In this document: positions 1-64,000 of the stretch, one piece after another
Position numbering within the stretch: position 1 is the first letter of the stretch
How the letters are laid out: every line of letters starts with the position of its first letter
NCBI RefSeq assembly: GCF_000160775.2
Contig: NZ_CM001024.1
Location: forward strand, 2,027,063-2,091,062
From: Aeromicrobium marinum DSM 15272
GTDB taxonomy: Bacteria; Actinomycetota; Actinomycetes; Propionibacteriales; Nocardioidaceae
Length of the DNA stretch: 64,000 nucleotides
Direction of reading: 5' to 3'
Position numbers and translations under genes: made by a program
The notes under the pieces: generated by a model
Told to the model about the DNA's origin: nothing
The model's input: only the letters and a program-made list of their open reading frames with translations
Databases searched by the model: none

Positions 1-752
<752 letters not shown>

Positions 753-755
753 GCC

Positions 756-1508
756 GTGCCGCCCGGGCCGTCCGTCGACCTGTGGTTCGCCGACCGCGGT
801 GAGGGCGAGCCGTTCGTCCTGCTGCACCCCGGCGGGGTGGACTCCCGCGCCCTCGACCCCCTGCTCGACGGACTGACCGGTCACTACCGCCTGATCACGC
901 CCGACCAGCGGGGCCACGGGCGGACGCCGGACGTCGACGGTCCTCTGGGCCACGACCTCATGGCCGCCGACACGGCGGCACTCATCGACCGGCTGGGGTG
1001 CGGGCCCGTGCACCTGTTCGGGTACAGCGACGGGGCGATCGTCGCCCTGCACGTCGCTCTCGCCCGACCCGACCTGGTGCGCGACCTGGTGTTCGCCGCG
1101 GCGCCGTTCCACCACGAGGGCTGGCACGCCGGTGTGCTCGACGGTGATCCGCCGGCGTTCCTGGCAGATTCCTACGGCGAGGTGTCACCGGACGGCCGAG
1201 ACCACTGGCCCGTCGTGGTGGCCAAGCTGGACCGGATGCACCACGAGAGCCCGGTCGTCACCACCGAGCAGCTGCACCGGCTGACCCTGCCGGTGCTGGT
1301 GGTCCTCGGCGACGACGACGAAGTCCGTCTGGAGCACGCCGTCGAGATGTACCAGGCTCTCCCCGACGGTGAGCTGGCCGTCGTCCCCCGCTCGACCCAC
1401 GCGGTGATCGTCGAGAAGCCGGACCTGCTGGTCCGACTGGTCCGCGACTTCCACGATCCCGACAAGGGCGACGGCTACGTGCCGCTCCGCAGGGCCGGAC
1501 GAGGTTGA
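756..1508 (+). CDS. Alpha/beta-fold hydrolase
   Basis: A 250-residue alpha/beta hydrolase of unknown substrate. The nucleophile elbow GYSDG puts the catalytic Ser at about residue 91. An Asp in the LGDDDEV loop (about 198-200) and the His of RSTHAV (about 226) complete a plausible triad, and the oxyanion-hole region is the LLHPGG segment near residue 24. There is no signal peptide, so it is probably cytoplasmic. The GTG start lies three bases after the citrate synthase stop, which argues for translational coupling. The family covers esterases, lactonases and C-C hydrolases; the sequence does not choose among them. Confidence 0.85.
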
Positions 1509-1536
1509 GCCGGCGACCGACCACTACCGTGTCCGG

Positions 1537-2325
1537 GTGAGACTGCGCATCGACCTGGCCTACGACGGCACCGACTTCCGTGGCTGGGCCGTCCAGCCGG
1601 GACAGCGCACGGTGCAGGGCGTGATCGAGTCCGCGCTCGGCACGATGCTGAGGCTCGACCCCACGCCCACCCTGACGTGCGCCGGCCGCACCGACGCGGG
1701 CGTGCACGCCCGCGGACAGGTCGCGCACGTCGACCTCGACACCCATCCGGGGGTGCTGGAGCGGCGTCTGCGCCGCTACCTGCCGGACGACATCCGCATC
1801 AAGTCCGTCGTGGAGGCGCCACCGGGGTTCGATGCCAGGTTCGCCGCCACCGAACGTCGCTACGTGTACCGCATGACCGACCACCCCGCGGGCCCCGATC
1901 CGTTGGCCCGCCGCATGATCGTGCACCACCCGCGTCCGCTCTCGGTCGACCTGATGAACGCCGCGGCCGAGCACCTGCTGGGCCAGCACGACTTCGCCGC
2001 CTTCTGCAAGAAGCGCGCCGGGGCCACCACGATCCGGACCCTGCTGGCGCTGCGCACCATCCGTGGTGGCGAGACCATCGCCACCACGGTGCGCGCCGAC
2101 GCCTTCTGCCACGCCATGGTGCGCTCGCTGATGGGCTGCCTGGTGGCCGTGGGTGAACGCCGGTTCCCGCCGGAGTTCGCCGCCGAGGTCCTCTCCGGCC
2201 GGGTCCGTGACGGCCGCGTGAAGGTGATGGAGCCGCACGGGCTGGTGCTGGAGGAGGTCAGCTACCCCGCCGACGAGGACATCGCCGCGCGCATCGAGCA
2301 GTCCCGACGTCGGCGGGACGAGTAG
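1537..2325 (+). CDS. truA: tRNA pseudouridine(38-40) synthase TruA
   Basis: Converts uridines 38-40 in the tRNA anticodon stem to pseudouridine. The 262-residue protein has the family start ([16 protein letters not shown]) and the catalytic Asp in [10 protein letters not shown]. The GTG start lacks a clear Shine-Dalgarno sequence, but TACCGT stands exactly six bases before it, as in a leaderless mRNA. truA often follows rplQ directly in other actinobacteria. Here it lies on the opposite strand about 3 kb away and runs towards rplQ, so a local rearrangement has separated them. The next gene starts two bases after the stop. Confidence 0.95.
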
Positions 2326-2327
2326 TC

Positions 2328-2789
2328 GTGGCCGTCCTGCAGAGCGCGGGTCTGCTGCTGCACCGGCGCGGCGCGGCCGGCGTCGAGGTGCTGCTCGGCC
2401 ACCTCGGCGGGCCGTTCTGGGCCCGGCGGCACGAGGCGGCCTGGACGATCCCGAAGGGGGTCGTCGAGCCGGACGAGGAGCTCGCCGACACCGCGCGGCG
2501 CGAGTTCACCGAGGAGCTGGGCCTGCCCGTCCCACCCGGCCCGTGGACCGATCTGGGAGAGGTCCGTCAGTCCCGCAAGACCGTCCGGATCTGGACGATC
2601 GAGGCCGACCTGGATCCCCTGGCGGTCGAGCCCGGCGAGTTCGAGATGGTCTGGCCGCCCGGGTCCGGCACCGTCCAGCGGTTCCCCGAGCTCGACCGGG
2701 TGCAGTGGTTCACCCTCGACGAGGCCGAGCCCGCCCTGGTCGTCGGTCAACGCGCATTCCTCGCGCGGCTGTCGGCGCTGGCAGACTGA
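2328..2789 (+). CDS. Nudix hydrolase
   Basis: A 153-residue single-domain Nudix protein expected to hydrolyse a nucleoside diphosphate linked to another group. The Nudix box is complete from G44 to L66: G, five residues, E50, seven residues, R58-E59-F, x, E62-E63, x, G65. The metal-binding glutamates are intact. The surrounding sequence (PFWARRHEAAWTIPKG) resembles the small MutT/NUDIX group with a VWPP-type insertion. GTG start two bases after truA, so translation is probably coupled. Substrate unknown. Confidence 0.85.
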   Translation: MAVLQSAGLLLHRRGAAGVEVLLGHLGGPFWARRHEAAWTIPKGVVEPDEELADTARREFTEELGLPVPPGPWTDLGEVRQSRKTVRIWTIEADLDPLAVEPGEFEMVWPPGSGTVQRFPELDRVQWFTLDEAEPALVVGQRAFLARLSALAD

Positions 2790-2793
2790 GCCC

Positions 2794-3153
2794 ATGGCCA
2801 GCAGCTGGGACGCCGTCGTGGCCTTCGCGACGTCGACCTTCCCCGACACCACCGAGTCCGTCACCTACGCGAGCCCCTCGATCAAGGTCAAGGGAAAGCT
2901 CGTGGCGCGGCTCCGGCGCGAGGCCGACGCCCCGGGTGCACTGGCCCTGCGGTGCAGCTCCTCGGACAAGGAGGCACTCGTCAGCGGGGCTGACCCGGCC
3001 TTCTTCACCACCCCGCACTACGACGGGTACGACTACGTGCTGGTGGACCTCGACCGCGTGGACCCCCGCGAGCTGCTCGAGCTGGTCACCGAGGCCTGGC
3101 TGCTCGTCGCCCCGGTCCGGGTGCGGCAGGCGTGGGAGGCGCAGGGCGCCTGA
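2794..3153 (+). CDS. MmcQ/YjbR family protein
   Basis: A 119-residue protein of the YjbR/MmcQ superfamily, a small CyaY-like alpha/beta fold sometimes described as DNA-binding, with no settled biochemical role. Supporting features are the YASPSIKVKGK segment, the conserved LALRC strand, and the HYDGYDYVLVDLDRVD region followed by a WLLVAPVRVR helix. The ATG is four bases after the upstream stop, and CAGACT lies six bases before it, so the gene could be read both from the truA transcript and from a leaderless one. Last gene of the plus-strand cluster before a strong hairpin. Confidence 0.8.
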   Translation: MASSWDAVVAFATSTFPDTTESVTYASPSIKVKGKLVARLRREADAPGALALRCSSSDKEALVSGADPAFFTTPHYDGYDYVLVDLDRVDPRELLELVTEAWLLVAPVRVRQAWEAQGA

Positions 3154-3161
3154 GCGTCCCG

Positions 3162-3206
3162 CCGTCCGGCCCCTGCGACGACCAGGTCGTCGCAGGAACC
3201 GGACGG
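3162..3206. terminator. Bidirectional terminator-like hairpin
   Basis: An inverted repeat between two convergent genes. The outer arms are CCGTCCGG and CCGGACGG; the inner arms are CCTGCGACGACC and GGTCGTCGCAGG around a very short loop. There is no T-run, as is common for GC-rich actinobacterial terminators. Its position, just after the YjbR-like stop and just before the DUF4394 stop, fits termination in both directions. Confidence 0.65.
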
Positions 3207-3225
3207 CACGAGCGAGGCGGACCGA

Positions 3226-4074
3226 TCAGCCCTGCACGACCGCGAGGTCGATGATGTCGGTCCCGAAGTCCCCGACCTCCTCGACCGACCCGGTCAGCAG
3301 GTTGATGGTGTACAGGGTGGGCACCCCGCCGACCGGCGTACCGATCAGGTAGGCCGTGTTCTCGTCGGCCTTGGTGCCGGCGAGCTCGGTGTCGATGTCG
3401 AACCCGGTCGCCGAGACCAGATCGATCCCCAGCTTGCCGACGGCGACGAGACTGCCGCTGTTGGCCGGGACCTGCATGACCAGCTGGTCGAGTGCGGCGT
3501 CGATGTTGTACAGCGTCGTCGCGGTGTCGCCGTTGACGTCGTTGTTGGTGTAGGCGGACGCCTGGAGGCCGGTCGTGATGACGCCCGGCGTGTAGGCCGT
3601 CGAGCCGTCGACGGCCGTGACACCGTCAGGGACCACGTTGTGGCGCAGGCTCTGACCGGCGTTGCTGATGATGCGGAGGCGGTCCGCGGCGGGGTTGAAG
3701 TCCACGTCGAACGCCGTGCCCTGCAGCGCGACGGTCAGCTGGGACACCTTGGTGGCCTTCGCGCCGCGCAACGTGTAGACGCCGCCTGCGTCGCCGACGC
3801 CGTAGAGCAGCCCGTTCGCGACCCGCTGGTCGATGCCGATGAGCTTCGCGTCGCCCACGAGGCCGGTGATCGCGACGGACTTGCGCGAGGTCCCCGGCAC
3901 CAGGGTCTTGAACTCGGCCAGGCGCAGACCGTCGGACGACAGGCCCACGGCAGCGGTGTTGCTGGTGCCGGACGACGCTCCGGCCGGCAGGGTGCTGACG
4001 CCGGCGACGGCGACGCCGACGACCAGGGTCGCTGCGGCGCCCGCGAGGGTGGTGGCACGTAGGGGACGGTTCAT
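3226..4074 (-). CDS. Secreted DUF4394 domain protein
   Basis: A 282-residue exported protein of unknown function. The first 33 residues form a signal peptide: basic NRPLR, a hydrophobic alanine/valine core, then a likely cut after LPAGA. The rest matches the DUF4394 type, with repeated segments such as IGIDQRVANGLLYGVGDAGGVY, VDFNPAADRLRIIS and the TTLYNID...L pattern, which suggest a beta-propeller-like fold. The start is set by GGAGG seven bases upstream of the ATG; the longer frame upstream is not supported. It is divergent from the methyltransferase at 4184, with 109 bases between them for both promoters. Ligand and role unknown. Confidence 0.8.
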   Translation of the reverse strand: MNRPLRATTLAGAAATLVVGVAVAGVSTLPAGASSGTSNTAAVGLSSDGLRLAEFKTLVPGTSRKSVAITGLVGDAKLIGIDQRVANGLLYGVGDAGGVYTLRGAKATKVSQLTVALQGTAFDVDFNPAADRLRIISNAGQSLRHNVVPDGVTAVDGSTAYTPGVITTGLQASAYTNNDVNGDTATTLYNIDAALDQLVMQVPANSGSLVAVGKLGIDLVSATGFDIDTELAGTKADENTAYLIGTPVGGVPTLYTINLLTGSVEEVGDFGTDIIDLAVVQG

Positions 4075-4183
4075 GAGGATCCTCCAGATCGGGCCGGCGG
4101 GGATGCCGGCATCATGGGGCCCGGGCCGGGTGAAGACCTCGACCGGACGAGGGTCCCGCTCGTCACGCTGCCACAATCGGGGG

Positions 4184-4783
4184 GTGGCCGCTCAGTACTT
4201 CTCCCCCACGCCCGACAGCGAGGACCGTCGGCGCGACCTGGCCGTCGAGATGGTCGGTGAGACATGGACCGTGACGACCGGATCGGGGGTGTTCTCCGGG
4301 GACGGTCTGGACCACGCGACCGGCGTGCTGCTCGACGAGGTGACGGTCCGCCCGTCGACCAGCCGCCTGCTGGACCTCGGCTGCGGCTGGGGTCCGCTCG
4401 CCCTGGCGGCGGCCCGCACGCATCCGTCCGCCGAGGTGTGGGCCGTCGACGTCAACGACCGGGCGCGCGAGCTCACGGCACTCAATGCCGAACGGCACGG
4501 GCTCGCCGTCCGGGTGGCGTCGCCCGACGGCGTGCCCCCGGAGGTGCAGTTCGACGCGATCTGGTCCAACCCGCCGATCCGCGTCGGCAAGCAGGCCCTG
4601 CACGAGCTGCTGCTGCGCTGGCTGCCGCGCCTGACCCCGGACGGGGAGCTGATGATGGTGGTGGGCCGCAACCTCGGGGCCGACTCGCTCCACCGCTGGC
4701 TCGTCGACCAGGGGTGGCCCACCGAACGTGTCGCCAGCTCGCGCGGGTTCCGGGTGCTGCGGACGACCCGACCTACAGGCTGA
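4184..4783 (+). CDS. Class I SAM-dependent methyltransferase (RsmC-like, MTS domain)
   Basis: A 199-residue protein with the small methyltransferase domain also found in 16S rRNA G1207 methyltransferase RsmC. It begins with a YFSPTP segment and a GVFSGDGLDHATGVLL stretch. SAM-binding motif I is DLGCGWGPLAL and the catalytic NPP motif is SNPPIRVGK, a pattern used for methylating exocyclic amines of purine bases. It lacks the N-terminal domain of enterobacterial RsmC. The GTG start is preceded at six bases by CACAAT and has no clear ribosome-binding site. Its 3' end overlaps the convergent DM13 gene by 11 bases. The rRNA target is inferred, not shown. Confidence 0.82.
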   Translation: MAAQYFSPTPDSEDRRRDLAVEMVGETWTVTTGSGVFSGDGLDHATGVLLDEVTVRPSTSRLLDLGCGWGPLALAAARTHPSAEVWAVDVNDRARELTALNAERHGLAVRVASPDGVPPEVQFDAIWSNPPIRVGKQALHELLLRWLPRLTPDGELMMVVGRNLGADSLHRWLVDQGWPTERVASSRGFRVLRTTRPTG

Positions 4784-5297
4784 TCGGCGCCGAACCGAAC
4801 GAGACGTTGAACCGGTCGCACCAAATGACGGCGCTCTGGATGCCGGCGAGGTCCCCGTCGAGGGGGATGTCGTAGTTCTGGTCGCCGTCGGTGCCCTTGA
4901 GGTCGCCGAGCGGGATCATCCGCACGTCGTTGTACTTGAACCAGTCGCCGCCCGCGGTCTCCTCGGAGAGCACGACCACGAGGTCGGGTCCGTTGCGGGT
5001 GGAGAAGCCTTCCAGACGCAGCACCCTCGAACCGTCGGGCAGTTCCAGTACCCGGGCGACGCCGCTGGTGGCGTGCTCCTGGGTGATGAACTCGCCCCGG
5101 GACAGCTCGACCGGCTCGGCCGGCGGCGCGGGCACCGCCGCGGCCTCGGCCGGGTCGACGTCGGTGTCAGCCGGCGCGCTCACCGTCGGCAGGGCCTCGA
5201 CCACGGTCGAGCGGGTCCAGAAGGTCCAGGGCTCGAACACCGCGAGGCCGGCCGCCAGGGCCACGGCGACGACACCCGCCACGATTGCGCGCTTCAT
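4773..5297 (-). CDS. Membrane-anchored DM13 domain protein
   Basis: A 174-residue protein with an N-terminal hydrophobic anchor (residues 4-27), an Ala/Pro-rich spacer, and a DM13 domain in the C-terminal 105 residues. The DM13 signatures are GPDLVVVLS, LKGTDGDQNYDIP and SAVIWCDRFNVSFGSAP. DM13 domains are proposed to take part in extracellular electron transfer or redox chemistry, and the lone Cys of IWCDRF is the conserved candidate redox residue. TAGGCT lies six bases before the ATG, suggesting a leaderless transcript. It may also be read from the alpha operon, whose last gene ends 85 bases upstream with no strong terminator between. Confidence 0.82.
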   Translation of the reverse strand: MKRAIVAGVVAVALAAGLAVFEPWTFWTRSTVVEALPTVSAPADTDVDPAEAAAVPAPPAEPVELSRGEFITQEHATSGVARVLELPDGSRVLRLEGFSTRNGPDLVVVLSEETAGGDWFKYNDVRMIPLGDLKGTDGDQNYDIPLDGDLAGIQSAVIWCDRFNVSFGSAPISL

Positions 5298-5382
5298 GGG
5301 GCCAGCCTAGTGCCGGGACGCACGAACGGCCCGCCCCGATGGATGACCAACCGGTGACGGACCGCTCGCGGTGCAGCAGGTG

Positions 5383-5946
5383 CTACTCGGACTTCGTCTC
5401 GTCCTCGGCTGCCGTGTCCGCGGGCGCGTCGTCCGCGGTGGTGTCCTCGGCGACGGCCGGCGACTCCTCGGTCAGGACCTCGGTCGACTCGGCCTCGGTG
5501 ACGACGTCGGCGTCGGCCTGCGGCGCCTCCTCGACCGGTGCCGCAGCGGGAGCGGACTTCTTGGGGGTCTGGTTCTGCGCCGCGAAGGTCTTCTCCTCGA
5601 CGATCTCGATGACGGCCATGGGGGCGTTGTCGCCCTTGCGCGGCGCGATCTTCGTGATCCGCGTGTATCCACCGGGGCGGCTGGCCATGGCCGGGCCGAT
5701 CTCGGTGAACAGGGTGTGCAGGATGCTCTTGTCGCGGATGACCTTGACGACCTGGCGGCGGTTGGCCACCGTGTCGGTCTTGGCCTTGGTGATGAGCGAC
5801 TCGGCGTACGGACGCAGGCGGCGGGCCTTGGCCTCCGTGGTGGTGATCTTGCCGTGCTCGAACAGATTCTGCGCGAGGTTGGCGAGGATCAGCCGCTGGT
5901 GCGCGGGGCTGCCGCCGAGGCGGGGACCCTTGGTGGGCGTGGGCAT
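5383..5946 (-). CDS. rplQ: Ribosomal protein L17 (bL17)
   Basis: Large-subunit protein near the exit tunnel and last gene of the alpha operon. The L17 core ([18 protein letters not shown], then [15 protein letters not shown]) occupies about residues 1-120. A 65-residue acidic Ala/Glu/Val/Pro-rich tail follows, absent from E. coli L17 (127 residues) but usual in actinobacteria. It lies 60 bases after rpoA with a GC-rich hairpin between. ATG start. Confidence 0.97.
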
Positions 5947-5968
5947 GATGTCTCCGGTTTCAGTGGGA

Positions 5969-6000
5969 TCGGGTCCGTGCGGACGGCAGCGCGGACCCGA
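5969..6000 (-). other. Intra-operon hairpin between rpoA and rplQ
   Basis: TCGGGTCCG and CGGACCCGA form a nine-base-pair stem around a 14-base loop, beginning just after the rpoA stop codon. There is no T-run. It could lower readthrough from rpoA into rplQ or act as an RNA-processing or stability element; which one cannot be told from sequence. Confidence 0.45.
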
Positions 6001-6006
6001 GCGGGC

Positions 6007-7017
6007 TCAGTACTGCTCGTCCTCGGCGAAGCTCGCGTCCTCGTCGTAGTCGGCGATGACGGCGGACGGGTCGAACCCGGCCGGGCTGTCCTTCAGGGCC
6101 AGGCCCATCTCGGCCAGCTTCGCCTTGACCTCGTCGATCGACTTCGAGCCGAAGTTGCGGATGTCGAGCAGGTCCTGCTCCGAGCGCGTGATGAGCTCAC
6201 CCACGGTGTGGATGCCCTCGCGCTTGAGGCAGTTGTAGGACCGCACCGTGAAGTTCAGGTCCTCGATCGGCAGGGCCAGGTCGGCAGCGAGCTGCTCGTC
6301 GACCGGGCTCGGGCCGATGTCGATGCCCTCGGCCTCGACGTTCAGCTCACGGGCCAGACCGAACAGCTCGACCAGGGTCGACCCGGCCGACGCGATGGCG
6401 TCCCGCGGGAGGATCGACTTCTTGGTCTCGACGTCGACCACGAGCCGGTCGAAGTCGGTCCGCTGCTCGACACGCGTCGCCTCGACCTTGTAGGTGACCT
6501 TCAGCACCGGGCTGTAGATCGAGTCGATGGGCATGCGCCCGATCTCCTCGTCACCGGTCTTGTTCTGCACCGCCGACACGTAGCCGCGGCCCCGCTCGAC
6601 GACCAGCTCGATCTCGAGCCGGCCCTTGTCGTTGAGGGTAGCGACGTGCAGGTCCGGGTTGTGCACCTCGACGCCGGCCGGGGGCTCGATGTTGGCTCCC
6701 GTGACGACGCCGGCGGTGTCGGCCCGCAGGTACATGACGACCGGCTCGTCGTTCTCGGAGGAGACGACGAGGTTCTTCAGGTTGAGGATGATCTCGGTGA
6801 CGTCCTCGGTGACACCGGGGACGGTCGAGAACTCGTGCAGGACACCGTCGATCTTGATCGAGGTGACGGCCGCACCCGGGATCGACGACAGCAGCGTACG
6901 ACGCAGCGAGTTGCCGAGGGTGTAGCCGAATCCCGGCTCGAGGGGCTCGATGACGAACCGCGAACGGAACTCGTCGACGACCTCTTCGGTCAGGGTGGGG
7001 CGCTGGGCGATCAGCAT
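6007..7017 (-). CDS. rpoA: RNA polymerase alpha subunit
   Basis: The 336-residue alpha subunit, which nucleates polymerase assembly as a dimer. The N-terminal assembly domain (about residues 1-230) contains [22 protein letters not shown]. The C-terminal domain (about 245-315) contains the DNA- and activator-binding part, with LTVRSYN-like [14 protein letters not shown] and [14 protein letters not shown] short acidic tail ends the protein. It lies 55 bases after rpsD. Length and motifs are normal. Confidence 0.98.
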
Positions 7018-7072
7018 GTGTGTTCCTTTCCGGGGCCACCACTATTTGAGGACCCGGTTCGAAGGGGGGTGA

Positions 7073-7681
7073 TCAGATCTTGGAGTAGTACTCCACGATG
7101 AGCTGCTCCTGGATCGGCACCGTGATCTGCTCACGGACCGGCTGCTGGTGCACCAGGATGCGGCCACGGGTGGGCGAGACGTCGAGCCACGCCGGCACCG
7201 TGTCGGAGTCGTGGGTCTCACGCGCGATGATGAACGGCGTGGTCTCCAGGCTCTTGGGCTTGACGTCGATGATGTCGAACTTGCTCACCTGGAAGGACGG
7301 GATGTTCGTCTTGACGCCGTTGACCAGGAAGTGACCGTGGGTCACCAGCTGGCGGGCGTGGCGCCGCGTGCGGGCCAGGCCCGAGCGGTAGACGACGTTG
7401 TCCAGACGGCTCTCGAGCATTGTCAGCAGGTTGTCGCCGGTCTTGCCGGGCCGGCGCGAGGCCAGCTCGTAGTAGCGACGGAACTGCTTCTCGAGCACGC
7501 CGTAGGTGTAGCGAGCCTTCTGCTTCTCCTGCAGCTGGGTGCGGTACTCGGACTCCTTGATCCGGGTCCGGCCGTGCTGTCCGGGGGGGTACGGGCGACG
7601 CTCGAACGCGGCGTCACCACCGACGAGGTCGACGCCGAGACGACGCGACTTCTTCGTGAGAGGACCGGTGTAACGGGCCAT
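7073..7681 (-). CDS. rpsD: Ribosomal protein S4 (uS4)
   Basis: A 202-residue primary 16S-binding protein and early assembly factor. It begins MARYTGPLTKKSRRLG and has the S4 RNA-binding domain around residues 92-155 (SRLDNVVYRSGLARTRRHAR). The N terminus lacks the CxxC pairs of zinc-binding S4, so this is the zinc-free form, unlike L36 and S14 in the same window. It is read between rpsK and rpoA in the usual alpha-operon order. Confidence 0.97.
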   Translation of the reverse strand: MARYTGPLTKKSRRLGVDLVGGDAAFERRPYPPGQHGRTRIKESEYRTQLQEKQKARYTYGVLEKQFRRYYELASRRPGKTGDNLLTMLESRLDNVVYRSGLARTRRHARQLVTHGHFLVNGVKTNIPSFQVSKFDIIDVKPKSLETTPFIIARETHDSDTVPAWLDVSPTRGRILVHQQPVREQITVPIQEQLIVEYYSKI

Positions 7682-7711
7682 GGTGGTTGCTCCTAGGGGA
7701 AAGTTCGAACG

Positions 7712-8110
7712 TCAGAGACGACGGTGCTTGGGCGGGCGGCAGCCGTTGTGGGGGCTGGGGGTCACGTCGGAGATGGTGCCGACGTCCAGACCGACACCGC
7801 TCAGGGAGCGGATCGCGGTCTCTCGGCCCGAACCGGGGCCCTTGACGAACACGTCGACCTTCTTCATCCCGTGCTCCATGGCCTGGCGGCCGGCGGCCTC
7901 CGCAGCCATGCCCGCCGCGAACGGCGTGGACTTGCGCGAGCCCTTGAACCCCACGGTGCCACCGGAGGCCCAGGCGATGACGGCCCCGGACGGATCGGTG
8001 ATGGTGACGTGGGTGTTGTTGAACGTGCTCTTGATGTGGGCTTCGCCCTGAACGACGTTCTTCTTCTCCTTGCGACGCACCTTCTTGGTGCCGGCACTCT
8101 TGGGAGGCAT
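7712..8110 (-). CDS. rpsK: Ribosomal protein S11 (uS11)
   Basis: A 132-residue small-subunit platform protein contacting 16S rRNA at the E/P-site region. The start at [14 protein letters not shown] is fixed by homology to actinobacterial S11; the open frame continues about 120 codons further upstream, but that part overlaps rpsM and is not coding. Conserved segments include [15 protein letters not shown] and [17 protein letters not shown]. It begins seven bases after the rpsM stop. Confidence 0.97.
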
Positions 8111-8117
8111 CAGGCGA

Positions 8118-8486
8118 TCACTTCTTCTTTCCGGCGACGGTGCGCTTGGGGCCCTTGCGGGTCCGCGCGTTGGTCTTGGTGCGCTGGCCACGGACGGGCA
8201 GGTGCGCGCGGTGGCGACGGCCCTGGTAGCTGCCGATCTCCATCTTGCGGCGGATGTCCGCCGTGACCTCACGTCGCAGGTCGCCCTCGACCTGGTAGTG
8301 GGCCTCGATGTGGTCACGCAGGGCGACGAGCTGGGAGTCGTCCAGGGCGTGGACCCGGGTGTGGGGATCGATGCCGGTGGCGGCGAGGGTCTCGGTGGCG
8401 CGGGTGCGTCCGATACCGAAGACATAGGTGAGTGCGATCTCGATGCGCTTCTCGCGCGGGAGATCAACTCCTACGAGGCGTGCCAT
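8118..8486 (-). CDS. rpsM: Ribosomal protein S13 (uS13)
   Basis: A 122-residue small-subunit head protein that contacts P-site tRNA and the L5 bridge. The start at [21 protein letters not shown] is the standard one; an upstream in-frame extension is not conserved. The basic tail ([17 protein letters not shown]) that reaches the decoding region is intact. A 182-base gap with a hairpin separates it from rpmJ. Confidence 0.97.
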
Positions 8487-8595
8487 AGAGGCAGTTCCTT
8501 CCGTTGAGCGAGGTGTGGTCACCTGAGGCGTCCCGGCTGCCTCCAGGACCGCTGGGGATCCTGAGCCGGGCCCCGGCCTACGCTTCCGGGGGTGA

Positions 8596-8616
8596 CCCGC
8601 CACCCTCGGTGGCGGG
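8596..8616 (-). other. Hairpin in the rpmJ-rpsM gap
   Basis: CCCGCCACC and GGTGGCGGG form a perfect nine-base-pair stem with a three-base loop inside the 182-base gap between rpmJ and rpsM. It lacks a T-run. A partial terminator, an attenuator, or a boundary before a second internal promoter are all possible. Nothing else coding was found in this gap. Confidence 0.5.
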
Positions 8617-8668
8617 AGCGTTCAGATGTTGCGTGGTGCTGGTGAAGAAGACCTGCTGGGGCTCTGCG

Positions 8669-8782
8669 TCAGCCCTGTCGCTGCTTGTGACGAGGGTTCT
8701 CGCAGATCACCATGACGCGGCCGTGGCGACGGATCACCTTGCACTTGTCACAGATCTTCTTCACGCTCGGGTTGACCTTCAT
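8669..8782 (-). CDS. rpmJ: Ribosomal protein L36 (bL36), zinc-binding type
   Basis: A 37-residue large-subunit protein found by reading the strand directly. It starts [20 protein letters not shown] and ends in RHKQRQG. Cys11, Cys14, Cys27 and His32 form the zinc ribbon, so this is the zinc-dependent (C+) form. It lies 45 bases after infA in the expected infA-rpmJ-rpsM order. A zinc-free paralogue, if present, would be elsewhere in the genome. Confidence 0.96.
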
Positions 8783-8827
8783 GAGAACTCTCTTCGGGTG
8801 CAGTGCGTGCGTGATGGACGTGCGTGT

Positions 8828-9049
8828 TTACTTGTAGCGGTAGACGATGCGTCCACGGCTGAGGTCGTACGGCGAGAGCTCCACCACGACCCGGTCCTCG
8901 GGGAGGATCCGGATGTAGTGCTGGCGCATCTTGCCGCTGATGTGGGCGAGCACCTTGTGCCCGTTGGCCAGCTCAACGCGGAACATCGCGTTGGGGAGAG
9001 CCTCCACCACCGCGCCTTCCATCTCGATGACGCCTTCTTTTTTCGCCAT
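8828..9049 (-). CDS. infA: Translation initiation factor IF-1
   Basis: A 73-residue S1/OB-fold factor that binds the ribosomal A site during initiation. It starts [20 protein letters not shown] and ends RIVYRYK, a full-length family match. The upstream in-frame codons are not conserved. It is the first gene of the alpha-operon block, about 120 bases downstream of a good promoter. Confidence 0.98.
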
Positions 9050-9177
9050 GAACCTCAGCTTCTCGTGTCGACTTCGTCGGGACGGCCAGCGCACGCACGA
9101 CAACCCTCCGCTCTCACGGGTCCGGGTGGGGACTGCCTGACGGCAGGGGAAGGCGCGCCTGTAAAGGCCGACAGGCA

Positions 9178-9207
9178 AGTGTACGCCGGGCGGGTCCCGG
9201 TGTTCAA
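9178..9207 (-). promoter_or_regulatory. Promoter of the infA-rplQ operon
   Basis: On the minus strand TTGAAC (-35) and TACACT (-10) are separated by 18 bases, a close match to the primary sigma factor consensus. Transcription should start near 9171, giving a leader of about 120 bases before infA. The gap to the serine hydrolase gene at 9230 contains nothing else. Confidence 0.7.
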
Positions 9208-9229
9208 ATCGGCCTCGGCGGTCGCGGCC

Positions 9230-10093
9230 TCAGGTCAGGGCAGCCACGGCGGCCGCGCCGAGGCGGTCGGACAGGGCGACACCCTCGGCGAGGGTGGGCG
9301 AACCCTCGGTGAGCACGGCCATGAAGCGAGGGCGGCCGTCGGTGGTCACCTGCCCGATGCTCGTGACGACCCACCGCCCTGTGGTGGACCGCTGCAGCAG
9401 GCCGACCTTGAGGGGGGTGGTCGCCGGGTCGTCGGCCGCGGCACCGACCCCGAAACGCTGGTCCGGGGCCACGTCGGTCATGGCCTGCTGCAACCAGATC
9501 CGGTGCTCGGTCGAGACCGGCGAGTCCGCCGCGAACACGCGCTGCAGGAGTCTGACCTGGGCGGTGGCGGTGGTCCGGGTCAGGCCCCAGTCGGCGCCCG
9601 GAGGGACGTCGATGCCCTCGACGCCGAGCCGGGCGTTGACCGCTTCCAGACCGGACTCCCCTCCGACGGCCCGGAACAGGGTGCTGGTGGCGTCGTTGTC
9701 ACTGACCGTGATCATCCGGGTCGCGAGGTCACGCTCGACCGACGTGAGCCCGCGGTCCTCGTCCTGCACCCGCAGGAGCAGGGCCACGGCGATGTCCACC
9801 TTGACGATGCTGGCCGTGTCGAACGCTCCCGGGTCACCCCAGGTGGTCACCTCACCGGTCGGGCCGTCCAGCACGGCGACCGACCAGCGCGCGGTCGTCG
9901 CGACGTCGAGCTCGGGCACGGCCCGCAGCGCAGGGGGTCGTCGCTCCAGGGCAGCCGGGATCGGCCCGACGGCGGACGCCACGGGCGCGGTCCCGACCGG
10001 GGCGGGCCCGTCCACCTCGGACAGGAGGGCCGCCTGTCCGTTGACCAGGACCGCGAGCACGAACGCGACGACGAGCGGCCGCTGGATACTCAC
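9230..10093 (-). CDS. Exported serine hydrolase, class A beta-lactamase-like fold
   Basis: A 287-residue protein with an N-terminal hydrophobic segment (residues 6-24), so secreted or membrane-anchored. It carries the SxxK catalytic motif (S95-I-V-K98) and an SDN loop (S131-D-N133). The third motif, usually KTG or KSG, appears to be K229-V-G231, and no clear omega-loop ExxLN Glu is visible. It is probably a penicillin-interacting or other serine hydrolase rather than an active beta-lactamase. The GTG start has TAGCCT six bases before it, suggesting a leaderless mRNA. It belongs to the small island between the spc and alpha blocks. Confidence 0.78.
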   Translation of the reverse strand: MSIQRPLVVAFVLAVLVNGQAALLSEVDGPAPVGTAPVASAVGPIPAALERRPPALRAVPELDVATTARWSVAVLDGPTGEVTTWGDPGAFDTASIVKVDIAVALLLRVQDEDRGLTSVERDLATRMITVSDNDATSTLFRAVGGESGLEAVNARLGVEGIDVPPGADWGLTRTTATAQVRLLQRVFAADSPVSTEHRIWLQQAMTDVAPDQRFGVGAAADDPATTPLKVGLLQRSTTGRWVVTSIGQVTTDGRPRFMAVLTEGSPTLAEGVALSDRLGAAAVAALT

Positions 10094-10151
10094 GCGAGGA
10101 GGCTAGGCGACCCAGATGTCCGGGAGATCAACACCGGCTGTGCGCTCGCTG

Positions 10152-10607
10152 TCAGTCGGCGGTACCGAGCGCTGCCCGCCGCTCGACCAGCCTCGACAGC
10201 ACGATCGCCGTCTCGGTGCGTTCGACCGCCGCGGCGCGGGTGCGGACCCGCTCCAGGGCGTCCTCGAGGTGCCGGACGTCGCGCGCCACGATGCGCAGGA
10301 TCGCGTCCGCCTGACCGGTGACCGTGGCGGCGTCCTGCACCTCCGGCACGCCCGCGAACGACGCGCGCAGCTCCTCGGGCCCGATGGTGCCGTGGCAGTG
10401 CACCTCGACGTAGGCCTCGGTGGTCCAGCCCAGGTGGGCCTGGTCGATCACCGCGGTGAAACCGCGCACGATCCCGTCGGCCACGAGCCGGTCGACGCGT
10501 CGCTTCACCGCCGGCGCGGACAGCCCGACCCGGTCCCCCAGCACCGTGTAGCTGGCGCGCCCGTCCTCGACGAGCAGGGCGAGCAGGCGTTCGTCGATGG
10601 CGTCCAT
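10152..10607 (-). CDS. Lrp/AsnC family transcriptional regulator
   Basis: A 151-residue feast/famine regulator: a winged helix-turn-helix in residues 1-60 (YTVLGDRVGLSAPAVKRRVDRL) and an amino-acid-sensing RAM domain in about 65-145. The chosen ATG (MDAIDERLLALL) is the family start; 30 further in-frame codons upstream are not conserved and would run into the divergent promoter region. It is divergent from ddaH, with 139 bases between them. Lrp-type genes next to arginine or ornithine genes commonly control them, so regulation of ddaH is likely, though inferred from position. Confidence 0.9.
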   Translation of the reverse strand: MDAIDERLLALLVEDGRASYTVLGDRVGLSAPAVKRRVDRLVADGIVRGFTAVIDQAHLGWTTEAYVEVHCHGTIGPEELRASFAGVPEVQDAATVTGQADAILRIVARDVRHLEDALERVRTRAAAVERTETAIVLSRLVERRAALGTAD

Positions 10608-10640
10608 CCGCCCATGGTGCAAGAAACCGTCGTGGAACGG

Positions 10641-10656
10641 AAATCTGCGCAGCAAT
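10641..10656. promoter_or_regulatory. Candidate Lrp-type operator between lrp and ddaH
   Basis: The core CTGCGCAG is a perfect eight-base palindrome flanked by AAAT on one side and CAATT on the other, an AT-rich flank pattern typical of Lrp/AsnC sites. It lies in the 139-base divergent gap, 34 bases upstream of the regulator's ATG and about 90 bases before the ddaH GTG. A TAGCAT -10-like element for ddaH is at 10708-10713. Confidence 0.45.
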
Positions 10657-10746
10657 TCGCCGCGTGCGACGCCAGTTTCTGCTTCGTCCGTCGACACCGC
10701 CGGCCCCTAGCATGGATTCGTTGCATCGTTCGACGAAGGAGAGCAC

Positions 10747-11619
10747 GTGACGGTCCTGGACGACCCGCGGACGGGTCCGCAGCCCGCACCCGGCACGGTC
10801 CGCTCGTCACGGGCCCGTCGCTACGTGATGTGCCGCCCGACCGCGTTCGCCGTCCGGTACGCCATCAACCCGTGGATGGACACCTCCGTCGCGGTCGACC
10901 GGGCCCGTGCGCTCGCCCAGTGGGAGGCGCTGGTCCGGACGTACCGGAGCCACGGCCACACCGTCGAGCTGATCGAACCCCTCGCGGACCACCCGGACAT
11001 GGTGTTCGCCGCCAACGGGGCCGTCGTCGCCGGTGACCGGGCGTACGGCTCGCGGTTCCGGTACACGGAACGTGAGGCCGAGGCCCCGGCCCACGCCACC
11101 TGGCTGACGGCGCACGACTTCGCGGTGCAACCGGCCGGTCACCCCAGCGAGGGCGAGGGCGACTTCCTGGTCCTGGCCCACGCCGTCCTCGCGGGCAGCG
11201 GGTTCCGCACCGACCTCGCCGCCCACGTCGAGGCGGCCGCGGTGCTCGACCGGCCGGTGGTGTCCCTCGAGCTGGTCGACCCGAGGTTCTACCACCTCGA
11301 CACCGCCCTGGCCGTGCTCGACGACGGACACGGGGAGGCGCCACCGGACATCGCGTACTTCCCCGGCGCGTTCAGCCGACACAGCCGTCGGACCCTGCGC
11401 GAGCTGTTCCCGGATGCGCTCCTGTGCTCCGAGGCCGAAGCCCTGTCGTTCGGGCTCAATGCGGTCGGGGACGGACGGCACGTGTTCCTGCCGGCCGACG
11501 CGACCGAGCTGGCCGGGCGGCTGGCCGCCCGGGGCTACGCTCCGGTGCCGGTCGACCTCGACGAGTTCCTCAAGGCCGGCGGCAGCGTCAAGTGCTGCAC
11601 CATGGAACTGCACCGCTGA
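10747..11619 (+). CDS. ddaH: Dimethylarginine dimethylaminohydrolase (arginine-modifying family)
   Basis: A 290-residue pentein-fold enzyme expected to hydrolyse methylated arginine to citrulline plus methylamine or dimethylamine. Supporting features are MCRPTAFAVRYAINPWMD near the N terminus, the catalytic His in FYHLDTALAVL, a Glu/Asp-containing GEGDFLV segment, and the nucleophile Cys in GSVKCC close to the C terminus (C283 or C284). AAGGAG precedes the GTG start at a good distance. The divergent Lrp-type gene suggests control by an amino acid. A related amidinohydrolase activity is possible. Confidence 0.85.
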   Translation: MTVLDDPRTGPQPAPGTVRSSRARRYVMCRPTAFAVRYAINPWMDTSVAVDRARALAQWEALVRTYRSHGHTVELIEPLADHPDMVFAANGAVVAGDRAYGSRFRYTEREAEAPAHATWLTAHDFAVQPAGHPSEGEGDFLVLAHAVLAGSGFRTDLAAHVEAAAVLDRPVVSLELVDPRFYHLDTALAVLDDGHGEAPPDIAYFPGAFSRHSRRTLRELFPDALLCSEAEALSFGLNAVGDGRHVFLPADATELAGRLAARGYAPVPVDLDEFLKAGGSVKCCTMELHR

Positions 11620-11626
11620 CCCCTCT

Positions 11627-11743
11627 CGGGCGGTAGGTCAGCAACCCTTCGCCGGCGACGGCGGTGGCTCAGCAACCGAAAGGCCGGCTCATTCGGTGCC
11701 CCACCTACCGCCCGACGGCGGGTTCGGTTGCTCACCTACCGCC
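11627..11743. repeat. REP-like element: four copies of a 20-21 base unit, two in each direction
   Basis: Two direct units (11627-11646 and 11660-11680) face two inverted units (11692-11712 and 11723-11743). The unit reads GGCGGTAGGT, two variable bases, then GCAACCGAA. The outermost pair is nearly perfectly complementary over 18 bases, so the region can form a large cruciform or RNA hairpin. It fills the gap between the convergent ddaH and map genes, where it may also end transcription in both directions. Related units occur at 24798-24888. Confidence 0.7.
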
Positions 11744-11748
11744 TCGGG

Positions 11749-12585
11749 TCAGCGGGCGCCACAGGGCACGCCGGCGGCCGCGAGGCGTGCCCGGCCACCG
11801 TCGGCGTCGGTGAGCACCCACGGGCCCTCCGGCGTGACGGCCACACTGTGCTCGACGTGCGCCGCCCACGAACCGTCGGCCGAGACGGCGGTCCAGTCGT
11901 CGGCGAGGATGCGCACCGACGGGGACCCGAGCGTCAGCATCGGTTCGATCGCGATCACCAGCCCCGGGCTCAGACGCAGGCCCCGGCCACGGCGTCCCGT
12001 GTTCGGCACGTCCGGCTCCTGGTGCATCGCGGTGCCGATGCCGTGACCGGTGAAGGCGTCGACGATCCCGTAGTCGCCGTGTGCGCGCACGCAGGCCTGC
12101 ACCGCGTGCCCGACGTCGCCCAGTCGCCCCCCCGGCTGGGCCGCTGCGATGCCCTCCCAGAGGGCCGCCTCGGTGACCGACGCGAGCTCGGCAACTTCAG
12201 GCGCCACCGTGCCCACGGCCACCGTGACGGCGGCGTCCCCGTGCCAGCCGTCGACGACGGCACCGCAGTCGATCGAGATCACGTCACCCTCGCGGAGGGC
12301 ACGGTCACCGGGGATGCCGTGGACGACCTCGTCGTTGACCGACGTGCAGATCACGCCGGGGAATCCCCCCGTACCCGCGAGGTCGGTGGCGCCGTAGCCG
12401 AGGAAGTTCGACGTCGCGCCGTGCTCGGCGATGCAGGCCCGGGCGATCGCATCCAGCTCCGCGGTCGTCACGCCCGGGGCCACGGCGGCCCGGACACGGG
12501 CGAGGCACTCGGCCACCACGAGTCCGGCGGACCGCATGACGGCCACCTGGTCGGGAGTCTTGATCTCGACGCCTCGTCCGAACAC
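11749..12585 (-). CDS. map: Methionine aminopeptidase, type I
   Basis: Removes the initiator Met from nascent proteins. The 278-residue protein has the metal ligands expected: the Asp pair in DCGAVVDGWHGDAA, His in FTGHGIG, Glu in IAIEPM and Glu in HVEHS. The start is GTG at 12585 (reads MFGRGVEIKTPDQV), 19 bases after the adk stop and preceded by AGGGGA; an upstream in-frame extension lies inside adk and is not conserved. Standard secY-adk-map order. Confidence 0.95.
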   Translation of the reverse strand: MFGRGVEIKTPDQVAVMRSAGLVVAECLARVRAAVAPGVTTAELDAIARACIAEHGATSNFLGYGATDLAGTGGFPGVICTSVNDEVVHGIPGDRALREGDVISIDCGAVVDGWHGDAAVTVAVGTVAPEVAELASVTEAALWEGIAAAQPGGRLGDVGHAVQACVRAHGDYGIVDAFTGHGIGTAMHQEPDVPNTGRRGRGLRLSPGLVIAIEPMLTLGSPSVRILADDWTAVSADGSWAAHVEHSVAVTPEGPWVLTDADGGRARLAAAGVPCGAR

Positions 12586-12604
12586 CGCCGGGTCGTCCCC
12601 TGCG

Positions 12605-13168
12605 TCAGAGATCGAGCGCGGCAGTGATCCGGGCGGCGATCTCGTCGACGTCACCGACGCCGTCGATCTCGCGCAGCAGGCCACGCTCGCCGTACACCGC
12701 GAGCAGCGGCGCCGTCTCGGCGGCGTAGACCTCCTGGCGGTGCCGGATGACCTCTTCGGTGTCGTCGGCCCGTCCGCTGGTCTCGGCCCGCTTCAGCAGG
12801 CGGCCGATGAGCTCCTCGGGGTCCACCACGAGCGCCACGACCGCGTCGAGGCTGGAGTCGAGCTCGGCGAGGATGCCGTCGAGCGTCTCGACCTGGTCGA
12901 CCGTGCGGGGGTAGCCGTCCAGGACGAAGCCGCTGCGGGCGTCCTCCTGGGCCAACCGGTCCCGCACCATCGCGTTGGTGACCTCGTCGGGGACGTACTC
13001 ACCGGCGTCCATGTACTGCTGGGCGGTCCGGCCGAGCTCGGTCTGCTCCGCGACGTTGGCACGGAAGATGTCACCGGTGGAGACGTGCGCCCCACCGATC
13101 GCCTCGGCCAGGCCGACGGCCTGGGTCCCCTTGCCCGCACCGGGCGGGCCCATGATGAGCAGTCTCAT
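12605..13168 (-). CDS. adk: Adenylate kinase
   Basis: Interconverts ATP+AMP and 2 ADP. The 187-residue protein has the P-loop GPPGAGKG (7-14), the AMP-binding STGD segment, and LDGYPRT. The LID is short and lacks the four-Cys zinc motif, as in most actinobacteria. Its ATG overlaps the secY stop by four bases (ATGA), so translation is coupled. A much longer in-frame reading upstream lies in secY and is not coding. Confidence 0.97.
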   Translation of the reverse strand: MRLLIMGPPGAGKGTQAVGLAEAIGGAHVSTGDIFRANVAEQTELGRTAQQYMDAGEYVPDEVTNAMVRDRLAQEDARSGFVLDGYPRTVDQVETLDGILAELDSSLDAVVALVVDPEELIGRLLKRAETSGRADDTEEVIRHRQEVYAAETAPLLAVYGERGLLREIDGVGDVDEIAARITAALDL

Positions 13169-14472
13169 GAACGCAGGAACCCTTCGTAGTTGCGCTGCTG
13201 CAGCTGGCTCTCGATCTGCTGCACCGTCGACAGGCCGACGCCCACGATGATGAGGATCGTCGTGCCGCCGAACGGGAAGTTCTGGCTGGCGCCCAGCAGG
13301 GCGATGGCGAACATCGGGATCAGGGCGATGAGGCCGAGGTAGAGCGCGCCCGCCGCGGTGATGCGCGAGAGCACGTAGCCCAGGTACTCCTGGGTCGGCC
13401 GGCCCGCACGGATGCCGGGGATGAACCCGCCGTACTTCTTCATGTTGTCGGCGACCTCCTCGGGGTTGAAGGTGATCGACACGTAGAAGTACGTGAAGAA
13501 CACGATCAGCGCGAAGAAGGTGACCATGTAGAGCGGACTGTCGCCCACGACGAAGTTGTCGGTGATCCAGAGCGCCCACGAGGTGCCCTCGTTGAACTGC
13601 GCCAGGAGGGCCGGCAGGTACATGAGGCTCGAGGCGAAGATGACCGGGATGATGCCGGCCTGGTTGACCTTGAGCGGGATGTAGGTGGAGGAGCCGCCGA
13701 ACATCCGGCGACCGACCATGCGCTTGGCGTACTGCACCGGGATCCGGCGCTGGGCCTGCTCGATGAAGATGACGCCCGCCACGACCACGAGGCCCACCGC
13801 CAGCACCAGGAAGAACGTCGCCAGGCCGTTGGTCTGACGGATCGCCCACATGGCCCCTGGGAAGGTCGCGACGACCTGGGTGAAGATCATGATCGACATG
13901 CCGTTGCCGACACCGCGATCGGTGATGAGCTCGCCGAACCACATGATCATCGCGGTGCCCGCGACCATGATCAGCACGATCAGCAGGAACGACAGGATGC
14001 TGTCGGGACGGTAGAGCAGGTCGAGGTTGCACGCGCCGCCGAAGAGCTGACCGCTGCGGGCGAGCGCCACGATGCCGGTGGCCTGCAGGATCGCCAGACC
14101 GAGCGTCAGGTAGCGGGTGTACTGGGTGATCTTCGCCTGACCGCTCTGACCCTCCTTCTTCAGCGCCTCGAGCCGCGGGATGACCACGACGAGCAGCTGC
14201 AGGATGATGCTGGCGGTGATGTACGGCATGATGCCGAGCGCGAAGACCGTGAGCTGCAGCAGCGCGCCGCCGGAGAACACGTTGATGAGCGAGAACAGAC
14301 TGCTGTTCTCACCCTGCGACGCCAGGTCGATGCAGGTCTGGACGTTCGGCACGTTGATGCCCGGCGCCGGGGTCTGCGACCCGAGGCGGAACAGCACCAC
14401 GATGCCGAGGACGAACAGGATCTTGCGGCGTAGGTCCGGTGTTCGGAACGCGTTGACGAAGGCGCTGAGCAC
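13165..14472 (-). CDS. secY: Protein translocase subunit SecY
   Basis: The central channel subunit of the Sec translocon in the cytoplasmic membrane, 435 residues with ten predicted membrane segments. It begins MLSAFVNAFRTPDLRRKILF; the cytoplasmic loop GGFIPGIRAGRPT is clear. The GTG start at 14472 is chosen because GGGAGGA lies at the right distance upstream; a start 18 codons earlier lacks this. The partner SecE is at 61622. Cotranscribed with adk and map. Confidence 0.96.
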   Translation of the reverse strand: MLSAFVNAFRTPDLRRKILFVLGIVVLFRLGSQTPAPGINVPNVQTCIDLASQGENSSLFSLINVFSGGALLQLTVFALGIMPYITASIILQLLVVVIPRLEALKKEGQSGQAKITQYTRYLTLGLAILQATGIVALARSGQLFGGACNLDLLYRPDSILSFLLIVLIMVAGTAMIMWFGELITDRGVGNGMSIMIFTQVVATFPGAMWAIRQTNGLATFFLVLAVGLVVVAGVIFIEQAQRRIPVQYAKRMVGRRMFGGSSTYIPLKVNQAGIIPVIFASSLMYLPALLAQFNEGTSWALWITDNFVVGDSPLYMVTFFALIVFFTYFYVSITFNPEEVADNMKKYGGFIPGIRAGRPTQEYLGYVLSRITAAGALYLGLIALIPMFAIALLGASQNFPFGGTTILIIVGVGLSTVQQIESQLQQRNYEGFLRS

Positions 14473-14525
14473 CGAAGTCCTCCCTCGGCCCCTCTCGGGG
14501 ATGTCGTCTGGATGTAGGAGTGGCA

Positions 14526-14562
14526 ACAGCCGAAGGCGACTCTAACAGTCGCCCCCGGCTGT
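14526..14562 (-). terminator. Stem-loop between rplO and secY
   Basis: A two-part stem: ACAGCCG with CGGCTGT outside and GGCGACT with AGTCGCC inside, loop CTAAC. It stands in the 131-base gap after rplO and 53 bases before the secY start. No T-run follows. It may reduce readthrough and thus separate secY-adk-map from the ribosomal protein genes. Confidence 0.5.
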
Positions 14563-14603
14563 CAGGGGCCCAGCCGAACGGCACCGGGCTCCCTGCGGTG
14601 GGT

Positions 14604-15044
14604 TCAGCGCTCGGTGGCGCTGCCCCCGGCTGCTTCGATCTTGGACTTCGCGCTGGCCGAGAACTTGTCGGCGGTGACCTGGACGGCCACACCGATCTCG
14701 CCGCCGCCGAGCACCTTGACCGGGTGGCCCTTGCGGACCGCGCCGGCCGCGACGAGCGCGTCGACGTCGATCGACCCGCCGTCCGGGAACAGCGCCTCGA
14801 TGCGATCGACGTTCACGGCCTGGTACTCCACGCGGAACGGGTTCTTGAACCCCTTCAGCTTGGGCAGACGCATGTGCAACGGCACCTGTCCGCCCTCGAA
14901 GCCCTGGGAGACCTGGTAGCGGGCCTTGGTGCCCTTGGTTCCTCGACCCGCGGTCTTGCCCTTGGAGGCCTCACCGCGACCCACGCGGGTCTTGGCGGTC
15001 TTGGCTCCCGGGGCGGGACGCAGGTGATGCAGCTTGAGTGTCAT
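14604..15044 (-). CDS. rplO: Ribosomal protein L15 (uL15)
   Basis: A 146-residue large-subunit assembly protein starting [19 protein letters not shown]. The glycine-rich basic N-terminal extension that threads into 23S rRNA ([19 protein letters not shown]) and the [18 protein letters not shown] segment are intact. One base separates it from the rpmD stop. Last ribosomal gene before secY. Confidence 0.97.
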
Positions 15045-15045
15045 G

Positions 15046-15228
15046 TCACTCCACCTCTTCGAAGGTCACGAGATGCGGGATGGTCTCGACCATGCCGCGC
15101 AGCTCGGGGCGATCTTCCTTGACGACGACGTCACCGATCCGCTTCAGGCCCAGCGAACGCAGGGTGTTGCGCTGGTTCTGGGGACGGCCGATGCCGGACT
15201 TGACCTGGGTCACCTTGAGACTGGCCAT
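15046..15228 (-). CDS. rpmD: Ribosomal protein L30 (uL30)
   Basis: A 60-residue large-subunit protein, full length for the family: [20 protein letters not shown] near the start, then [12 protein letters not shown]. The ATG shares one base with the rpsE stop (TGATG), a coupling arrangement repeated across this operon. Confidence 0.96.
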
Positions 15229-15827
15229 CAGACACCTGCCTCGGACGGGGAGGGCTGGTAGCCCTCGGCGCCGGCCTTGATGAGGGCCGCCGGGGCGACC
15301 TCCTCGACGGTCAGGCCGCGACGCTGCGCGACCTGCTCGGGCGACTCCAGCAGACGGAGCGCCTCGACCGTGGCGTGGACGATGTTGATCGCGTTGGACG
15401 AGCCGAGCGACTTGCTCAGCACGTCGTGGATGCCGGCCGCCTCGAGCACCGCGCGCACCGGGCCACCGGCGATGACGCCGGTACCGGGCGATGCCGGACG
15501 CAGGAAGACGACGCCGGCCGCCTTCTCGCCCTGCACCGGGTGCGGGATGGTGCCCTGGATGCGGGGGACGCGGAAGAAGTTCTTCTTCGCCTCCTCCACA
15601 CCCTTGGAGATCGCCGTGGGGACCTCCTTGGCCTTGCCGTAGCCGACGCCGACCTGACCGTCGCCGTCGCCCACGATCACCAGGGCAGTGAAGCTGAAGC
15701 GCCGACCACCCTTGACGACCTTGGCGACACGGTTGATCGTGACGACCTTCTCGATGTAGTTGGACTTCTCGGCGCCGCGATCGCCTCCGCGACCGCGACC
15801 TCCGCCGCCCGCTCGACGTGCGCTCAT
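15228..15827 (-). CDS. rpsE: Ribosomal protein S5 (uS5)
   Basis: A 199-residue small-subunit protein involved in decoding fidelity. It has a Gly/Arg-rich N terminus ([12 protein letters not shown]), a double-stranded-RNA-binding-like domain ([19 protein letters not shown]) and the C-terminal S5 domain ([20 protein letters not shown]). The start MSARRAGGG is placed by homology. It lies 58 bases after rplR. Confidence 0.97.
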
Positions 15828-15885
15828 GCGGCACTCTCCAGGATCTCGTTGGCCAGGGTCTGGCTCTGCTTGTCGGTGTGGGTCA

Positions 15886-16269
15886 TCAGAACTCCAGTCC
15901 GCCCTCGCGGGCGCCGTCGGCCAGGGCCGCGACACGACCGGCGTACTTGTTGCCCGCCCGGTCGAAGACGACGCTCTCGATGCCGGCCGCCTTGGCCCGG
16001 TCGGCCACGAGCTCGCCGACGCGCTTGGCCTTGGTGGTCTTGTCGCCGTCGGCCGACCGCAGGTCGGCCTCCATGGTCGACGCCGAGACGAGCGTGCGGC
16101 CCTCCAGGTCGTTGACGACCTGGGCGACCATGTGCTTGCTCGAACGGGTGACGACCAGACGGGGACGCTCGGCCGAACCGGCGATCTTCTTGCGACCGCG
16201 GATCTGGCGACGCAGCCGCGAGGCGGTGCGACCCTTGGTGGTCTTGTTGTGCCTGATGGAGATGGCCAT
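15886..16269 (-). CDS. rplR: Ribosomal protein L18 (uL18)
   Basis: A 127-residue 5S rRNA-binding protein of the central protuberance, with [20 protein letters not shown] and the C-terminal [21 protein letters not shown]. The ATG at 16269 overlaps the rplF stop as TGATG; a GTG codon directly before it would add one residue but is not needed. Confidence 0.96.
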
Positions 16270-16811
16270 CACTTACCAGCCTTTCCGGCCTTGCGCAGGA
16301 CGCGCTCGCCGGCGTAACGAACGCCCTTGCCCTTGTACGGCTCGGGCTTGCGGATCTTGCGGATGTTCGCGGCGACCTCACCGACGGCCTGCTTGTCGAT
16401 GCCGATCACGCTGAACTTGGTCGGGGACTCCACCGCGAAGGTGATGCCCGCGGGGGCCTCCACCGGCACGGGGTGGCTGAAGCCGAGCGCGAACTCCAGG
16501 GCCGTGGGGCCCTTGGCGACGACGCGGTAGCCGACGCCGACGATCTCGAGCTTCTTCTCGTAGCCCTCGGTGACACCGATGACCATGTTGTTGATGAGCG
16601 TGCGGCTCAGGCCGTGCAGGGCCTTGCTGCGACGCTCGTCGTCGGGGCGCTCCACCGCGAGGGCACCGTCGTCGGTCCTGCTGACGACGATGGGCTCGGC
16701 CACGGTGTGCGCGAGCTCGCCCTTGGGTCCCTTGACGCGGACGTCCTGACCCTCGATCGAGACCTCGACACCTGCGGGAACGGCGACGGGAATCTTGCCG
16801 ATGCGTGACAT
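16269..16811 (-). CDS. rplF: Ribosomal protein L6 (uL6)
   Basis: A 180-residue protein near the sarcin-ricin loop and factor-binding site, with two homologous domains. It starts [18 protein letters not shown] and ends with the conserved [16 protein letters not shown] segment. The upstream in-frame codons lie in the gap after rpsH and are not conserved. Confidence 0.97.
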
Positions 16812-16827
16812 GTCTACCCTTCCGTTC

Positions 16828-17235
16828 TCACCAGACGTAGGCGAGGACTTCCCCACCCACGCCCTTGTTGTTGGCCTGACGGTCCGTCAGGAGGCCCTGG
16901 CTCGTGGAGATGATCGCCACGCCGAGGCCGCCGAGGACCTTGGGCAGGTTGGTGGACTTGGCGTACACCCGCAGGCCGGGCTTGCTGATGCGGCGGATGC
17001 CGGCGATCGAGCGCTCACGGTGCGGGCCGTACTTCAGCGTCACGGTGAGGGTCTTGCTGACCTCACCCTCGGCCGGGTCGGTCACGACGAAGTCGGTGAT
17101 GTAGCCCTCCTGCTTGAGCAGCTGGACCACGCCCTCCTTCAGCTTGCTGTACGGCGCGCTCACGGAGTCGTGGTACGCCTGGTTGCCGTTGCGGATCCGC
17201 GTCAGCAGATCCGCGATCGGGTCGGTCATCGTCAT
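16828..17235 (-). CDS. rpsH: Ribosomal protein S8 (uS8)
   Basis: A 135-residue primary 16S-binding protein of the central domain: [16 protein letters not shown] near the start and the C-terminal [20 protein letters not shown]. Two ATG codons six bases apart are both possible; the upstream one is used here. An 87-base gap separates it from rpsN, with nothing recognisable in it. Confidence 0.97.
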
Positions 17236-17322
17236 TGCGTGTGTTCCGTTCTCGCCGTGGTTTCGGTCTTCGTGCTCGGGTTCCGAGTGGGAAGGGACCT
17301 GCGGCGTATCAGTGGTGGTGGG

Positions 17323-17508
17323 TTACCAGGAGCTCTTGGTGACGCCCGGCAGCTCGCCGCGGTGGGCCATCTCGCGCAGGCAGATCCGGCACAGGCCGAA
17401 CTTGCGGTAGACCGACTGCGAGCGGCCGCACCGCTGGCAGCGGGTGTACCCGCGGACCGCGAACTTGGGCTTGCGCGCGGCCTTGACCCTCAGACCAGTC
17501 TTCGCCAT
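17323..17508 (-). CDS. rpsN: Ribosomal protein S14, zinc-binding type (uS14)
   Basis: A 61-residue short S14 (type Z). Two CxxC pairs (CQRC and CRIC) bind zinc. The protein starts [20 protein letters not shown]. Actinobacteria often carry a second, longer zinc-free S14 elsewhere that takes over under zinc limitation; none is in this window. It begins one base after the rplE stop. Confidence 0.96.
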
Positions 17509-17509
17509 C

Positions 17510-18073
17510 TCAGTTCTCCTTGTAGGGGAACCCGAGCAGCTTCAGCAGCGCGCGTCCCTCGTCGTCGGTGGTGGCGGTCGTGACGACCGTGATGTCCATG
17601 CCGCGTGACCGATCGATCTTGTCCTGGTCGATCTCGTGGAACATGACCTGCTCGGTGAGGCCGAACGTGTAGTTGCCGCGACCGTCGAACTGCTGGGGGC
17701 TGAGCCCCCGGAAGTCGCGGATGCGGGGCAGGGCCAGCGTCAGCAGCCGGTCGAGGAACTCCCACATGCGGTCGCCGCGCAGCGTGACGTGCGCGCCGAT
17801 CGGCATGCCCTCACGCAGCTTGAACTGCGCGATGGACTTGCGGGCCTTGGTGACCTGGGGCTTCTGGCCGGTGATGGCCGTCAGGTCCTTCAGGGCACCC
17901 TCGATGAGCTTGCCGTCACGGGCCGCCTCGCCGACGCCCATGTTGACGACGATCTTGGTCAGGCCCGGGACCTGCATGACGTTGCCGTACTGGAACTGCT
18001 CACGCAGCGCCGGCACGATCTCGCCGCGGTACTTGTCCTTGAGGCGCGGGATCTGGGTGGTCTCGGTGGCCAT
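17510..18073 (-). CDS. rplE: Ribosomal protein L5 (uL5)
   Basis: A 187-residue 5S rRNA-binding protein forming bridge B1b with S13. Clear segments are [38 protein letters not shown] and [20 protein letters not shown]. Two bases separate it from the rplX stop. ATG start, normal length. Confidence 0.97.
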
Positions 18074-18075
18074 GC

Positions 18076-18447
18076 TCAGATCTCCTCTCCGGTCTTGCGG
18101 GCGATGCGCACGCTGCGGTGCGCGGGATAGGTCGAACCGTCGGGACGGGTCTTGGTGATCTCGTCGCGGCGGAAGCCGATGCGGGTCGTGGTCTTGCCGT
18201 CGGTGCCGTCCGCCACGAGCATCACGTTGGAGACGTGGATCGGGGCCTCGACGGTGATGATGCCGCCGGAGTTGACGCCACCGGCCGCGGAGGCGCGGGT
18301 GTGCTTCTTGACCCGGTTGACGCCCTCGACGATGACCCGGTCGGCCTCGGCGAGGACCTCGATGACCTTGCCCTCGACGCCCTTGTCGTTGCCGGCGATG
18401 ACCTTGACCTGGTCGCCCTTGCGGATGGTGAGGTTCTTCTTGGTCAT
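18076..18447 (-). CDS. rplX: Ribosomal protein L24 (uL24)
   Basis: A 123-residue assembly initiator with an N-terminal KOW motif ([20 protein letters not shown]) and the [10 protein letters not shown] segment. The ATG at 18447 overlaps the rplN stop by one base; a GTG directly before it is a possible alternative start. About 15-20 residues longer than E. coli L24, as is common in this phylum. Confidence 0.97.
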
Positions 18448-18815
18448 CACAGCACCTCCGGCGCCAACGAGATGATGCGCATGAACTTCTTGTCGCGAAG
18501 CTCGCGCCCGACCGGACCGAAGATGCGCGTTCCGCGCGGATCTCCGTCGGCCTTGAGGATGACGGCCGCGTTCTCGTCGAACTTGATGTAGGAACCGTCG
18601 GGACGACGGCGCTCCTTCACGGTCCGCACGACGACGGCCTTGACGACCTCGCCCTTCTTGACGTTGCCGCCGGGGATGGCGTCCTTCACGGTGGCCACGA
18701 TGGTGTCACCGATGCCGGCGTAGCGCCGGCCCGAGCCACCGAGCACACGGATGCACAGGATTTCCTTCGCACCGGTGTTGTCGGCGACCTTGAGTCGCGA
18801 TTCCTGCTGAATCAT
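18447..18815 (-). CDS. rplN: Ribosomal protein L14 (uL14)
   Basis: A 122-residue, highly conserved large-subunit protein: [20 protein letters not shown] at the start and [20 protein letters not shown] at the end. Only ten bases separate it from rpsQ, so no separate spc promoter is apparent and S10-spc reads as one unit. Confidence 0.98.
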
Positions 18816-18825
18816 CGGATATCTC

Positions 18826-19134
18826 CTACTTGGCCTTCTCGACGACCTCGACGAGACGCCAACGCTTGGTGGCCGAGAGCGGACGCGTCTCCATCAGGAT
18901 GACGCGGTCGCCGATGCCAGCCGAGTTGGTCTCGTCGTGGGCCTTGAGCTTCATGTTGCGGCGCAGCACCTTGCCGTACAGGGGGTGCTTGATGCGGTCC
19001 TCGACGTTGACGACGATGGTCTTGTCCATCTTGTCGCTCACGACCAGGCCCTCGCGCATCTTGCGGGCGCCGCGCTCTGCGGGGGACTGCTCCGCCGGGT
19101 TCTGGGGGTTCACTGCCTCGTCCTTCGTGCTCAT
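18826..19134 (-). CDS. rpsQ: Ribosomal protein S17 (uS17)
   Basis: A 102-residue OB-fold 16S-binding protein. The core begins around residue 23 ([19 protein letters not shown]) and is preceded by a Glu/Pro/Ala-rich N-terminal extension of about 22 residues typical of actinobacterial S17. Its start overlaps the rpmC stop by four bases. Confidence 0.96.
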
Positions 19135-19370
19135 GCATCCACCTCGGCTGAGTCGTCGGTGGACTCGATGATGCCGAGCTCTCGCTCACGCAGCACCGTG
19201 TAGATGCGGGCGATGTCCTTGCGGACGGTGCGCAGTCGCGCGGTCTCGACGAGCTGACCGGTGGCGTTCTGGAAACGCAGGTTGAACAGCTCGGCCTTCG
19301 CGTCCTTCAGCTTCTCGGCCAGGTCGTCGGCGGTGAGGCTGCGGAGGTCCGCAGCGGTGATCTGAGCCAT
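19131..19370 (-). CDS. rpmC: Ribosomal protein L29 (uL29)
   Basis: A 79-residue helical-hairpin protein at the exit tunnel, where trigger factor and SRP dock. It starts [35 protein letters not shown] is the diagnostic segment. The C-terminal 10 residues are acidic. Its ATG shares a base with the rplP stop. Confidence 0.96.
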
Positions 19371-19792
19371 CAGATGCCTCCTTCGGTCTCACGCGAGACG
19401 AAGCGTGCCTTCATCGGCAGCTTGTGGATCGCGAGCCGCGCGGACTCGCGGGCGGTGGCCTCGTCGACGCCGGACAGCTCGAACATCACGCGTCCGGGCT
19501 TGACGTTGGCGACCCACCACTCCGGCGAGCCCTTGCCCGAACCCATGCGGGTCTCGGCAGGCTTCTTGGTCAGGGGGCGGTCCGGGTAGATGTTGATCCA
19601 GACCTTGCCGCCACGCTTCATGTGACGCGTCATGGCGATACGGGCGGACTCGATCTGACGGTTGGTCACGTAGTGACCCTCGACCGCCTGGATGCCGTAG
19701 TCGCCGAAGGCCAGCGTGGTGCCGCCCTTGGCCATGCCCCGTCGGTTGGGGTGGTGCTGCTTGCGGTACTTGACCCGCCGTGGCATCAGCAT
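19370..19792 (-). CDS. rplP: Ribosomal protein L16 (uL16)
   Basis: A 140-residue protein near the A-site tRNA elbow and peptidyl transferase centre. Conserved segments: [29 protein letters not shown] [13 protein letters not shown] and [15 protein letters not shown]. Start ATG at 19792 overlaps the rpsC stop (TGATG); a second ATG two codons later is the alternative. Confidence 0.97.
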
Positions 19793-20622
19793 CAGCTCTG
19801 CCCTCCTTCAGGTGCGGCCGCGGCGACGGCCTCGGCCGGAGCCGCGGTCGCCGGTGCGGCGTTCTCGGTGGTGGCGTCGGTCGGGGCGCCGTCACGGGCC
19901 GGACGGCGGGCTCCGCCGTCACGTCCGCCACGGGCCGGACGCCGGGCGCCGGGCGCTGCCGCACGCTTGGCCGCCTCGGCCTCACGCTCGGCGCGGGTGC
20001 CGGCGACCTCGCCCTTGTAGATCCAGACCTTGACGCCGATGCGGCCGAAGGTGGTCTTGGCCTCGTAGAAGCCGTAGTCGACGTCGGCACGCAGGGTGTG
20101 CAGCGGCACGCGGCCCTCGCGGTAGAACTCCGAGCGGCTCATCTCGGCGCCGCCGAGACGACCCGAGCACTGGATCCGGATGCCCTTGGCGCCCGAACGC
20201 ATCGTGGTCTGCATCGCCTTGCGCATCGCGCGACGGAACTGCACACGACCGCTGAGCTGCTCCGCGACGCCCTGGGCGACGAGCTGCGCATCCATCTCGG
20301 GCTGCTTGACCTCGAGGATGTTCAGCTGCACCTGCTTGCCGGTGAGCTTCTCGAGGTCACCGCGGATGCGGTCGGCCTCGGCGCCACGGCGGCCGATGAC
20401 GATGCCGGGGCGAGCGGTGTGGATGTCGACCCGCACGCGGTCACGCGTGCGCTCGATCTCCACGCGGCTGATGCCGGCGCGATCCATGCCCTTGGTGAGG
20501 AGCTTGCGGATCTTGACGTCCTCGCCCACGTAGCTGCTGTAGAGCTTGTCGGCGTACCAGCGGCTCTTGTGGTCGGTGGAGATGCCGAGTCGGAACCCGT
20601 GCGGGTTGATCTTCTGTCCCAC
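19792..20622 (-). CDS. rpsC: Ribosomal protein S3 (uS3)
   Basis: A 276-residue small-subunit protein at the mRNA entry channel. The KH domain ([18 protein letters not shown]) and the S3 C-terminal domain ([19 protein letters not shown]) are intact. A low-complexity Ala/Pro/Gly/Arg tail of about 65 residues follows, as in other actinobacteria. The GTG start at 20622 (reads [13 protein letters not shown]) overlaps the rplV stop by one base; a longer in-frame reading runs into rplV and rpsS and is not coding. Confidence 0.97.
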
Positions 20623-21038
20623 TATCGGGCCCCGCCCTTCTTCTCGGTGACCGGCGTGACGACGACGGTCAGGTGGCTGGTGCGCTTGAGGATGCGGTTG
20701 GCCGCACCCTTGGCGCGGGGGCGCCAACGCTTCATGGTGGGGCCCTCGTCGACCATCACCTGGCTGATCACCAGGCTGGAGCGGTCGAGGTCCTCGGTGG
20801 TCTCGGCGTTGGCCGCGGCCGAGTCGACCAGCTTGTAGAAGTTCTCGGCCACGGCCTGCGGCGCGAACTTCAAGGTGGCCAGGGCCGTCTCGACCGACTC
20901 GCCACGGATCAGGTCGGCGATGCGCCGGGCCTTCTGCGGGGTGACCCGCACGAAGCGGGCGACCGCGAACGAACCGGGCTCGTCGCCGAGCAGACGCTCG
21001 CGACGTGCGGTGACGGAGGTACGGGTGGTGGCGCTCAT
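20622..21038 (-). CDS. rplV: Ribosomal protein L22 (uL22)
   Basis: A 138-residue protein lining the exit tunnel. The globular domain includes [20 protein letters not shown] and the tunnel hairpin includes [19 protein letters not shown], where macrolide-resistance changes arise in other species; nothing unusual is seen here. Start overlaps the rpsS stop by four bases. Confidence 0.97.
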
Positions 21039-21316
21039 CGACGCTTCGCCTTTCGGTCGTCCTTCTCATGACCACGGAACGTGCGGGTCGGGGCGAACTC
21101 GCCCAGCTTGTGACCCACCATCGAGTCGGTGATGAACACCGGCACGTGCTTGCGGCCGTCGTGCACGGCGATCGTGTGTCCGATGAAGGACGGCAGGATC
21201 ATCGAGCGACGCGACCAGGTCTTGATCACGGTGTGGGTCTCGGCGGCGTTCTGCGCGTCGACCTTCTTCTCGAGGTGCCCGTCGACGAACGGGCCCTTCT
21301 TCAAACTGCGGGGCAT
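21035..21316 (-). CDS. rpsS: Ribosomal protein S19 (uS19)
   Basis: A 93-residue small-subunit head protein starting [19 protein letters not shown] and containing [19 protein letters not shown] and the [15 protein letters not shown] segment. ATG at 21316 is the family start. Seventeen bases after rplB. Confidence 0.97.
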
Positions 21317-21333
21317 CTGGTTACCAATCCTTC

Positions 21334-22161
<828 letters not shown>

Positions 22162-22174
22162 GTCTGCTCAGTCC

Positions 22175-22483
22175 TCAGCTCGGGCTCGAGAAGATGTCGA
22201 TGCTCTGACCGGCAGCCACGCTGACGATCGCTCGCTTGGAGTCCTTGCGCTTGCCCATCCCGTTGCGGGTGCGGCGCGTCTTGCCCTTGCGATTGAGCGT
22301 GTTCACTGCGGTGACCTTGACGCCGAAGATCGACTCGACGGCGATCTTGATCTCGGTCTTGTTCGCGTCCGGGTGCACCTCGAAGGTGTACTTGTTGTCC
22401 TCGATCAGGCCGTAGCTCTTCTCGCTGACGATCGGGGCGATCAGGACGTCGCGCGGATCCTTGTTCAGGGTGCTCATGTTCAC
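22175..22483 (-). CDS. rplW: Ribosomal protein L23 (uL23)
   Basis: A 102-residue exit-tunnel protein and docking site for trigger factor. Key segments are [18 protein letters not shown] and the RNA-binding loop [19 protein letters not shown]. Its ATG overlaps the rplD stop by four bases. Confidence 0.97.
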
Positions 22484-23451
22484 TCTCCGGCCTTCTCGAA
22501 CCCGGCGGCGGCGGCGGACTCCTCGGAGTCGAACCAGACCTCGGCGACCGTCTGGTCGTACCAGGGGCTGTCGGGGGTGTGGAACTTCATCGAGTCGGCG
22601 TTGCCCTTGATCTCGTGACCCTTGGGCGCGTTGCCGCTCTTGAGGGGCGCCTTCGAACCCGGGCCGTACGGCTGGGTCTTGGTCGCGCCACCGGTCTCGG
22701 CCTCGGCCGTCTCGGCGGGCGCGGCCGCCACCTTCGCGGGCTCCGCCTTCTTGGCAGCCGGCTTCTTGGCAGCCGGCTTCTTCGGGGCAGGAGCCGCGTC
22801 GGCCTCGACCGCGGCGGCGCTGAGCTTGACGGTCTCCGCACCCTCGGCCGAACGGGCCGCCACGAAGCCGTCGAAGGCCTCGCGGGTGAAGATCAGGTCG
22901 TCGCTCTTGAGCACGTCGTAGGTGTTGAGCTGGTCGAACGGCAGGATCACGACGTCGGCGACGTTGCGCAGGCTCTTGGCCGTGACGACGTCCTCACGGG
23001 TGACCGCGACGAGCACCCGGGGGCGCAGCGTGATCGACCGCAGGGTGGCGACGGCGTCCTTGGTGGACGGGGCGGCCGCACTGACGAACGCGTCGACGAC
23101 GTGCAACCGGCCCGAGCGGGCGCGGTCGCTGAGGGCTCCGCGCAGCGCGGCGGCCTTCATCTTCTTGGGCGTGCGCTGGTCGTAGTTGCGCGGCGTCGGG
23201 CCGTGCACCACGCCACCACCGTTGTACTGGGGCGCGCGGATCGAGCCCTGACGGGCGCGACCGGTGCCCTTCTGGCGGTACGGCTTCTTGCCGCCGCCGC
23301 GGACCTCGCCGCGCGACTTGGTGTCGTGCGTGCCCTGGCGCGCCGCGGCGAGCTGGGCGACGACGACCTGGTGGATCAACGGGATGTTGACCTGGGTACC
23401 GAAGATGTCGACCGGCAGGTCGACGTCGATGGTCGTGGCGTTCGGTGCCAT
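22480..23451 (-). CDS. rplD: Ribosomal protein L4 (uL4) with an Ada/sunset-like C-terminal domain
   Basis: A 323-residue protein, over 100 residues longer than ordinary L4. Residues 1 to about 202 are the L4 core, with the tunnel loop [20 protein letters not shown]. Residues 203-260 are a linker of Ala/Pro/Lys repeats ([12 protein letters not shown]). Residues 278-320 form a compact segment, [17 protein letters not shown] then [15 protein letters not shown]. It resembles the small Ada-zinc-binding-like or sunset domain of actinobacterial secreted and nuclease proteins, but its cysteines are replaced. That likeness comes from pattern memory, not a search. Start [10 protein letters not shown] by homology. 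Confidence 0.93.
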
Positions 23452-23452
23452 G

Positions 23453-24121
23453 TCAGGCTCCCTTCGCGATGCGCTTGGCCGCACTGCGGATCACGACGAG
23501 CTGGCCCTTGGGCCCGGGGACGGCACCCTTGATGAGGATGACGCCCTTCTCGAGGTCGACCGCGTGGACGGTGAGGTTCTGGGTGGTGACCTGGTCGGTG
23601 CCCATGTGGCCGGCCATCCGCAGACCCTTGAAGACGCGACCCGGGGTGGCGCAGCCACCGATCGAGCCGGGCTTGCGGTGGTTGCGGTGCGCGCCGTGCG
23701 AGGCGCCGACGCCGTGGAAGCCGTGACGCTTCATGACGCCCGCGAAGCCCTTGCCCTTGGACGTGCCGGTGACGTCGACGACGTCGCCCGCGGCGAAGAT
23801 CTCGGGCGAGATCTCCTGGCCGAGGGTGTAGTCGGCGATGGCCTCGGTGCGGATCTCGACGACGTGGCGGCGCGGCGTGACGCCGGCCTTGTCGAAGTGA
23901 CCGGACTGCGGCTTGTTGACCTTGCGTCCGTCGATCTCGCCGAAGCCGAGCTGGACGGCGCTGTAGCCGTCGGTCTCACGCGTGCGGATCTGGGTGACGA
24001 CGTTGGTGTCGGCGGCGATGACCGTGACCGGGACGACGCGGTTGTCCGCGTCCCAGACCTGGGTCATGCCGAGCTTGCGGCCGAGGAGGCCGCGGGCGGT
24101 GGCAGTGGAACTGGTGCTCAT
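23453..24121 (-). CDS. rplC: Ribosomal protein L3 (uL3)
   Basis: A 222-residue protein that reaches the peptidyl transferase centre. It starts at [20 protein letters not shown], the segment [20 protein letters not shown] is clear, and the glutamine-methylated loop region is represented by [16 protein letters not shown]. One base separates it from rplD. Confidence 0.97.
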
Positions 24122-24137
24122 TGGTCGCTGACTCCCC

Positions 24138-24446
24138 TCAGAGCTTGATCTCGATGTCGACGCCGGCCGGCAGGTCGAGTCGCATGAGCGAGTCGACCGT
24201 CTTGGGCGTCGGGTCAATGATGTCGATGAGCCGCTTGTGGGTGCGCATCTCGAAGTGCTCGCGGCTGTCCTTGTACTTGTGGGGCGAACGGATCACGCAG
24301 AACACGTTCTTCTCCGTCGGGAGGGGCACCGGGCCAGCAACCTTCGCACCCGTACGGGTGACCGTGTCCACGATCTTGCGAGCCGAGGTGTCGATCACCT
24401 CGTGGTCGTAGGCCTTGAGCCGGATACGGATCTTTTGTCCCGCCAT
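24138..24446 (-). CDS. rpsJ: Ribosomal protein S10 (uS10)
   Basis: A 102-residue small-subunit protein that also pairs with NusB in antitermination complexes. It starts [19 protein letters not shown] and contains [20 protein letters not shown]. First gene of the S10-spc block, about 290 bases downstream of its promoter. Confidence 0.98.
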
Positions 24447-24742
24447 GCTCTCGTCGTCCTTCTGTCGTCGTTCCGCTTCGCGTCCCCCGGCTCCGGGTCG
24501 GAGCGGTTCGGCTGCGCCGGTCCCACGCTCCCCGAGGTCGGGCGTGTCGCACTGCGCTCGCGCGCGGACAACGCTCAGCTCTCGAATTGGGTGGTTGGGC
24601 CCCCTGTGCCTGCCAGCCTGACGAGGTGCCGGGCGACGGGCGTTCGGAGGGCCGGGACGAACCTCAGGTTCGGCGCGCTCGTGACTTCCGGCGTGAGTTC
24701 CGGACCAGCGCGCCCCAGCGGTTCGGCCGGAGCAACCGCACT
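24447..24742 (-). other. Long untranslated leader of the S10 operon
   Basis: About 290 bases between the predicted transcription start and the rpsJ ATG, with no open frame of good character. Several GC-rich self-complementary stretches occur, but I could not define a single convincing structure or a match to the enterobacterial L4-responsive leader. Leader-mediated control is possible. Confidence 0.4.
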
Positions 24743-24772
24743 AGTCTGACAGAACCCGGGCGCATACGCCAA
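24743..24772 (-). promoter_or_regulatory. S10 operon promoter
   Basis: On the minus strand TTGGCG (-35) and CAGACT (-10) stand 18 bases apart, with transcription expected near 24736. It is the best promoter in the 456-base gap between the cation-efflux gene and rpsJ. Confidence 0.55.
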
Positions 24773-24797
24773 ATCGAGTCCCTCCCCTCCCCCTCAG

Positions 24798-24888
24798 GGC
24801 GGTGGATCCGCGACCGAATGGCCTCCCCGGGCCCCGGCAGGTGCAGGACGGACCGAATGACGCCGCTTTCGGTCGCGTACCCACCGCC
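24798..24888. repeat. REP-like inverted pair related to the element at 11627-11743
   Basis: A unit at 24798-24818 (GGCGGTGG, three bases, CGCGACCGAA) faces its inverted copy at 24868-24888; 18 of 21 positions are complementary, with the three mismatches together at the middle. The units share about 17 of 21 positions with those beside map. It lies between the cation-efflux gene stop and the S10 promoter, where it could also act as a terminator. Confidence 0.65.
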
Positions 24889-24902
24889 CACGCCGGAGGG
24901 GC

Positions 24903-25817
24903 TCAGTGGTGGGCGCCGGCCTCGGACTGGGCGTGACCGATCGGTTCGAGCTGGAAGGTCGAGTGCTCGACGTCGAAGTGGTCTGACAGGCAGGCCGACA
25001 GGCGGTCGAGGATCCCGTGTGCCTCCGCCAGGTCCGTGACGGTGTCCTCCACCACGATGTGCGCGCTCATCACCGGCATGCCGGACGTGATCGTCCAGAC
25101 GTGCAGGTCGTGGACGTCGGCGACCCCGTCGATGCCGAGGATGTGCGCCCTCAGCTCGGCGAGGTCGACGTGCGCCGGAGAACCCTCCAGCAGGACGCCG
25201 GCCACCTCGCGCAACAGCGAGAGCGCCCGCGGCACGATCATCACGGCGATCAGCAGCGACGCGACGGCGTCGGCCGCGTACCAGCCGGTGACGGCGATGA
25301 CGGCGGCGGAGGCGATGACCGCGACCGACCCGAGCGCGTCGCCCAGCACCTCCAGGTAGGCGCCGCGCACGTTGAGGCTCTCCTTGGAGCCCGCTCTCAA
25401 CAGCTGCAGGCCGATCAGGTTGACCACGAGGCCGACGACTCCGGCCGCGAGCACCGGCGTCGCCTCGATGGTCGGAGCGTCCCCGAGCCGGCCCACCGCG
25501 CTGACGACGACCCAGCCGGCCACCCCGAGCAGGAGCAGTCCGTTGGCTCCCGCGGCCAGCACCTCGGTGCGGTGGTACCCGAACGTGCGGCGGGACCCGG
25601 GCGCCCCACCGAGCTGGGCGACCGTGATGGCCGCCAGGGCGAGCACCAGACCGATCGAGTCGCTCAGCATGTGCCCGGCGTCGGCCAGCAGCGCCAGGCT
25701 GCCGGTGATCACCGCGACCACCGCCTGCAGCACCAGGACGCTCAGCGTGAGTCCGAGCACGACCAGCAACCGACCGCGGTGCTGCATCCCCGTGCCGTGC
25801 GTGTGGTCGTGGCCCAT
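24903..25817 (-). CDS. Cation diffusion facilitator (CzcD-like metal/proton antiporter)
   Basis: A 304-residue inner-membrane efflux protein with six membrane segments and a cytoplasmic C-terminal domain (HVWTITSGMPVMSAHIVV). The N-terminal HDHTHGTGMQH is a short His-rich metal-capture tail. The membrane site has His and Asp in LADAGHMLSD (segment 2), but segment 5 reads LEVLGDALGS, with Glu where zinc-type CzcD/ZitB has His. The substrate is probably a divalent metal, with zinc or cobalt uncertain because of this change. The ATG has TAGGCT six bases upstream. Between the str and S10 operons, same strand. Confidence 0.88.
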   Translation of the reverse strand: MGHDHTHGTGMQHRGRLLVVLGLTLSVLVLQAVVAVITGSLALLADAGHMLSDSIGLVLALAAITVAQLGGAPGSRRTFGYHRTEVLAAGANGLLLLGVAGWVVVSAVGRLGDAPTIEATPVLAAGVVGLVVNLIGLQLLRAGSKESLNVRGAYLEVLGDALGSVAVIASAAVIAVTGWYAADAVASLLIAVMIVPRALSLLREVAGVLLEGSPAHVDLAELRAHILGIDGVADVHDLHVWTITSGMPVMSAHIVVEDTVTDLAEAHGILDRLSACLSDHFDVEHSTFQLEPIGHAQSEAGAHH

Positions 25818-25885
25818 GGGACGAGCCTAGGCACCCGGTGCGTCCGGGGCGAGCGCGTGTCCGCCAAAGGGACGCCCACGACAAC

Positions 25886-25944
25886 CGTTCCCGCCACCCG
25901 GGAACGACAGCACCCCCGGGCCCTGACGGGACCGGGGGTGCTGT
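25886..25944 (-). terminator. Double hairpin terminator after tuf
   Basis: Two adjacent stem-loops in the 150-base gap after tuf. The first, at 25907-25944, pairs ACAGCACCCCCGG with CCGGGGGTGCTGT (13 base pairs). The second, at 25886-25906, pairs CGTTCCC with GGGAACG. No T-run. The strong stems and position support termination of the str operon. Confidence 0.75.
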
Positions 25945-25968
25945 GCTGCAGTGCTGGGTGGTGTCAGA

Positions 25969-27162
<1,194 letters not shown>

Positions 27163-27262
27163 GGGGGCTCCTCCTGGTTGATTGGTGCTGGTGAAAGCTG
27201 GGTGAACAAAGCCGTCGGGTCCCTACGGGAACCTCAGGACACCTTAGTGGATGGCCGCGAAC

Positions 27263-29374
<2,112 letters not shown>

Positions 29375-29431
29375 GAAGAGCGGCGCTACTTTCCGTCAGA
29401 ATTCCAGGGGGTTCGGCTCAGGAGGCCGAGG

Positions 29432-29902
29432 TCACCAGCGGTAGTGGGCGAAGGCGCGGTTGGCCTCGGCCATCTTGTGGGTGTCCTCGCGCTTCTTGAC
29501 GGCCCCGCCGAGGCCGTTGCTGGCGTCGAGGAGCTCGTTCTGCAGGCGCTCGGCCATCGTCTTCTCGCGACGCTCGCTGGAGTACTTGACCAGCCACCGC
29601 AGGGCGAGGGTCGTCTGACGGGCCGGACGCACCTCGATCGGCACCTGGTAGGTGGCGCCACCGACACGGCGGCTCTTGACCTCGAGGCTGGGCTTGACGT
29701 TGTCGAGCGCACGCTTGAGCGTGATGACCGGGTCGGTGCCCGACTTCTCGCGGGTGCCCTCCAGCGCCGAGTACACGATGCGCTGAGCGGTCTGCTTCTT
29801 GCCGTCGACGAGGATCTTGTTGATCAGCATCGTCACGAGCTGGTTGCTGTAGACCGGGTCGGTCTCGGGGATCCGCTTGATCGCGGGGCCTTTGCGGGGC
29901 AT
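29432..29902 (-). CDS. rpsG: Ribosomal protein S7 (uS7)
   Basis: A 156-residue primary 16S-binding protein of the head: [20 protein letters not shown] at the start and [11 protein letters not shown] at the end. The ATG shares a base with the rpsL stop (TGATG). Longer in-frame readings upstream lie in rpsL. Confidence 0.98.
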
Positions 29903-30276
29903 CAGCTCTTCTCCTTCTTCGCGCCGTAGCGGCTGCGAGCCTGCTTGCGACCCTTGACACCCTGGGTGTCGAGCGAGCCACGGATGATCTTGTAGCGGAC
30001 ACCCGGAAGGTCCTTCACGCGGCCGCCGCGCACGAGCACGATCGAGTGCTCCTGCAGGTTGTGGCCCTCGCCGGGGATGTAGGCCGTGACCTCGGTACCG
30101 CTGGAGAGCTTCACACGGGCCACCTTGCGGAGCGCGGAGTTCGGCTTCTTCGGGGTCGTCGTGTACACGCGGGTGCACACGCCACGGCGCTGGGGCGAAC
30201 CCTTCAGCGCGGGCGTGTTGCTCTTGACCGCCTTGGACTGGCGACCCTTGCGGACCAACTGGTTGATCGTGGGCAC
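29902..30276 (-). CDS. rpsL: Ribosomal protein S12 (uS12)
   Basis: A 124-residue decoding-centre protein. The GTG start at 30276 (reads [13 protein letters not shown]) is the standard one. The streptomycin-resistance positions are wild type: Lys in [12 protein letters not shown] and Lys in [12 protein letters not shown]. First gene of the str operon, with a leader of about 170 bases. Confidence 0.98.
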
Positions 30277-30453
30277 TACGTACTTCCTTCTGCTGGCGTG
30301 GCGCGGATGTCCTACGAGGATGCTGCGGGACCGGAACGGTCGGTGGCGGTGCGTCCTGCGGATCCAGCGGGATCGGGAGCGCGCACCATGCACCGGGACG
30401 AGTTCCGCGCCGCGCGCACTTCACACGGGCGGTACCCGAGGGCACAGCGACCA

Positions 30454-30482
30454 AGACTACCGGCTGGACGGAGGACGGTCAA
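30454..30482 (-). promoter_or_regulatory. str operon promoter
   Basis: On the minus strand TTGACC (-35) and TAGTCT (-10) are 17 bases apart, close to the primary sigma consensus. Start expected near 30447. The 236-base gap between the MDMPI-family gene and rpsL holds only this promoter and the leader. Confidence 0.75.
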
Positions 30483-30512
30483 AACCGGGCGGGCGGCCTC
30501 GTCGCCCGGCCG

Positions 30513-31247
30513 TCAGGGAACCGTCGGTCCCGCGAGCAGGGCGGCTCCGGCCTCGCCGTCCACCTCGAGCCGGTCGTGCGGCCAACGGTTCCACAGGCCC
30601 AGGTAGAGGGCCTCCGCCGTGCCGCGGATCTCCGCGTCGTGCGGGGTCCCCGGCGCGTCGTAGGCCAGCACCGGCGGCGCGTGCAGCCCGCTGCCCGGTT
30701 CGAGCAGCCAGGTCCGGCCGACGTCGGTGGCGGTGATCCGCACCCGTCCCTGCAGGTCGGGCCGCCGGCCCCGGGCGGTCATCCGGGGGAAGAACACGGT
30801 GAGGACCTCGTCGACCCCGTCGGCGGCCAGCACCGGCGCCACCGGCCATCCACCGCCGTCCATGCCCAGGGCCTGGGCCACGTCGACGCTGTGCACGGTG
30901 GTCTCGTGCAGCTGTCGCCGCGGCCAGAAGGCGGCCCGCTCCCGGATCAGGGAGAAGTTGGGCGTGGGCTCGTCCGGGTGCACCGCCTGCAGCACGGCCA
31001 GCAGGGCCGAGGCGACAGCGGCGTACCACTCCGACACCGGCTCGGTCACGACGACGTCGGCCGGCTGGTCCACCCGTTGCCCCGACATCACGGTCGCCGC
31101 GGCCCACCGGTGCACGGTTCCGAGGTGGCGGGTCAGGTCGGCCACCGTCCAGCCCGGGCACGCGGGCACCTGCTCGGTGCCGAAGGCGGCGTCGCTGAGC
31201 TCGGCGTACCGGGTCATCGCTGACCCGAGTTCGACCAGGTGGTCCAT
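30513..31247 (-). CDS. Mycothiol-dependent maleylpyruvate isomerase family protein
   Basis: A 244-residue DinB-like four-helix-bundle protein of the MDMPI type, with a C-terminal sterol-carrier-like domain. The metal site is predicted from H46 (TRHLGTVHRW) and the pair E115 and H119 (LHETTVHSVD). The family uses or handles mycothiol, but most members have no known substrate. Its start follows the dehydrogenase stop after one base, so it is the last gene of the hydroxyacid operon and translationally coupled to it. It may help dispose of a reactive product, which is inference. Confidence 0.85.
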   Translation of the reverse strand: MDHLVELGSAMTRYAELSDAAFGTEQVPACPGWTVADLTRHLGTVHRWAAATVMSGQRVDQPADVVVTEPVSEWYAAVASALLAVLQAVHPDEPTPNFSLIRERAAFWPRRQLHETTVHSVDVAQALGMDGGGWPVAPVLAADGVDEVLTVFFPRMTARGRRPDLQGRVRITATDVGRTWLLEPGSGLHAPPVLAYDAPGTPHDAEIRGTAEALYLGLWNRWPHDRLEVDGEAGAALLAGPTVP

Positions 31248-31248
31248 G

Positions 31249-34119
31249 TCAGGCCTCCAGCAGCTCGGCGAGTGTCAGGGCTCGGGTGGCCGCGAGGTCC
31301 AGCAGCTGGGTGCGGCACGAGAACCCGTCGGCCACAACGATCGCACCCGGGGGTGCGTTACGAACCGCCGGAAGCAGCTGGTGCTCCCCCACCGCCACCG
31401 ACACGTCGTAGTGCCCCTTCTCGACCCCGAAGTTGCCCGCCAGGCCGCAGCAGCCGGCCAGCCGTTCGATCGACGCACCGGTGCGCTCCATCACCGCCAG
31501 GTCGGCCTCGAAACCCATGACCGACGCCTGGTGGCAGTGCGGCTGCACCACCAGGGTCGTGCCCGTGAGGTCCGGCGGCTGCCACCCCGGGGTCCGCTCC
31601 AACAGCTCGGCCAGGGTCGCCACCCCGCCCGCGACCTCGGCGGCCCGGGGGTCGTCGGTCAGCTCGACGGCGTCGGAGCGCAGCACCGCCAGGCAGGAGG
31701 GTTCGACCCCCACCACCGGCACGCCGGCCACGACGAACGGGTGCAGGGCGTCGATCGCCGTCATGACGAGCTCGCGGGCCCGGTCGAGCTGTCCGGTGGT
31801 GATCCACGTGAGTCCGCAGCACACCTGACGCGACAGCACCTGGACCCGGTAGCCGGCCGACTCCAGCAGGCGGACCGTCGCGTGGCCGCCTGCCGTCTCG
31901 AAGAACTCGGTGAACGAGTCCACCCACAGGAGCACCGGTGGCGCGTCGACGCCCGGCGCGCCGGGACGGTCGTGGGCGAGCGGAACAGCCCGCCGGCGCT
32001 GTCGGCGCAGGGTGCGGGAGAAGGGCCGGACCGCGAACGGCGGGAGGCTGCGCCGCTGGTCGACGCCCGCCACCCACCGCGCGAGGTGGGCCAGGCCGGG
32101 GGTCCGCAGGCTCAGGTTGACCAGTCGGGCGACCGGCGAGGTGAGCCGGGCCCAGAACGGCAGCCGGCCGAGGACGTAGTGGCTGCGGGGGCGCAAACGG
32201 CCCCGGTAGGTCTGGTGGAGCACCTCCGACTTGTAGGTCGCCATGTCCACGCCCGTCGGGCAGTCGCTCAGACAGCCCTTGCACGACAGGCACAGGTCCA
32301 GCGCCTCGTGGACCTCCGGAGAGCGCCAGCCACCGGTCACGTGCCGGCCGTCGACCATCTCCTGCAGCACCCGCGCCCGACCACGGGTGGTGTGCTTCTC
32401 GTCGCGGGTCGCCTGGAAGGAGGGGCACATGACCCCGCCGGTGGCCCGGTTGTCGGCGATGCACTTGCCCACCCCGGTGCAGCGGTGGACGGCCGCGCCG
32501 AAGTCGCCGTCGTCGTGCAGGAGCCGCAGGCCCCGTCGCGACGACGCCCGACCGGGGTCCCACCCACGACCGGAGCCGCGCAGGTCGTCGTCGACGGCTG
32601 CGGGCTCGACCAGCACCCCGGGGTTCAACAGGTTCCGCGGATCGAAGATCTGCTTGACCCGGGCGAACGTCTCGATCGCCTCGGGCGAGTACATCAACGG
32701 CAACAGCTCCGAACGGGCACGACCGTCCCCGTGCTCGCCGGAGAACGAACCGCCGTGGCTCGCGGTCAGCCGGGCCGCGTCGTGGAGGAACGAGCGGAAC
32801 GCCTGGTGCCCGTCGGGCTGGTCGAGCCCGAAGCTGATCCGCACGTGCACGCATCCGTCGCCGAAGTGTCCGTACGGCACGCCGTCGACGCCGTGCTGGA
32901 GGAGGAGGGCCTCGAAGTCCCGCAGGTAGGCGCCCAGTCGCGCCGGCGGGACCGCTGCGTCCTCCCACCCCGACAGCGCGGGCCGGTCCAGGGCGCGGGC
33001 GGCCAGGCCCGCACCCTCCTCGCGGATGCGCCAGAGCACGGCCTGCTCCCCCACCGCGGTGACGTGCCGGTGCTCCAGCGCCCCGGCCGCGGCCACGACG
33101 TCGTCGGCCCGGGCCGCGAGCTCGGCGGGGTCCTCCCCCGCGAGCTCGACGTACAGGTACCCGCCACCGCGCGGCAGGTCGGGCACGGCGGCCGGCCCCT
33201 TGGCGGACCGGTACACCTCGACGATCCGCTGGCCGAGGCCCTCGCACGCCGTGGGACCGAACGGCAGGACGTCCGGCACGTGGTCGGCGGCCTCGGCCAT
33301 CGTCGCGTAGCCCAGCACGACGAGGTGACGCCACGACGGGTCGCGGACCAGGTCGACGGTGGCACCTGTCACGAGGGCGAGCGTGCCCTCGGTGCCGGCG
33401 AGGAACGAGGCGACGTCGAAACCGCGCTCCGGCAGCAGGTGCTCGAGGCTGTAGCCGGACACCTGCCGGCCGAAGGTCCCGAACTCGGTGCGCACCATGG
33501 CGAGTCGCTGGCCGACCTCCGCCCGCAGGCGGTCGAGGGTGGCCGAGGTCGGAGCCGGCCCGGATCCCAGCCGGAGGCGCTCCCCGCCCGCGGTGACGAC
33601 CTCGAGCGCCGAGACGTTGTCGGCGCTGCGGCCGTACCCGAGGGCGCGGTTGCCGCAGGCGTTGTTGCCGATCATCCCGCCGACGGTGCACCGGGTGTGG
33701 GTGGACGGGTCGGGGCCGTAGCGCAGTCCGTGGGGCGCCGCCGCACGCTGCAGCACGGCGTGGACGACGCCGGGGTCCACCCGGGCGGTGGCAGCCTCGC
33801 GGTCGATCGCGTGGACCCCGTTGAGGTGGCGGGTGAAGTCGACCACGATGCCGCGGCCGACCGCGTTGCCCGCGATCGACGTGCCGGCGCCGCGCGCCGT
33901 GATCGGGACGCCGGTCTCGGCACTGGCGTCGACGACGGCCAGCACCTCGTCGACGTCGCGCGGACGCACCACCACCTGGGGCACGATCCGGTACAGCGAG
34001 GCGTCGGTGCTGTAGGCCGCCCGGGTCGTCGACGTGGCGTCGACCTCCGTGACTCCTCGCCGCTGCAGCGCCGCCACCACGTCGGCGGTCGCCGCCACCG
34101 GTCCGGTCACGATCGTCAT
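31249..34119 (-). CDS. FAD- and Fe-S-binding D-2-hydroxyacid dehydrogenase (D-2-hydroxyglutarate dehydrogenase candidate)
   Basis: A 956-residue fusion of a GlcD/Dld-type flavin half and a GlcF-type iron-sulfur half. The FAD domain (about 35-260) contains TARGAGTSIAGNAVG. The FAD-oxidase C domain (about 265-505) has H418, H425, E462 and H463 at the metal and catalytic positions (PYGHFGDGCVHV, GEHGDG). C547, C553 and C565, then C610, C613, C616 and C620, supply Fe-S ligands. Two cysteine-rich repeats (C767-C768-G, C890-C891-G) end the protein. It resembles E. coli YdiJ and probably oxidises a D-2-hydroxyacid at the membrane. The transhydrogenase upstream points to D-2-hydroxyglutarate. GAGAGGAG precedes the ATG. 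Confidence 0.9.
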   Translation of the reverse strand: MTIVTGPVAATADVVAALQRRGVTEVDATSTTRAAYSTDASLYRIVPQVVVRPRDVDEVLAVVDASAETGVPITARGAGTSIAGNAVGRGIVVDFTRHLNGVHAIDREAATARVDPGVVHAVLQRAAAPHGLRYGPDPSTHTRCTVGGMIGNNACGNRALGYGRSADNVSALEVVTAGGERLRLGSGPAPTSATLDRLRAEVGQRLAMVRTEFGTFGRQVSGYSLEHLLPERGFDVASFLAGTEGTLALVTGATVDLVRDPSWRHLVVLGYATMAEAADHVPDVLPFGPTACEGLGQRIVEVYRSAKGPAAVPDLPRGGGYLYVELAGEDPAELAARADDVVAAAGALEHRHVTAVGEQAVLWRIREEGAGLAARALDRPALSGWEDAAVPPARLGAYLRDFEALLLQHGVDGVPYGHFGDGCVHVRISFGLDQPDGHQAFRSFLHDAARLTASHGGSFSGEHGDGRARSELLPLMYSPEAIETFARVKQIFDPRNLLNPGVLVEPAAVDDDLRGSGRGWDPGRASSRRGLRLLHDDGDFGAAVHRCTGVGKCIADNRATGGVMCPSFQATRDEKHTTRGRARVLQEMVDGRHVTGGWRSPEVHEALDLCLSCKGCLSDCPTGVDMATYKSEVLHQTYRGRLRPRSHYVLGRLPFWARLTSPVARLVNLSLRTPGLAHLARWVAGVDQRRSLPPFAVRPFSRTLRRQRRRAVPLAHDRPGAPGVDAPPVLLWVDSFTEFFETAGGHATVRLLESAGYRVQVLSRQVCCGLTWITTGQLDRARELVMTAIDALHPFVVAGVPVVGVEPSCLAVLRSDAVELTDDPRAAEVAGGVATLAELLERTPGWQPPDLTGTTLVVQPHCHQASVMGFEADLAVMERTGASIERLAGCCGLAGNFGVEKGHYDVSVAVGEHQLLPAVRNAPPGAIVVADGFSCRTQLLDLAATRALTLAELLEA

Positions 34120-34138
34120 GGTGACTCCTCTCGCCTCA

Positions 34139-34150
34139 GTAGCATGCTAC
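34139..34150. promoter_or_regulatory. Perfect palindrome, candidate operator of the GntR regulator
   Basis: GTAGCATGCTAC is a perfect 12-base palindrome. It overlaps the stop codon of the GntR gene and lies 19 bases before the dehydrogenase ATG. FadR-type GntR proteins bind short palindromes of this size, often their own operon. Position and symmetry are seen; binding is inferred. Confidence 0.45.
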
Positions 34151-34872
34151 CTGTCGCCGGGACCCGTCACCGCGAGGAGGGCCCGCACCCGGTCGCCCCA
34201 CCGCGAGTCCGACGACCCGGCCGGCTCCCCCGCCACCTGCTGCACCAGCAGCTCGGCGGTCCCGATCAGGTGCTCCGACATCCGGCGCGCCGCCTCGTGG
34301 GGGTCGCGACTGCGGATGGCCTCGACGATCGGCACGTGCTCCTCGGCGATCTCGGGCATGCGACGGGTGCGACCGATCGTCGAGACGCCCCGGGCCTGGA
34401 TCGTGTCGCGCAGACGGTGCACCTGGTCCTGCCACCGCGGGTTGTTCAGGACCGCCCCGATCCGGGCGTGCAACGCCCGGTCCACGCCGGTGAACTCCGG
34501 CTCGTCCGGCGTGTGCGCGGCCTCCCGGAGCCGGCCGACGAGCCGGTCCAGGTCGTCGATCGCGGCCCGGTCGGCGTGCCGGGCCGCGAAGGCGGCCGCC
34601 GGCGACTCCAGCAGGACCCGCAGCTCGAAGACGGCGCGGACGTCCTCGACGGTCACGCCCCGGATGCGGACCCCCCGGTTGCGCTCGATGGCGACCAGCC
34701 CCAGATCGGCCAGGCGCAGGACGGCGTCGCGCACCGGGGTCCGGGAGACACCGAGGTCCTCGGCCAGCCGGTAGATCGAGTGCTGGGACCCCGCGACCAG
34801 CTCGCCGCTGACGACCGCCTCGCGCAGCGCCAGGAACACCCGGTCGGTGGCCGTCGTCCGCTCGTCGCTCAC
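34147..34872 (-). CDS. GntR family regulator, FadR/FCD type
   Basis: A 241-residue transcription factor. The winged helix-turn-helix (about 8-78) contains IYRLAEDLGVSRTPVRDAVLRL. The FCD ligand domain (about 85-215) contains the helical LRVLLESPAAAFAARHA region and later histidines (EEHVPIVEAI, SEHLIG) that usually bind a metal and a carboxylic acid ligand. The regulator sits between the transhydrogenase and dehydrogenase genes, 42 bases after one and 27 before the other. FCD regulators commonly sense hydroxyacids such as lactate or glycolate, so an operon substrate is the likely signal. Confidence 0.92.
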   Translation of the reverse strand: MSDERTTATDRVFLALREAVVSGELVAGSQHSIYRLAEDLGVSRTPVRDAVLRLADLGLVAIERNRGVRIRGVTVEDVRAVFELRVLLESPAAAFAARHADRAAIDDLDRLVGRLREAAHTPDEPEFTGVDRALHARIGAVLNNPRWQDQVHRLRDTIQARGVSTIGRTRRMPEIAEEHVPIVEAIRSRDPHEAARRMSEHLIGTAELLVQQVAGEPAGSSDSRWGDRVRALLAVTGPGDR

Positions 34873-34914
34873 CGCCGGCTCGTCACGGTCCGGGCGGCCC
34901 TCACGAGGCGCCCG

Positions 34915-36225
34915 TCACCACAGCTCGATCGACTCGGTCAGGATCTGCGCCGCATCGTCCTCGCCGACCTCCCGCGGTGCCGTGGCGAGCAGCCGCTGCT
35001 GCTTGAGGGTGCCCTCGACGAGGTCGTCGATATCGCCGGCGCCGAACCCGACCGCGCCGATGCCCGCCGGCATGTCGATGTCCCGCATCAGGGTCGTGAG
35101 CACCGACGGCAGCTGCTCACGGGGGTCGTCGGTGCGGTCGGCCCCGGGGCCGAGCAGCTCCGCGGCCCGCAGGTGCCGTTCCGGTGAGGCCTCGAAGGTG
35201 AACCGGAACGCCGCGGGAGCGGTCAGGGAGACCGCCATGCCGTGCGGCACCATCGGGTGCGCGGGCTGGCCGTCCAGGTCGGGGTACCCGGGCGGGTGGA
35301 AGGTCGTCACCTGACCGGCGATCGGGTAGGCGTTCGCGTGCGGGATGTGCACGCCGGCGTTGCCGAAACCCAGTCCGGCGAACGTCGCGGCCAGTGACAT
35401 CTGCTCGCGCGCCTGCAGGTCGTCGCCGTCACGCACCGCCGTGCGGAACGCGGTGGCCAGCAGTGCCATGGCCCGCTCGGACCACACGTCGGCGATCGGG
35501 TTGGAGCCGCAGTAGGGCACGCGCTCCTGCGGCTGCTTGGCGTCGAACGACGTGTACGGCCGGGCGGTGTAGCTCTCGAGGGCATGGCAGAGGATGTCCA
35601 TGCCCGATGCGGCGGTGACGGCCGACGGCTGGGTGACGGTCAGCTCGGGGTCGACGATCGCCATGGTGGGCCGCAGCCGCGGGTGCGAGATGCCGGTCTT
35701 GACGTGCTGGGCCACCACGTCGAGCACGCAGATCGTGGTGCTCTCGCTGCCGGTCCCGGTGGTGGTGGGCAGGGCGATGAGGGGCAGCAACGGGTGCTGG
35801 GGCGCCCGCGCCCGTCCGACCGGGGCGTTGACGTAGTCCATCAGCTCGCCGTCGTTGGTGGTCAGCAGGTTCACCGCCTTGGCGGTGTCGATGCTGCTGC
35901 CGCCCCCGACGGCCACGACGGCGTCGAACGGGCCCTCGGCCCGCGCGAACGCGATCGCCTCCTCCAGGCTCGTGTCGGTGGGCTCCACCCGACTGTCGGC
36001 GAACACCACGACCTCGATGCCGTCCCCGCGCACCCGCTCGGCGATCCGGTCGACGACGCCGGTGGCCGCGACGCCGGGATCGGTCACCACCAGCACCCGC
36101 CGCGCTCCCAACGCCGCCAGGTCGTGGCCGAGCTCGTGGCGGGCACCCACACCGAACTTCAACGCCGGCGAGGCATAGGTGAACACGGTCTCGGGGTGAG
36201 CCGGGTGGTACGACGGTGATGACAC
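34915..36225 (-). CDS. Hydroxyacid-oxoacid transhydrogenase (ADHFE1-like iron alcohol dehydrogenase)
   Basis: A 436-residue iron-type alcohol dehydrogenase of the HOT subgroup. The cofactor site is VGGGSSIDTAKAVNL (G107-D113 region). Metal ligands are D210 (SGMDILCHALES), H214, H296 (HIPHANAY) and H328 (VPHGM). The insert with YCGSNPIADVW and the end LVEGTLKQQRLLATAP match mammalian HOT closely. HOT oxidises 4-hydroxybutyrate to succinic semialdehyde while reducing 2-oxoglutarate to D-2-hydroxyglutarate with a tightly held cofactor. The GTG start has AAGGAG at good distance. First gene of the operon. Confidence 0.92.
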   Translation of the reverse strand: MSSPSYHPAHPETVFTYASPALKFGVGARHELGHDLAALGARRVLVVTDPGVAATGVVDRIAERVRGDGIEVVVFADSRVEPTDTSLEEAIAFARAEGPFDAVVAVGGGSSIDTAKAVNLLTTNDGELMDYVNAPVGRARAPQHPLLPLIALPTTTGTGSESTTICVLDVVAQHVKTGISHPRLRPTMAIVDPELTVTQPSAVTAASGMDILCHALESYTARPYTSFDAKQPQERVPYCGSNPIADVWSERAMALLATAFRTAVRDGDDLQAREQMSLAATFAGLGFGNAGVHIPHANAYPIAGQVTTFHPPGYPDLDGQPAHPMVPHGMAVSLTAPAAFRFTFEASPERHLRAAELLGPGADRTDDPREQLPSVLTTLMRDIDMPAGIGAVGFGAGDIDDLVEGTLKQQRLLATAPREVGEDDAAQILTESIELW

Positions 36226-36257
36226 GACACTCTCCTTGCGACGCCTCGAGGATACGA

Positions 36258-36299
36258 CGCGAACCGCTCCCCCGGCGGCAGCGAGGCCGCGAACCGCTC
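36258..36299. repeat. Twelve-base direct repeat in the divergent gap
   Basis: CGCGAACCGCTC occurs at 36258-36269 and again at 36288-36299, a spacing of 30 bases or about three helical turns, so both face the same side of the DNA. The gap also holds the start regions of the transhydrogenase (minus) and the lipoprotein (plus). A regulator binding site is possible. Confidence 0.4.
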
Positions 36300-36365
36300 G
36301 GTCCGCCGGCCCCCGGCCCCGTTGGCCGGGTGCTCTAAAGTGGGGTCTCGATCGAAGGGGAACCG

Positions 36366-37496
36366 ATGACGTCACGCAAGGGCCTGGCAGCCCTCGGAGC
36401 GCTGGTCCTGGCCCTCGGCGGCTGCCAGACCGGTGCCGGCGCGGGGTCGGGTGCCACCTCGTCCTCCGCCGTCACGCCGTCGGCGGCCATCACCGAGCAC
36501 GAGTCGGGTCCGGAGACCCCGCTCGACCACGGACTCCTCGTGCCCCGCGGCGCCACCCAGCTCGGACCCCTCGCCCGCTACCGCAGCCCGCGGACCATCG
36601 AGGCCTACCAGCCCGACCTCGCCGCCGCCGTCAGCCGTCGCGGCGTCGCCGACGCGCTCAGCGCAGCCGGCGACAACCCCGACGGCGTCGCGGCCCCCGA
36701 GCCGCCCGAGGGGGTCGTGTCCAGCCGTCCCGGCCGTGACAGCTTCGAGCTGCTGGAGGAACCGCCGGAGCCCGACGTGACGGCCGCCTTCATGCGCATC
36801 GACGGCGACCCCACCGTCGCGGTCACCTCGATGGTCGCCCAGATCGCCGACCTGCTGCCCGAGGCCGGCCTCGATCCCGCCGACCTGACCACGTACTGCT
36901 CGGTCGTCTCCGAGCGGGTGCAGGACTGCTCGCTCGACGTGTCGGGTGTGACGGCCGGTGGCGAGGAGCTCCGCGTGCAGATGGCGGTCGACCCCGGCGA
37001 CGTGTCGACCCGCATCAGCCCGCCGTCCAGCCTCACGCGTCCGGTCATGCAGGTACGGATCGAGGAGACGGGCGACCCGAGGCTCGACCGCGAGGGTGGC
37101 GACGACGACGTCGACCTGTCCGACGAGGTCGTCGACCCGACCTCGCGGGTCGTCTGGCCCGCCATGGACCTCGACGCACCGCAGGCGACACCGCTCATGA
37201 ACGGGTGGACCCGACCCCCGGAGGCCACGCTGCTGCTGAGCGGCTTCCGCCCCGGATTCGCCACCCTGTTCCTCGAGCGCGGTCGGGAGGCCCAGCAGAT
37301 CGCCCGTGACTTCGCCGGCTCGCTGGGGCCGGACGTGCCCGTCACCCGCGACGTGGTCGAGGAGCTGAACGAGGTCGACACCACCTTCACCGCCGTGGCC
37401 CCCTCGGGCGAACGGGCGGTCGCCACGCACGTGCTCACGGCCCGCGGCCACTACGTGCTGCTCTCGTACACCCCCGCGCCGCCGCCGGAGGGCTGA
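36366..37496 (+). CDS. Lipoprotein of unknown function
   Basis: A 376-residue secreted lipoprotein. The signal peptide (TSRKGLAALGALVLA) ends in the lipobox LGGC with lipidated Cys20, followed by a Ser/Thr/Gly linker. The mature part has an acidic repeat-poor alpha/beta character, two Cys (TTYCSVVSERVQDCSL) that could form a disulfide, and segments such as YRSPRTIEAYQPDLA. I do not recognise the family; similar proteins are annotated as DUF-type lipoproteins in this phylum. AAGGGGAA precedes the ATG; TAAAGT upstream may be the -10. Confidence 0.75.
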   Translation: MTSRKGLAALGALVLALGGCQTGAGAGSGATSSSAVTPSAAITEHESGPETPLDHGLLVPRGATQLGPLARYRSPRTIEAYQPDLAAAVSRRGVADALSAAGDNPDGVAAPEPPEGVVSSRPGRDSFELLEEPPEPDVTAAFMRIDGDPTVAVTSMVAQIADLLPEAGLDPADLTTYCSVVSERVQDCSLDVSGVTAGGEELRVQMAVDPGDVSTRISPPSSLTRPVMQVRIEETGDPRLDREGGDDDVDLSDEVVDPTSRVVWPAMDLDAPQATPLMNGWTRPPEATLLLSGFRPGFATLFLERGREAQQIARDFAGSLGPDVPVTRDVVEELNEVDTTFTAVAPSGERAVATHVLTARGHYVLLSYTPAPPPEG

Positions 37497-37512
37497 GCCG
37501 GCCGGACCCGGA

Positions 37513-37980
37513 TCAGCGGTACGCGTCCACGGTCCCCAGCGCGTGGTGCACCACCGGCAACAGCTGCCGGCCGTCGGCCGCCGACACGACCGGCACCCAG
37601 GCGGCCAGGTCGGTCGTGCCGTCGGTCTCGACGACCCGCGGCCGGGCAGCGCGGTCCACCTCGCAGCCGAACAGCAGATGCACGCCGTGGTAGTCCTCGA
37701 AGGCGCCTCGACCCGGCGCCACGGTGTGCACCGAGTGCACGTCGACCAGTCGTGCGTCCCGGGCCACCAGCCCGGTCTCCTCGGCGACCTCGCGCACGAC
37801 CGCGTCGTACGGCGACTCGCCGTGGTCGACCCCGCCGCCGGGCAGTGCCCACCACCCCGGCGGATATCCCCGGGCGGAGATCCGGGTCAGCAGGATCTCC
37901 TCGCCGGCCTCACCCGCGCGCAGGAGCACCGCGTAGGCGCCCAGCCGCTGCACGCGCCGGCCCGTGGTGGCCTCCGTCAC
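37513..37980 (-). CDS. Nudix hydrolase
   Basis: A 155-residue Nudix protein. The box runs from G49 to L71 (GGGVDHGESPYDAVVREV, then EETG) with R63-E64 and E67-E68 intact. The preceding WALPGGG fits the MutT/ADP-ribose pyrophosphatase-like group. The GTG at 37980 is preferred because GAGAGGAAGG lies eight bases upstream; a TTG 13 codons earlier would overlap the divergent promoter. Convergent with the lipoprotein gene, 16 bases apart. Substrate unknown. Confidence 0.83.
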   Translation of the reverse strand: MTEATTGRRVQRLGAYAVLLRAGEAGEEILLTRISARGYPPGWWALPGGGVDHGESPYDAVVREVAEETGLVARDARLVDVHSVHTVAPGRGAFEDYHGVHLLFGCEVDRAARPRVVETDGTTDLAAWVPVVSAADGRQLLPVVHHALGTVDAYR

Positions 37981-38024
37981 TGGTCGCGCCTTCCTCTCGT
38001 GCCGCTTCGCTAGAGTCAACCACG

Positions 38025-39086
38025 ATGAGTTCGCTCGCCCCGCTGCCAGTGACCCCGCCGGCCGCCAGGGAGCGGGTGGCGTACCTCGACAACGCCCGGT
38101 ACTGGGTCATGCTGCTGGTCGTCATCGGCCACTGCCTCACCGATCTGGTGGTGATGGACTCCGCCCGGGGCGTCTACACGTGGATCTACGCCTTCCACAT
38201 GCCGTTGTTCATCCTGATCTCGGGCTACACCGCTCGCCACTACGTCGGTGACCTGCGGCAGATCCGCCGACTGGTGAGCACCCTGGTCGTGCCGTACCTC
38301 ATCGTCGAGCTCAGCCTGCAGCTCATCACCCGCCACTACGACGGCGAACCCGAACGCCTCATGGTCCTGTCCCCCCAGTGGGTCGGCTGGTTCATGGCCG
38401 CCCTGATCATCTGGCGGCTCACGACACCGATCTGGCGCGCGCTGAAGTACCCGATCACCGTCTCGATCGTGATCTCGCTGGCGTCGGGTCTCATCGAGAT
38501 CCCGAACGCCCTCGCCCTGCACAAGACGATCGCCTTCCTGCCGTTCTACGTGATCGGCCTGCACCTGGACCGCGAGATGTTCGAGCGGCTCGCGCAGTGG
38601 AGGATCCGCGTCGTGTCGGCCGTGGTGCTCGGCACGACGTTCGTGGCCAGCCAGCTCTGGGCCACCCCCGAGCTCGCACCGTGGCTGCTGTGGCGGATCC
38701 GCTACGCCGACCTCGACGCCGGTCCCGTGGAGGGCGTCCTGATGCGCGCCGCCCTCATCCTGGTGGGGCTCGCCCTGACCGCCGCGGCGCTGTCCCTGGT
38801 GCCGTGGGGCCGGTCATGGACGACGGCACAGGGCGAGCGGACCTTCTACTGCTACCTGCTCCACGGCTTCGTGATCATCGGGCTGGACCGCCAGTTCGAC
38901 CTCTGGGCCCGGATCGAGCCCTACGGTGCCCCGGCGGTGCTCGGCTGCATGGTCGCCGGAGCCGTGCTGGCGAACCTGCTGATGACCGCGCCGGTCGCCC
39001 GCACCTTCCGTCCGGTCTTCGAGCCACGCCTCACCTGGCTGTTCCGCGACGCGTCGGAGTCGCCGAGGATCAAGATCCCCACCTGA
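38025..39086 (+). CDS. Acyltransferase 3 family membrane protein
   Basis: A 353-residue integral membrane protein with about ten hydrophobic segments. The family signatures are near the start: YLDNARYWVMLLVVIGH (with the conserved active-site His) and AFHMPLFILISGYTA. It resembles fucose 4-O-acetylase-like acyltransferases that acetylate sugars or other cell-surface groups. The ATG is preceded by TAGAGT eight bases upstream, with no clear ribosome-binding site. Divergent from the Nudix gene. The acceptor is unknown. Confidence 0.85.
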   Translation: MSSLAPLPVTPPAARERVAYLDNARYWVMLLVVIGHCLTDLVVMDSARGVYTWIYAFHMPLFILISGYTARHYVGDLRQIRRLVSTLVVPYLIVELSLQLITRHYDGEPERLMVLSPQWVGWFMAALIIWRLTTPIWRALKYPITVSIVISLASGLIEIPNALALHKTIAFLPFYVIGLHLDREMFERLAQWRIRVVSAVVLGTTFVASQLWATPELAPWLLWRIRYADLDAGPVEGVLMRAALILVGLALTAAALSLVPWGRSWTTAQGERTFYCYLLHGFVIIGLDRQFDLWARIEPYGAPAVLGCMVAGAVLANLLMTAPVARTFRPVFEPRLTWLFRDASESPRIKIPT

Positions 39087-39098
39087 GGCGCAACTGAA

Positions 39099-39127
39099 AG
39101 GGCCCCGGACCAGTGGTCCGGGGCCCT
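39099..39127. terminator. Strong bidirectional terminator hairpin
   Basis: AGGGCCCCGGACC and GGTCCGGGGCCCT form a perfect 13-base-pair stem with a three-base loop between the convergent acyltransferase and rpoC genes. No T-run. The stem is GC-rich and long enough to end transcription in both directions. Confidence 0.8.
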
Positions 39128-39140
39128 GCTCAGATCGGGC

Positions 39141-42965
<3,825 letters not shown>

Positions 42966-43017
42966 GTTGTCTTCTTTCCTTGACTGAAGGGGTGAAAGAG
43001 GTCGAGGGGGAGGTGGG

Positions 43018-46000
43018 TCACAGGTCGTCGATGGACGACGGCTCGCGACGGGACAGGTCGATGCCGAGCTCCTCGGCGGCACGGAAGAGGTCTTCCTCCG
43101 CGTCGCGCATCTCGACCGCGGTGCCGTCGCTGGACAGCACCTCGACGTTGAGGCACAGCGACTGCATCTCCTTGACCAGGACCTTGAAGGACTCCGGGAT
43201 GCCGGGCTCGGGCACGTTCTCGCCCTTGACGATCGCCTCGTACACCTTGACGCGTCCGAGGATGTCGTCGGACTTGATCGTCAGCAGCTCCTGCAGCGCG
43301 TAGGCCGCACCGTAGGCCTCGAGGGCCCAGACCTCCATCTCACCGAAGCGCTGGCCACCGAACTGGGCCTTTCCGCCGAGCGGCTGCTGGGTGATCATCG
43401 AGTACGGACCGGTCGACCGCGCGTGGATCTTGTCGTCGACCAGGTGGTGCAGCTTCAGGACGTACATGTACCCGACGCTGACGGGGTCCGGGAACGGCTC
43501 GCCCGAGCGACCGTCGAACAGCACGGCCTTGCCCTGCGGGTTGACCATGCGGTTGCCGTCGCGGTTGGGCAGGGTCGAGGCCAGCAGCCCCGAGATCTCG
43601 TCCTCGCGCGCGCCGTCGAACACCGGCGTGGCCACCAGGCTGTCGACCGGGGCCTCGCTGGCACCGATCGAGGCCAGGCGCTTGGCCCACTCCGCGGTCT
43701 TCTCGTCGACCTTCCAGCCGGTCTTGGCGATCCAGCCGAGGTGCAGCTCGAGGACCTGACCGACGTTCATCCGGCCGGGAACACCCAGCGGGTTGAGCAG
43801 GATGTCGACCGGCGTGCCGTCCTCGAGGAACGGCATGTCCTCGATGGGCAGGATGCGCGAGATGACGCCCTTGTTGCCGTGGCGGCCGGCCAGCTTGTCG
43901 CCGACGCTGATCTTGCGCTTCTGGGCCACGTAGACCCGGACCAGCTGGTTGACGCCGGGGCTCAGCTCGTCGCCGCTCTCCGAGTCGAAGACCCGGACAC
44001 CGATGACGGTGCCGGACTCGCCGTGGGGCACCTTCAGCGACGTGTCGCGCACCTCGCGCGCCTTCTCGCCGAAGATCGCGCGCAGGAGCCGCTCCTCAGG
44101 CGTCAGCTCGGTCTCGCCCTTGGGAGTGACCTTGCCGACGAGGATGTCACCGTTGCCGACCTCGGCGCCGATGCGGATGATGCCGCGCTCGTCGAGGTTC
44201 GCCAGCATCTCCTCGGAGACGTTGGGGATGTCGCGGGTGATCTCCTCGGGGCCGAGCTTGGTGTCCCGGGCGTCGACCTCGTGCTCCTCGATGTGGATCG
44301 AGGTGAGGGTGTCGTCCTGCACCAGGCGCTGCGACAGGATGATCGCGTCCTCGTAGTTGAGGCCCTGCCACGGCATGAAGGCCACCATGAGGTTGGTGCC
44401 CAGCGCCATCTCGCCCTCGTCGGTGCACGGGCCGTCGGCCAGCGGGGTGCCGACCTCGACGCGCTGCCCCGCCGCGACCAGGGGCCGCTGGTTGGTGCAG
44501 GTGCCCTGGTTGGAGCGGTGGAACTTGGACAACCGGTAGGTCGTGTACGTGCCCTCGTCCTCGGCGATCTCGACCGCGTCGGCCGAGACCTCCTTGACGA
44601 CACCGGGCTTCTTGGCCACGGTGACGTCACCGGCGTCGACGGCGGCACGGAACTCCATGCCGGTGCCGACGAAGGGCGCGTCGCTGCGGATCAGCGGGAC
44701 GGCCTGACGCTGCATGTTCGAGCCCATCAACGCGCGGTTGGCGTCGTCGTGCTCGAGGAACGGGATCAGGGCCGTGGCCACCGACACCATCTGGCGCGGG
44801 GAGACGTCCATGTAGTCGACGTCGCCCGCGGGACGCAGGTCGGCCTCGCCGCCACGCTGGCGGACCAGCACGGCGTCCTCGGCGAAGGTGCTCTGCTCGG
44901 TGAGGATCGAGTTCGCCTGGGCGATGATGTAGCGATCCTCCTCCGTCGCGGTGAGGTAGTCGATCTGGTCGGTGACGACGCCGTCGACGACCTTGCGGTA
45001 CGGGGTCTCGACGAAGCCGAAGGAGTTGATCCGACCGAACGACGCGAGCGAGCCGATCAGGCCGATGTTCGGGCCCTCGGGGGTCTCGATCGGGCACATC
45101 CGGCCGTAGTGCGACGGGTGGACGTCGCGGACCTCGTAGCCCGCGCGCTCACGTGACAGACCACCCGGGCCGAGGGCCGACAGACGCCGCTTGTGCGTCA
45201 GGCCCGCGAGCGGGTTGTTCTGGTCCATGAACTGGCTGAGCTGGCTGGTGCCGAAGAACTCCTTCAGCGCCGCCACGACCGGGCGGATGTTGATCAGGGT
45301 CTGCGGCGTGATGGCCTCGACGTCCTGGGTGGTCATCCGCTCACGGACGACGCGCTCCATGCGGGCCAGACCGGTGCGCAGCTGGTTCTGGATCAGCTCG
45401 CCGACGGTCCGCATGCGGCGGTTGCCGAAGTGGTCGATGTCGTCGGCCTCGACGATCGTGTCACCGGCCGGGGACGCGAGGGTCTCCTCGCCGGCGTGCA
45501 GCGCCACGATGTACTTGATCGTGGCGACGATGTCGTCGACGGTCAGCGTCTGCTGGTCGAAGGCCTCGTCGACGCCGAGCTTCTTGTTGATCTTGTACCG
45601 GCCGACCTTGGCGGTGTCGTACCGCTTGGGGTTGAAGTAGTAGTTCTCCAACAGGGTCTGGGCGGCCTCGCGCGACGGCGGCTCGCCCGGACGCAGCTTG
45701 CGGTAGATGTCGAGCAGGGCGTCGTCCTGGCCGACGGTGTTGTCCTTCTCGAGCGTCAGCCGGATCGACTCGTACTGGCCGAACTCCTCGAGGATCTGCG
45801 CCTCGGACCAGCCGAGGGCCTTGAGCAGCACGGTGACGCTCTGCTTGCGCTTGCGGTCGAGGCGCACGCCGACCATGTCGCGCTTGTCGATCTCGAACTC
45901 CAGCCACGCACCGCGCGACGGGATGACGCGGGCGGTGAAGATGTCCTTGTCGGACGTCTTGTCGGCGGTGCGCTCGAAGTACACGCCCGGCGACCGCACC

Positions 46001-46488
46001 AGCTGGCTGACGACGACGCGCTCGGTGCCGTTGACGATGAAGGTGCCGGCGTCGGTCATGAGCGGGAAGTCGCCCATGAAGACGGTCTGGCTCTTGATCT
46101 CGCCGGTCTCGTTGTTCATGAACTCCGCGGTGACGAACAGCGGTGCGGCGTACGTGACGTCGCGCAGCTTGCAGTCGTCGACGGAGTACTTCGGCGGCTC
46201 GAACCGGTGGTCGCGGAACGACAGGCTCATGGTCTCGGAGAAGTCCTCGATGGGGGAGATCTCCTCGAAGATCTCCTCCAGCCCGGACTTGGTGGAGACG
46301 TCGGTGCGACCGGCCTCGAGCGCGGCGTCGACGCCGGCCCGCCAGGTGTCGTCACCGATCAGCCACGAGAAGCTGTCGGTCTGCAGGGCCAAGAGCTCGG
46401 GAACCTCGAGAGGTTCGGCGATCTTGGCGAAGGAGATGCGGTGAGGGGCTACAGTGCTGGTCCGAGTGGCGGGACGCGAGGCGGCCAA
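43018..46488 (-). CDS. rpoB: RNA polymerase beta subunit
   Basis: A 1156-residue catalytic subunit. The rifampicin-resistance region [20 protein letters not shown] and [12 protein letters not shown] shows sensitive-type residues. The C terminus [20 protein letters not shown] is intact. The start is placed at TTG (46488), reading [15 protein letters not shown] from residue 1-2 on. AAGGA lies at the right distance, and related actinobacterial RpoB proteins begin with the same AASR-type segment. A GTG 15 codons upstream is the alternative. Preceded by a good promoter. Confidence 0.96.
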
Positions 46489-46587
46489 GAGGGGTCCTTC
46501 CAGAGGCTCGCTGGCGGGTGGCTCAGCGCGCACGACAAACCATCCCGGTCAAGGGCTGAAGGCATGGCAGTGTGAGCGCGAAAGATC

Positions 46588-46617
46588 AGGGTAACCCACG
46601 GCCCACAACCGATGCAA
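46588..46617 (-). promoter_or_regulatory. rpoBC promoter
   Basis: On the minus strand TTGCAT (-35) and TACCCT (-10) are 18 bases apart, about 90 bases upstream of the chosen rpoB start. It lies in the 215-base gap after the last Mce-associated gene. No strong terminator precedes it, so readthrough from the mce cluster is possible. Confidence 0.55.
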
Positions 46618-46703
46618 GCGGGTGCTTGACAATCGGACGCCGATGCCCCACGATGCACACCCTTTGCCGACGATTCCAGCGGTGACGCCGGTCCGGCACC
46701 CGG

Positions 46704-47438
46704 TCAGAGGGCTCGGATGTCGTCGACGAGCCAGGTGCCCTGGCTGCGCACCATCGTCATCGTGATGCGGTTGCCGAACGCCGTCGGCTCCGACACCTCG
46801 TCGGCCAGGCGGAACTGGTCGTAGAAGACCAGGACCTGCACGCGGTCGTCCGTGCAGGCCTCCGAGCAGGGGACGGGCGCGGAGTTGCGGACCAGCGCCT
46901 CGACGATGAACGGACGGTCGGCCGCCACCTCGCCGAGGGCGGGCGCGCTCTGCTCGAACTCGGCCGCGTAGTCGTCGGTCATCAGCGCCACGGCGTCGTC
47001 CGCGTACTGGTCGAGGTCGTCGAACCGGTAGGTGAAGATCACCTCGGCCGCCTGACCCGCCGCGGCTGCGGCCTCGTCGGCCGCCTCGTTGCTGGTGCTG
47101 CCCTCCGTCAACGCGGTGAAGCCGAGGAAGCCGGCGGTGAGTCCTGCGGCCAGCACGACCGAGGCCAGGGCGACGGGCAGGAGCCGCCGCCACGGCACGG
47201 CCGGACGCTCGCGCCGGGGCTTCGGGACCGTCGGGGCGGACCGGGGCGCGGCGGCCGGAGCAGCCGGGTCCTTGCGGACCGTCGGGATGCTCGGTGCGGT
47301 CGGGGCGGGCTTGCGGGTCGTGGGCCGGCGAGCTCCCGGAGCGGGGGTGCGCGGGGCCGGCGTGCCGGGGGTGGGGGTGACGGCCGGCTTGCCCTCACCG
47401 GCGATGCGGCGCCGGCGCGGCGGCTGCGGGCCGCTCAC
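46704..47438 (-). CDS. Mce-associated membrane protein (second)
   Basis: A 244-residue protein with a 75-residue Pro/Ala/Arg-rich cytoplasmic N terminus (PTPGTPAPRTPAPGARRP), one membrane segment (LLPVALASVVLAAGLTAGF) and an outward-facing domain resembling a SnoaL/NTF2-like Mas fold (FDDLDQYADDAVALM, then QGTWLVDDI). Such proteins are thought to stabilise the Mce transporter complex. The GTG start overlaps the previous stop by three bases (GTGA type). Last gene of the mce cluster. Confidence 0.82.
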   Translation of the reverse strand: MSGPQPPRRRRIAGEGKPAVTPTPGTPAPRTPAPGARRPTTRKPAPTAPSIPTVRKDPAAPAAAPRSAPTVPKPRRERPAVPWRRLLPVALASVVLAAGLTAGFLGFTALTEGSTSNEAADEAAAAAGQAAEVIFTYRFDDLDQYADDAVALMTDDYAAEFEQSAPALGEVAADRPFIVEALVRNSAPVPCSEACTDDRVQVLVFYDQFRLADEVSEPTAFGNRITMTMVRSQGTWLVDDIRAL

Positions 47439-48031
47439 GGCGCCACCTCGTCGGGAGCGGGCGCGGGGGTCTCCCCCGGCGTCGTGGCGGTGGCGTCCAG
47501 CGCCGGGACCGGGAGGAACTGCTCGACCATCCACCGACCGTCGACCTTGACGAGGTTCGCGATCCAGCGTGTGTAGACGATCCCCGGCGGCGAGTCGGCG
47601 ATGGTCACGGTCGCGTCGACGGCGACGAGCACCGAGGCGGAGTCGCCGTCGATCGAGTCGACACCCGCTCCCCGCACCTCGGCCTCGGAGGCCTGCAGCT
47701 GGCTCACCCCGAGCGTCGGGTCGGCTTGGGTGGACGCCAGGAACTCCTCGCGGGACTCCTCGGTCAGCAGGCTGCTGACGCGGTCCTGGTAGTCCTCCAG
47801 GTCGTCGGCGTCGTACGTGCTGTAGGCGACGGCGAAGTCGGTGGCACGGGCCACCACCGTCTTGGCGTCGCTCGACGCCTCGGTGCCCGACCCGAGGGTG
47901 GACACCACGAACATGACGAGTCCGGCGACACCGGCCACCACGCCGACGGCGATCGGGACCGCGATGCGCAGGCGACCTGACCCGGGGGGGCCGGAGTCGT
48001 CGTCTACCTCGTCGGTCCGATCAGCAGCCAC
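47435..48031 (-). CDS. Mce-associated membrane protein (first)
   Basis: A 198-residue protein with one membrane segment (residues 22-46) and an extracytoplasmic domain of the Mce-associated type (YSTYDADDLEDYQDRVSSLL and VKVDGRWMVEQFLPV). Expected to accompany the MceA-F assembly. The GTG start lies 28 bases inside the mceF 3' end, so the reading frames overlap. Confidence 0.82.
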   Translation of the reverse strand: MAADRTDEVDDDSGPPGSGRLRIAVPIAVGVVAGVAGLVMFVVSTLGSGTEASSDAKTVVARATDFAVAYSTYDADDLEDYQDRVSSLLTEESREEFLASTQADPTLGVSQLQASEAEVRGAGVDSIDGDSASVLVAVDATVTIADSPPGIVYTRWIANLVKVDGRWMVEQFLPVPALDATATTPGETPAPAPDEVAP

Positions 48032-49185
48032 TCGAGATGGTCCTTCCTGTCGCTGTCGGCCGCCACCGGTGCACGGCTCAGCTCGGTCTTCAAGGAGTTG
48101 CGCCGGACGAGCGGCGAGTCGGCGGGGCAGCCGAGGTCGGTCCGCAGCTCGACGTCGGTGATGTCGCGCGGGTTCCGCAGGTCACGGTACACGCCGTCGT
48201 CGAGCTCGCAGACCGGCGCGTCGAACTGCACCACGTTGCCGAACGCGGCGTTGAACTCGCCGTCGCCGGTGGGCACGGTCGCCGTGAAGGCGCCCTGCAC
48301 CAGGTACGGGTAGAGGATGAAGATCGACTGCAGACCCGCGAGGTTCTGGTTGGCGATGCGGGTCGGACCCACCAGGTCGCCGAAGATCGCGGAGAGGTCG
48401 GCGGAGTTCTCGGCCACGACCACGTCGGTGATCGCGGCGGCGTCGCCGCCCTCGTCGAGCAGCTCGCGCAGGTCGGCGTCGGACCCGACCAGGGTGTCGG
48501 AGAGCAGCGCCAGGTCGCGCGAGAACGCCTGGATCTGGCTGCCCTTGTCGATCTGCGTGGCCAGCACGGTGGAGGAGTCCCGCAGCAGCTGGCGGGTCAC
48601 GTCGATGTTGGCCTCGGCGTCGGCGATGAACCGCGACGAGGTGTCGAGGATCGCCGTCAGGTCCGGGGCGGTGCCCTCGAAGGCCTGGCCGAGCTCGTCG
48701 ACGACCGTGTTCAGGTCGCCGGGGTCGACCGAGGACACCAGGTCCTGCAGGTCGACGAGCAGCGTCGTGGTGTCGATCGGGACGCGGCTGTCGGCCACCC
48801 CGATGTTGTCCCCGGCCGCGAGGTAGGGCTCCTCGTTGTCACGGGGCTGCAGGTCGATGTACTGCTCGCCGATGGCCGACTTGTTGGCGACGACGGCGAC
48901 CAGGTCCGACGGGATGTCGGGGGCGCTGTCCTCGATCTCCAGCGTGGCGCGGACGCCGGCGTCGGTGAACTCCAGCTCGCCGACCCGGCCGACGGCGATG
49001 CCGCGGTACGTCACCTCGGCCCCGGCGAAGATGCCGCCGGAGTCGGTCAGGTCGACCGTCACCGGGAACGAACGGTCGACGAAGAACCGGTCCACCTGGG
49101 CGTAGCGGCCGCCGACGTAGCTGGCACCGACGAGCGTGATCACCAGGAAGGCGATCAGCTGCATGCGCGTGAGTCTGCTGATCAT
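48004..49185 (-). CDS. Mce family protein, MceF position
   Basis: A 393-residue substrate-binding component of the lipid importer. One N-terminal membrane segment (LIAFLVITLVGASYVGG), an MCE/MlaD domain (about 40-115: IFAGAEVTYRGIAVGRVGEL), then a long helical region (about 130-280) that in Mce complexes forms a hydrophobic tunnel across the cell envelope. The C terminus is variable. Start ATG overlaps the mceE stop by four bases. Confidence 0.9.
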   Translation of the reverse strand: MISRLTRMQLIAFLVITLVGASYVGGRYAQVDRFFVDRSFPVTVDLTDSGGIFAGAEVTYRGIAVGRVGELEFTDAGVRATLEIEDSAPDIPSDLVAVVANKSAIGEQYIDLQPRDNEEPYLAAGDNIGVADSRVPIDTTTLLVDLQDLVSSVDPGDLNTVVDELGQAFEGTAPDLTAILDTSSRFIADAEANIDVTRQLLRDSSTVLATQIDKGSQIQAFSRDLALLSDTLVGSDADLRELLDEGGDAAAITDVVVAENSADLSAIFGDLVGPTRIANQNLAGLQSIFILYPYLVQGAFTATVPTGDGEFNAAFGNVVQFDAPVCELDDGVYRDLRNPRDITDVELRTDLGCPADSPLVRRNSLKTELSRAPVAADSDRKDHLEWLLIGPTR

Positions 49186-50573
49186 CGGGCCACCACCGGT
49201 CGGGTCAGGAGGTCGGTCAGTCCGGGCTCCCCGGCGGCCGACGATGCGGCCGGCCGGCACTGACCGAAGAGGTTGCACAGCCCCGGCAGTCGGAACGACG
49301 GACCCTCCGCGGTCGGGGTGGGCGACGGCGTCGCTGCGCCACCGGTCGGGGCCGGGGCCGTCTCCGGCTCGTCGGTCTGTCCGGCCAGACCCTCGATGAA
49401 GGCGACCAGCGGGTTGACCGGCGCGTCTCCCGCGACGGCCGCCCCGGCCGTGTCCTCCCCGGTCAGACCGGGCAGCGGCAGGTCGGCCGGGAGGCCCGGC
49501 GCGGCCAGACCCTGCAGGCCCAGCACGTTGAACAGCTGGTCGACGCTGAGGTCGATGTTGGCCACCAGGTTGGTGTAGTCGCCGCCACAGGCCGACGGCG
49601 TCTGGCCGAGAGGCTGGTCGTTGCTGCACTGCGCCTGGGCCGAGGCCAGGGAGCCACCGACCGCAGCGTTGGGGAACGGGAACGTGGCGACGGTGCTGAG
49701 GGTGTTGACCAGGTCGTCACCGGCCAGGGCCAGGTTGCGCAGGATCGGCTCCAGCGACCGCAGGTTCGCGACGGTGTCGTCACGACTGGTCCGGATGACG
49801 TCGGTGGCGGTGTCGCCGAGCGCCGCGAGCGAGGTGGTGAGTCGGACGAGTCCGGCCCGCTGCTCGTCGAGGACCTGCAACGCCTCGGGGAGCTCGTCGA
49901 GCGCCCCCTCGATGGCACCGCGCTGGTCGTTGGCGGTGAGGGCCAGGTTGTTGACCTTCTCCAGCGAGGTCAGGATGACGTCCTTGTTGGCGTCGAGCTG
50001 ACCGATGAACTCCGTCGTGGTCTGCAGCAGCTGCTTGATCTCGGGCTCGTTGCCGTCGAGGGCCGCGCTCAGCTCGCGCACGATCGTGTTGGTCTTCTCG
50101 AGGCCGCCACCGTTGAGCAGCAGGGAGGCCGCGCCGAGCACCTCCTCGATCTCGGGGTTGCGTCCGGCCCGCTCCAGCGGGATGGAGTCGCCGGACTCCA
50201 GGGCGCCCGTCCCGCCGGTGACCGGCGCAGCCAGCGACACGAACTTCTCGCCCAGCAGGCTGCTCTGACGGATCGTCGCCTCGGCGTTGTCGGGGAGCTC
50301 CACGTCGCCGTTGACCAGCACCGTGACCTCCGCCGTCCAGCCCTTCAGCTCGATGTCGGTGACCCGGCCGACGGCCAGGTCGTTGACCCGCACCGCGCTC
50401 TGGGGCACGAGGTCCAGGACGTCCCGGAACTCGATGGTCAGCTCGATCGGGTCGTCGCCCACGTCCGCGCCGCCGGGCAGTGGCAGGTCGAGTGCGTCGA
50501 AGCCGCACCCGCTGAGCGCGAGCGTGCAGCCCAGGGCCAGCGCCGGGAGGGTCCGCCTGGTGGAGCGCTTCAC
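49182..50573 (-). CDS. Mce family lipoprotein, MceE position
   Basis: A 463-residue Mce protein with a lipobox (ALSGC, Cys23), as usual for MceE (LprK-type). The MCE domain spans about 40-120 (SAVRVNDLAVGRVTDIELKG), followed by a long helical segment and a Pro/Thr-rich tail. The GTG start overlaps mceD by four bases. The lipid anchor places it on the outer face of the membrane. Confidence 0.9.
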   Translation of the reverse strand: MKRSTRRTLPALALGCTLALSGCGFDALDLPLPGGADVGDDPIELTIEFRDVLDLVPQSAVRVNDLAVGRVTDIELKGWTAEVTVLVNGDVELPDNAEATIRQSSLLGEKFVSLAAPVTGGTGALESGDSIPLERAGRNPEIEEVLGAASLLLNGGGLEKTNTIVRELSAALDGNEPEIKQLLQTTTEFIGQLDANKDVILTSLEKVNNLALTANDQRGAIEGALDELPEALQVLDEQRAGLVRLTTSLAALGDTATDVIRTSRDDTVANLRSLEPILRNLALAGDDLVNTLSTVATFPFPNAAVGGSLASAQAQCSNDQPLGQTPSACGGDYTNLVANIDLSVDQLFNVLGLQGLAAPGLPADLPLPGLTGEDTAGAAVAGDAPVNPLVAFIEGLAGQTDEPETAPAPTGGAATPSPTPTAEGPSFRLPGLCNLFGQCRPAASSAAGEPGLTDLLTRPVVAR

Positions 50574-51751
50574 GGGGTCACCGCCAGCATCTCCGCGACC
50601 GACCGGGCCGCAGGGTCGGAGTCCAAGGGGGTGTTGGCCGTGGCGACCCGCGGCAGCAGCGCGTCGATGGGCAGCAGGTCGAGCAGCCCGAGGATCGTGG
50701 CACAGGGGCCGTCGCCCTCGGAGTTCTCCCCGAGCAGACCGCACAACAGCTGGGCGGGGTCACCGAGCAGCTCGGTGATCGACAGCGGCAGGTTCACGTG
50801 GGTGTCCAGCGTTCCGTACACGCCGTTGTAGGCCAGGGCCACGTTGACCAGGGCGGTGGGGGCGGCCACGGTGATCTCCTCGAACTCGGCCTCTCGGTTC
50901 GCCAGCGTCTCGGCGACGACCCTCAGGTTCACGACGTTCTCGCGCAGGGTGCCGCGGTTGTCGCGCACCAGCGACTCCACGTCGATCAGGGCGTCCGACA
51001 GGGTCGCCAGGGTGGCGGCCAGGTCGTCGCGTTCGTCGGCCAGCAGGTCGGCGACGCCGGCGGTGGAGTCGTTGAACGCTCGCACCACCTGGTCGTTGCG
51101 CTCCAGCAGGGCGACGAACTCCGAGACCTCACGGATGCTGCCGAACAGGTCGTCGGAGTTGTCGGCCAGCGTCGTGCTGAGCCGGCCGAAGTTGCGGATC
51201 GTCTCGTTCAGCTGGGCGCCCTGCCCGTCGAGCTGGGCCGCGGTGTCGCTGACCAGCGAGCTCAGGGCCCCGTCACGGTTGGCGCCGTCGGGACCGAGGG
51301 CCACCGACAGGTCGTTGAGCGAGGCGTAGATCTCGTCGAGCTCGACCGGCACGGCGGTGTTCTCGATGCCGATCTCGGCACCGTCGGCCAGCACCGCGCC
51401 GGACGTGTAGGCCGGGGCCATCTGGACGAAGCGGTCGCCGACGATGGCCGGGGAGACCACCATCGCCTTGACGTCGGCCGGCAGGTCGATGTCGGCGTCG
51501 TAGGAGATGGTGGCGCGCACACGGTCACCGCGTGCCTCCAGCTCCTGCACGGTGCCCACCGGCACGCCCAGGATCCGCACGTCGGACCCCTCGTAGAGGC
51601 TGATGGCCTGCGGGAAGTCGACCGTGACGGTCTTGTCCGACGTGGACCGGTTGAACACCAGGAAGACCGCGGCGAGCAGGGCCAGCACGACGAAGATCGC
51701 GAGGACCCGGCTGAGGCCGGCCAGTCGCTGGGCGAAGGAGACGTCACTCAT
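50570..51751 (-). CDS. Mce family protein, MceD position
   Basis: A 393-residue Mce protein: one N-terminal membrane segment (VLAIFVVLALLAAVFLVF), an MCE domain around 40-118 (YEGSDVRILGVPVGTVQEL), then a long helical region and a short C-terminal domain with paired Cys (LLCGLLG, GPCATI). ATG overlaps the mceC stop by four bases. Confidence 0.9.
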   Translation of the reverse strand: MSDVSFAQRLAGLSRVLAIFVVLALLAAVFLVFNRSTSDKTVTVDFPQAISLYEGSDVRILGVPVGTVQELEARGDRVRATISYDADIDLPADVKAMVVSPAIVGDRFVQMAPAYTSGAVLADGAEIGIENTAVPVELDEIYASLNDLSVALGPDGANRDGALSSLVSDTAAQLDGQGAQLNETIRNFGRLSTTLADNSDDLFGSIREVSEFVALLERNDQVVRAFNDSTAGVADLLADERDDLAATLATLSDALIDVESLVRDNRGTLRENVVNLRVVAETLANREAEFEEITVAAPTALVNVALAYNGVYGTLDTHVNLPLSITELLGDPAQLLCGLLGENSEGDGPCATILGLLDLLPIDALLPRVATANTPLDSDPAARSVAEMLAVTP

Positions 51752-52728
51752 GGTGCACCCACTGCCGTCAGACCGTCGACGAGATCCGGTGAGATCCCGA
51801 GGAAGGTGTCGAACCAGGGGCCGGTGCCGAGCGCCTGGGAGAACAGCCGCAGGAAGGTCGGGTAGACCCTCAGCAGCTCGTCGAGCTCGAACTGGTTCTT
51901 CTCCAGCACGTCGGTGACCTGCTGCAGCTTCTCCAGCGCCGGACGCAGGTCCGCACGGGTCTCGTCGACCAGCAGGCTCAGCTCGGTCGAGACCAGCTGG
52001 GTCGCGTCGAGCAGGTCGCTGATCGCCTCGCGTCGCTGGGTCACGGCCGTGAACAGGGTCCCGGAGTCACGGAACAGGGTCTCGAGCTCGGTGTTGCGCT
52101 CGTTGAGCACGCCCGACACCTGACGCAGGTTGACCAGCAGGGTGTTGATCTCCTGGTCACGGGCCGCCAGGTTGGACGACAGGTCCGAGACACCGGCGAT
52201 CGCCGCCCGGAACTCCTCGGGCGTCTCCTCGGCCACCTCCGAGAGGGTCTCCAGCGCCGTCGCGACCTGGTCGACGTCCAACGCCGACGTGGTGTCGGAC
52301 AGCTCGGAGAAGGCCTCGACCACGTCGTACGGGGCGACCGTCCGCGCCAGCGGGATGGTCGCGCCCTGGTCGAGCTGGCCCTCGCCGCTCGGGGTCAGGG
52401 CCAGGAAGCTGGCACCGAGCAGGGTGCGGATGCGCACCGCGGCGCCGGTCTGCTCGCCGAACTCGACCGGGTCCGTGATGCGGAACGTGACCCGCACCCG
52501 GTTGCCGTCCAGCTCGATGTCGTCGACCGTGCCGACGGTCACCCCGGCGACCCGGACCTCGTTGCCGGCCTTGAGGCCGCCGATCTCGGCGAACTCGGCG
52601 TAGTACGTGTCGCCGCCGCCGATGATCGGCAGGCGGTCGGCCCGGAAGGCCGCGACCAGCATCAGGGCGATGACGGCGAACCCGACGACACCGATGATCG
52701 TGGGGTTGCGTTCACGGAAGGGCTTCAT
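51748..52728 (-). CDS. Mce family protein, MceC position
   Basis: A 326-residue Mce protein, the shortest of the six. Membrane segment at 10-28 (TIIGVVGFAVIALMLVAAF), MCE domain at about 38-115 (LKAGNEVRVAGVTVGTVDDI), then a helical region ending without the long tail seen in its partners. Start overlaps the mceB stop by four bases. Confidence 0.9.
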   Translation of the reverse strand: MKPFRERNPTIIGVVGFAVIALMLVAAFRADRLPIIGGGDTYYAEFAEIGGLKAGNEVRVAGVTVGTVDDIELDGNRVRVTFRITDPVEFGEQTGAAVRIRTLLGASFLALTPSGEGQLDQGATIPLARTVAPYDVVEAFSELSDTTSALDVDQVATALETLSEVAEETPEEFRAAIAGVSDLSSNLAARDQEINTLLVNLRQVSGVLNERNTELETLFRDSGTLFTAVTQRREAISDLLDATQLVSTELSLLVDETRADLRPALEKLQQVTDVLEKNQFELDELLRVYPTFLRLFSQALGTGPWFDTFLGISPDLVDGLTAVGAP

Positions 52729-53798
52729 GAGTCACCTCCCAGCGGGGTGCGACCGCACCGGGCGCCGCCGATCTGCGGGAGGCCGAGGCTCTGCAGGTCG
52801 ATCACGGTGTCACCGTTGGGGGCCACGACCGACAGGTTGGCGTCGCAGAGGAAGAAGTTGAACTGGCTGCCGAAGGACGCCGAGTTGGCGAGCTTCGTGA
52901 CCTTGATGGGCAGGATCTGGATCTCCCGTTCCAGCTGACCGAGGTTGTCGCCACGGGTCAACGTCGTCGTGAGGGCGTCGAGCTGCTGGATGTCCGCCAC
53001 CAGGGCCGGACGTCCTTCGTCGAGCAGACCGGCCGTCTCGGTCGCGAGGTCCGAGATCGAGTCGAGCGAGCCCAGGATGGCGTCGCGGTCGGTGTTCAGT
53101 CCGCTCACGAACTGCTGCAGGGTCACGATGGTCTGGCTGAGCTCGGCGTCGCGCTGACCCACGATGTCCAGCGTCGTGCTGAGGTTCACGAGCACGTCGC
53201 CGATCAGCTGGTCGCGGTCGGCCAGGGTGGAGGTCAGCGAGGCGGTGCGCGCCAGCAGCGCCGCCACGTTCGAGCCCTCGCCCTGCAGGGTCTGCACCAG
53301 CTCGAAGGCCAGCTTGTTGGTGTCGGCCGGCGAGAGCGCCTCGAACACCGGCTTGAACCCGTTGAGCAGCACGTTGAGGTCGAGCGCGTCCTTGGTGCGG
53401 TCCTCCGGGATGGTCGAACCCGGCTCCAGCACGCTCGCGTCACCCTCGGCGCCCTGCGACAGCGCCAGGTAGCGCTGGCCCACCAGGTTGCGGAACTTCA
53501 TGGTGGCGAAGGTGTTGTCGGTCAGAGGGCGGTCGGAGTCGACGCCGAACGTCACGAGGGCGCGGGTGCCGTCGATGACCTCGACCTTCTCGACCCGGCC
53601 GACGGCCACACCCGCGATCCGCACGTCGTCGCCCTTGGCGACACCGGTGACGTCGCGGAAGACCGCGCTGTACTCGGTGTCGCTGCGGAACAGTCCGTTC
53701 GCGAGGATCGTCATGAGCAGGAACGTGGTGAAACCGGTCACCACGAGGAACGCGACGATCTTGACGAGCGCGGAGAACGCTTCCCTATCGAGCCTCAC
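52725..53798 (-). CDS. Mce family protein, MceB position
   Basis: A 357-residue Mce protein with an N-terminal membrane segment (FLVVTGFTTFLLMTILANG), MCE domain (VAKGDDVRIAGVAVGRVEKV) and long helical region; the C terminus has two Cys (FFLCDAN, GARCGRT) that could form a disulfide outside the cell. The GTG start lies 14 bases inside the mceA 3' end. Confidence 0.9.
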   Translation of the reverse strand: MRLDREAFSALVKIVAFLVVTGFTTFLLMTILANGLFRSDTEYSAVFRDVTGVAKGDDVRIAGVAVGRVEKVEVIDGTRALVTFGVDSDRPLTDNTFATMKFRNLVGQRYLALSQGAEGDASVLEPGSTIPEDRTKDALDLNVLLNGFKPVFEALSPADTNKLAFELVQTLQGEGSNVAALLARTASLTSTLADRDQLIGDVLVNLSTTLDIVGQRDAELSQTIVTLQQFVSGLNTDRDAILGSLDSISDLATETAGLLDEGRPALVADIQQLDALTTTLTRGDNLGQLEREIQILPIKVTKLANSASFGSQFNFFLCDANLSVVAPNGDTVIDLQSLGLPQIGGARCGRTPLGGDS

Positions 53799-55221
53799 TG
53801 ATCCTCACCTCCGATCCACGCAGGGTCGGGCTGACGAGCAGCGAGGCGATGTCGGGCAGGTCGTCGCCGGCACGGTCCATGCTGGCCGCGATGATCCGGT
53901 TGAGCGTCGCCCGCTCGGCGGGCGAGTCGATGCCCGCCAGCGACTGGGACGCGACCGCGGTGCGGTTGCTCTCGGCGCGGGCCGCGCTGGCGGCGCCGGC
54001 CGCGGTGCCGTCGTTGCCGAAGAACTTGCCGTGCGGGCTCTTGATGCCGAGCAGGTCGTACACCCCGGCGTCGGGGAAGTTGTACGGGTTGCTCTGCGGG
54101 AACAGGTCCTCACCCGCGGCGAGCCGGTCGAGCTCGAGGCACGTGGGCGCCACCAGCTCGGCGTTCTCCGGCGAGTTCAGCTCCTCGAAGCTCACGGCCA
54201 GTCCTTCGTCGTCGGCGTACTTGGTGGGCACGCTGCCGCGCTCCTCGGCCGGGACCACCGGGGAGATGATCTCGAGGTTGATGTGCACCGCGTTGTCGCG
54301 GAAGACGCTGTCCAGCCGCGGCACCGCCACGTCGAGCGCACCCAGGAAGCACGGGAACGTCGCCGAGTAGCGGTCGACGACCTCGAGCGGCCTGCGGCCC
54401 TGGTCGTTGAGCTCGATGATGTCCTGGCCGCTGGTCGCGACGAACGCGTTGAGCGTGTCGGCCAGACCGCTGGTGCGGTCGAGGAACGCGGTCAGCTCGC
54501 CCTGCTTCTCGACGACCGTGTTGCCCGTGACGACCGTGTTCTCGAGGAACCGTCCGAGGTCGGGCAGGGCCGCGGCGTAGACGTCGGAGACCTGGCCCAG
54601 GGCCTGCAGGTCGTCGACCAGCAGCGGGATGTCGGGGTTGACCTGCTGCAGGTAGGCGTTGGCGCTGACCAGCGTCTCGCCCAGCTGCTCGCCGCGGCCG
54701 TCCAGCGCCTGCGAGACCGCCGACAGGGTGTACGACAGCTCGGCGGGCTCGACGGCCTCGAAGAGCACGAACAGGTCCTCCAGCACGGCCTCGAGCTCGA
54801 CCGGCACGACGGCCTTCTCGATCACGTCGCCGGCCTTCAGGGTGCTGCCGGTGTCGACCGCGGGCGGGATGAGCGCGATGTACTTCTCGCCGAAGAGGGT
54901 CTTGGGCAGGATCTGCGCCGTGACGCCCGCCGGGATGTCGTCGAGCATCTCGGGCTTGATGCCCAGCGTCATGGTGACGCCGTCGTCGCTCGGGACGATC
55001 TCACGCACCTCGCCGACGATCATGCCGCGCAGCTTGACGTCGGCGGCCGTGGGCAGCTGCTGTCCGGTGTTCGGTGCGTTGAGCGTGACCTCCTCGACGT
55101 CGACGAAGGTCTTGTTGAAGAAGGCGGCCGTGAGCCACACGAAGAAGATCAGCAGCGCGATGAAGCCGATGCCCAGGACCTTGAGTCCGGAGGGGCGTTC
55201 GAGCACAGGGGTACGAGGCAT
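53785..55221 (-). CDS. Mce family protein, MceA position
   Basis: The first and longest Mce gene product, 478 residues. Membrane segment (VLGIGFIALLIFFVWLTAAF), MCE domain at about 40-118 (TAADVKLRGMIVGEVREIV), helical region, and a C-terminal domain of the Mce4_CUP1 type with Cys residues in SATFPCFLGAL and VAPTCLELDRL. It opens the mceA-F series three bases after yrbEB. Confidence 0.92.
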   Translation of the reverse strand: MPRTPVLERPSGLKVLGIGFIALLIFFVWLTAAFFNKTFVDVEEVTLNAPNTGQQLPTAADVKLRGMIVGEVREIVPSDDGVTMTLGIKPEMLDDIPAGVTAQILPKTLFGEKYIALIPPAVDTGSTLKAGDVIEKAVVPVELEAVLEDLFVLFEAVEPAELSYTLSAVSQALDGRGEQLGETLVSANAYLQQVNPDIPLLVDDLQALGQVSDVYAAALPDLGRFLENTVVTGNTVVEKQGELTAFLDRTSGLADTLNAFVATSGQDIIELNDQGRRPLEVVDRYSATFPCFLGALDVAVPRLDSVFRDNAVHINLEIISPVVPAEERGSVPTKYADDEGLAVSFEELNSPENAELVAPTCLELDRLAAGEDLFPQSNPYNFPDAGVYDLLGIKSPHGKFFGNDGTAAGAASAARAESNRTAVASQSLAGIDSPAERATLNRIIAASMDRAGDDLPDIASLLVSPTLRGSEVRISEAR

Positions 55222-55224
55222 GGG

Positions 55225-56103
55225 TCACCCGGCCAATCTGACGGTCACCGTGGTGCCCCAGATCGCCATGGAGGCGAGCAGGTCGACCACGTTGATCGCG
55301 ACGATCGAGGTTCGGACGGCCAGACCGACGGCCACGCCGACGCCGGCCGGGCCTCCGCTGGCGTAGTAGCCGTAGTAGCAGTGGATCAGGATCACCACGA
55401 CGGCGAAGATCAGCACCTTGGCGAAGGACCAGAGCACGTCGCCCGGCGGCAGGAAGGTCGTGAAGTAGTGGTCGTAGGTGCCAGAGCTCTGCCCGTACAC
55501 CTGGGTGACGGTGAGGCGGGTGGCGAAGTACGAGGAGAGCAGGCCCACGATGTACAGCGGGATGACCGCGATGAGGCCGGCGATGACGCGGGTGGTGACG
55601 AGGAACGGCAGCGACGGGATGGCCATCACCTCGAGGGCGTCGACCTCCTCGCTGATGCGCATGGCGCCGAGCTGCGCGGTGAACCCGCAGCCCACGGTGG
55701 CGGCCAGCGCGATGCCGGCCACGATGGGCGCGATCTCGCGGGTGTTGAAGTAGGCCGAGACGAAGCCCGACAGCGCCGAGGTGCCGAGCTGGTCGAGGGC
55801 CGCGTAGCCCTGCAGCCCGACCTCGGTGCCGGTGAAGAAGCACATCGCGGCGATGACGCCGACCGTGCCGCCCACGAGCGCGAGCGAGCCCGAGCCGAAG
55901 GTGACCTCGGCGAGCAGGCGGAAGATCTCGCGGCTGTAGTTCTTGATCGTCCGCGGGACCGACTTGATGACCCGCAGGTAGAACAGCATCTGCTTGCCGA
56001 GGTCGTCGAGCCCGTTGCCGAGCTTGACCGGGGCGGCAGAGGCACGCTGGACCAGGCTCGGTCGGGCGTCCTTCTGCGGGTCCTGCTGGGTGTCCGTCGC
56101 CAT
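55225..56103 (-). CDS. MlaE/YrbE family ABC permease (YrbEB)
   Basis: A 292-residue permease subunit with about five membrane segments and the MlaE signature (AAMCFFTGTEVGLQGYA, LGAMRISEEVDALEVMAI). It pairs with YrbEA to form the membrane channel powered by the Mkl ATPase. The start is at MATDTQQDPQKD, one base after yrbEA; upstream in-frame codons overlap yrbEA. Confidence 0.93.
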   Translation of the reverse strand: MATDTQQDPQKDARPSLVQRASAAPVKLGNGLDDLGKQMLFYLRVIKSVPRTIKNYSREIFRLLAEVTFGSGSLALVGGTVGVIAAMCFFTGTEVGLQGYAALDQLGTSALSGFVSAYFNTREIAPIVAGIALAATVGCGFTAQLGAMRISEEVDALEVMAIPSLPFLVTTRVIAGLIAVIPLYIVGLLSSYFATRLTVTQVYGQSSGTYDHYFTTFLPPGDVLWSFAKVLIFAVVVILIHCYYGYYASGGPAGVGVAVGLAVRTSIVAINVVDLLASMAIWGTTVTVRLAG

Positions 56104-56104
56104 C

Positions 56105-56881
56105 TCAGAGCCCCTTCGGTGGGACGAGCTGGATGTACAGCGCCGACACGACGAAGTTGACCGCGAACAGCAGCACGAAGGTGATGACGACCGCCTCGTT
56201 GACGGCGTCACCGACGCCCTTCGGGCCGCCCTTGGCGTTCATGCCCTTGTAGGAGGCCACGATCGCCGCGAGGAAACCGAAGATGACGGCCTTGACCATG
56301 CCCTGCAGGATGTCGGGCAGCTGGGCCAGGGCGGTGAAGGACGCCAGATAGGCGCCTGGTGTGCCGTCTTGTAACAGGACGTTGAAGACGTAGCCGCCGG
56401 CGACACCGACGAAGGTCACCAGGCCGTTGAGGAACACGGCGATCAGCATCACCGCGAGCACCCGCGGCACGACCAGCCGCTGGATCGGGTCGATGCCGAG
56501 CACCATCATGGCGTCGAGCTCCTCGCGGATCTTGCGAGCGCCGAAGTCGGCCGCGATCGCCGATCCGGCCGCCCCGGCGATCAGCAGGGCCGTGGCGATG
56601 GGGCCGGCGTTGCGGACCACAGCCAGCACGGCGGCCGAACCGGTGAACGACTGCGCGCCGAACTGCTTGATGAGGCCGCCCACCTGCAGCGCGATGACCG
56701 CACCGAAGGGGATGGCGACCAGGGCGGTCGGGACGATGGTGACCCGGATGGTGAAGTAGGCCTGGAGCAGGAACTCTCGCATCTGGAACGGTCGCTTGAA
56801 CAACGCCATGAAGACGTCGAGCATGAACGCGAACAGGCCACCGGCGGCCCGTGCCGGTGCTGCGATCTGGCTGACGCTCAC
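56105..56881 (-). CDS. MlaE/YrbE family ABC permease (YrbEA)
   Basis: A 258-residue partner permease with the same signature (IPFGAVIALQVGGL, FGARKIREELDAMMVLGID). GTG start overlapping the mkl stop by four bases. The heterodimer of the two permeases is the usual arrangement in actinobacterial Mce systems. Confidence 0.93.
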   Translation of the reverse strand: MSVSQIAAPARAAGGLFAFMLDVFMALFKRPFQMREFLLQAYFTIRVTIVPTALVAIPFGAVIALQVGGLIKQFGAQSFTGSAAVLAVVRNAGPIATALLIAGAAGSAIAADFGARKIREELDAMMVLGIDPIQRLVVPRVLAVMLIAVFLNGLVTFVGVAGGYVFNVLLQDGTPGAYLASFTALAQLPDILQGMVKAVIFGFLAAIVASYKGMNAKGGPKGVGDAVNEAVVITFVLLFAVNFVVSALYIQLVPPKGL

Positions 56882-57837
56882 GCCGCCCCGTCAGCGGTGG
56901 CAGCCAGCGCCGACTCGAAGGAGCCGGGAGGCGGGACGACGCCGTTCTCGCGGCACCAGTCGCCGGGCTCGCGCTGGGCACGACGCGGACGACCGTCGGA
57001 CGGCTCGATCTGACGCGGGATGGGCGGCAGCGCGGGCATCTCGATGCCCTGCTCGCTGGCCAGCTCGTCGGCGTCCTTCTCCTCGGACATGCCGATCGGG
57101 CCGACCCGCTGGGCGTTGAGGAACTGCGCGACGACCGGCTCCTCGGAGCTCAGCAGCATCTCGCGCGGGCCGAACATCGCCAGGTGCTTGTGGTACAGCA
57201 GACCGATGTTGTCCGGCACCGTACGGGCGGTGTTGATGTCGTGGGTCACGATCAGGAACGTCGCGTCGATCTGCGCGTTCAGGTCGATGATCAGCTGGTT
57301 CAGGTACGCGGTGCGCACCGGGTCGAGGCCGGAGTCCGGCTCGTCGAACAGGATGATCTCGGGGTCCAGCACCAGCGCACGCGCCAGGCCGGCGCGCTTG
57401 CGCATACCGCCGGAGATCTCACCGGGGAGCTTGTTCTCCGCACCGATGAGACCCACGAGCTCCATCTTGTCCATCACGATCTGACGGACCTCGGACTCCG
57501 ACTTCTTGGTGTGCTCACGCAGCGGGAAGGCGACGTTGTCGTACAGGTCCATCGAGCCGAACATCGCGCCGTCCTGGAACAGCACGCCGAACAGCTTGCG
57601 GATCTCGTAGAGCTCCTTCTCCTTGCAGTTCGCGATGTCGGTGCCCTCGATCCAGATGTTGCCCGTGTTGGGCTTCAACAGACCGATCAACGTCTTCAGG
57701 AACACCGACTTGCCGGTGCCCGACGGGCCGAGCATCACCGAGATCTCACCGGCCGGGAGCGTCAGCGAGACGTCCTTCCAGATCAGATCCTTGCCGAACG
57801 CTTTGGTCAGACCCTCGACCTTGATCTCTACGCCCAC
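56878..57837 (-). CDS. Mce transporter ATPase (Mkl/MceG)
   Basis: A 319-residue ABC ATPase. Walker A is GPSGTGKS (37-44), the signature SGGMRKR (142-148), Walker B ILFDEPDSGLDP (162-173) and the His switch THD. The C-terminal extension of about 70 residues is the MceG-type tail. In mycobacteria this gene is unlinked from the mce operons; here it leads the cluster. GTG start at 57837 with GAGGAGG at good distance; earlier in-frame codons lie in the leader. Confidence 0.94.
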   Translation of the reverse strand: MGVEIKVEGLTKAFGKDLIWKDVSLTLPAGEISVMLGPSGTGKSVFLKTLIGLLKPNTGNIWIEGTDIANCKEKELYEIRKLFGVLFQDGAMFGSMDLYDNVAFPLREHTKKSESEVRQIVMDKMELVGLIGAENKLPGEISGGMRKRAGLARALVLDPEIILFDEPDSGLDPVRTAYLNQLIIDLNAQIDATFLIVTHDINTARTVPDNIGLLYHKHLAMFGPREMLLSSEEPVVAQFLNAQRVGPIGMSEEKDADELASEQGIEMPALPPIPRQIEPSDGRPRRAQREPGDWCRENGVVPPPGSFESALAATADGAA

Positions 57838-57891
57838 GAAGGCCCTCCTCGTTTCCCTGTGCCGGCTCGCGCCGACATCCACACCATCGTA

Positions 57892-57979
57892 GGTCGTTGT
57901 GACGCCAGCCACACGGGACAACGACCGATGCCCCTCAGGGTTACGGCGGCAGGACACCGTGGTGACCTGCCGGTAACCC
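57892..57979 (-). promoter_or_regulatory. Two large hairpins in the mce leader
   Basis: First hairpin, 57938-57979: GGGTTAC and GTAACCC outside, GGCAGG and CCTGCC within, and CACC-GT-GGTG at the apex, a nearly symmetrical 42-base palindrome. Second, 57892-57926: GGTCGTTGT and ACAACGACC, a perfect nine-base-pair stem with a 17-base loop. Both lie between the predicted transcription start (about 57987) and the mkl GTG. They could be RNA regulatory structures or DNA operators. Confidence 0.6.
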
Positions 57980-57993
57980 GCCAGCGCACGGCG

Positions 57994-58022
57994 ACTGTAG
58001 CCCACATCACCCTGTGTGACAA
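57994..58022 (-). promoter_or_regulatory. mce cluster promoter
   Basis: On the minus strand TTGTCA (-35) and TACAGT (-10) are 17 bases apart, a strong match to the primary sigma consensus. Transcription is expected near 57987, giving a leader of about 150 bases before mkl. It lies downstream of the rplL terminator. Confidence 0.75.
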
Positions 58023-58060
58023 AACTCGCGCCGGGCCCCCGAGAGACCCCGGAGACGACG

Positions 58061-58094
58061 ACGGCGCCCGCCCCCTCGCGGGGACGGGCGCCGT
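58061..58094 (-). terminator. Terminator hairpin after rplL
   Basis: ACGGCGCCCG and CGGGCGCCGT form a perfect ten-base-pair stem, with CCCC and GGGG able to extend it inside. It begins 29 bases after the rplL stop. No T-run. It separates rplJ-rplL from the mce cluster promoter. Confidence 0.75.
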
Positions 58095-58122
58095 TCGACG
58101 TACGGCTGGATTCAGCCGATGG

Positions 58123-58515
58123 TCACTTGAGGGTGACGGTGGCGCCGGCGGCCTCGAGGGCCTCCTTGGCCTTCTCCGCGGCATCCTTGGCGACCTTCTC
58201 GAGGACGGCCTTCGGCGCGCCCTCGACGAGGTCCTTGGCCTCCTTCAGGCCCAGGCTCGTGAGTGCACGCACCTCCTTGATGACCTGGATCTTCTTGTCG
58301 CCGGCCGACTCCAGGACGACGTCGAACTCGTCCTGCTCGGCAGCCTCGTCAGCGCCACCGGCGGCGCCGCCGGCCGCGGGAGCGGCGGCAACGGCGACCG
58401 GAGCGGCAGCCGTGACCTCGAAGGTCTCCTCGAAGGCCTTCACGAACTCGCTGAGCTCGATGAGGGTCAGTTCCTTGAATGCATCCAACAGCTCGTCAGT
58501 GCTGAGCTTCGCCAT
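58123..58515 (-). CDS. rplL: Ribosomal protein L7/L12 (bL12)
   Basis: A 130-residue stalk protein that recruits elongation-factor GTPases. The N-terminal dimerisation domain ([19 protein letters not shown]), the Ala-rich hinge and the C-terminal domain ([20 protein letters not shown]) are normal. It lies 56 bases after rplJ and, unusually for bacteria but as in related actinobacteria, is not followed by rpoB. Confidence 0.98.
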
Positions 58516-58571
58516 GGTGGCGTCCTTCCTTCTGTGAGACCCCGAGGGGGTCCCGATGGGTGATCGGGCGT

Positions 58572-59231
58572 TCAGCCCTCGGTGGTCGCGTCGGCGGGAG
58601 CCTCGGCGGTGTCGGCCTCGGCGGTCGCCTCGGTCGGGGTGTCGTCAGCAGCTGCCTGCTCGGCCGGGGCGTCGGCCGCGGGGGCCTCGTCCTCGACGGG
58701 AGCAGCGGCGGGGGCCTCCTCGGCCAGCTTCGCCTCGAGGGCACCGACGAGTCGGGCCGTCTGGGCGAGCGGGGCGCCGAAGAGCGACGCGGCGTTCTGA
58801 AGGTTGCCCTTCATGGCGCCGGCGAGCTTCGCGAGGAGGACCTCGCGCGACTCCAGGTCCGCCAGCTTGCTGATCTCGTCGGCCGAGAGCGTCTTCCCGT
58901 CGAGGAAGCCGCCCTTGATGACGAGGGGGGTGTTGGCCTTCGCGAAGTCACGCAGTCCCTTGGCCGCCTCGACCGGATCGCCGTTGATGAAGGCGATGGC
59001 GGTCGGACCGGTCAGCAGGGCGTCGTCGATGTCGACGCCTGCCTCCTTGGCCGCGATCTTGGTCAGCGTGTTCTTGGCGACGGCATAGCTCACGGTGTCA
59101 CCGAGCGTGCGCCGCAGTTCCTGCAGCTGCTTCACGGTGAGACCGCGGTACTCGGTGAGCACGGCGCCACCAGCGGCGCGGAAGTTCTCCGCGAGCTCTG
59201 CGACGGCCGCAACCTTGTCCGGGCGTGCCAT
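58572..59231 (-). CDS. rplJ: Ribosomal protein L10 (uL10)
   Basis: A 219-residue stalk base protein starting [20 protein letters not shown]. The core ends around residue 175 and an acidic Ala/Glu/Pro tail of about 45 residues follows. The open frame continues upstream through the leader, but that part contains the L10 leader RNA and is not coding. GGAAGGAG precedes the ATG. Confidence 0.97.
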
Positions 59232-59283
59232 GGGTCTCCTTCCAGCACAGTGTCGATACCGACGACCGGCGAGGAGACCCACG

Positions 59284-59421
59284 AAAAAACGTCCCGGTGC
59301 AGGCACCAGGACGTCGGCGGCTCGTTCGTGAGAACCAGCCACGGCGTACGTAGCACCTGCGTGGGTCGCCCTGAGGCTCTTCCGGCGATCCGGGAGGATC
59401 ACCGACCTACGGTCTTCGGCA
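59284..59421 (-). ncRNA. L10 leader RNA with intrinsic attenuator
   Basis: The rplJ leader from the predicted start near 59421. It contains AAGACCGUAGGU and CUCAGGGCGACCCACGCAGG segments like the L10-binding leader. It ends in a 12-base-pair stem (59289-59314; ACGTCCTGGTGC with GCACCGGGACGT on the RNA strand) followed by six U (59284-59289): an intrinsic terminator 53 bases before the ATG. L10 binding to this leader is known in other bacteria; the exact switch here is inferred. Confidence 0.75.
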
Positions 59422-59427
59422 GGAGCC

Positions 59428-59456
59428 AGACTACGCGAGCGGCGGCGAGTCACCAA
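59428..59456 (-). promoter_or_regulatory. rplJ-rplL promoter
   Basis: On the minus strand TTGGTG (-35) and TAGTCT (-10) are 17 bases apart. Start near 59421 places the whole L10 leader in the transcript. It lies directly after the rplA terminator. Confidence 0.65.
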
Positions 59457-59462
59457 ATCGCG

Positions 59463-59498
59463 ACCGCCCCTCCCCCGCGGTGCGGGGAGAGGGGCGGT
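59463..59498 (-). terminator. Terminator after rplA
   Basis: ACCGCCCCTC and GAGGGGCGGT form a perfect ten-base-pair stem, with CCCCGC and GCGGGG continuing inside a one-base bulge. It begins 31 bases after the rplA stop and ends the rplK-rplA transcript before the rplJ promoter. Confidence 0.8.
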
Positions 59499-59528
59499 GC
59501 GGGACGTGCCGTACGGGCCGGAGCGGAC

Positions 59529-60245
59529 TCAGGACTCGTCGTCGGCGGTGTAGTTCTTCGTGCGGCTCGGATCGACCGGGACGCCGGGGCCCTGCGAGGT
59601 CGACACGGTGATCTTGCGGACGTACCGGCCCTTGGAGCTGGCCGGCTTCAGCCGCAGGACCTCGTCGAGCGCCGCGCCGTAGTTCTCGGCGAGCTGCTCG
59701 GCGCCGAACGACGCCTTGCCGATGATGAAGTGCAGGTTCGCGTGCCGGTCGACCCGGAACTCGATCTTGCCGCCCTTGATGTCACCGACCGCCTTGGCGA
59801 CGTCGGTGGTGACCGTGCCCGTCTTGGGGTTCGGCATCAGGTTGCGCGGACCGAGGACGCGACCGAGCCGGCCGACCTTGCCCATCATGTCGGGGGTCGC
59901 GACGACGGCGTCGAAGTCCAGCCACCCGTCGTTGACCTTGTCGACCATGTCGTCGGAACCGACGAAGTCGGCGCCGGCCTCACGGGCGGCGTCGGCGTTG
60001 GCGCCGGTGGCGAAGACCAGGACCCGGGAGGTCTTGCCGGTGCCGTGCGGCAGGTTGACGGTGCCGCGCACCATCTGGTCGGCCTTGCGGGGGTCGACGC
60101 CGAGCCGCAGGGAGACGTCGACGGTCGAGTCGTACGCCGCGCTCCCGGACTCCTTGGCGAGGGTGACGGCCTGCAGGGGGCTGTAGAACGCGTCCTTGTC
60201 GATCTTGTCGGCGACCGAGCGGTACGCCTTGCTGCGCTGTGTCAT
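59529..60245 (-). CDS. rplA: Ribosomal protein L1 (uL1)
   Basis: A 238-residue protein of the L1 stalk, where it contacts E-site tRNA and can repress its own mRNA. Conserved parts: [20 protein letters not shown] at the start, [20 protein letters not shown] in the middle. The C terminus is slightly extended. It lies 112 bases after rplK, with a tandem repeat in the gap. Confidence 0.97.
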
Positions 60246-60299
60246 GACTGGCTTCCTTCTCCAGGTGTGGTGCGGGCCCAGCTGGCCCTCCCACAGGGT

Positions 60300-60345
60300 G
60301 ATGTTGCTGGGGTGGTGGTGCTGATGTTGCTGGGGTGGTGGTGCT
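60300..60345. repeat. 23-base tandem repeat between rplK and rplA
   Basis: Two exact copies of a 23-base unit (60300-60322 and 60323-60345), GATGTTGCTG followed by GGGTGGTGGTGCT, then a partial third (GGTGGTGCTG). The unit is G-rich on this strand and C-rich in the mRNA. It occupies about 40% of the rplK-rplA gap and lies just after the rplK stop. Confidence 0.85.
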
Positions 60346-60357
60346 GGTGGTGCTGTC

Positions 60358-60786
60358 CTACTCGACCGTGACGCCCATCGAGCGCGCGGTGCCCTCGACG
60401 ATCTTGGACGCAGCGTCCAGGTCGGTCGCGTTCAGGTCGGGCAGCTTGGTGGTGGCGATCTCGCGGACCTGGTCCTTGGTGATCTTGCCGACCTTGTCCT
60501 TGTGCGGCGTCGACGAGCCCTTGGCCAGACCGGCGGCCTTCTTGATCAGCTCGGCGGCCGGCGGGGTCTTGGTGACGAACGTGAACGAACGATCCTCGTA
60601 GATCGTGATCTCGACCGGCACCACGTTGCCACGCATGGACTCCGTCGCGGCGTTGTACGCCTTGCAGAACTCCATGATGTTGACGCCGTGCGGGCCGAGC
60701 GCGGTGCCGACGGGCGGCGCCGGGTTGGCCATACCGGCCTGCAGCTGCACCTTGACGATGGCTGCAACCTTCTTCTTGGGGGGCAT
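60358..60786 (-). CDS. rplK: Ribosomal protein L11 (uL11)
   Basis: A 142-residue GTPase-centre protein and the binding partner of thiostrepton-site rRNA. It starts [20 protein letters not shown]; the Pro-rich linker ([18 protein letters not shown]) is present. It lies 67 bases after nusG. Confidence 0.97.
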
Positions 60787-60853
60787 GTTTCGGGTCCTTG
60801 ACTCGGTGTTTCGGTGGGTACGGAACGGGCTCGGGCTGAACCGGATCGGTGGG

Positions 60854-61609
60854 TCAGACCTTCTGGATCTGGCTGAAGCTGAGCTCGACCGGGGTCTCGC
60901 GGCCGAAGATCTCGACCAACGCCTTGACCCGCTGGGAGTCGACGTTGATCTCGGTGATCGTCGCGTGCAGCGTGGCGAAGGGTCCGTCGACGACCATGAC
61001 GGAGTCGCCCGCCGAGAAGTCGGCGAACTCGACCTTGGCGGTCTTCGCGGGCTGGCTGTCGGGGGACTCGGCGGCCGCCGTGGCAGCCACCTCGGCCTCC
61101 ACCGCCGGGGCGAGCATCTGCTCGACCTCGGCGAGACTCAGGGGCACCGGCTGGTGGGCGTTGCCCACGAACCCGGTGACCGACGGCGTGTGGCGGACGA
61201 CGCCCCACGACTCGTCGGTGAGGTCCATGCGGACCAGGACGTAGCCGGGCAGCACGGTGCGCTTGACCAGCTTGCGCTGCCCGTTCTTGACCTCGGCGAC
61301 CTCCTCGGTGGGCACGACGACCTCGAAGATGAAGTCCTCGGCGTTGAGCGAGGTGATGCGGTTCTCGAGGTTGGCCTTCACCCGCTTCTCCATGCCGGAG
61401 TACGTGTGGATGACGTACCAGTCGCCGAACTGGCTGTAGAGCCGGTCGCGGAACTCCGCCATCGGGTCCGCGGGGGCCTCCTCGGCCGCCTCGTCGGTCT
61501 CCGCGTCGTCGGCACCGTCGGCGACGTCGACCTGCCCCTCCGGGGCGGTCTCGTCGGCGGTGTCGACCTCGGGCGCGTCGGCCGTGGTCTCCTCGAAGCT
61601 GTCACTCAC
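60854..61609 (-). CDS. nusG: Transcription termination/antitermination factor NusG
   Basis: A 251-residue factor that binds RNA polymerase and Rho or S10. An acidic N-terminal extension of about 55 residues precedes the NGN domain ([39 protein letters not shown]). An Ala-rich linker leads to the KOW domain ([20 protein letters not shown]). The extension and linker are longer than in E. coli NusG and usual for actinobacteria. Twelve bases after secE. Confidence 0.96.
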
Positions 61610-61621
61610 AGGGATCTGGTC

Positions 61622-61837
61622 CTAACCGAAGATCTTGAACATGGCCTGGCCGAACACGAAGTCGAGTCCGGCCACGTACGCCATCATGAACATCACGAAC
61701 ACCAGCACGACGAAGAAGTAGGTGACCACCTGCGGGCGGGTGGGCCACACGACCTTGCGCAGCTCCGCGACGACCTGACGCAGGAAGACGACGGGCGCGG
61801 TGCGGCTGCCCTGGGTGGTGGTGTCGCGATCGCTCAC
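61622..61837 (-). CDS. secE: Protein translocase subunit SecE
   Basis: A 71-residue single-span SecE. The amphipathic helix FLRQVVAELRKVVWPTRPQV carries the family's conserved WPT, followed by one membrane helix. It works with SecY (13165). First protein gene after tRNA-Trp. Confidence 0.95.
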   Translation of the reverse strand: MSDRDTTTQGSRTAPVVFLRQVVAELRKVVWPTRPQVVTYFFVVLVFVMFMMAYVAGLDFVFGQAMFKIFG

Positions 61838-61897
61838 GATGCTCCTTCGTCGTTGTCAGGTCTTCGCACGAGCTCGTCCTGCTGATGCCGTGCTTCG

Positions 61898-61970
61898 CAC
61901 GGCACGAGGGACTTGAACCCCCAACCTTCGGTTTTGGAGACCGATGCTCTGCCAGTTGAGCTAGTGCCGT
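61898..61970 (-). tRNA. tRNA-Trp (anticodon CCA)
   Basis: A complete 73-base cloverleaf: acceptor arms ACGGCAC and GTGCCGT, D arm AGCTC and GAGC, anticodon stem TCGGT and ACCGA around loop CTCCAAA, T arm GGGGG-TTCAAGT-CCCTC, discriminator G. Anticodon CCA reads UGG. The 3' CCA is not encoded. It lies upstream of secE on the same strand, a common order in actinobacteria. Confidence 0.97.
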
Positions 61971-62044
61971 CCGGGTGGATCGCCGGGCTGCGGCCGCCTG
62001 CACGAGGGCATGACGAAACAGCCTGAGATTTCACCGGTCCGGCC

Positions 62045-62075
62045 AGTGTACGGGGTCGGCACCCGCGCCGTCGAA
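62045..62075 (-). promoter_or_regulatory. Possible promoter of tRNA-Trp/secE-nusG
   Basis: On the minus strand TTCGAC and TACACT are 19 bases apart. The -10 is good, the -35 and the spacing are weak. The transcript would start about 65 bases before the tRNA. Confidence 0.35.
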
Positions 62076-62121
62076 CCGAGTCGACGACGCAGCGCCCGAC
62101 CCCGGGCCGCAGCGGTGCCGG

Positions 62122-62805
62122 CTAGCGGACCGCGCCGCGCGACAGCTCGGCGTTGAGCTGCAGGGGCCGACCGTCGGCGTCGACCAGCTTGCCGATCGCG
62201 ATGAGGATGAAGTCGATGAGCGCCCAGATGCCCAGACCGCCGCAGGTCAGCAGCTTGAGGATGCCGAGCCCGGTGTACCCGAGGTAGAAGCGGTCGACGC
62301 CGAGGAAGCCCAGCAGCCACGACAGGATCAGGGCGGCGACGAAGGACTTGTCGCTGACCCCGGCGACCTGGTCGGTCGGGTACTGCGGCGCGGGGGCGTA
62401 GGCACCGGCGGACTCGGCTCCGTACGCCGGGTACGCCGCGGTGCCGGACGAGTCGGTCCCGTACGCCGCGGAGCTGTAGGCGGCCTCGGCGTCGTCGGGG
62501 ACGACGGTGTCGGTCTCCGCCGACGGGCCGCCGGCCGCCGCCTCCGCGGCCGCCGAGGTCTCCGGCTCCGCCGAGGTCACCGGGGCCGACGGGGCCGCCG
62601 GGGCGTAGCCGGGAAGGTGCTCGCGCAGACCCTCGACCTGGGTGGCGAGCAACCACCCTCCGTCGCCGGACCGGACGTAGCTCGCCGCCACGACGTTGCC
62701 GGACCGGGCGAACCCCTGCATCTGCTCGAGGGTGTAGGGGCCGTGGTCGGTGCCCTGCACGTGCACGTAGTAGCTCGCGGCAGGCTGGTCTGATGCGCTG
62801 GTCAC
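62122..62805 (-). CDS. GYF_2 and TM2 domain membrane protein
   Basis: A 227-residue protein with a GYF_2-like domain in residues 1-60 ([20 protein letters not shown]), a low-complexity Ala/Tyr/Gly/Ser-rich stretch (about 68-148) and a TM2 domain (about 150-210) with two helices and the [20 protein letters not shown] motif. TM2 proteins form hairpins in the cytoplasmic membrane; the role is unknown. GTG start at 62805 with GAGGAG at good distance; earlier in-frame codons are not supported. Confidence 0.85.
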
Positions 62806-62938
62806 AGTGACTCCTCGGATGATCGGGACGAACACCCGACTGTAAGCCACCGACGGCGCCCTCGTCCGCCCCCGACGGCTCGGCGAGGCGCCGCCACGGG
62901 CCGGCAGGCGCGCGCCGCCGACCTGATTGGATGAGTCG

Positions 62939-63973
62939 ATGAGGTCGATCGCGCAGCTGCCGAAGGCGCACCTGCACCTGCACTTCACCGGGTCGATGCG
63001 GCACACCACCCTGCTCGAGCTGGCCGACCGCGACGGCATCCGCCTCCCACCCGCCCTGGCCGAGGAGTGGCCGCCGCACCTCACCGCGGCCGACGAGAAG
63101 GGCTGGTTCAGGTTCCAGCGGCTCTACGACATCGCCCGGTCGGTCCTGCGCACCGAGGACGACGTGCGCCGGCTCGTCCGGGAGGCGGCCGAGGACGACG
63201 CGGCGGACGGGTCGGTGTGGACCGAGATCCAGGTCGACCCGTCGGGCTACGCCGCTCGCTTCGGCGGCGTGACGGCCTTCACCGACCTGGTCCTCGACGC
63301 CGTCCGCGACGCCTCCGAGCGCACCGGGACCGGCATGGCCGTCGTGATCGCCGCCAACCGCACCCGGCACCCGCTCGACGCTCGGACCCTCGCCCGGCTC
63401 GCCGCGCAGTACGCCGGCCGGGGGGTGGTGGGCTTCGGCCTGTCCAACGACGAGCGTCGCGGCGACACCTCCGCGTTCGGGCCGGCCTTCGCGATCGCTC
63501 GCCGAGCGGGGCTCGCCCTGGTCCCCCACGGTGGCGAGCTGCGCGGTCCCGACCACGTACGCACCTGCCTGGACCACCTCCACCCGCACCGACTGGGACA
63601 CGGCGTGCGCGTGCAGGAGGACCCCCGCCTGCTCGACGAGATCGTCGCCTGCGACATCGCGCTGGAGGTCTGCCCGGCCTCCAACGTCGCGCTCGGGGTC
63701 TACGCGACCATCGACGAGGTGCCGGTGCGCCCCCTCGTGCAGGCCGGGGCCACCGTCGCCCTGGGCGCCGACGACCCGCTGCTGTTCGGCAGCCGGCTGG
63801 CCGGGCAGTACGCGTTGCTGCGCGCGGCCCAGGGGTTCGACGACGCCGAGCTGGCCGAGCTGGCCCGGATGTCGCTGCGGGCGTCACGGGCCCCGGCGGA
63901 CGTGGTGCGGTCCGCCGAGGCCGGCATCGCCGCCTGGTCGGCGGCCGACGACTCCTCCCCTGTGGCAGGCTGA
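62939..63973 (+). CDS. Adenosine deaminase family protein
   Basis: A 344-residue amidohydrolase-type TIM barrel. Zinc ligands are H13 and H15 in HLHLHFTGS, His in VPHGGEL, and Asp in LGADDPLLF; the catalytic Glu is in HGGE and the catalytic His is in RLGHGVRV. The CPASNVALG segment is also typical. It should deaminate adenosine or a related purine, but the HGGE and HFTG variants differ from the classical HAGE and HLDG, so the substrate is not certain. ATG at 62939 is used; a TTG four codons earlier is in frame. Confidence 0.88.
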
Positions 63974-63979
63974 CGAGCG

Positions 63980-64000
63980 ATGTCCGCGCCGCCCCCTCCT
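63980..64000 (+). CDS. Possible start of the next gene (truncated by window end)
   Basis: An ATG six bases after the adenosine deaminase stop opens a frame reading MSAPPPP up to the window edge. Proline-rich starts like this are common in actinobacterial membrane proteins, but seven codons are too few to call a gene. Confidence 0.3.

Follow-up and report, generated by a model that had tools for sequence, protein, structure and literature searches.

The two-step cycle proposed here is that of the animal hydroxyacid-oxoacid transhydrogenase (HOT, ADHFE1) with D2HGDH, and of HPHD-1 (the HOT orthologue) with DHGD-1 in Caenorhabditis elegans, which run it on 3-hydroxypropionate (cited parts of PMC10096224). 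The cycle is already known in biology from C. elegans and the cluster we describe is a probable bacterial operon variant of it, differing from the nematode system, with its 3-hydroxypropionate substrate, in having linked bacterial genes with a local regulator; no description of a bacterial HOT operon was found in the searched parts of the literature. Bacterial systems resemble portions of the cluster. YdiJ of Escherichia coli and Pantoea, reported to be strictly specific for D-2-hydroxyglutarate (cited parts of PMC9504171), has the domain order FAD_binding_4, FAD-oxidase_C, Fe-S and CCG. In E. coli the ydiJ gene is flanked by menI and ydiK, and neither a HOT nor a GntR gene is named among the 15 features listed for this region. 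In Achromobacter, the gene for the GntR-family repressor DhdR adjoins a D-2-hydroxyglutarate dehydrogenase gene (d2hgdh), and HOT is absent from the frequent d2hgdh neighbours named in section 6 of the paper (cited parts of PMC8651671). The Agrobacterium blcABC pathway leads from gamma-butyrolactone through 4-hydroxybutyrate and succinate semialdehyde to succinate, and a D-2-hydroxyglutarate loop is not mentioned in the cited parts of PMC6402643.

The cluster in Aeromicrobium marinum

The window (the whole stretch of 64,000 nucleotides that was analysed) contains a run of four minus-strand genes separated by gaps of 42, 27 and 1 bases, and our coordinates, strand and gaps all agree with the original prediction. 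The features are, in the direction of reading:

34915..36225, minus strand: HOT, a HOT-subfamily iron-containing alcohol dehydrogenase (hydroxyacid-oxoacid transhydrogenase), 436 aa (Pfam Fe-ADH 3.5e-49; two HOT-specific insertions; NCBI names of close homologues)
34147..34872, minus strand: GntR/FCD regulator, 241 aa (Pfam GntR 3.4e-12, FCD 4.6e-25)
34139..34150, no strand: perfect 12-bp palindrome GTAGCATGCTAC, predicted GntR operator (single genome site; GntR co-occurrence; conserved island)
31249..34119, minus strand: DH, a YdiJ-like FAD/4Fe-4S D-2-hydroxyacid dehydrogenase, 956 aa, predicted D-2-hydroxyglutarate dehydrogenase (Pfam; NF049975 427 bits; YdiJ alignment; site residues)
30513..31247, minus strand: MDMPI, a mycothiol-dependent maleylpyruvate isomerase family protein, 244 aa (MDMPI_N 4.6e-18, MDMPI_C 2e-13; TIGR03083)

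The identities first proposed for these genes (an ADHFE1-like HOT, an FCD-type GntR regulator, a YdiJ-like dehydrogenase and an MDMPI protein) are borne out by their Pfam domains and by the insertions present in HOT, and the MDMPI protein belongs to its family at 77.6 bits against TIGR03083 (cut-off 50). The HOT start codon is GTG at 36225, with AAGGAGA at 36237-36231. The view of the cluster as one regulated operon has to be qualified, since in the window the GntR gene and its presumed operator stand between HOT and DH, which places the operator before DH and not before HOT.

It should be noted that the Achromobacter d2hgdh product is a different type of dehydrogenase from DH, that BlcR is a regulator of a family other than that of the GntR/FCD protein, and that human D2HGDH lacks the Fe-S/CCG half. 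The human protein is about half the length of DH (481-residue chain 6lpn). The cluster is DhdR-like in that a GntR-family gene adjoins a dehydrogenase gene with a palindromic site before it, and the DhdR operator GTTATCAGATAAC has GT...AC ends like the palindrome of the window but other letters (cited parts of PMC8651671); this likeness is one of gene order and operator.

HOT and DH within their protein families

The HOT subfamily (cd08190) is marked by a 19-residue insertion between alpha5 and alpha6 and a 13-residue insertion between alpha8 and alpha9 (PMC5125639, section 14), and both are found in HOT. Our alignment consisted of 153 rows, and 98 of them (the window protein counted in) share 43.9% identity or more with the window protein. 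Loop 1 is 20 residues long in the window and 19–21 in all 96 close rows long enough to judge, compared with five or fewer in 41/54 other iron alcohol dehydrogenases, and loop 2 is 21 residues in the window and 16–22 in 98/98 close rows, compared with 3–4 in all 54 informative rows at 36.5% identity or below. The GGGS coenzyme motif (G107–S110) and the Asp/His/His/His metal-ligand pattern are also present, with D210, H214, H293, H296 and H328 as well as the motif invariant in 14/14 sequences. Many of the close homologues carry the NCBI name hydroxyacid-oxoacid transhydrogenase. Haloarchaeal enzymes with lactonase neighbours (27–30% identity) were left out as evidence on HOT because they lack the second insertion.

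DH has the Pfam order FAD_binding_4, FAD-oxidase_C, Fer4_8 and CCG, and is 28% identical to E. coli YdiJ over almost its full length. The 2-hydroxyacid/Zn site is retained in DH: the H418/H425/E462/H463 arrangement originally read from it is present and, together with R366 and R427, is kept in 66/66 homologues. Position 427 is Arg in DH and YdiJ and Leu in GlcD, and it corresponds to Asn443 of human D2HGDH, which binds the C5 carboxylate (cited parts of PMC7801405); human Lys401, which is critical for the C5 carboxylate, has no conserved counterpart in DH or in YdiJ, and Arg427 is family-wide and no speciality of HOT-linked DH proteins. DH shares with YdiJ the domain order and the Arg/His/His/Glu/His active-site pattern with Arg at the Asn443 position, but differs in its score of 427.4 bits against the YdiJ equivalog model NF049975 (curated cut-off 1350). 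We reject DH as YdiJ proper on this score and name it YdiJ-like because the cut-off is missed. From these sequence features, DH is predicted to be a D-2-hydroxyglutarate dehydrogenase.

Under another reading, HOT would be an NAD-dependent iron alcohol dehydrogenase of the usual kind and DH would act on D-lactate or glycolate, the two lying close together for some other alcohol or hydroxyacid catabolism. Both proteins are from wide families and each falls below the cut-off of every NCBIfam equivalog model, and in one genome without HOT at E <= 1e-60 (G228) DH and a gene for an aldehyde dehydrogenase are transcribed divergently, near an oligopeptide-type ABC transporter, a luciferase-like monooxygenase and a class-III aminotransferase. 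However, we set aside a plain NAD-dependent alcohol dehydrogenase because both HOT-specific insertions are present, and a lactate or glycolate dehydrogenase is weakened by Arg427, shared with YdiJ where GlcD has a hydrophobic residue, and we regard this reading as very improbable.

HOT–DH pairing and the GntR-associated palindrome

Conservation of the gene pairing in relatives had been suggested as a check on the prediction, and the pairing held in both the genus and a wider class sample. In the same genus, DH lies no more than 1 kb from HOT in 29/31 other HOT genomes (27/29 loci plus 2/2), and beyond the genus it adjoins HOT in 14 of the 28 HOT-bearing genomes of the class sample, from four families. 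Among 296 genomes DH is found in 161 and HOT in 35, with DH in 33/35 HOT genomes against 128/261 genomes lacking HOT (p 6e-8, with no correction for kinship); in the HOT genomes G190 and G223 no DH was found at E <= 1e-60. Another 12 of the class-sample genomes with HOT do have DH but not beside it, including G077 in which adjacency is not judgeable as HOT and DH are both at contig ends. The two genes are non-adjacent in all seven HOT genomes of family f4. Adjacency to HOT needs five changes on a DH tree made by a quick method with a simple model, from which we take only the spread of adjacency because YdiJ and L170 were flagged as long branches and L170 is labelled non-adjacent, though its distant DH is divergent to a HOT gene. 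Absences in our neighbour maps are no proof because the simple gene caller missed at least one lactonase gene (that of L129) and left the GntR genes of L147 and L148 unmarked.

The regulator has D131, H135, H179 and H201 at the places where a metal-binding FCD pocket usually carries an Asp and three His. The palindrome overlaps the GntR stop codon, 3' of GntR and preceding DH, and occurs at a single place in the 3.08-Mb genome. It is a conserved island between variable flanks and is found at 22/22 related loci with GntR vs 0/7 without GntR, and this tie to GntR is new here. Also new is that some relatives have a gene of the lactonase family immediately before HOT. A GntR coding artefact was rejected because anything from 2 to 90 bases separates the palindrome from the last aligned residue of GntR. 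We predict that the palindrome is the GntR operator, and TAGCAT inside it is possibly a -10 element; 4/15 palindrome sites in the class sample are at neither HOT nor DH.

These distributions also bear on the explanation that DH is a housekeeping enzyme which clears D-2-hydroxyglutarate (e.g. a SerA leak) under its own GntR, with HOT a loosely associated neighbour adding some D-2-hydroxyglutarate. SerA is reported as a source of D-2-hydroxyglutarate in E. coli (cited parts of PMC9504171), DH is far more frequent than HOT (161 vs 35 genomes), and the palindrome of the window precedes DH rather than HOT. In G006 and G281 DH stays at the same locus without HOT, with GntR–palindrome–DH–MDMPI in place, and therefore has another use there, and GntR, a variant palindrome GTAACATGTTAC and DH are found with no HOT beside them in G004, G019, G030, G032 and G200 (HOT is elsewhere in the genome in G004, G019 and G200). 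We nevertheless think this explanation unlikely, as HOT–DH adjacency is far above that of unlinked genes, spans four families and comes in more than one gene order, almost all HOT genomes have DH (33/35), and the palindrome precedes lactonase–HOT–DH in G158 and G254 (with one mismatch in one of the two) and, in a one-mismatch form, lactonase–HOT in G077.

Candidate substrates and the proposed cycle

A lactonase-family gene, which recalls the blcABC pathway, adjoins HOT in G077, G158, G254, Streptomyces antioxidans, Actinomycetospora cinnamomea and a Rubrobacter MAG, but the window has no adjacent lactonase and there is none among the four cluster genes. A search of the whole A. marinum genome gave a weak best match (26% identity) located elsewhere. 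The Streptomyces niphimycinicus lactonase match was not counted, as it spans residues 2–80 only. The lactonase neighbours in relatives favour 4-hydroxybutyrate as the likely hydroxyacid, and a succinic semialdehyde dehydrogenase is encoded in the same genome as the cluster (PRK09407, 761 bits, cut-off 521).

The same cycle might instead take electrons from 3-hydroxypropionate to give malonic semialdehyde, which would make it the bacterial counterpart of the propionate shunt in nematodes. HPHD-1 uses 3-hydroxypropionate with D-2-hydroxyglutarate as the co-product (cited parts of PMC10096224), and a 4HBT-type thioesterase gene, whose product could free the hydroxyacid from a CoA ester, flanks HOT in L124, L125, L133, L135, L137 and L160 (convergently in L124 and L125). 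The lactonase neighbours, on the other hand, suggest lactone-forming acids such as 4-hydroxybutyrate, and no propionate-pathway gene is seen among the annotated neighbour proteins (a minority of the neighbours), which makes this donor an improbable one.

Taking the sequence evidence together, we consider it fairly probable that HOT and DH form a two-enzyme cycle acting on a small omega-hydroxyacid via D-2-hydroxyglutarate under GntR/palindrome control. HOT would oxidise the omega-hydroxyacid, most likely 4-hydroxybutyrate, to the semialdehyde and use the electrons to turn 2-oxoglutarate into D-2-hydroxyglutarate. DH would return this to 2-oxoglutarate with the electrons probably passing to the respiratory chain; we propose that 2-oxoglutarate, being regenerated by DH, would serve as a catalytic carrier of electrons and allow the alcohol step to proceed without free NAD. 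The last step, from the semialdehyde, would fall to the succinic semialdehyde dehydrogenase, whose gene lies elsewhere in the genome. Bound to the palindrome, GntR/FCD would repress DH here, and HOT plus DH in other gene orders, and it would leave this site on accumulation of D-2-hydroxyglutarate or the hydroxyacid. The HOT/D-2-hydroxyglutarate cycle put forward in the original prediction is partly supported, with HOT subfamily membership and the dicarboxylate-type residue in DH both fitting it.

More tentatively, and with somewhat less than even confidence, we suggest that this is a dedicated, locally regulated module of the Actinomycetota in which lactones or esters would yield free hydroxyacids, HOT would pass their electrons to 2-oxoglutarate, and DH would drain D-2-hydroxyglutarate into respiration, with D-2-hydroxyglutarate as the inducer acting through GntR and the palindrome. 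If true, D-2-hydroxyglutarate would be a purposeful intermediate of a bacterial pathway and more than a waste product of serine synthesis, and a regulator answering to it would join DhdR as another of its kind, one whose DNA site is defined. The cluster, partner gene, palindrome and lactonase-linked relatives make this a concrete and testable bacterial proposal.

No single pathway emerged from the other HOT neighbour types examined. HOT has ABC transporter and HAD neighbours in family f4, P450, FMO and alpha-beta hydrolase neighbours in family f7, and a Peptidase M3 neighbour in Intrasporangium, and Zn-ribbon proteins are found at other HOT neighbourhoods.

Locus and conservation of the HOT–DH pair

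As in the original prediction, four genes lie on the minus strand with gaps of 42, 27 and 1 bases, and their domain content matches the earlier description. The features discussed here are:

30513..31247 (-), MDMPI protein gene
31249..34119 (-), YdiJ-like FAD/4Fe-4S dehydrogenase gene (DH), a predicted D-2-hydroxyglutarate dehydrogenase
34139-34150, 12-base palindrome GTAGCATGCTAC, overlapping the GntR stop, in front of DH
34147..34872 (-), GntR/FCD regulator gene (GntR)
34915..36225 (-), predicted hydroxyacid-oxoacid transhydrogenase gene (HOT)

The window genome (G000; G, L and f numbers denote genomes, loci and families in our sample) is a single contig of 3.08 Mb. The four genes are flanked on one side by rpoC together with acyltransferase, NUDIX and unassigned lipoprotein-like genes in mixed orientation, and on the other by rpsL–rpsG–fusA–tuf (rpoC, rpsL, rpsG, fusA and tuf were identified by eye from the sequence and the acyltransferase and NUDIX genes by Pfam; the lipoprotein-like genes had no Pfam match). 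The MDMPI gene was found next to the module in genus loci only, and in its protein the motifs HLGTVH (residue 41) and HETTVH (E-x-x-x-H, residue 114) may make up an MDMPI-type metal triad. Elsewhere in the window, the palindrome CGCGGGCGTGCACGCCCGCG (perfect, 20 bp) spans positions 1695-1714; of the even perfect palindromes listed it is the longest.

The HOT–DH gene pair is real and conserved. Presence was scored at E <= 1e-60 with the window's own genome in every count; on this basis the 58 relatives include 39 with HOT and 52 with DH, and the 296 class-sample genomes 35 and 161, respectively. The pairing originally described holds in most genus loci, where DH adjoins HOT in 27/29 of the other loci first read and in 2/2 further loci; in the two exceptions (G004 and G019) MDMPI directly follows HOT and DH is elsewhere. 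In the class sample, where adjacency was taken as <=1 kb, the genes are adjacent in 7/7 genus genomes and in 14 of the 28 HOT genomes outside the genus (nine in family f1, two in f23, two in f43, where they are divergent, and one in f20). Adjacency is absent from the other 14, which include G077, where it cannot be judged as HOT and DH are both at contig ends, and G190 and G223, which have no DH at E <= 1e-60; in family f4 it was found in 0/7 HOT genomes. DH is present in 33/35 genomes with HOT compared with 128/261 without (Fisher p 6e-8, uncorrected for kinship), and outside the genus in 26/28 compared with 127/260 (p 3e-6, likewise uncorrected). In a quick tree built from 67 rows (66 DH plus YdiJ), adjacency takes five changes, meaning that the link was gained or lost several times. 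In several genomes HOT and DH, as predicted, share a few bases at their ends, resembling translationally coupled genes.

Against a proposed joint HOT–DH cycle, DH is not exclusive to HOT, since it occurs without HOT in many genomes, including G006 and G281, where it is found at the same genus locus.

We also note several other arrangements. In f1 outside the genus, a gene for a small DUF1648-type protein (c26) follows HOT with overlapping predicted ends (L113 10046-10543, also L117, L121 and L127); in loci with DH, it separates HOT from DH. Four f4 loci (L141, L142, L143 and L144) have HOT transcribed divergently from an oligopeptide-type ABC transporter (SBP_bac_5) that is accompanied by a HAD hydrolase, and no DH was called near HOT. 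A Thermoleophilia MAG (L170) has an FAD/CCG dehydrogenase gene (6802-9852 (-), 1017 aa, 28% identical to DH) divergent to a HOT gene (10001-11266 (+)), perhaps an independent pairing.

Subfamily and predicted substrates of the two enzymes

Among named homologues, those closest to the HOT protein are from Aeromicrobium, and on this basis we take Aeromicrobium as the window's genus. Among solved structures, the protein's best relatives are methanol and propanediol dehydrogenases from bacteria; other iron alcohol dehydrogenase NCBIfam equivalogs match it with scores far under their cut-offs. Because it carries the two insertions used to distinguish the subfamily (PMC5125639), we assign the window protein to the HOT subfamily on sequence grounds. 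Our alignment had 153 rows, each recounted (213 matched loci, 211 without stops, 153 distinct). In rows at >=43.9% identity, window included, the first loop is 19–21 residues in 96/96 and the second 16–22 in 98/98 (L092 and L098, cut by the locus end, were left out of the first-loop count). In the 54 rows at <=36.5% identity the second loop is 3–4 residues in 54/54, and the first is <=5 in 41, 10 in one and >=17 in 12 (L191, which ends inside the second loop, was omitted from the loop counts). The haloarchaeal rows have the first insertion only; among these, L177, L178 and L181 (Natrinema, Natribaculum and Halorubrum) have a lactonase-like gene directly upstream of the HOT-like Fe-ADH.

DH has a two-part, YdiJ/GlpC-like layout, and is 28% identical to E. 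coli YdiJ across nearly the whole length, with a score of 427 bits in the YdiJ model (cut-off 1350). In human D2HGDH, Arg386, His434, His441, Glu475 and His476 are reported as common to 2-hydroxyacid dehydrogenases, while the far carboxylate is held by Lys401, Thr390, Tyr432 and Asn443, the last position being taken by a hydrophobic residue in GlcD and in the majority of D-lactate dehydrogenases (PMC7801405). We aligned 66 distinct DH sequences from 82 loci, excluding matches spanning <=700 query residues, and the common residues are retained in 66/66 rows. The Asn443 position is Arg427 in 66/66, also Arg in YdiJ and Leu in GlcD, and Lys401 is absent from both DH and YdiJ. A dicarboxylic 2-hydroxyacid is favoured as the DH substrate, though not proven, because Arg427 is shared with YdiJ, and the YdiJ enzymes of E. 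coli and Pantoea reportedly accept D-2-hydroxyglutarate alone (PMC9504171). It should be noted that Arg427 is family-wide, and HOT-linked copies have no monopoly on it.

A HOT/D-2-hydroxyglutarate cycle is already known from C. elegans (PMC10096224), and the pair would be a bacterial variant of this, with both reactions predicted. No account of a HOT operon in bacteria came up in the literature searched, chiefly non-subscription papers.

Neighbours of HOT in relatives

A metallo-beta-lactamase-fold lactonase-family gene lies directly upstream of HOT in G158, G254, G077, Streptomyces antioxidans and Actinomycetospora cinnamomea (10 bases from HOT in G158 and G254, with DH downstream), and downstream of HOT in a Rubrobacter MAG. 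Of solved structures, 6cgy (deposited as Beta-lactamase) matches the G158 protein best (E 7e-44), followed by the lactonase GcL; the G158 protein falls under every NCBIfam lactonase cut-off. In L133 and L137 a flavin-monooxygenase-like gene and an alpha/beta hydrolase precede HOT, which is followed by a thioesterase (with one extra gene within the stretch before HOT in L137). Thioesterases also flank HOT in L124, L125, L135 and L160, and in L134 HOT is followed by an aldehyde dehydrogenase of unassigned specificity. We see a shared theme here, enzymes able in principle to liberate a hydroxyacid beside HOT; they occur in a minority of HOT loci. With the reported Agrobacterium BlcC, BlcB and BlcA route from gamma-butyrolactone through 4-hydroxybutyrate to succinate (PMC6402643), these neighbours make 4-hydroxybutyrate or a near relative our best guess for the HOT substrate. 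Outside the window, the genome also encodes a succinic semialdehyde dehydrogenase (PRK09407 score 761, curated cut-off 521). In L133 (3232-11464) and L137, a P450, a Zn-ADH and further genes precede the flavin-monooxygenase-like gene, hydrolase, HOT and thioesterase, an arrangement that resembles a cluster for breaking down ketones or esters with HOT at its end.

A candidate operator and the GntR regulator

The degenerate form of the palindrome, GTWRCATGYWAC, occurs at one place in the whole window genome, the palindrome itself (reversed control, 0). The exact 12-mer is found in 11 of the 58 relatives' genomes, once each, and in 11/11 it lies at a GntR gene accompanied by HOT, DH or both. When 29 other Aeromicrobium HOT loci were examined, the palindrome (<=1 mismatch) was present in 22/22 with an adjacent GntR gene and 0/7 without GntR; its flanks vary, the best other 12-mer being common to 12 of these 22 loci. 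The site is before HOT where the order is GntR–HOT–DH, and before DH where it is HOT–GntR–DH, as in the window. Across the class sample, 14/296 genomes carry GTARCATGYTAC, at 15 places in all (reversed control in 3 genomes); 11/15 sites are <=1 kb from a DH or HOT gene, and among them are two genomes that have it ahead of lactonase–HOT–DH. The other four are in G066, G131, G102 and the first site of G228.

The relatives form an informative set, and a local operator at the pair is probable, to which we infer that GntR binds. Another d2hgdh is repressed by the GntR-family protein DhdR, whose operator is GTTATCAGATAAC; D-2-hydroxyglutarate is reported to free DhdR from DNA (PMC8651671), and the same compound is our leading guess for the GntR inducer.

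G228 and G131 have no HOT at E <= 1e-60, and the G228 locus is a further point against the joint cycle. In G228 (L271 2970-15232) the palindrome is before DH, which is divergent to an aldehyde dehydrogenase gene and has as Pfam-identified neighbours an oligopeptide-type ABC transporter, a luciferase-like monooxygenase and a class-III aminotransferase. Two palindrome-type sites lie ~7 kb apart in G228, one before DH and the other between the monooxygenase and the solute-binding protein; by eye G131 (L272 4151-14982) resembles this locus, with the second site only.
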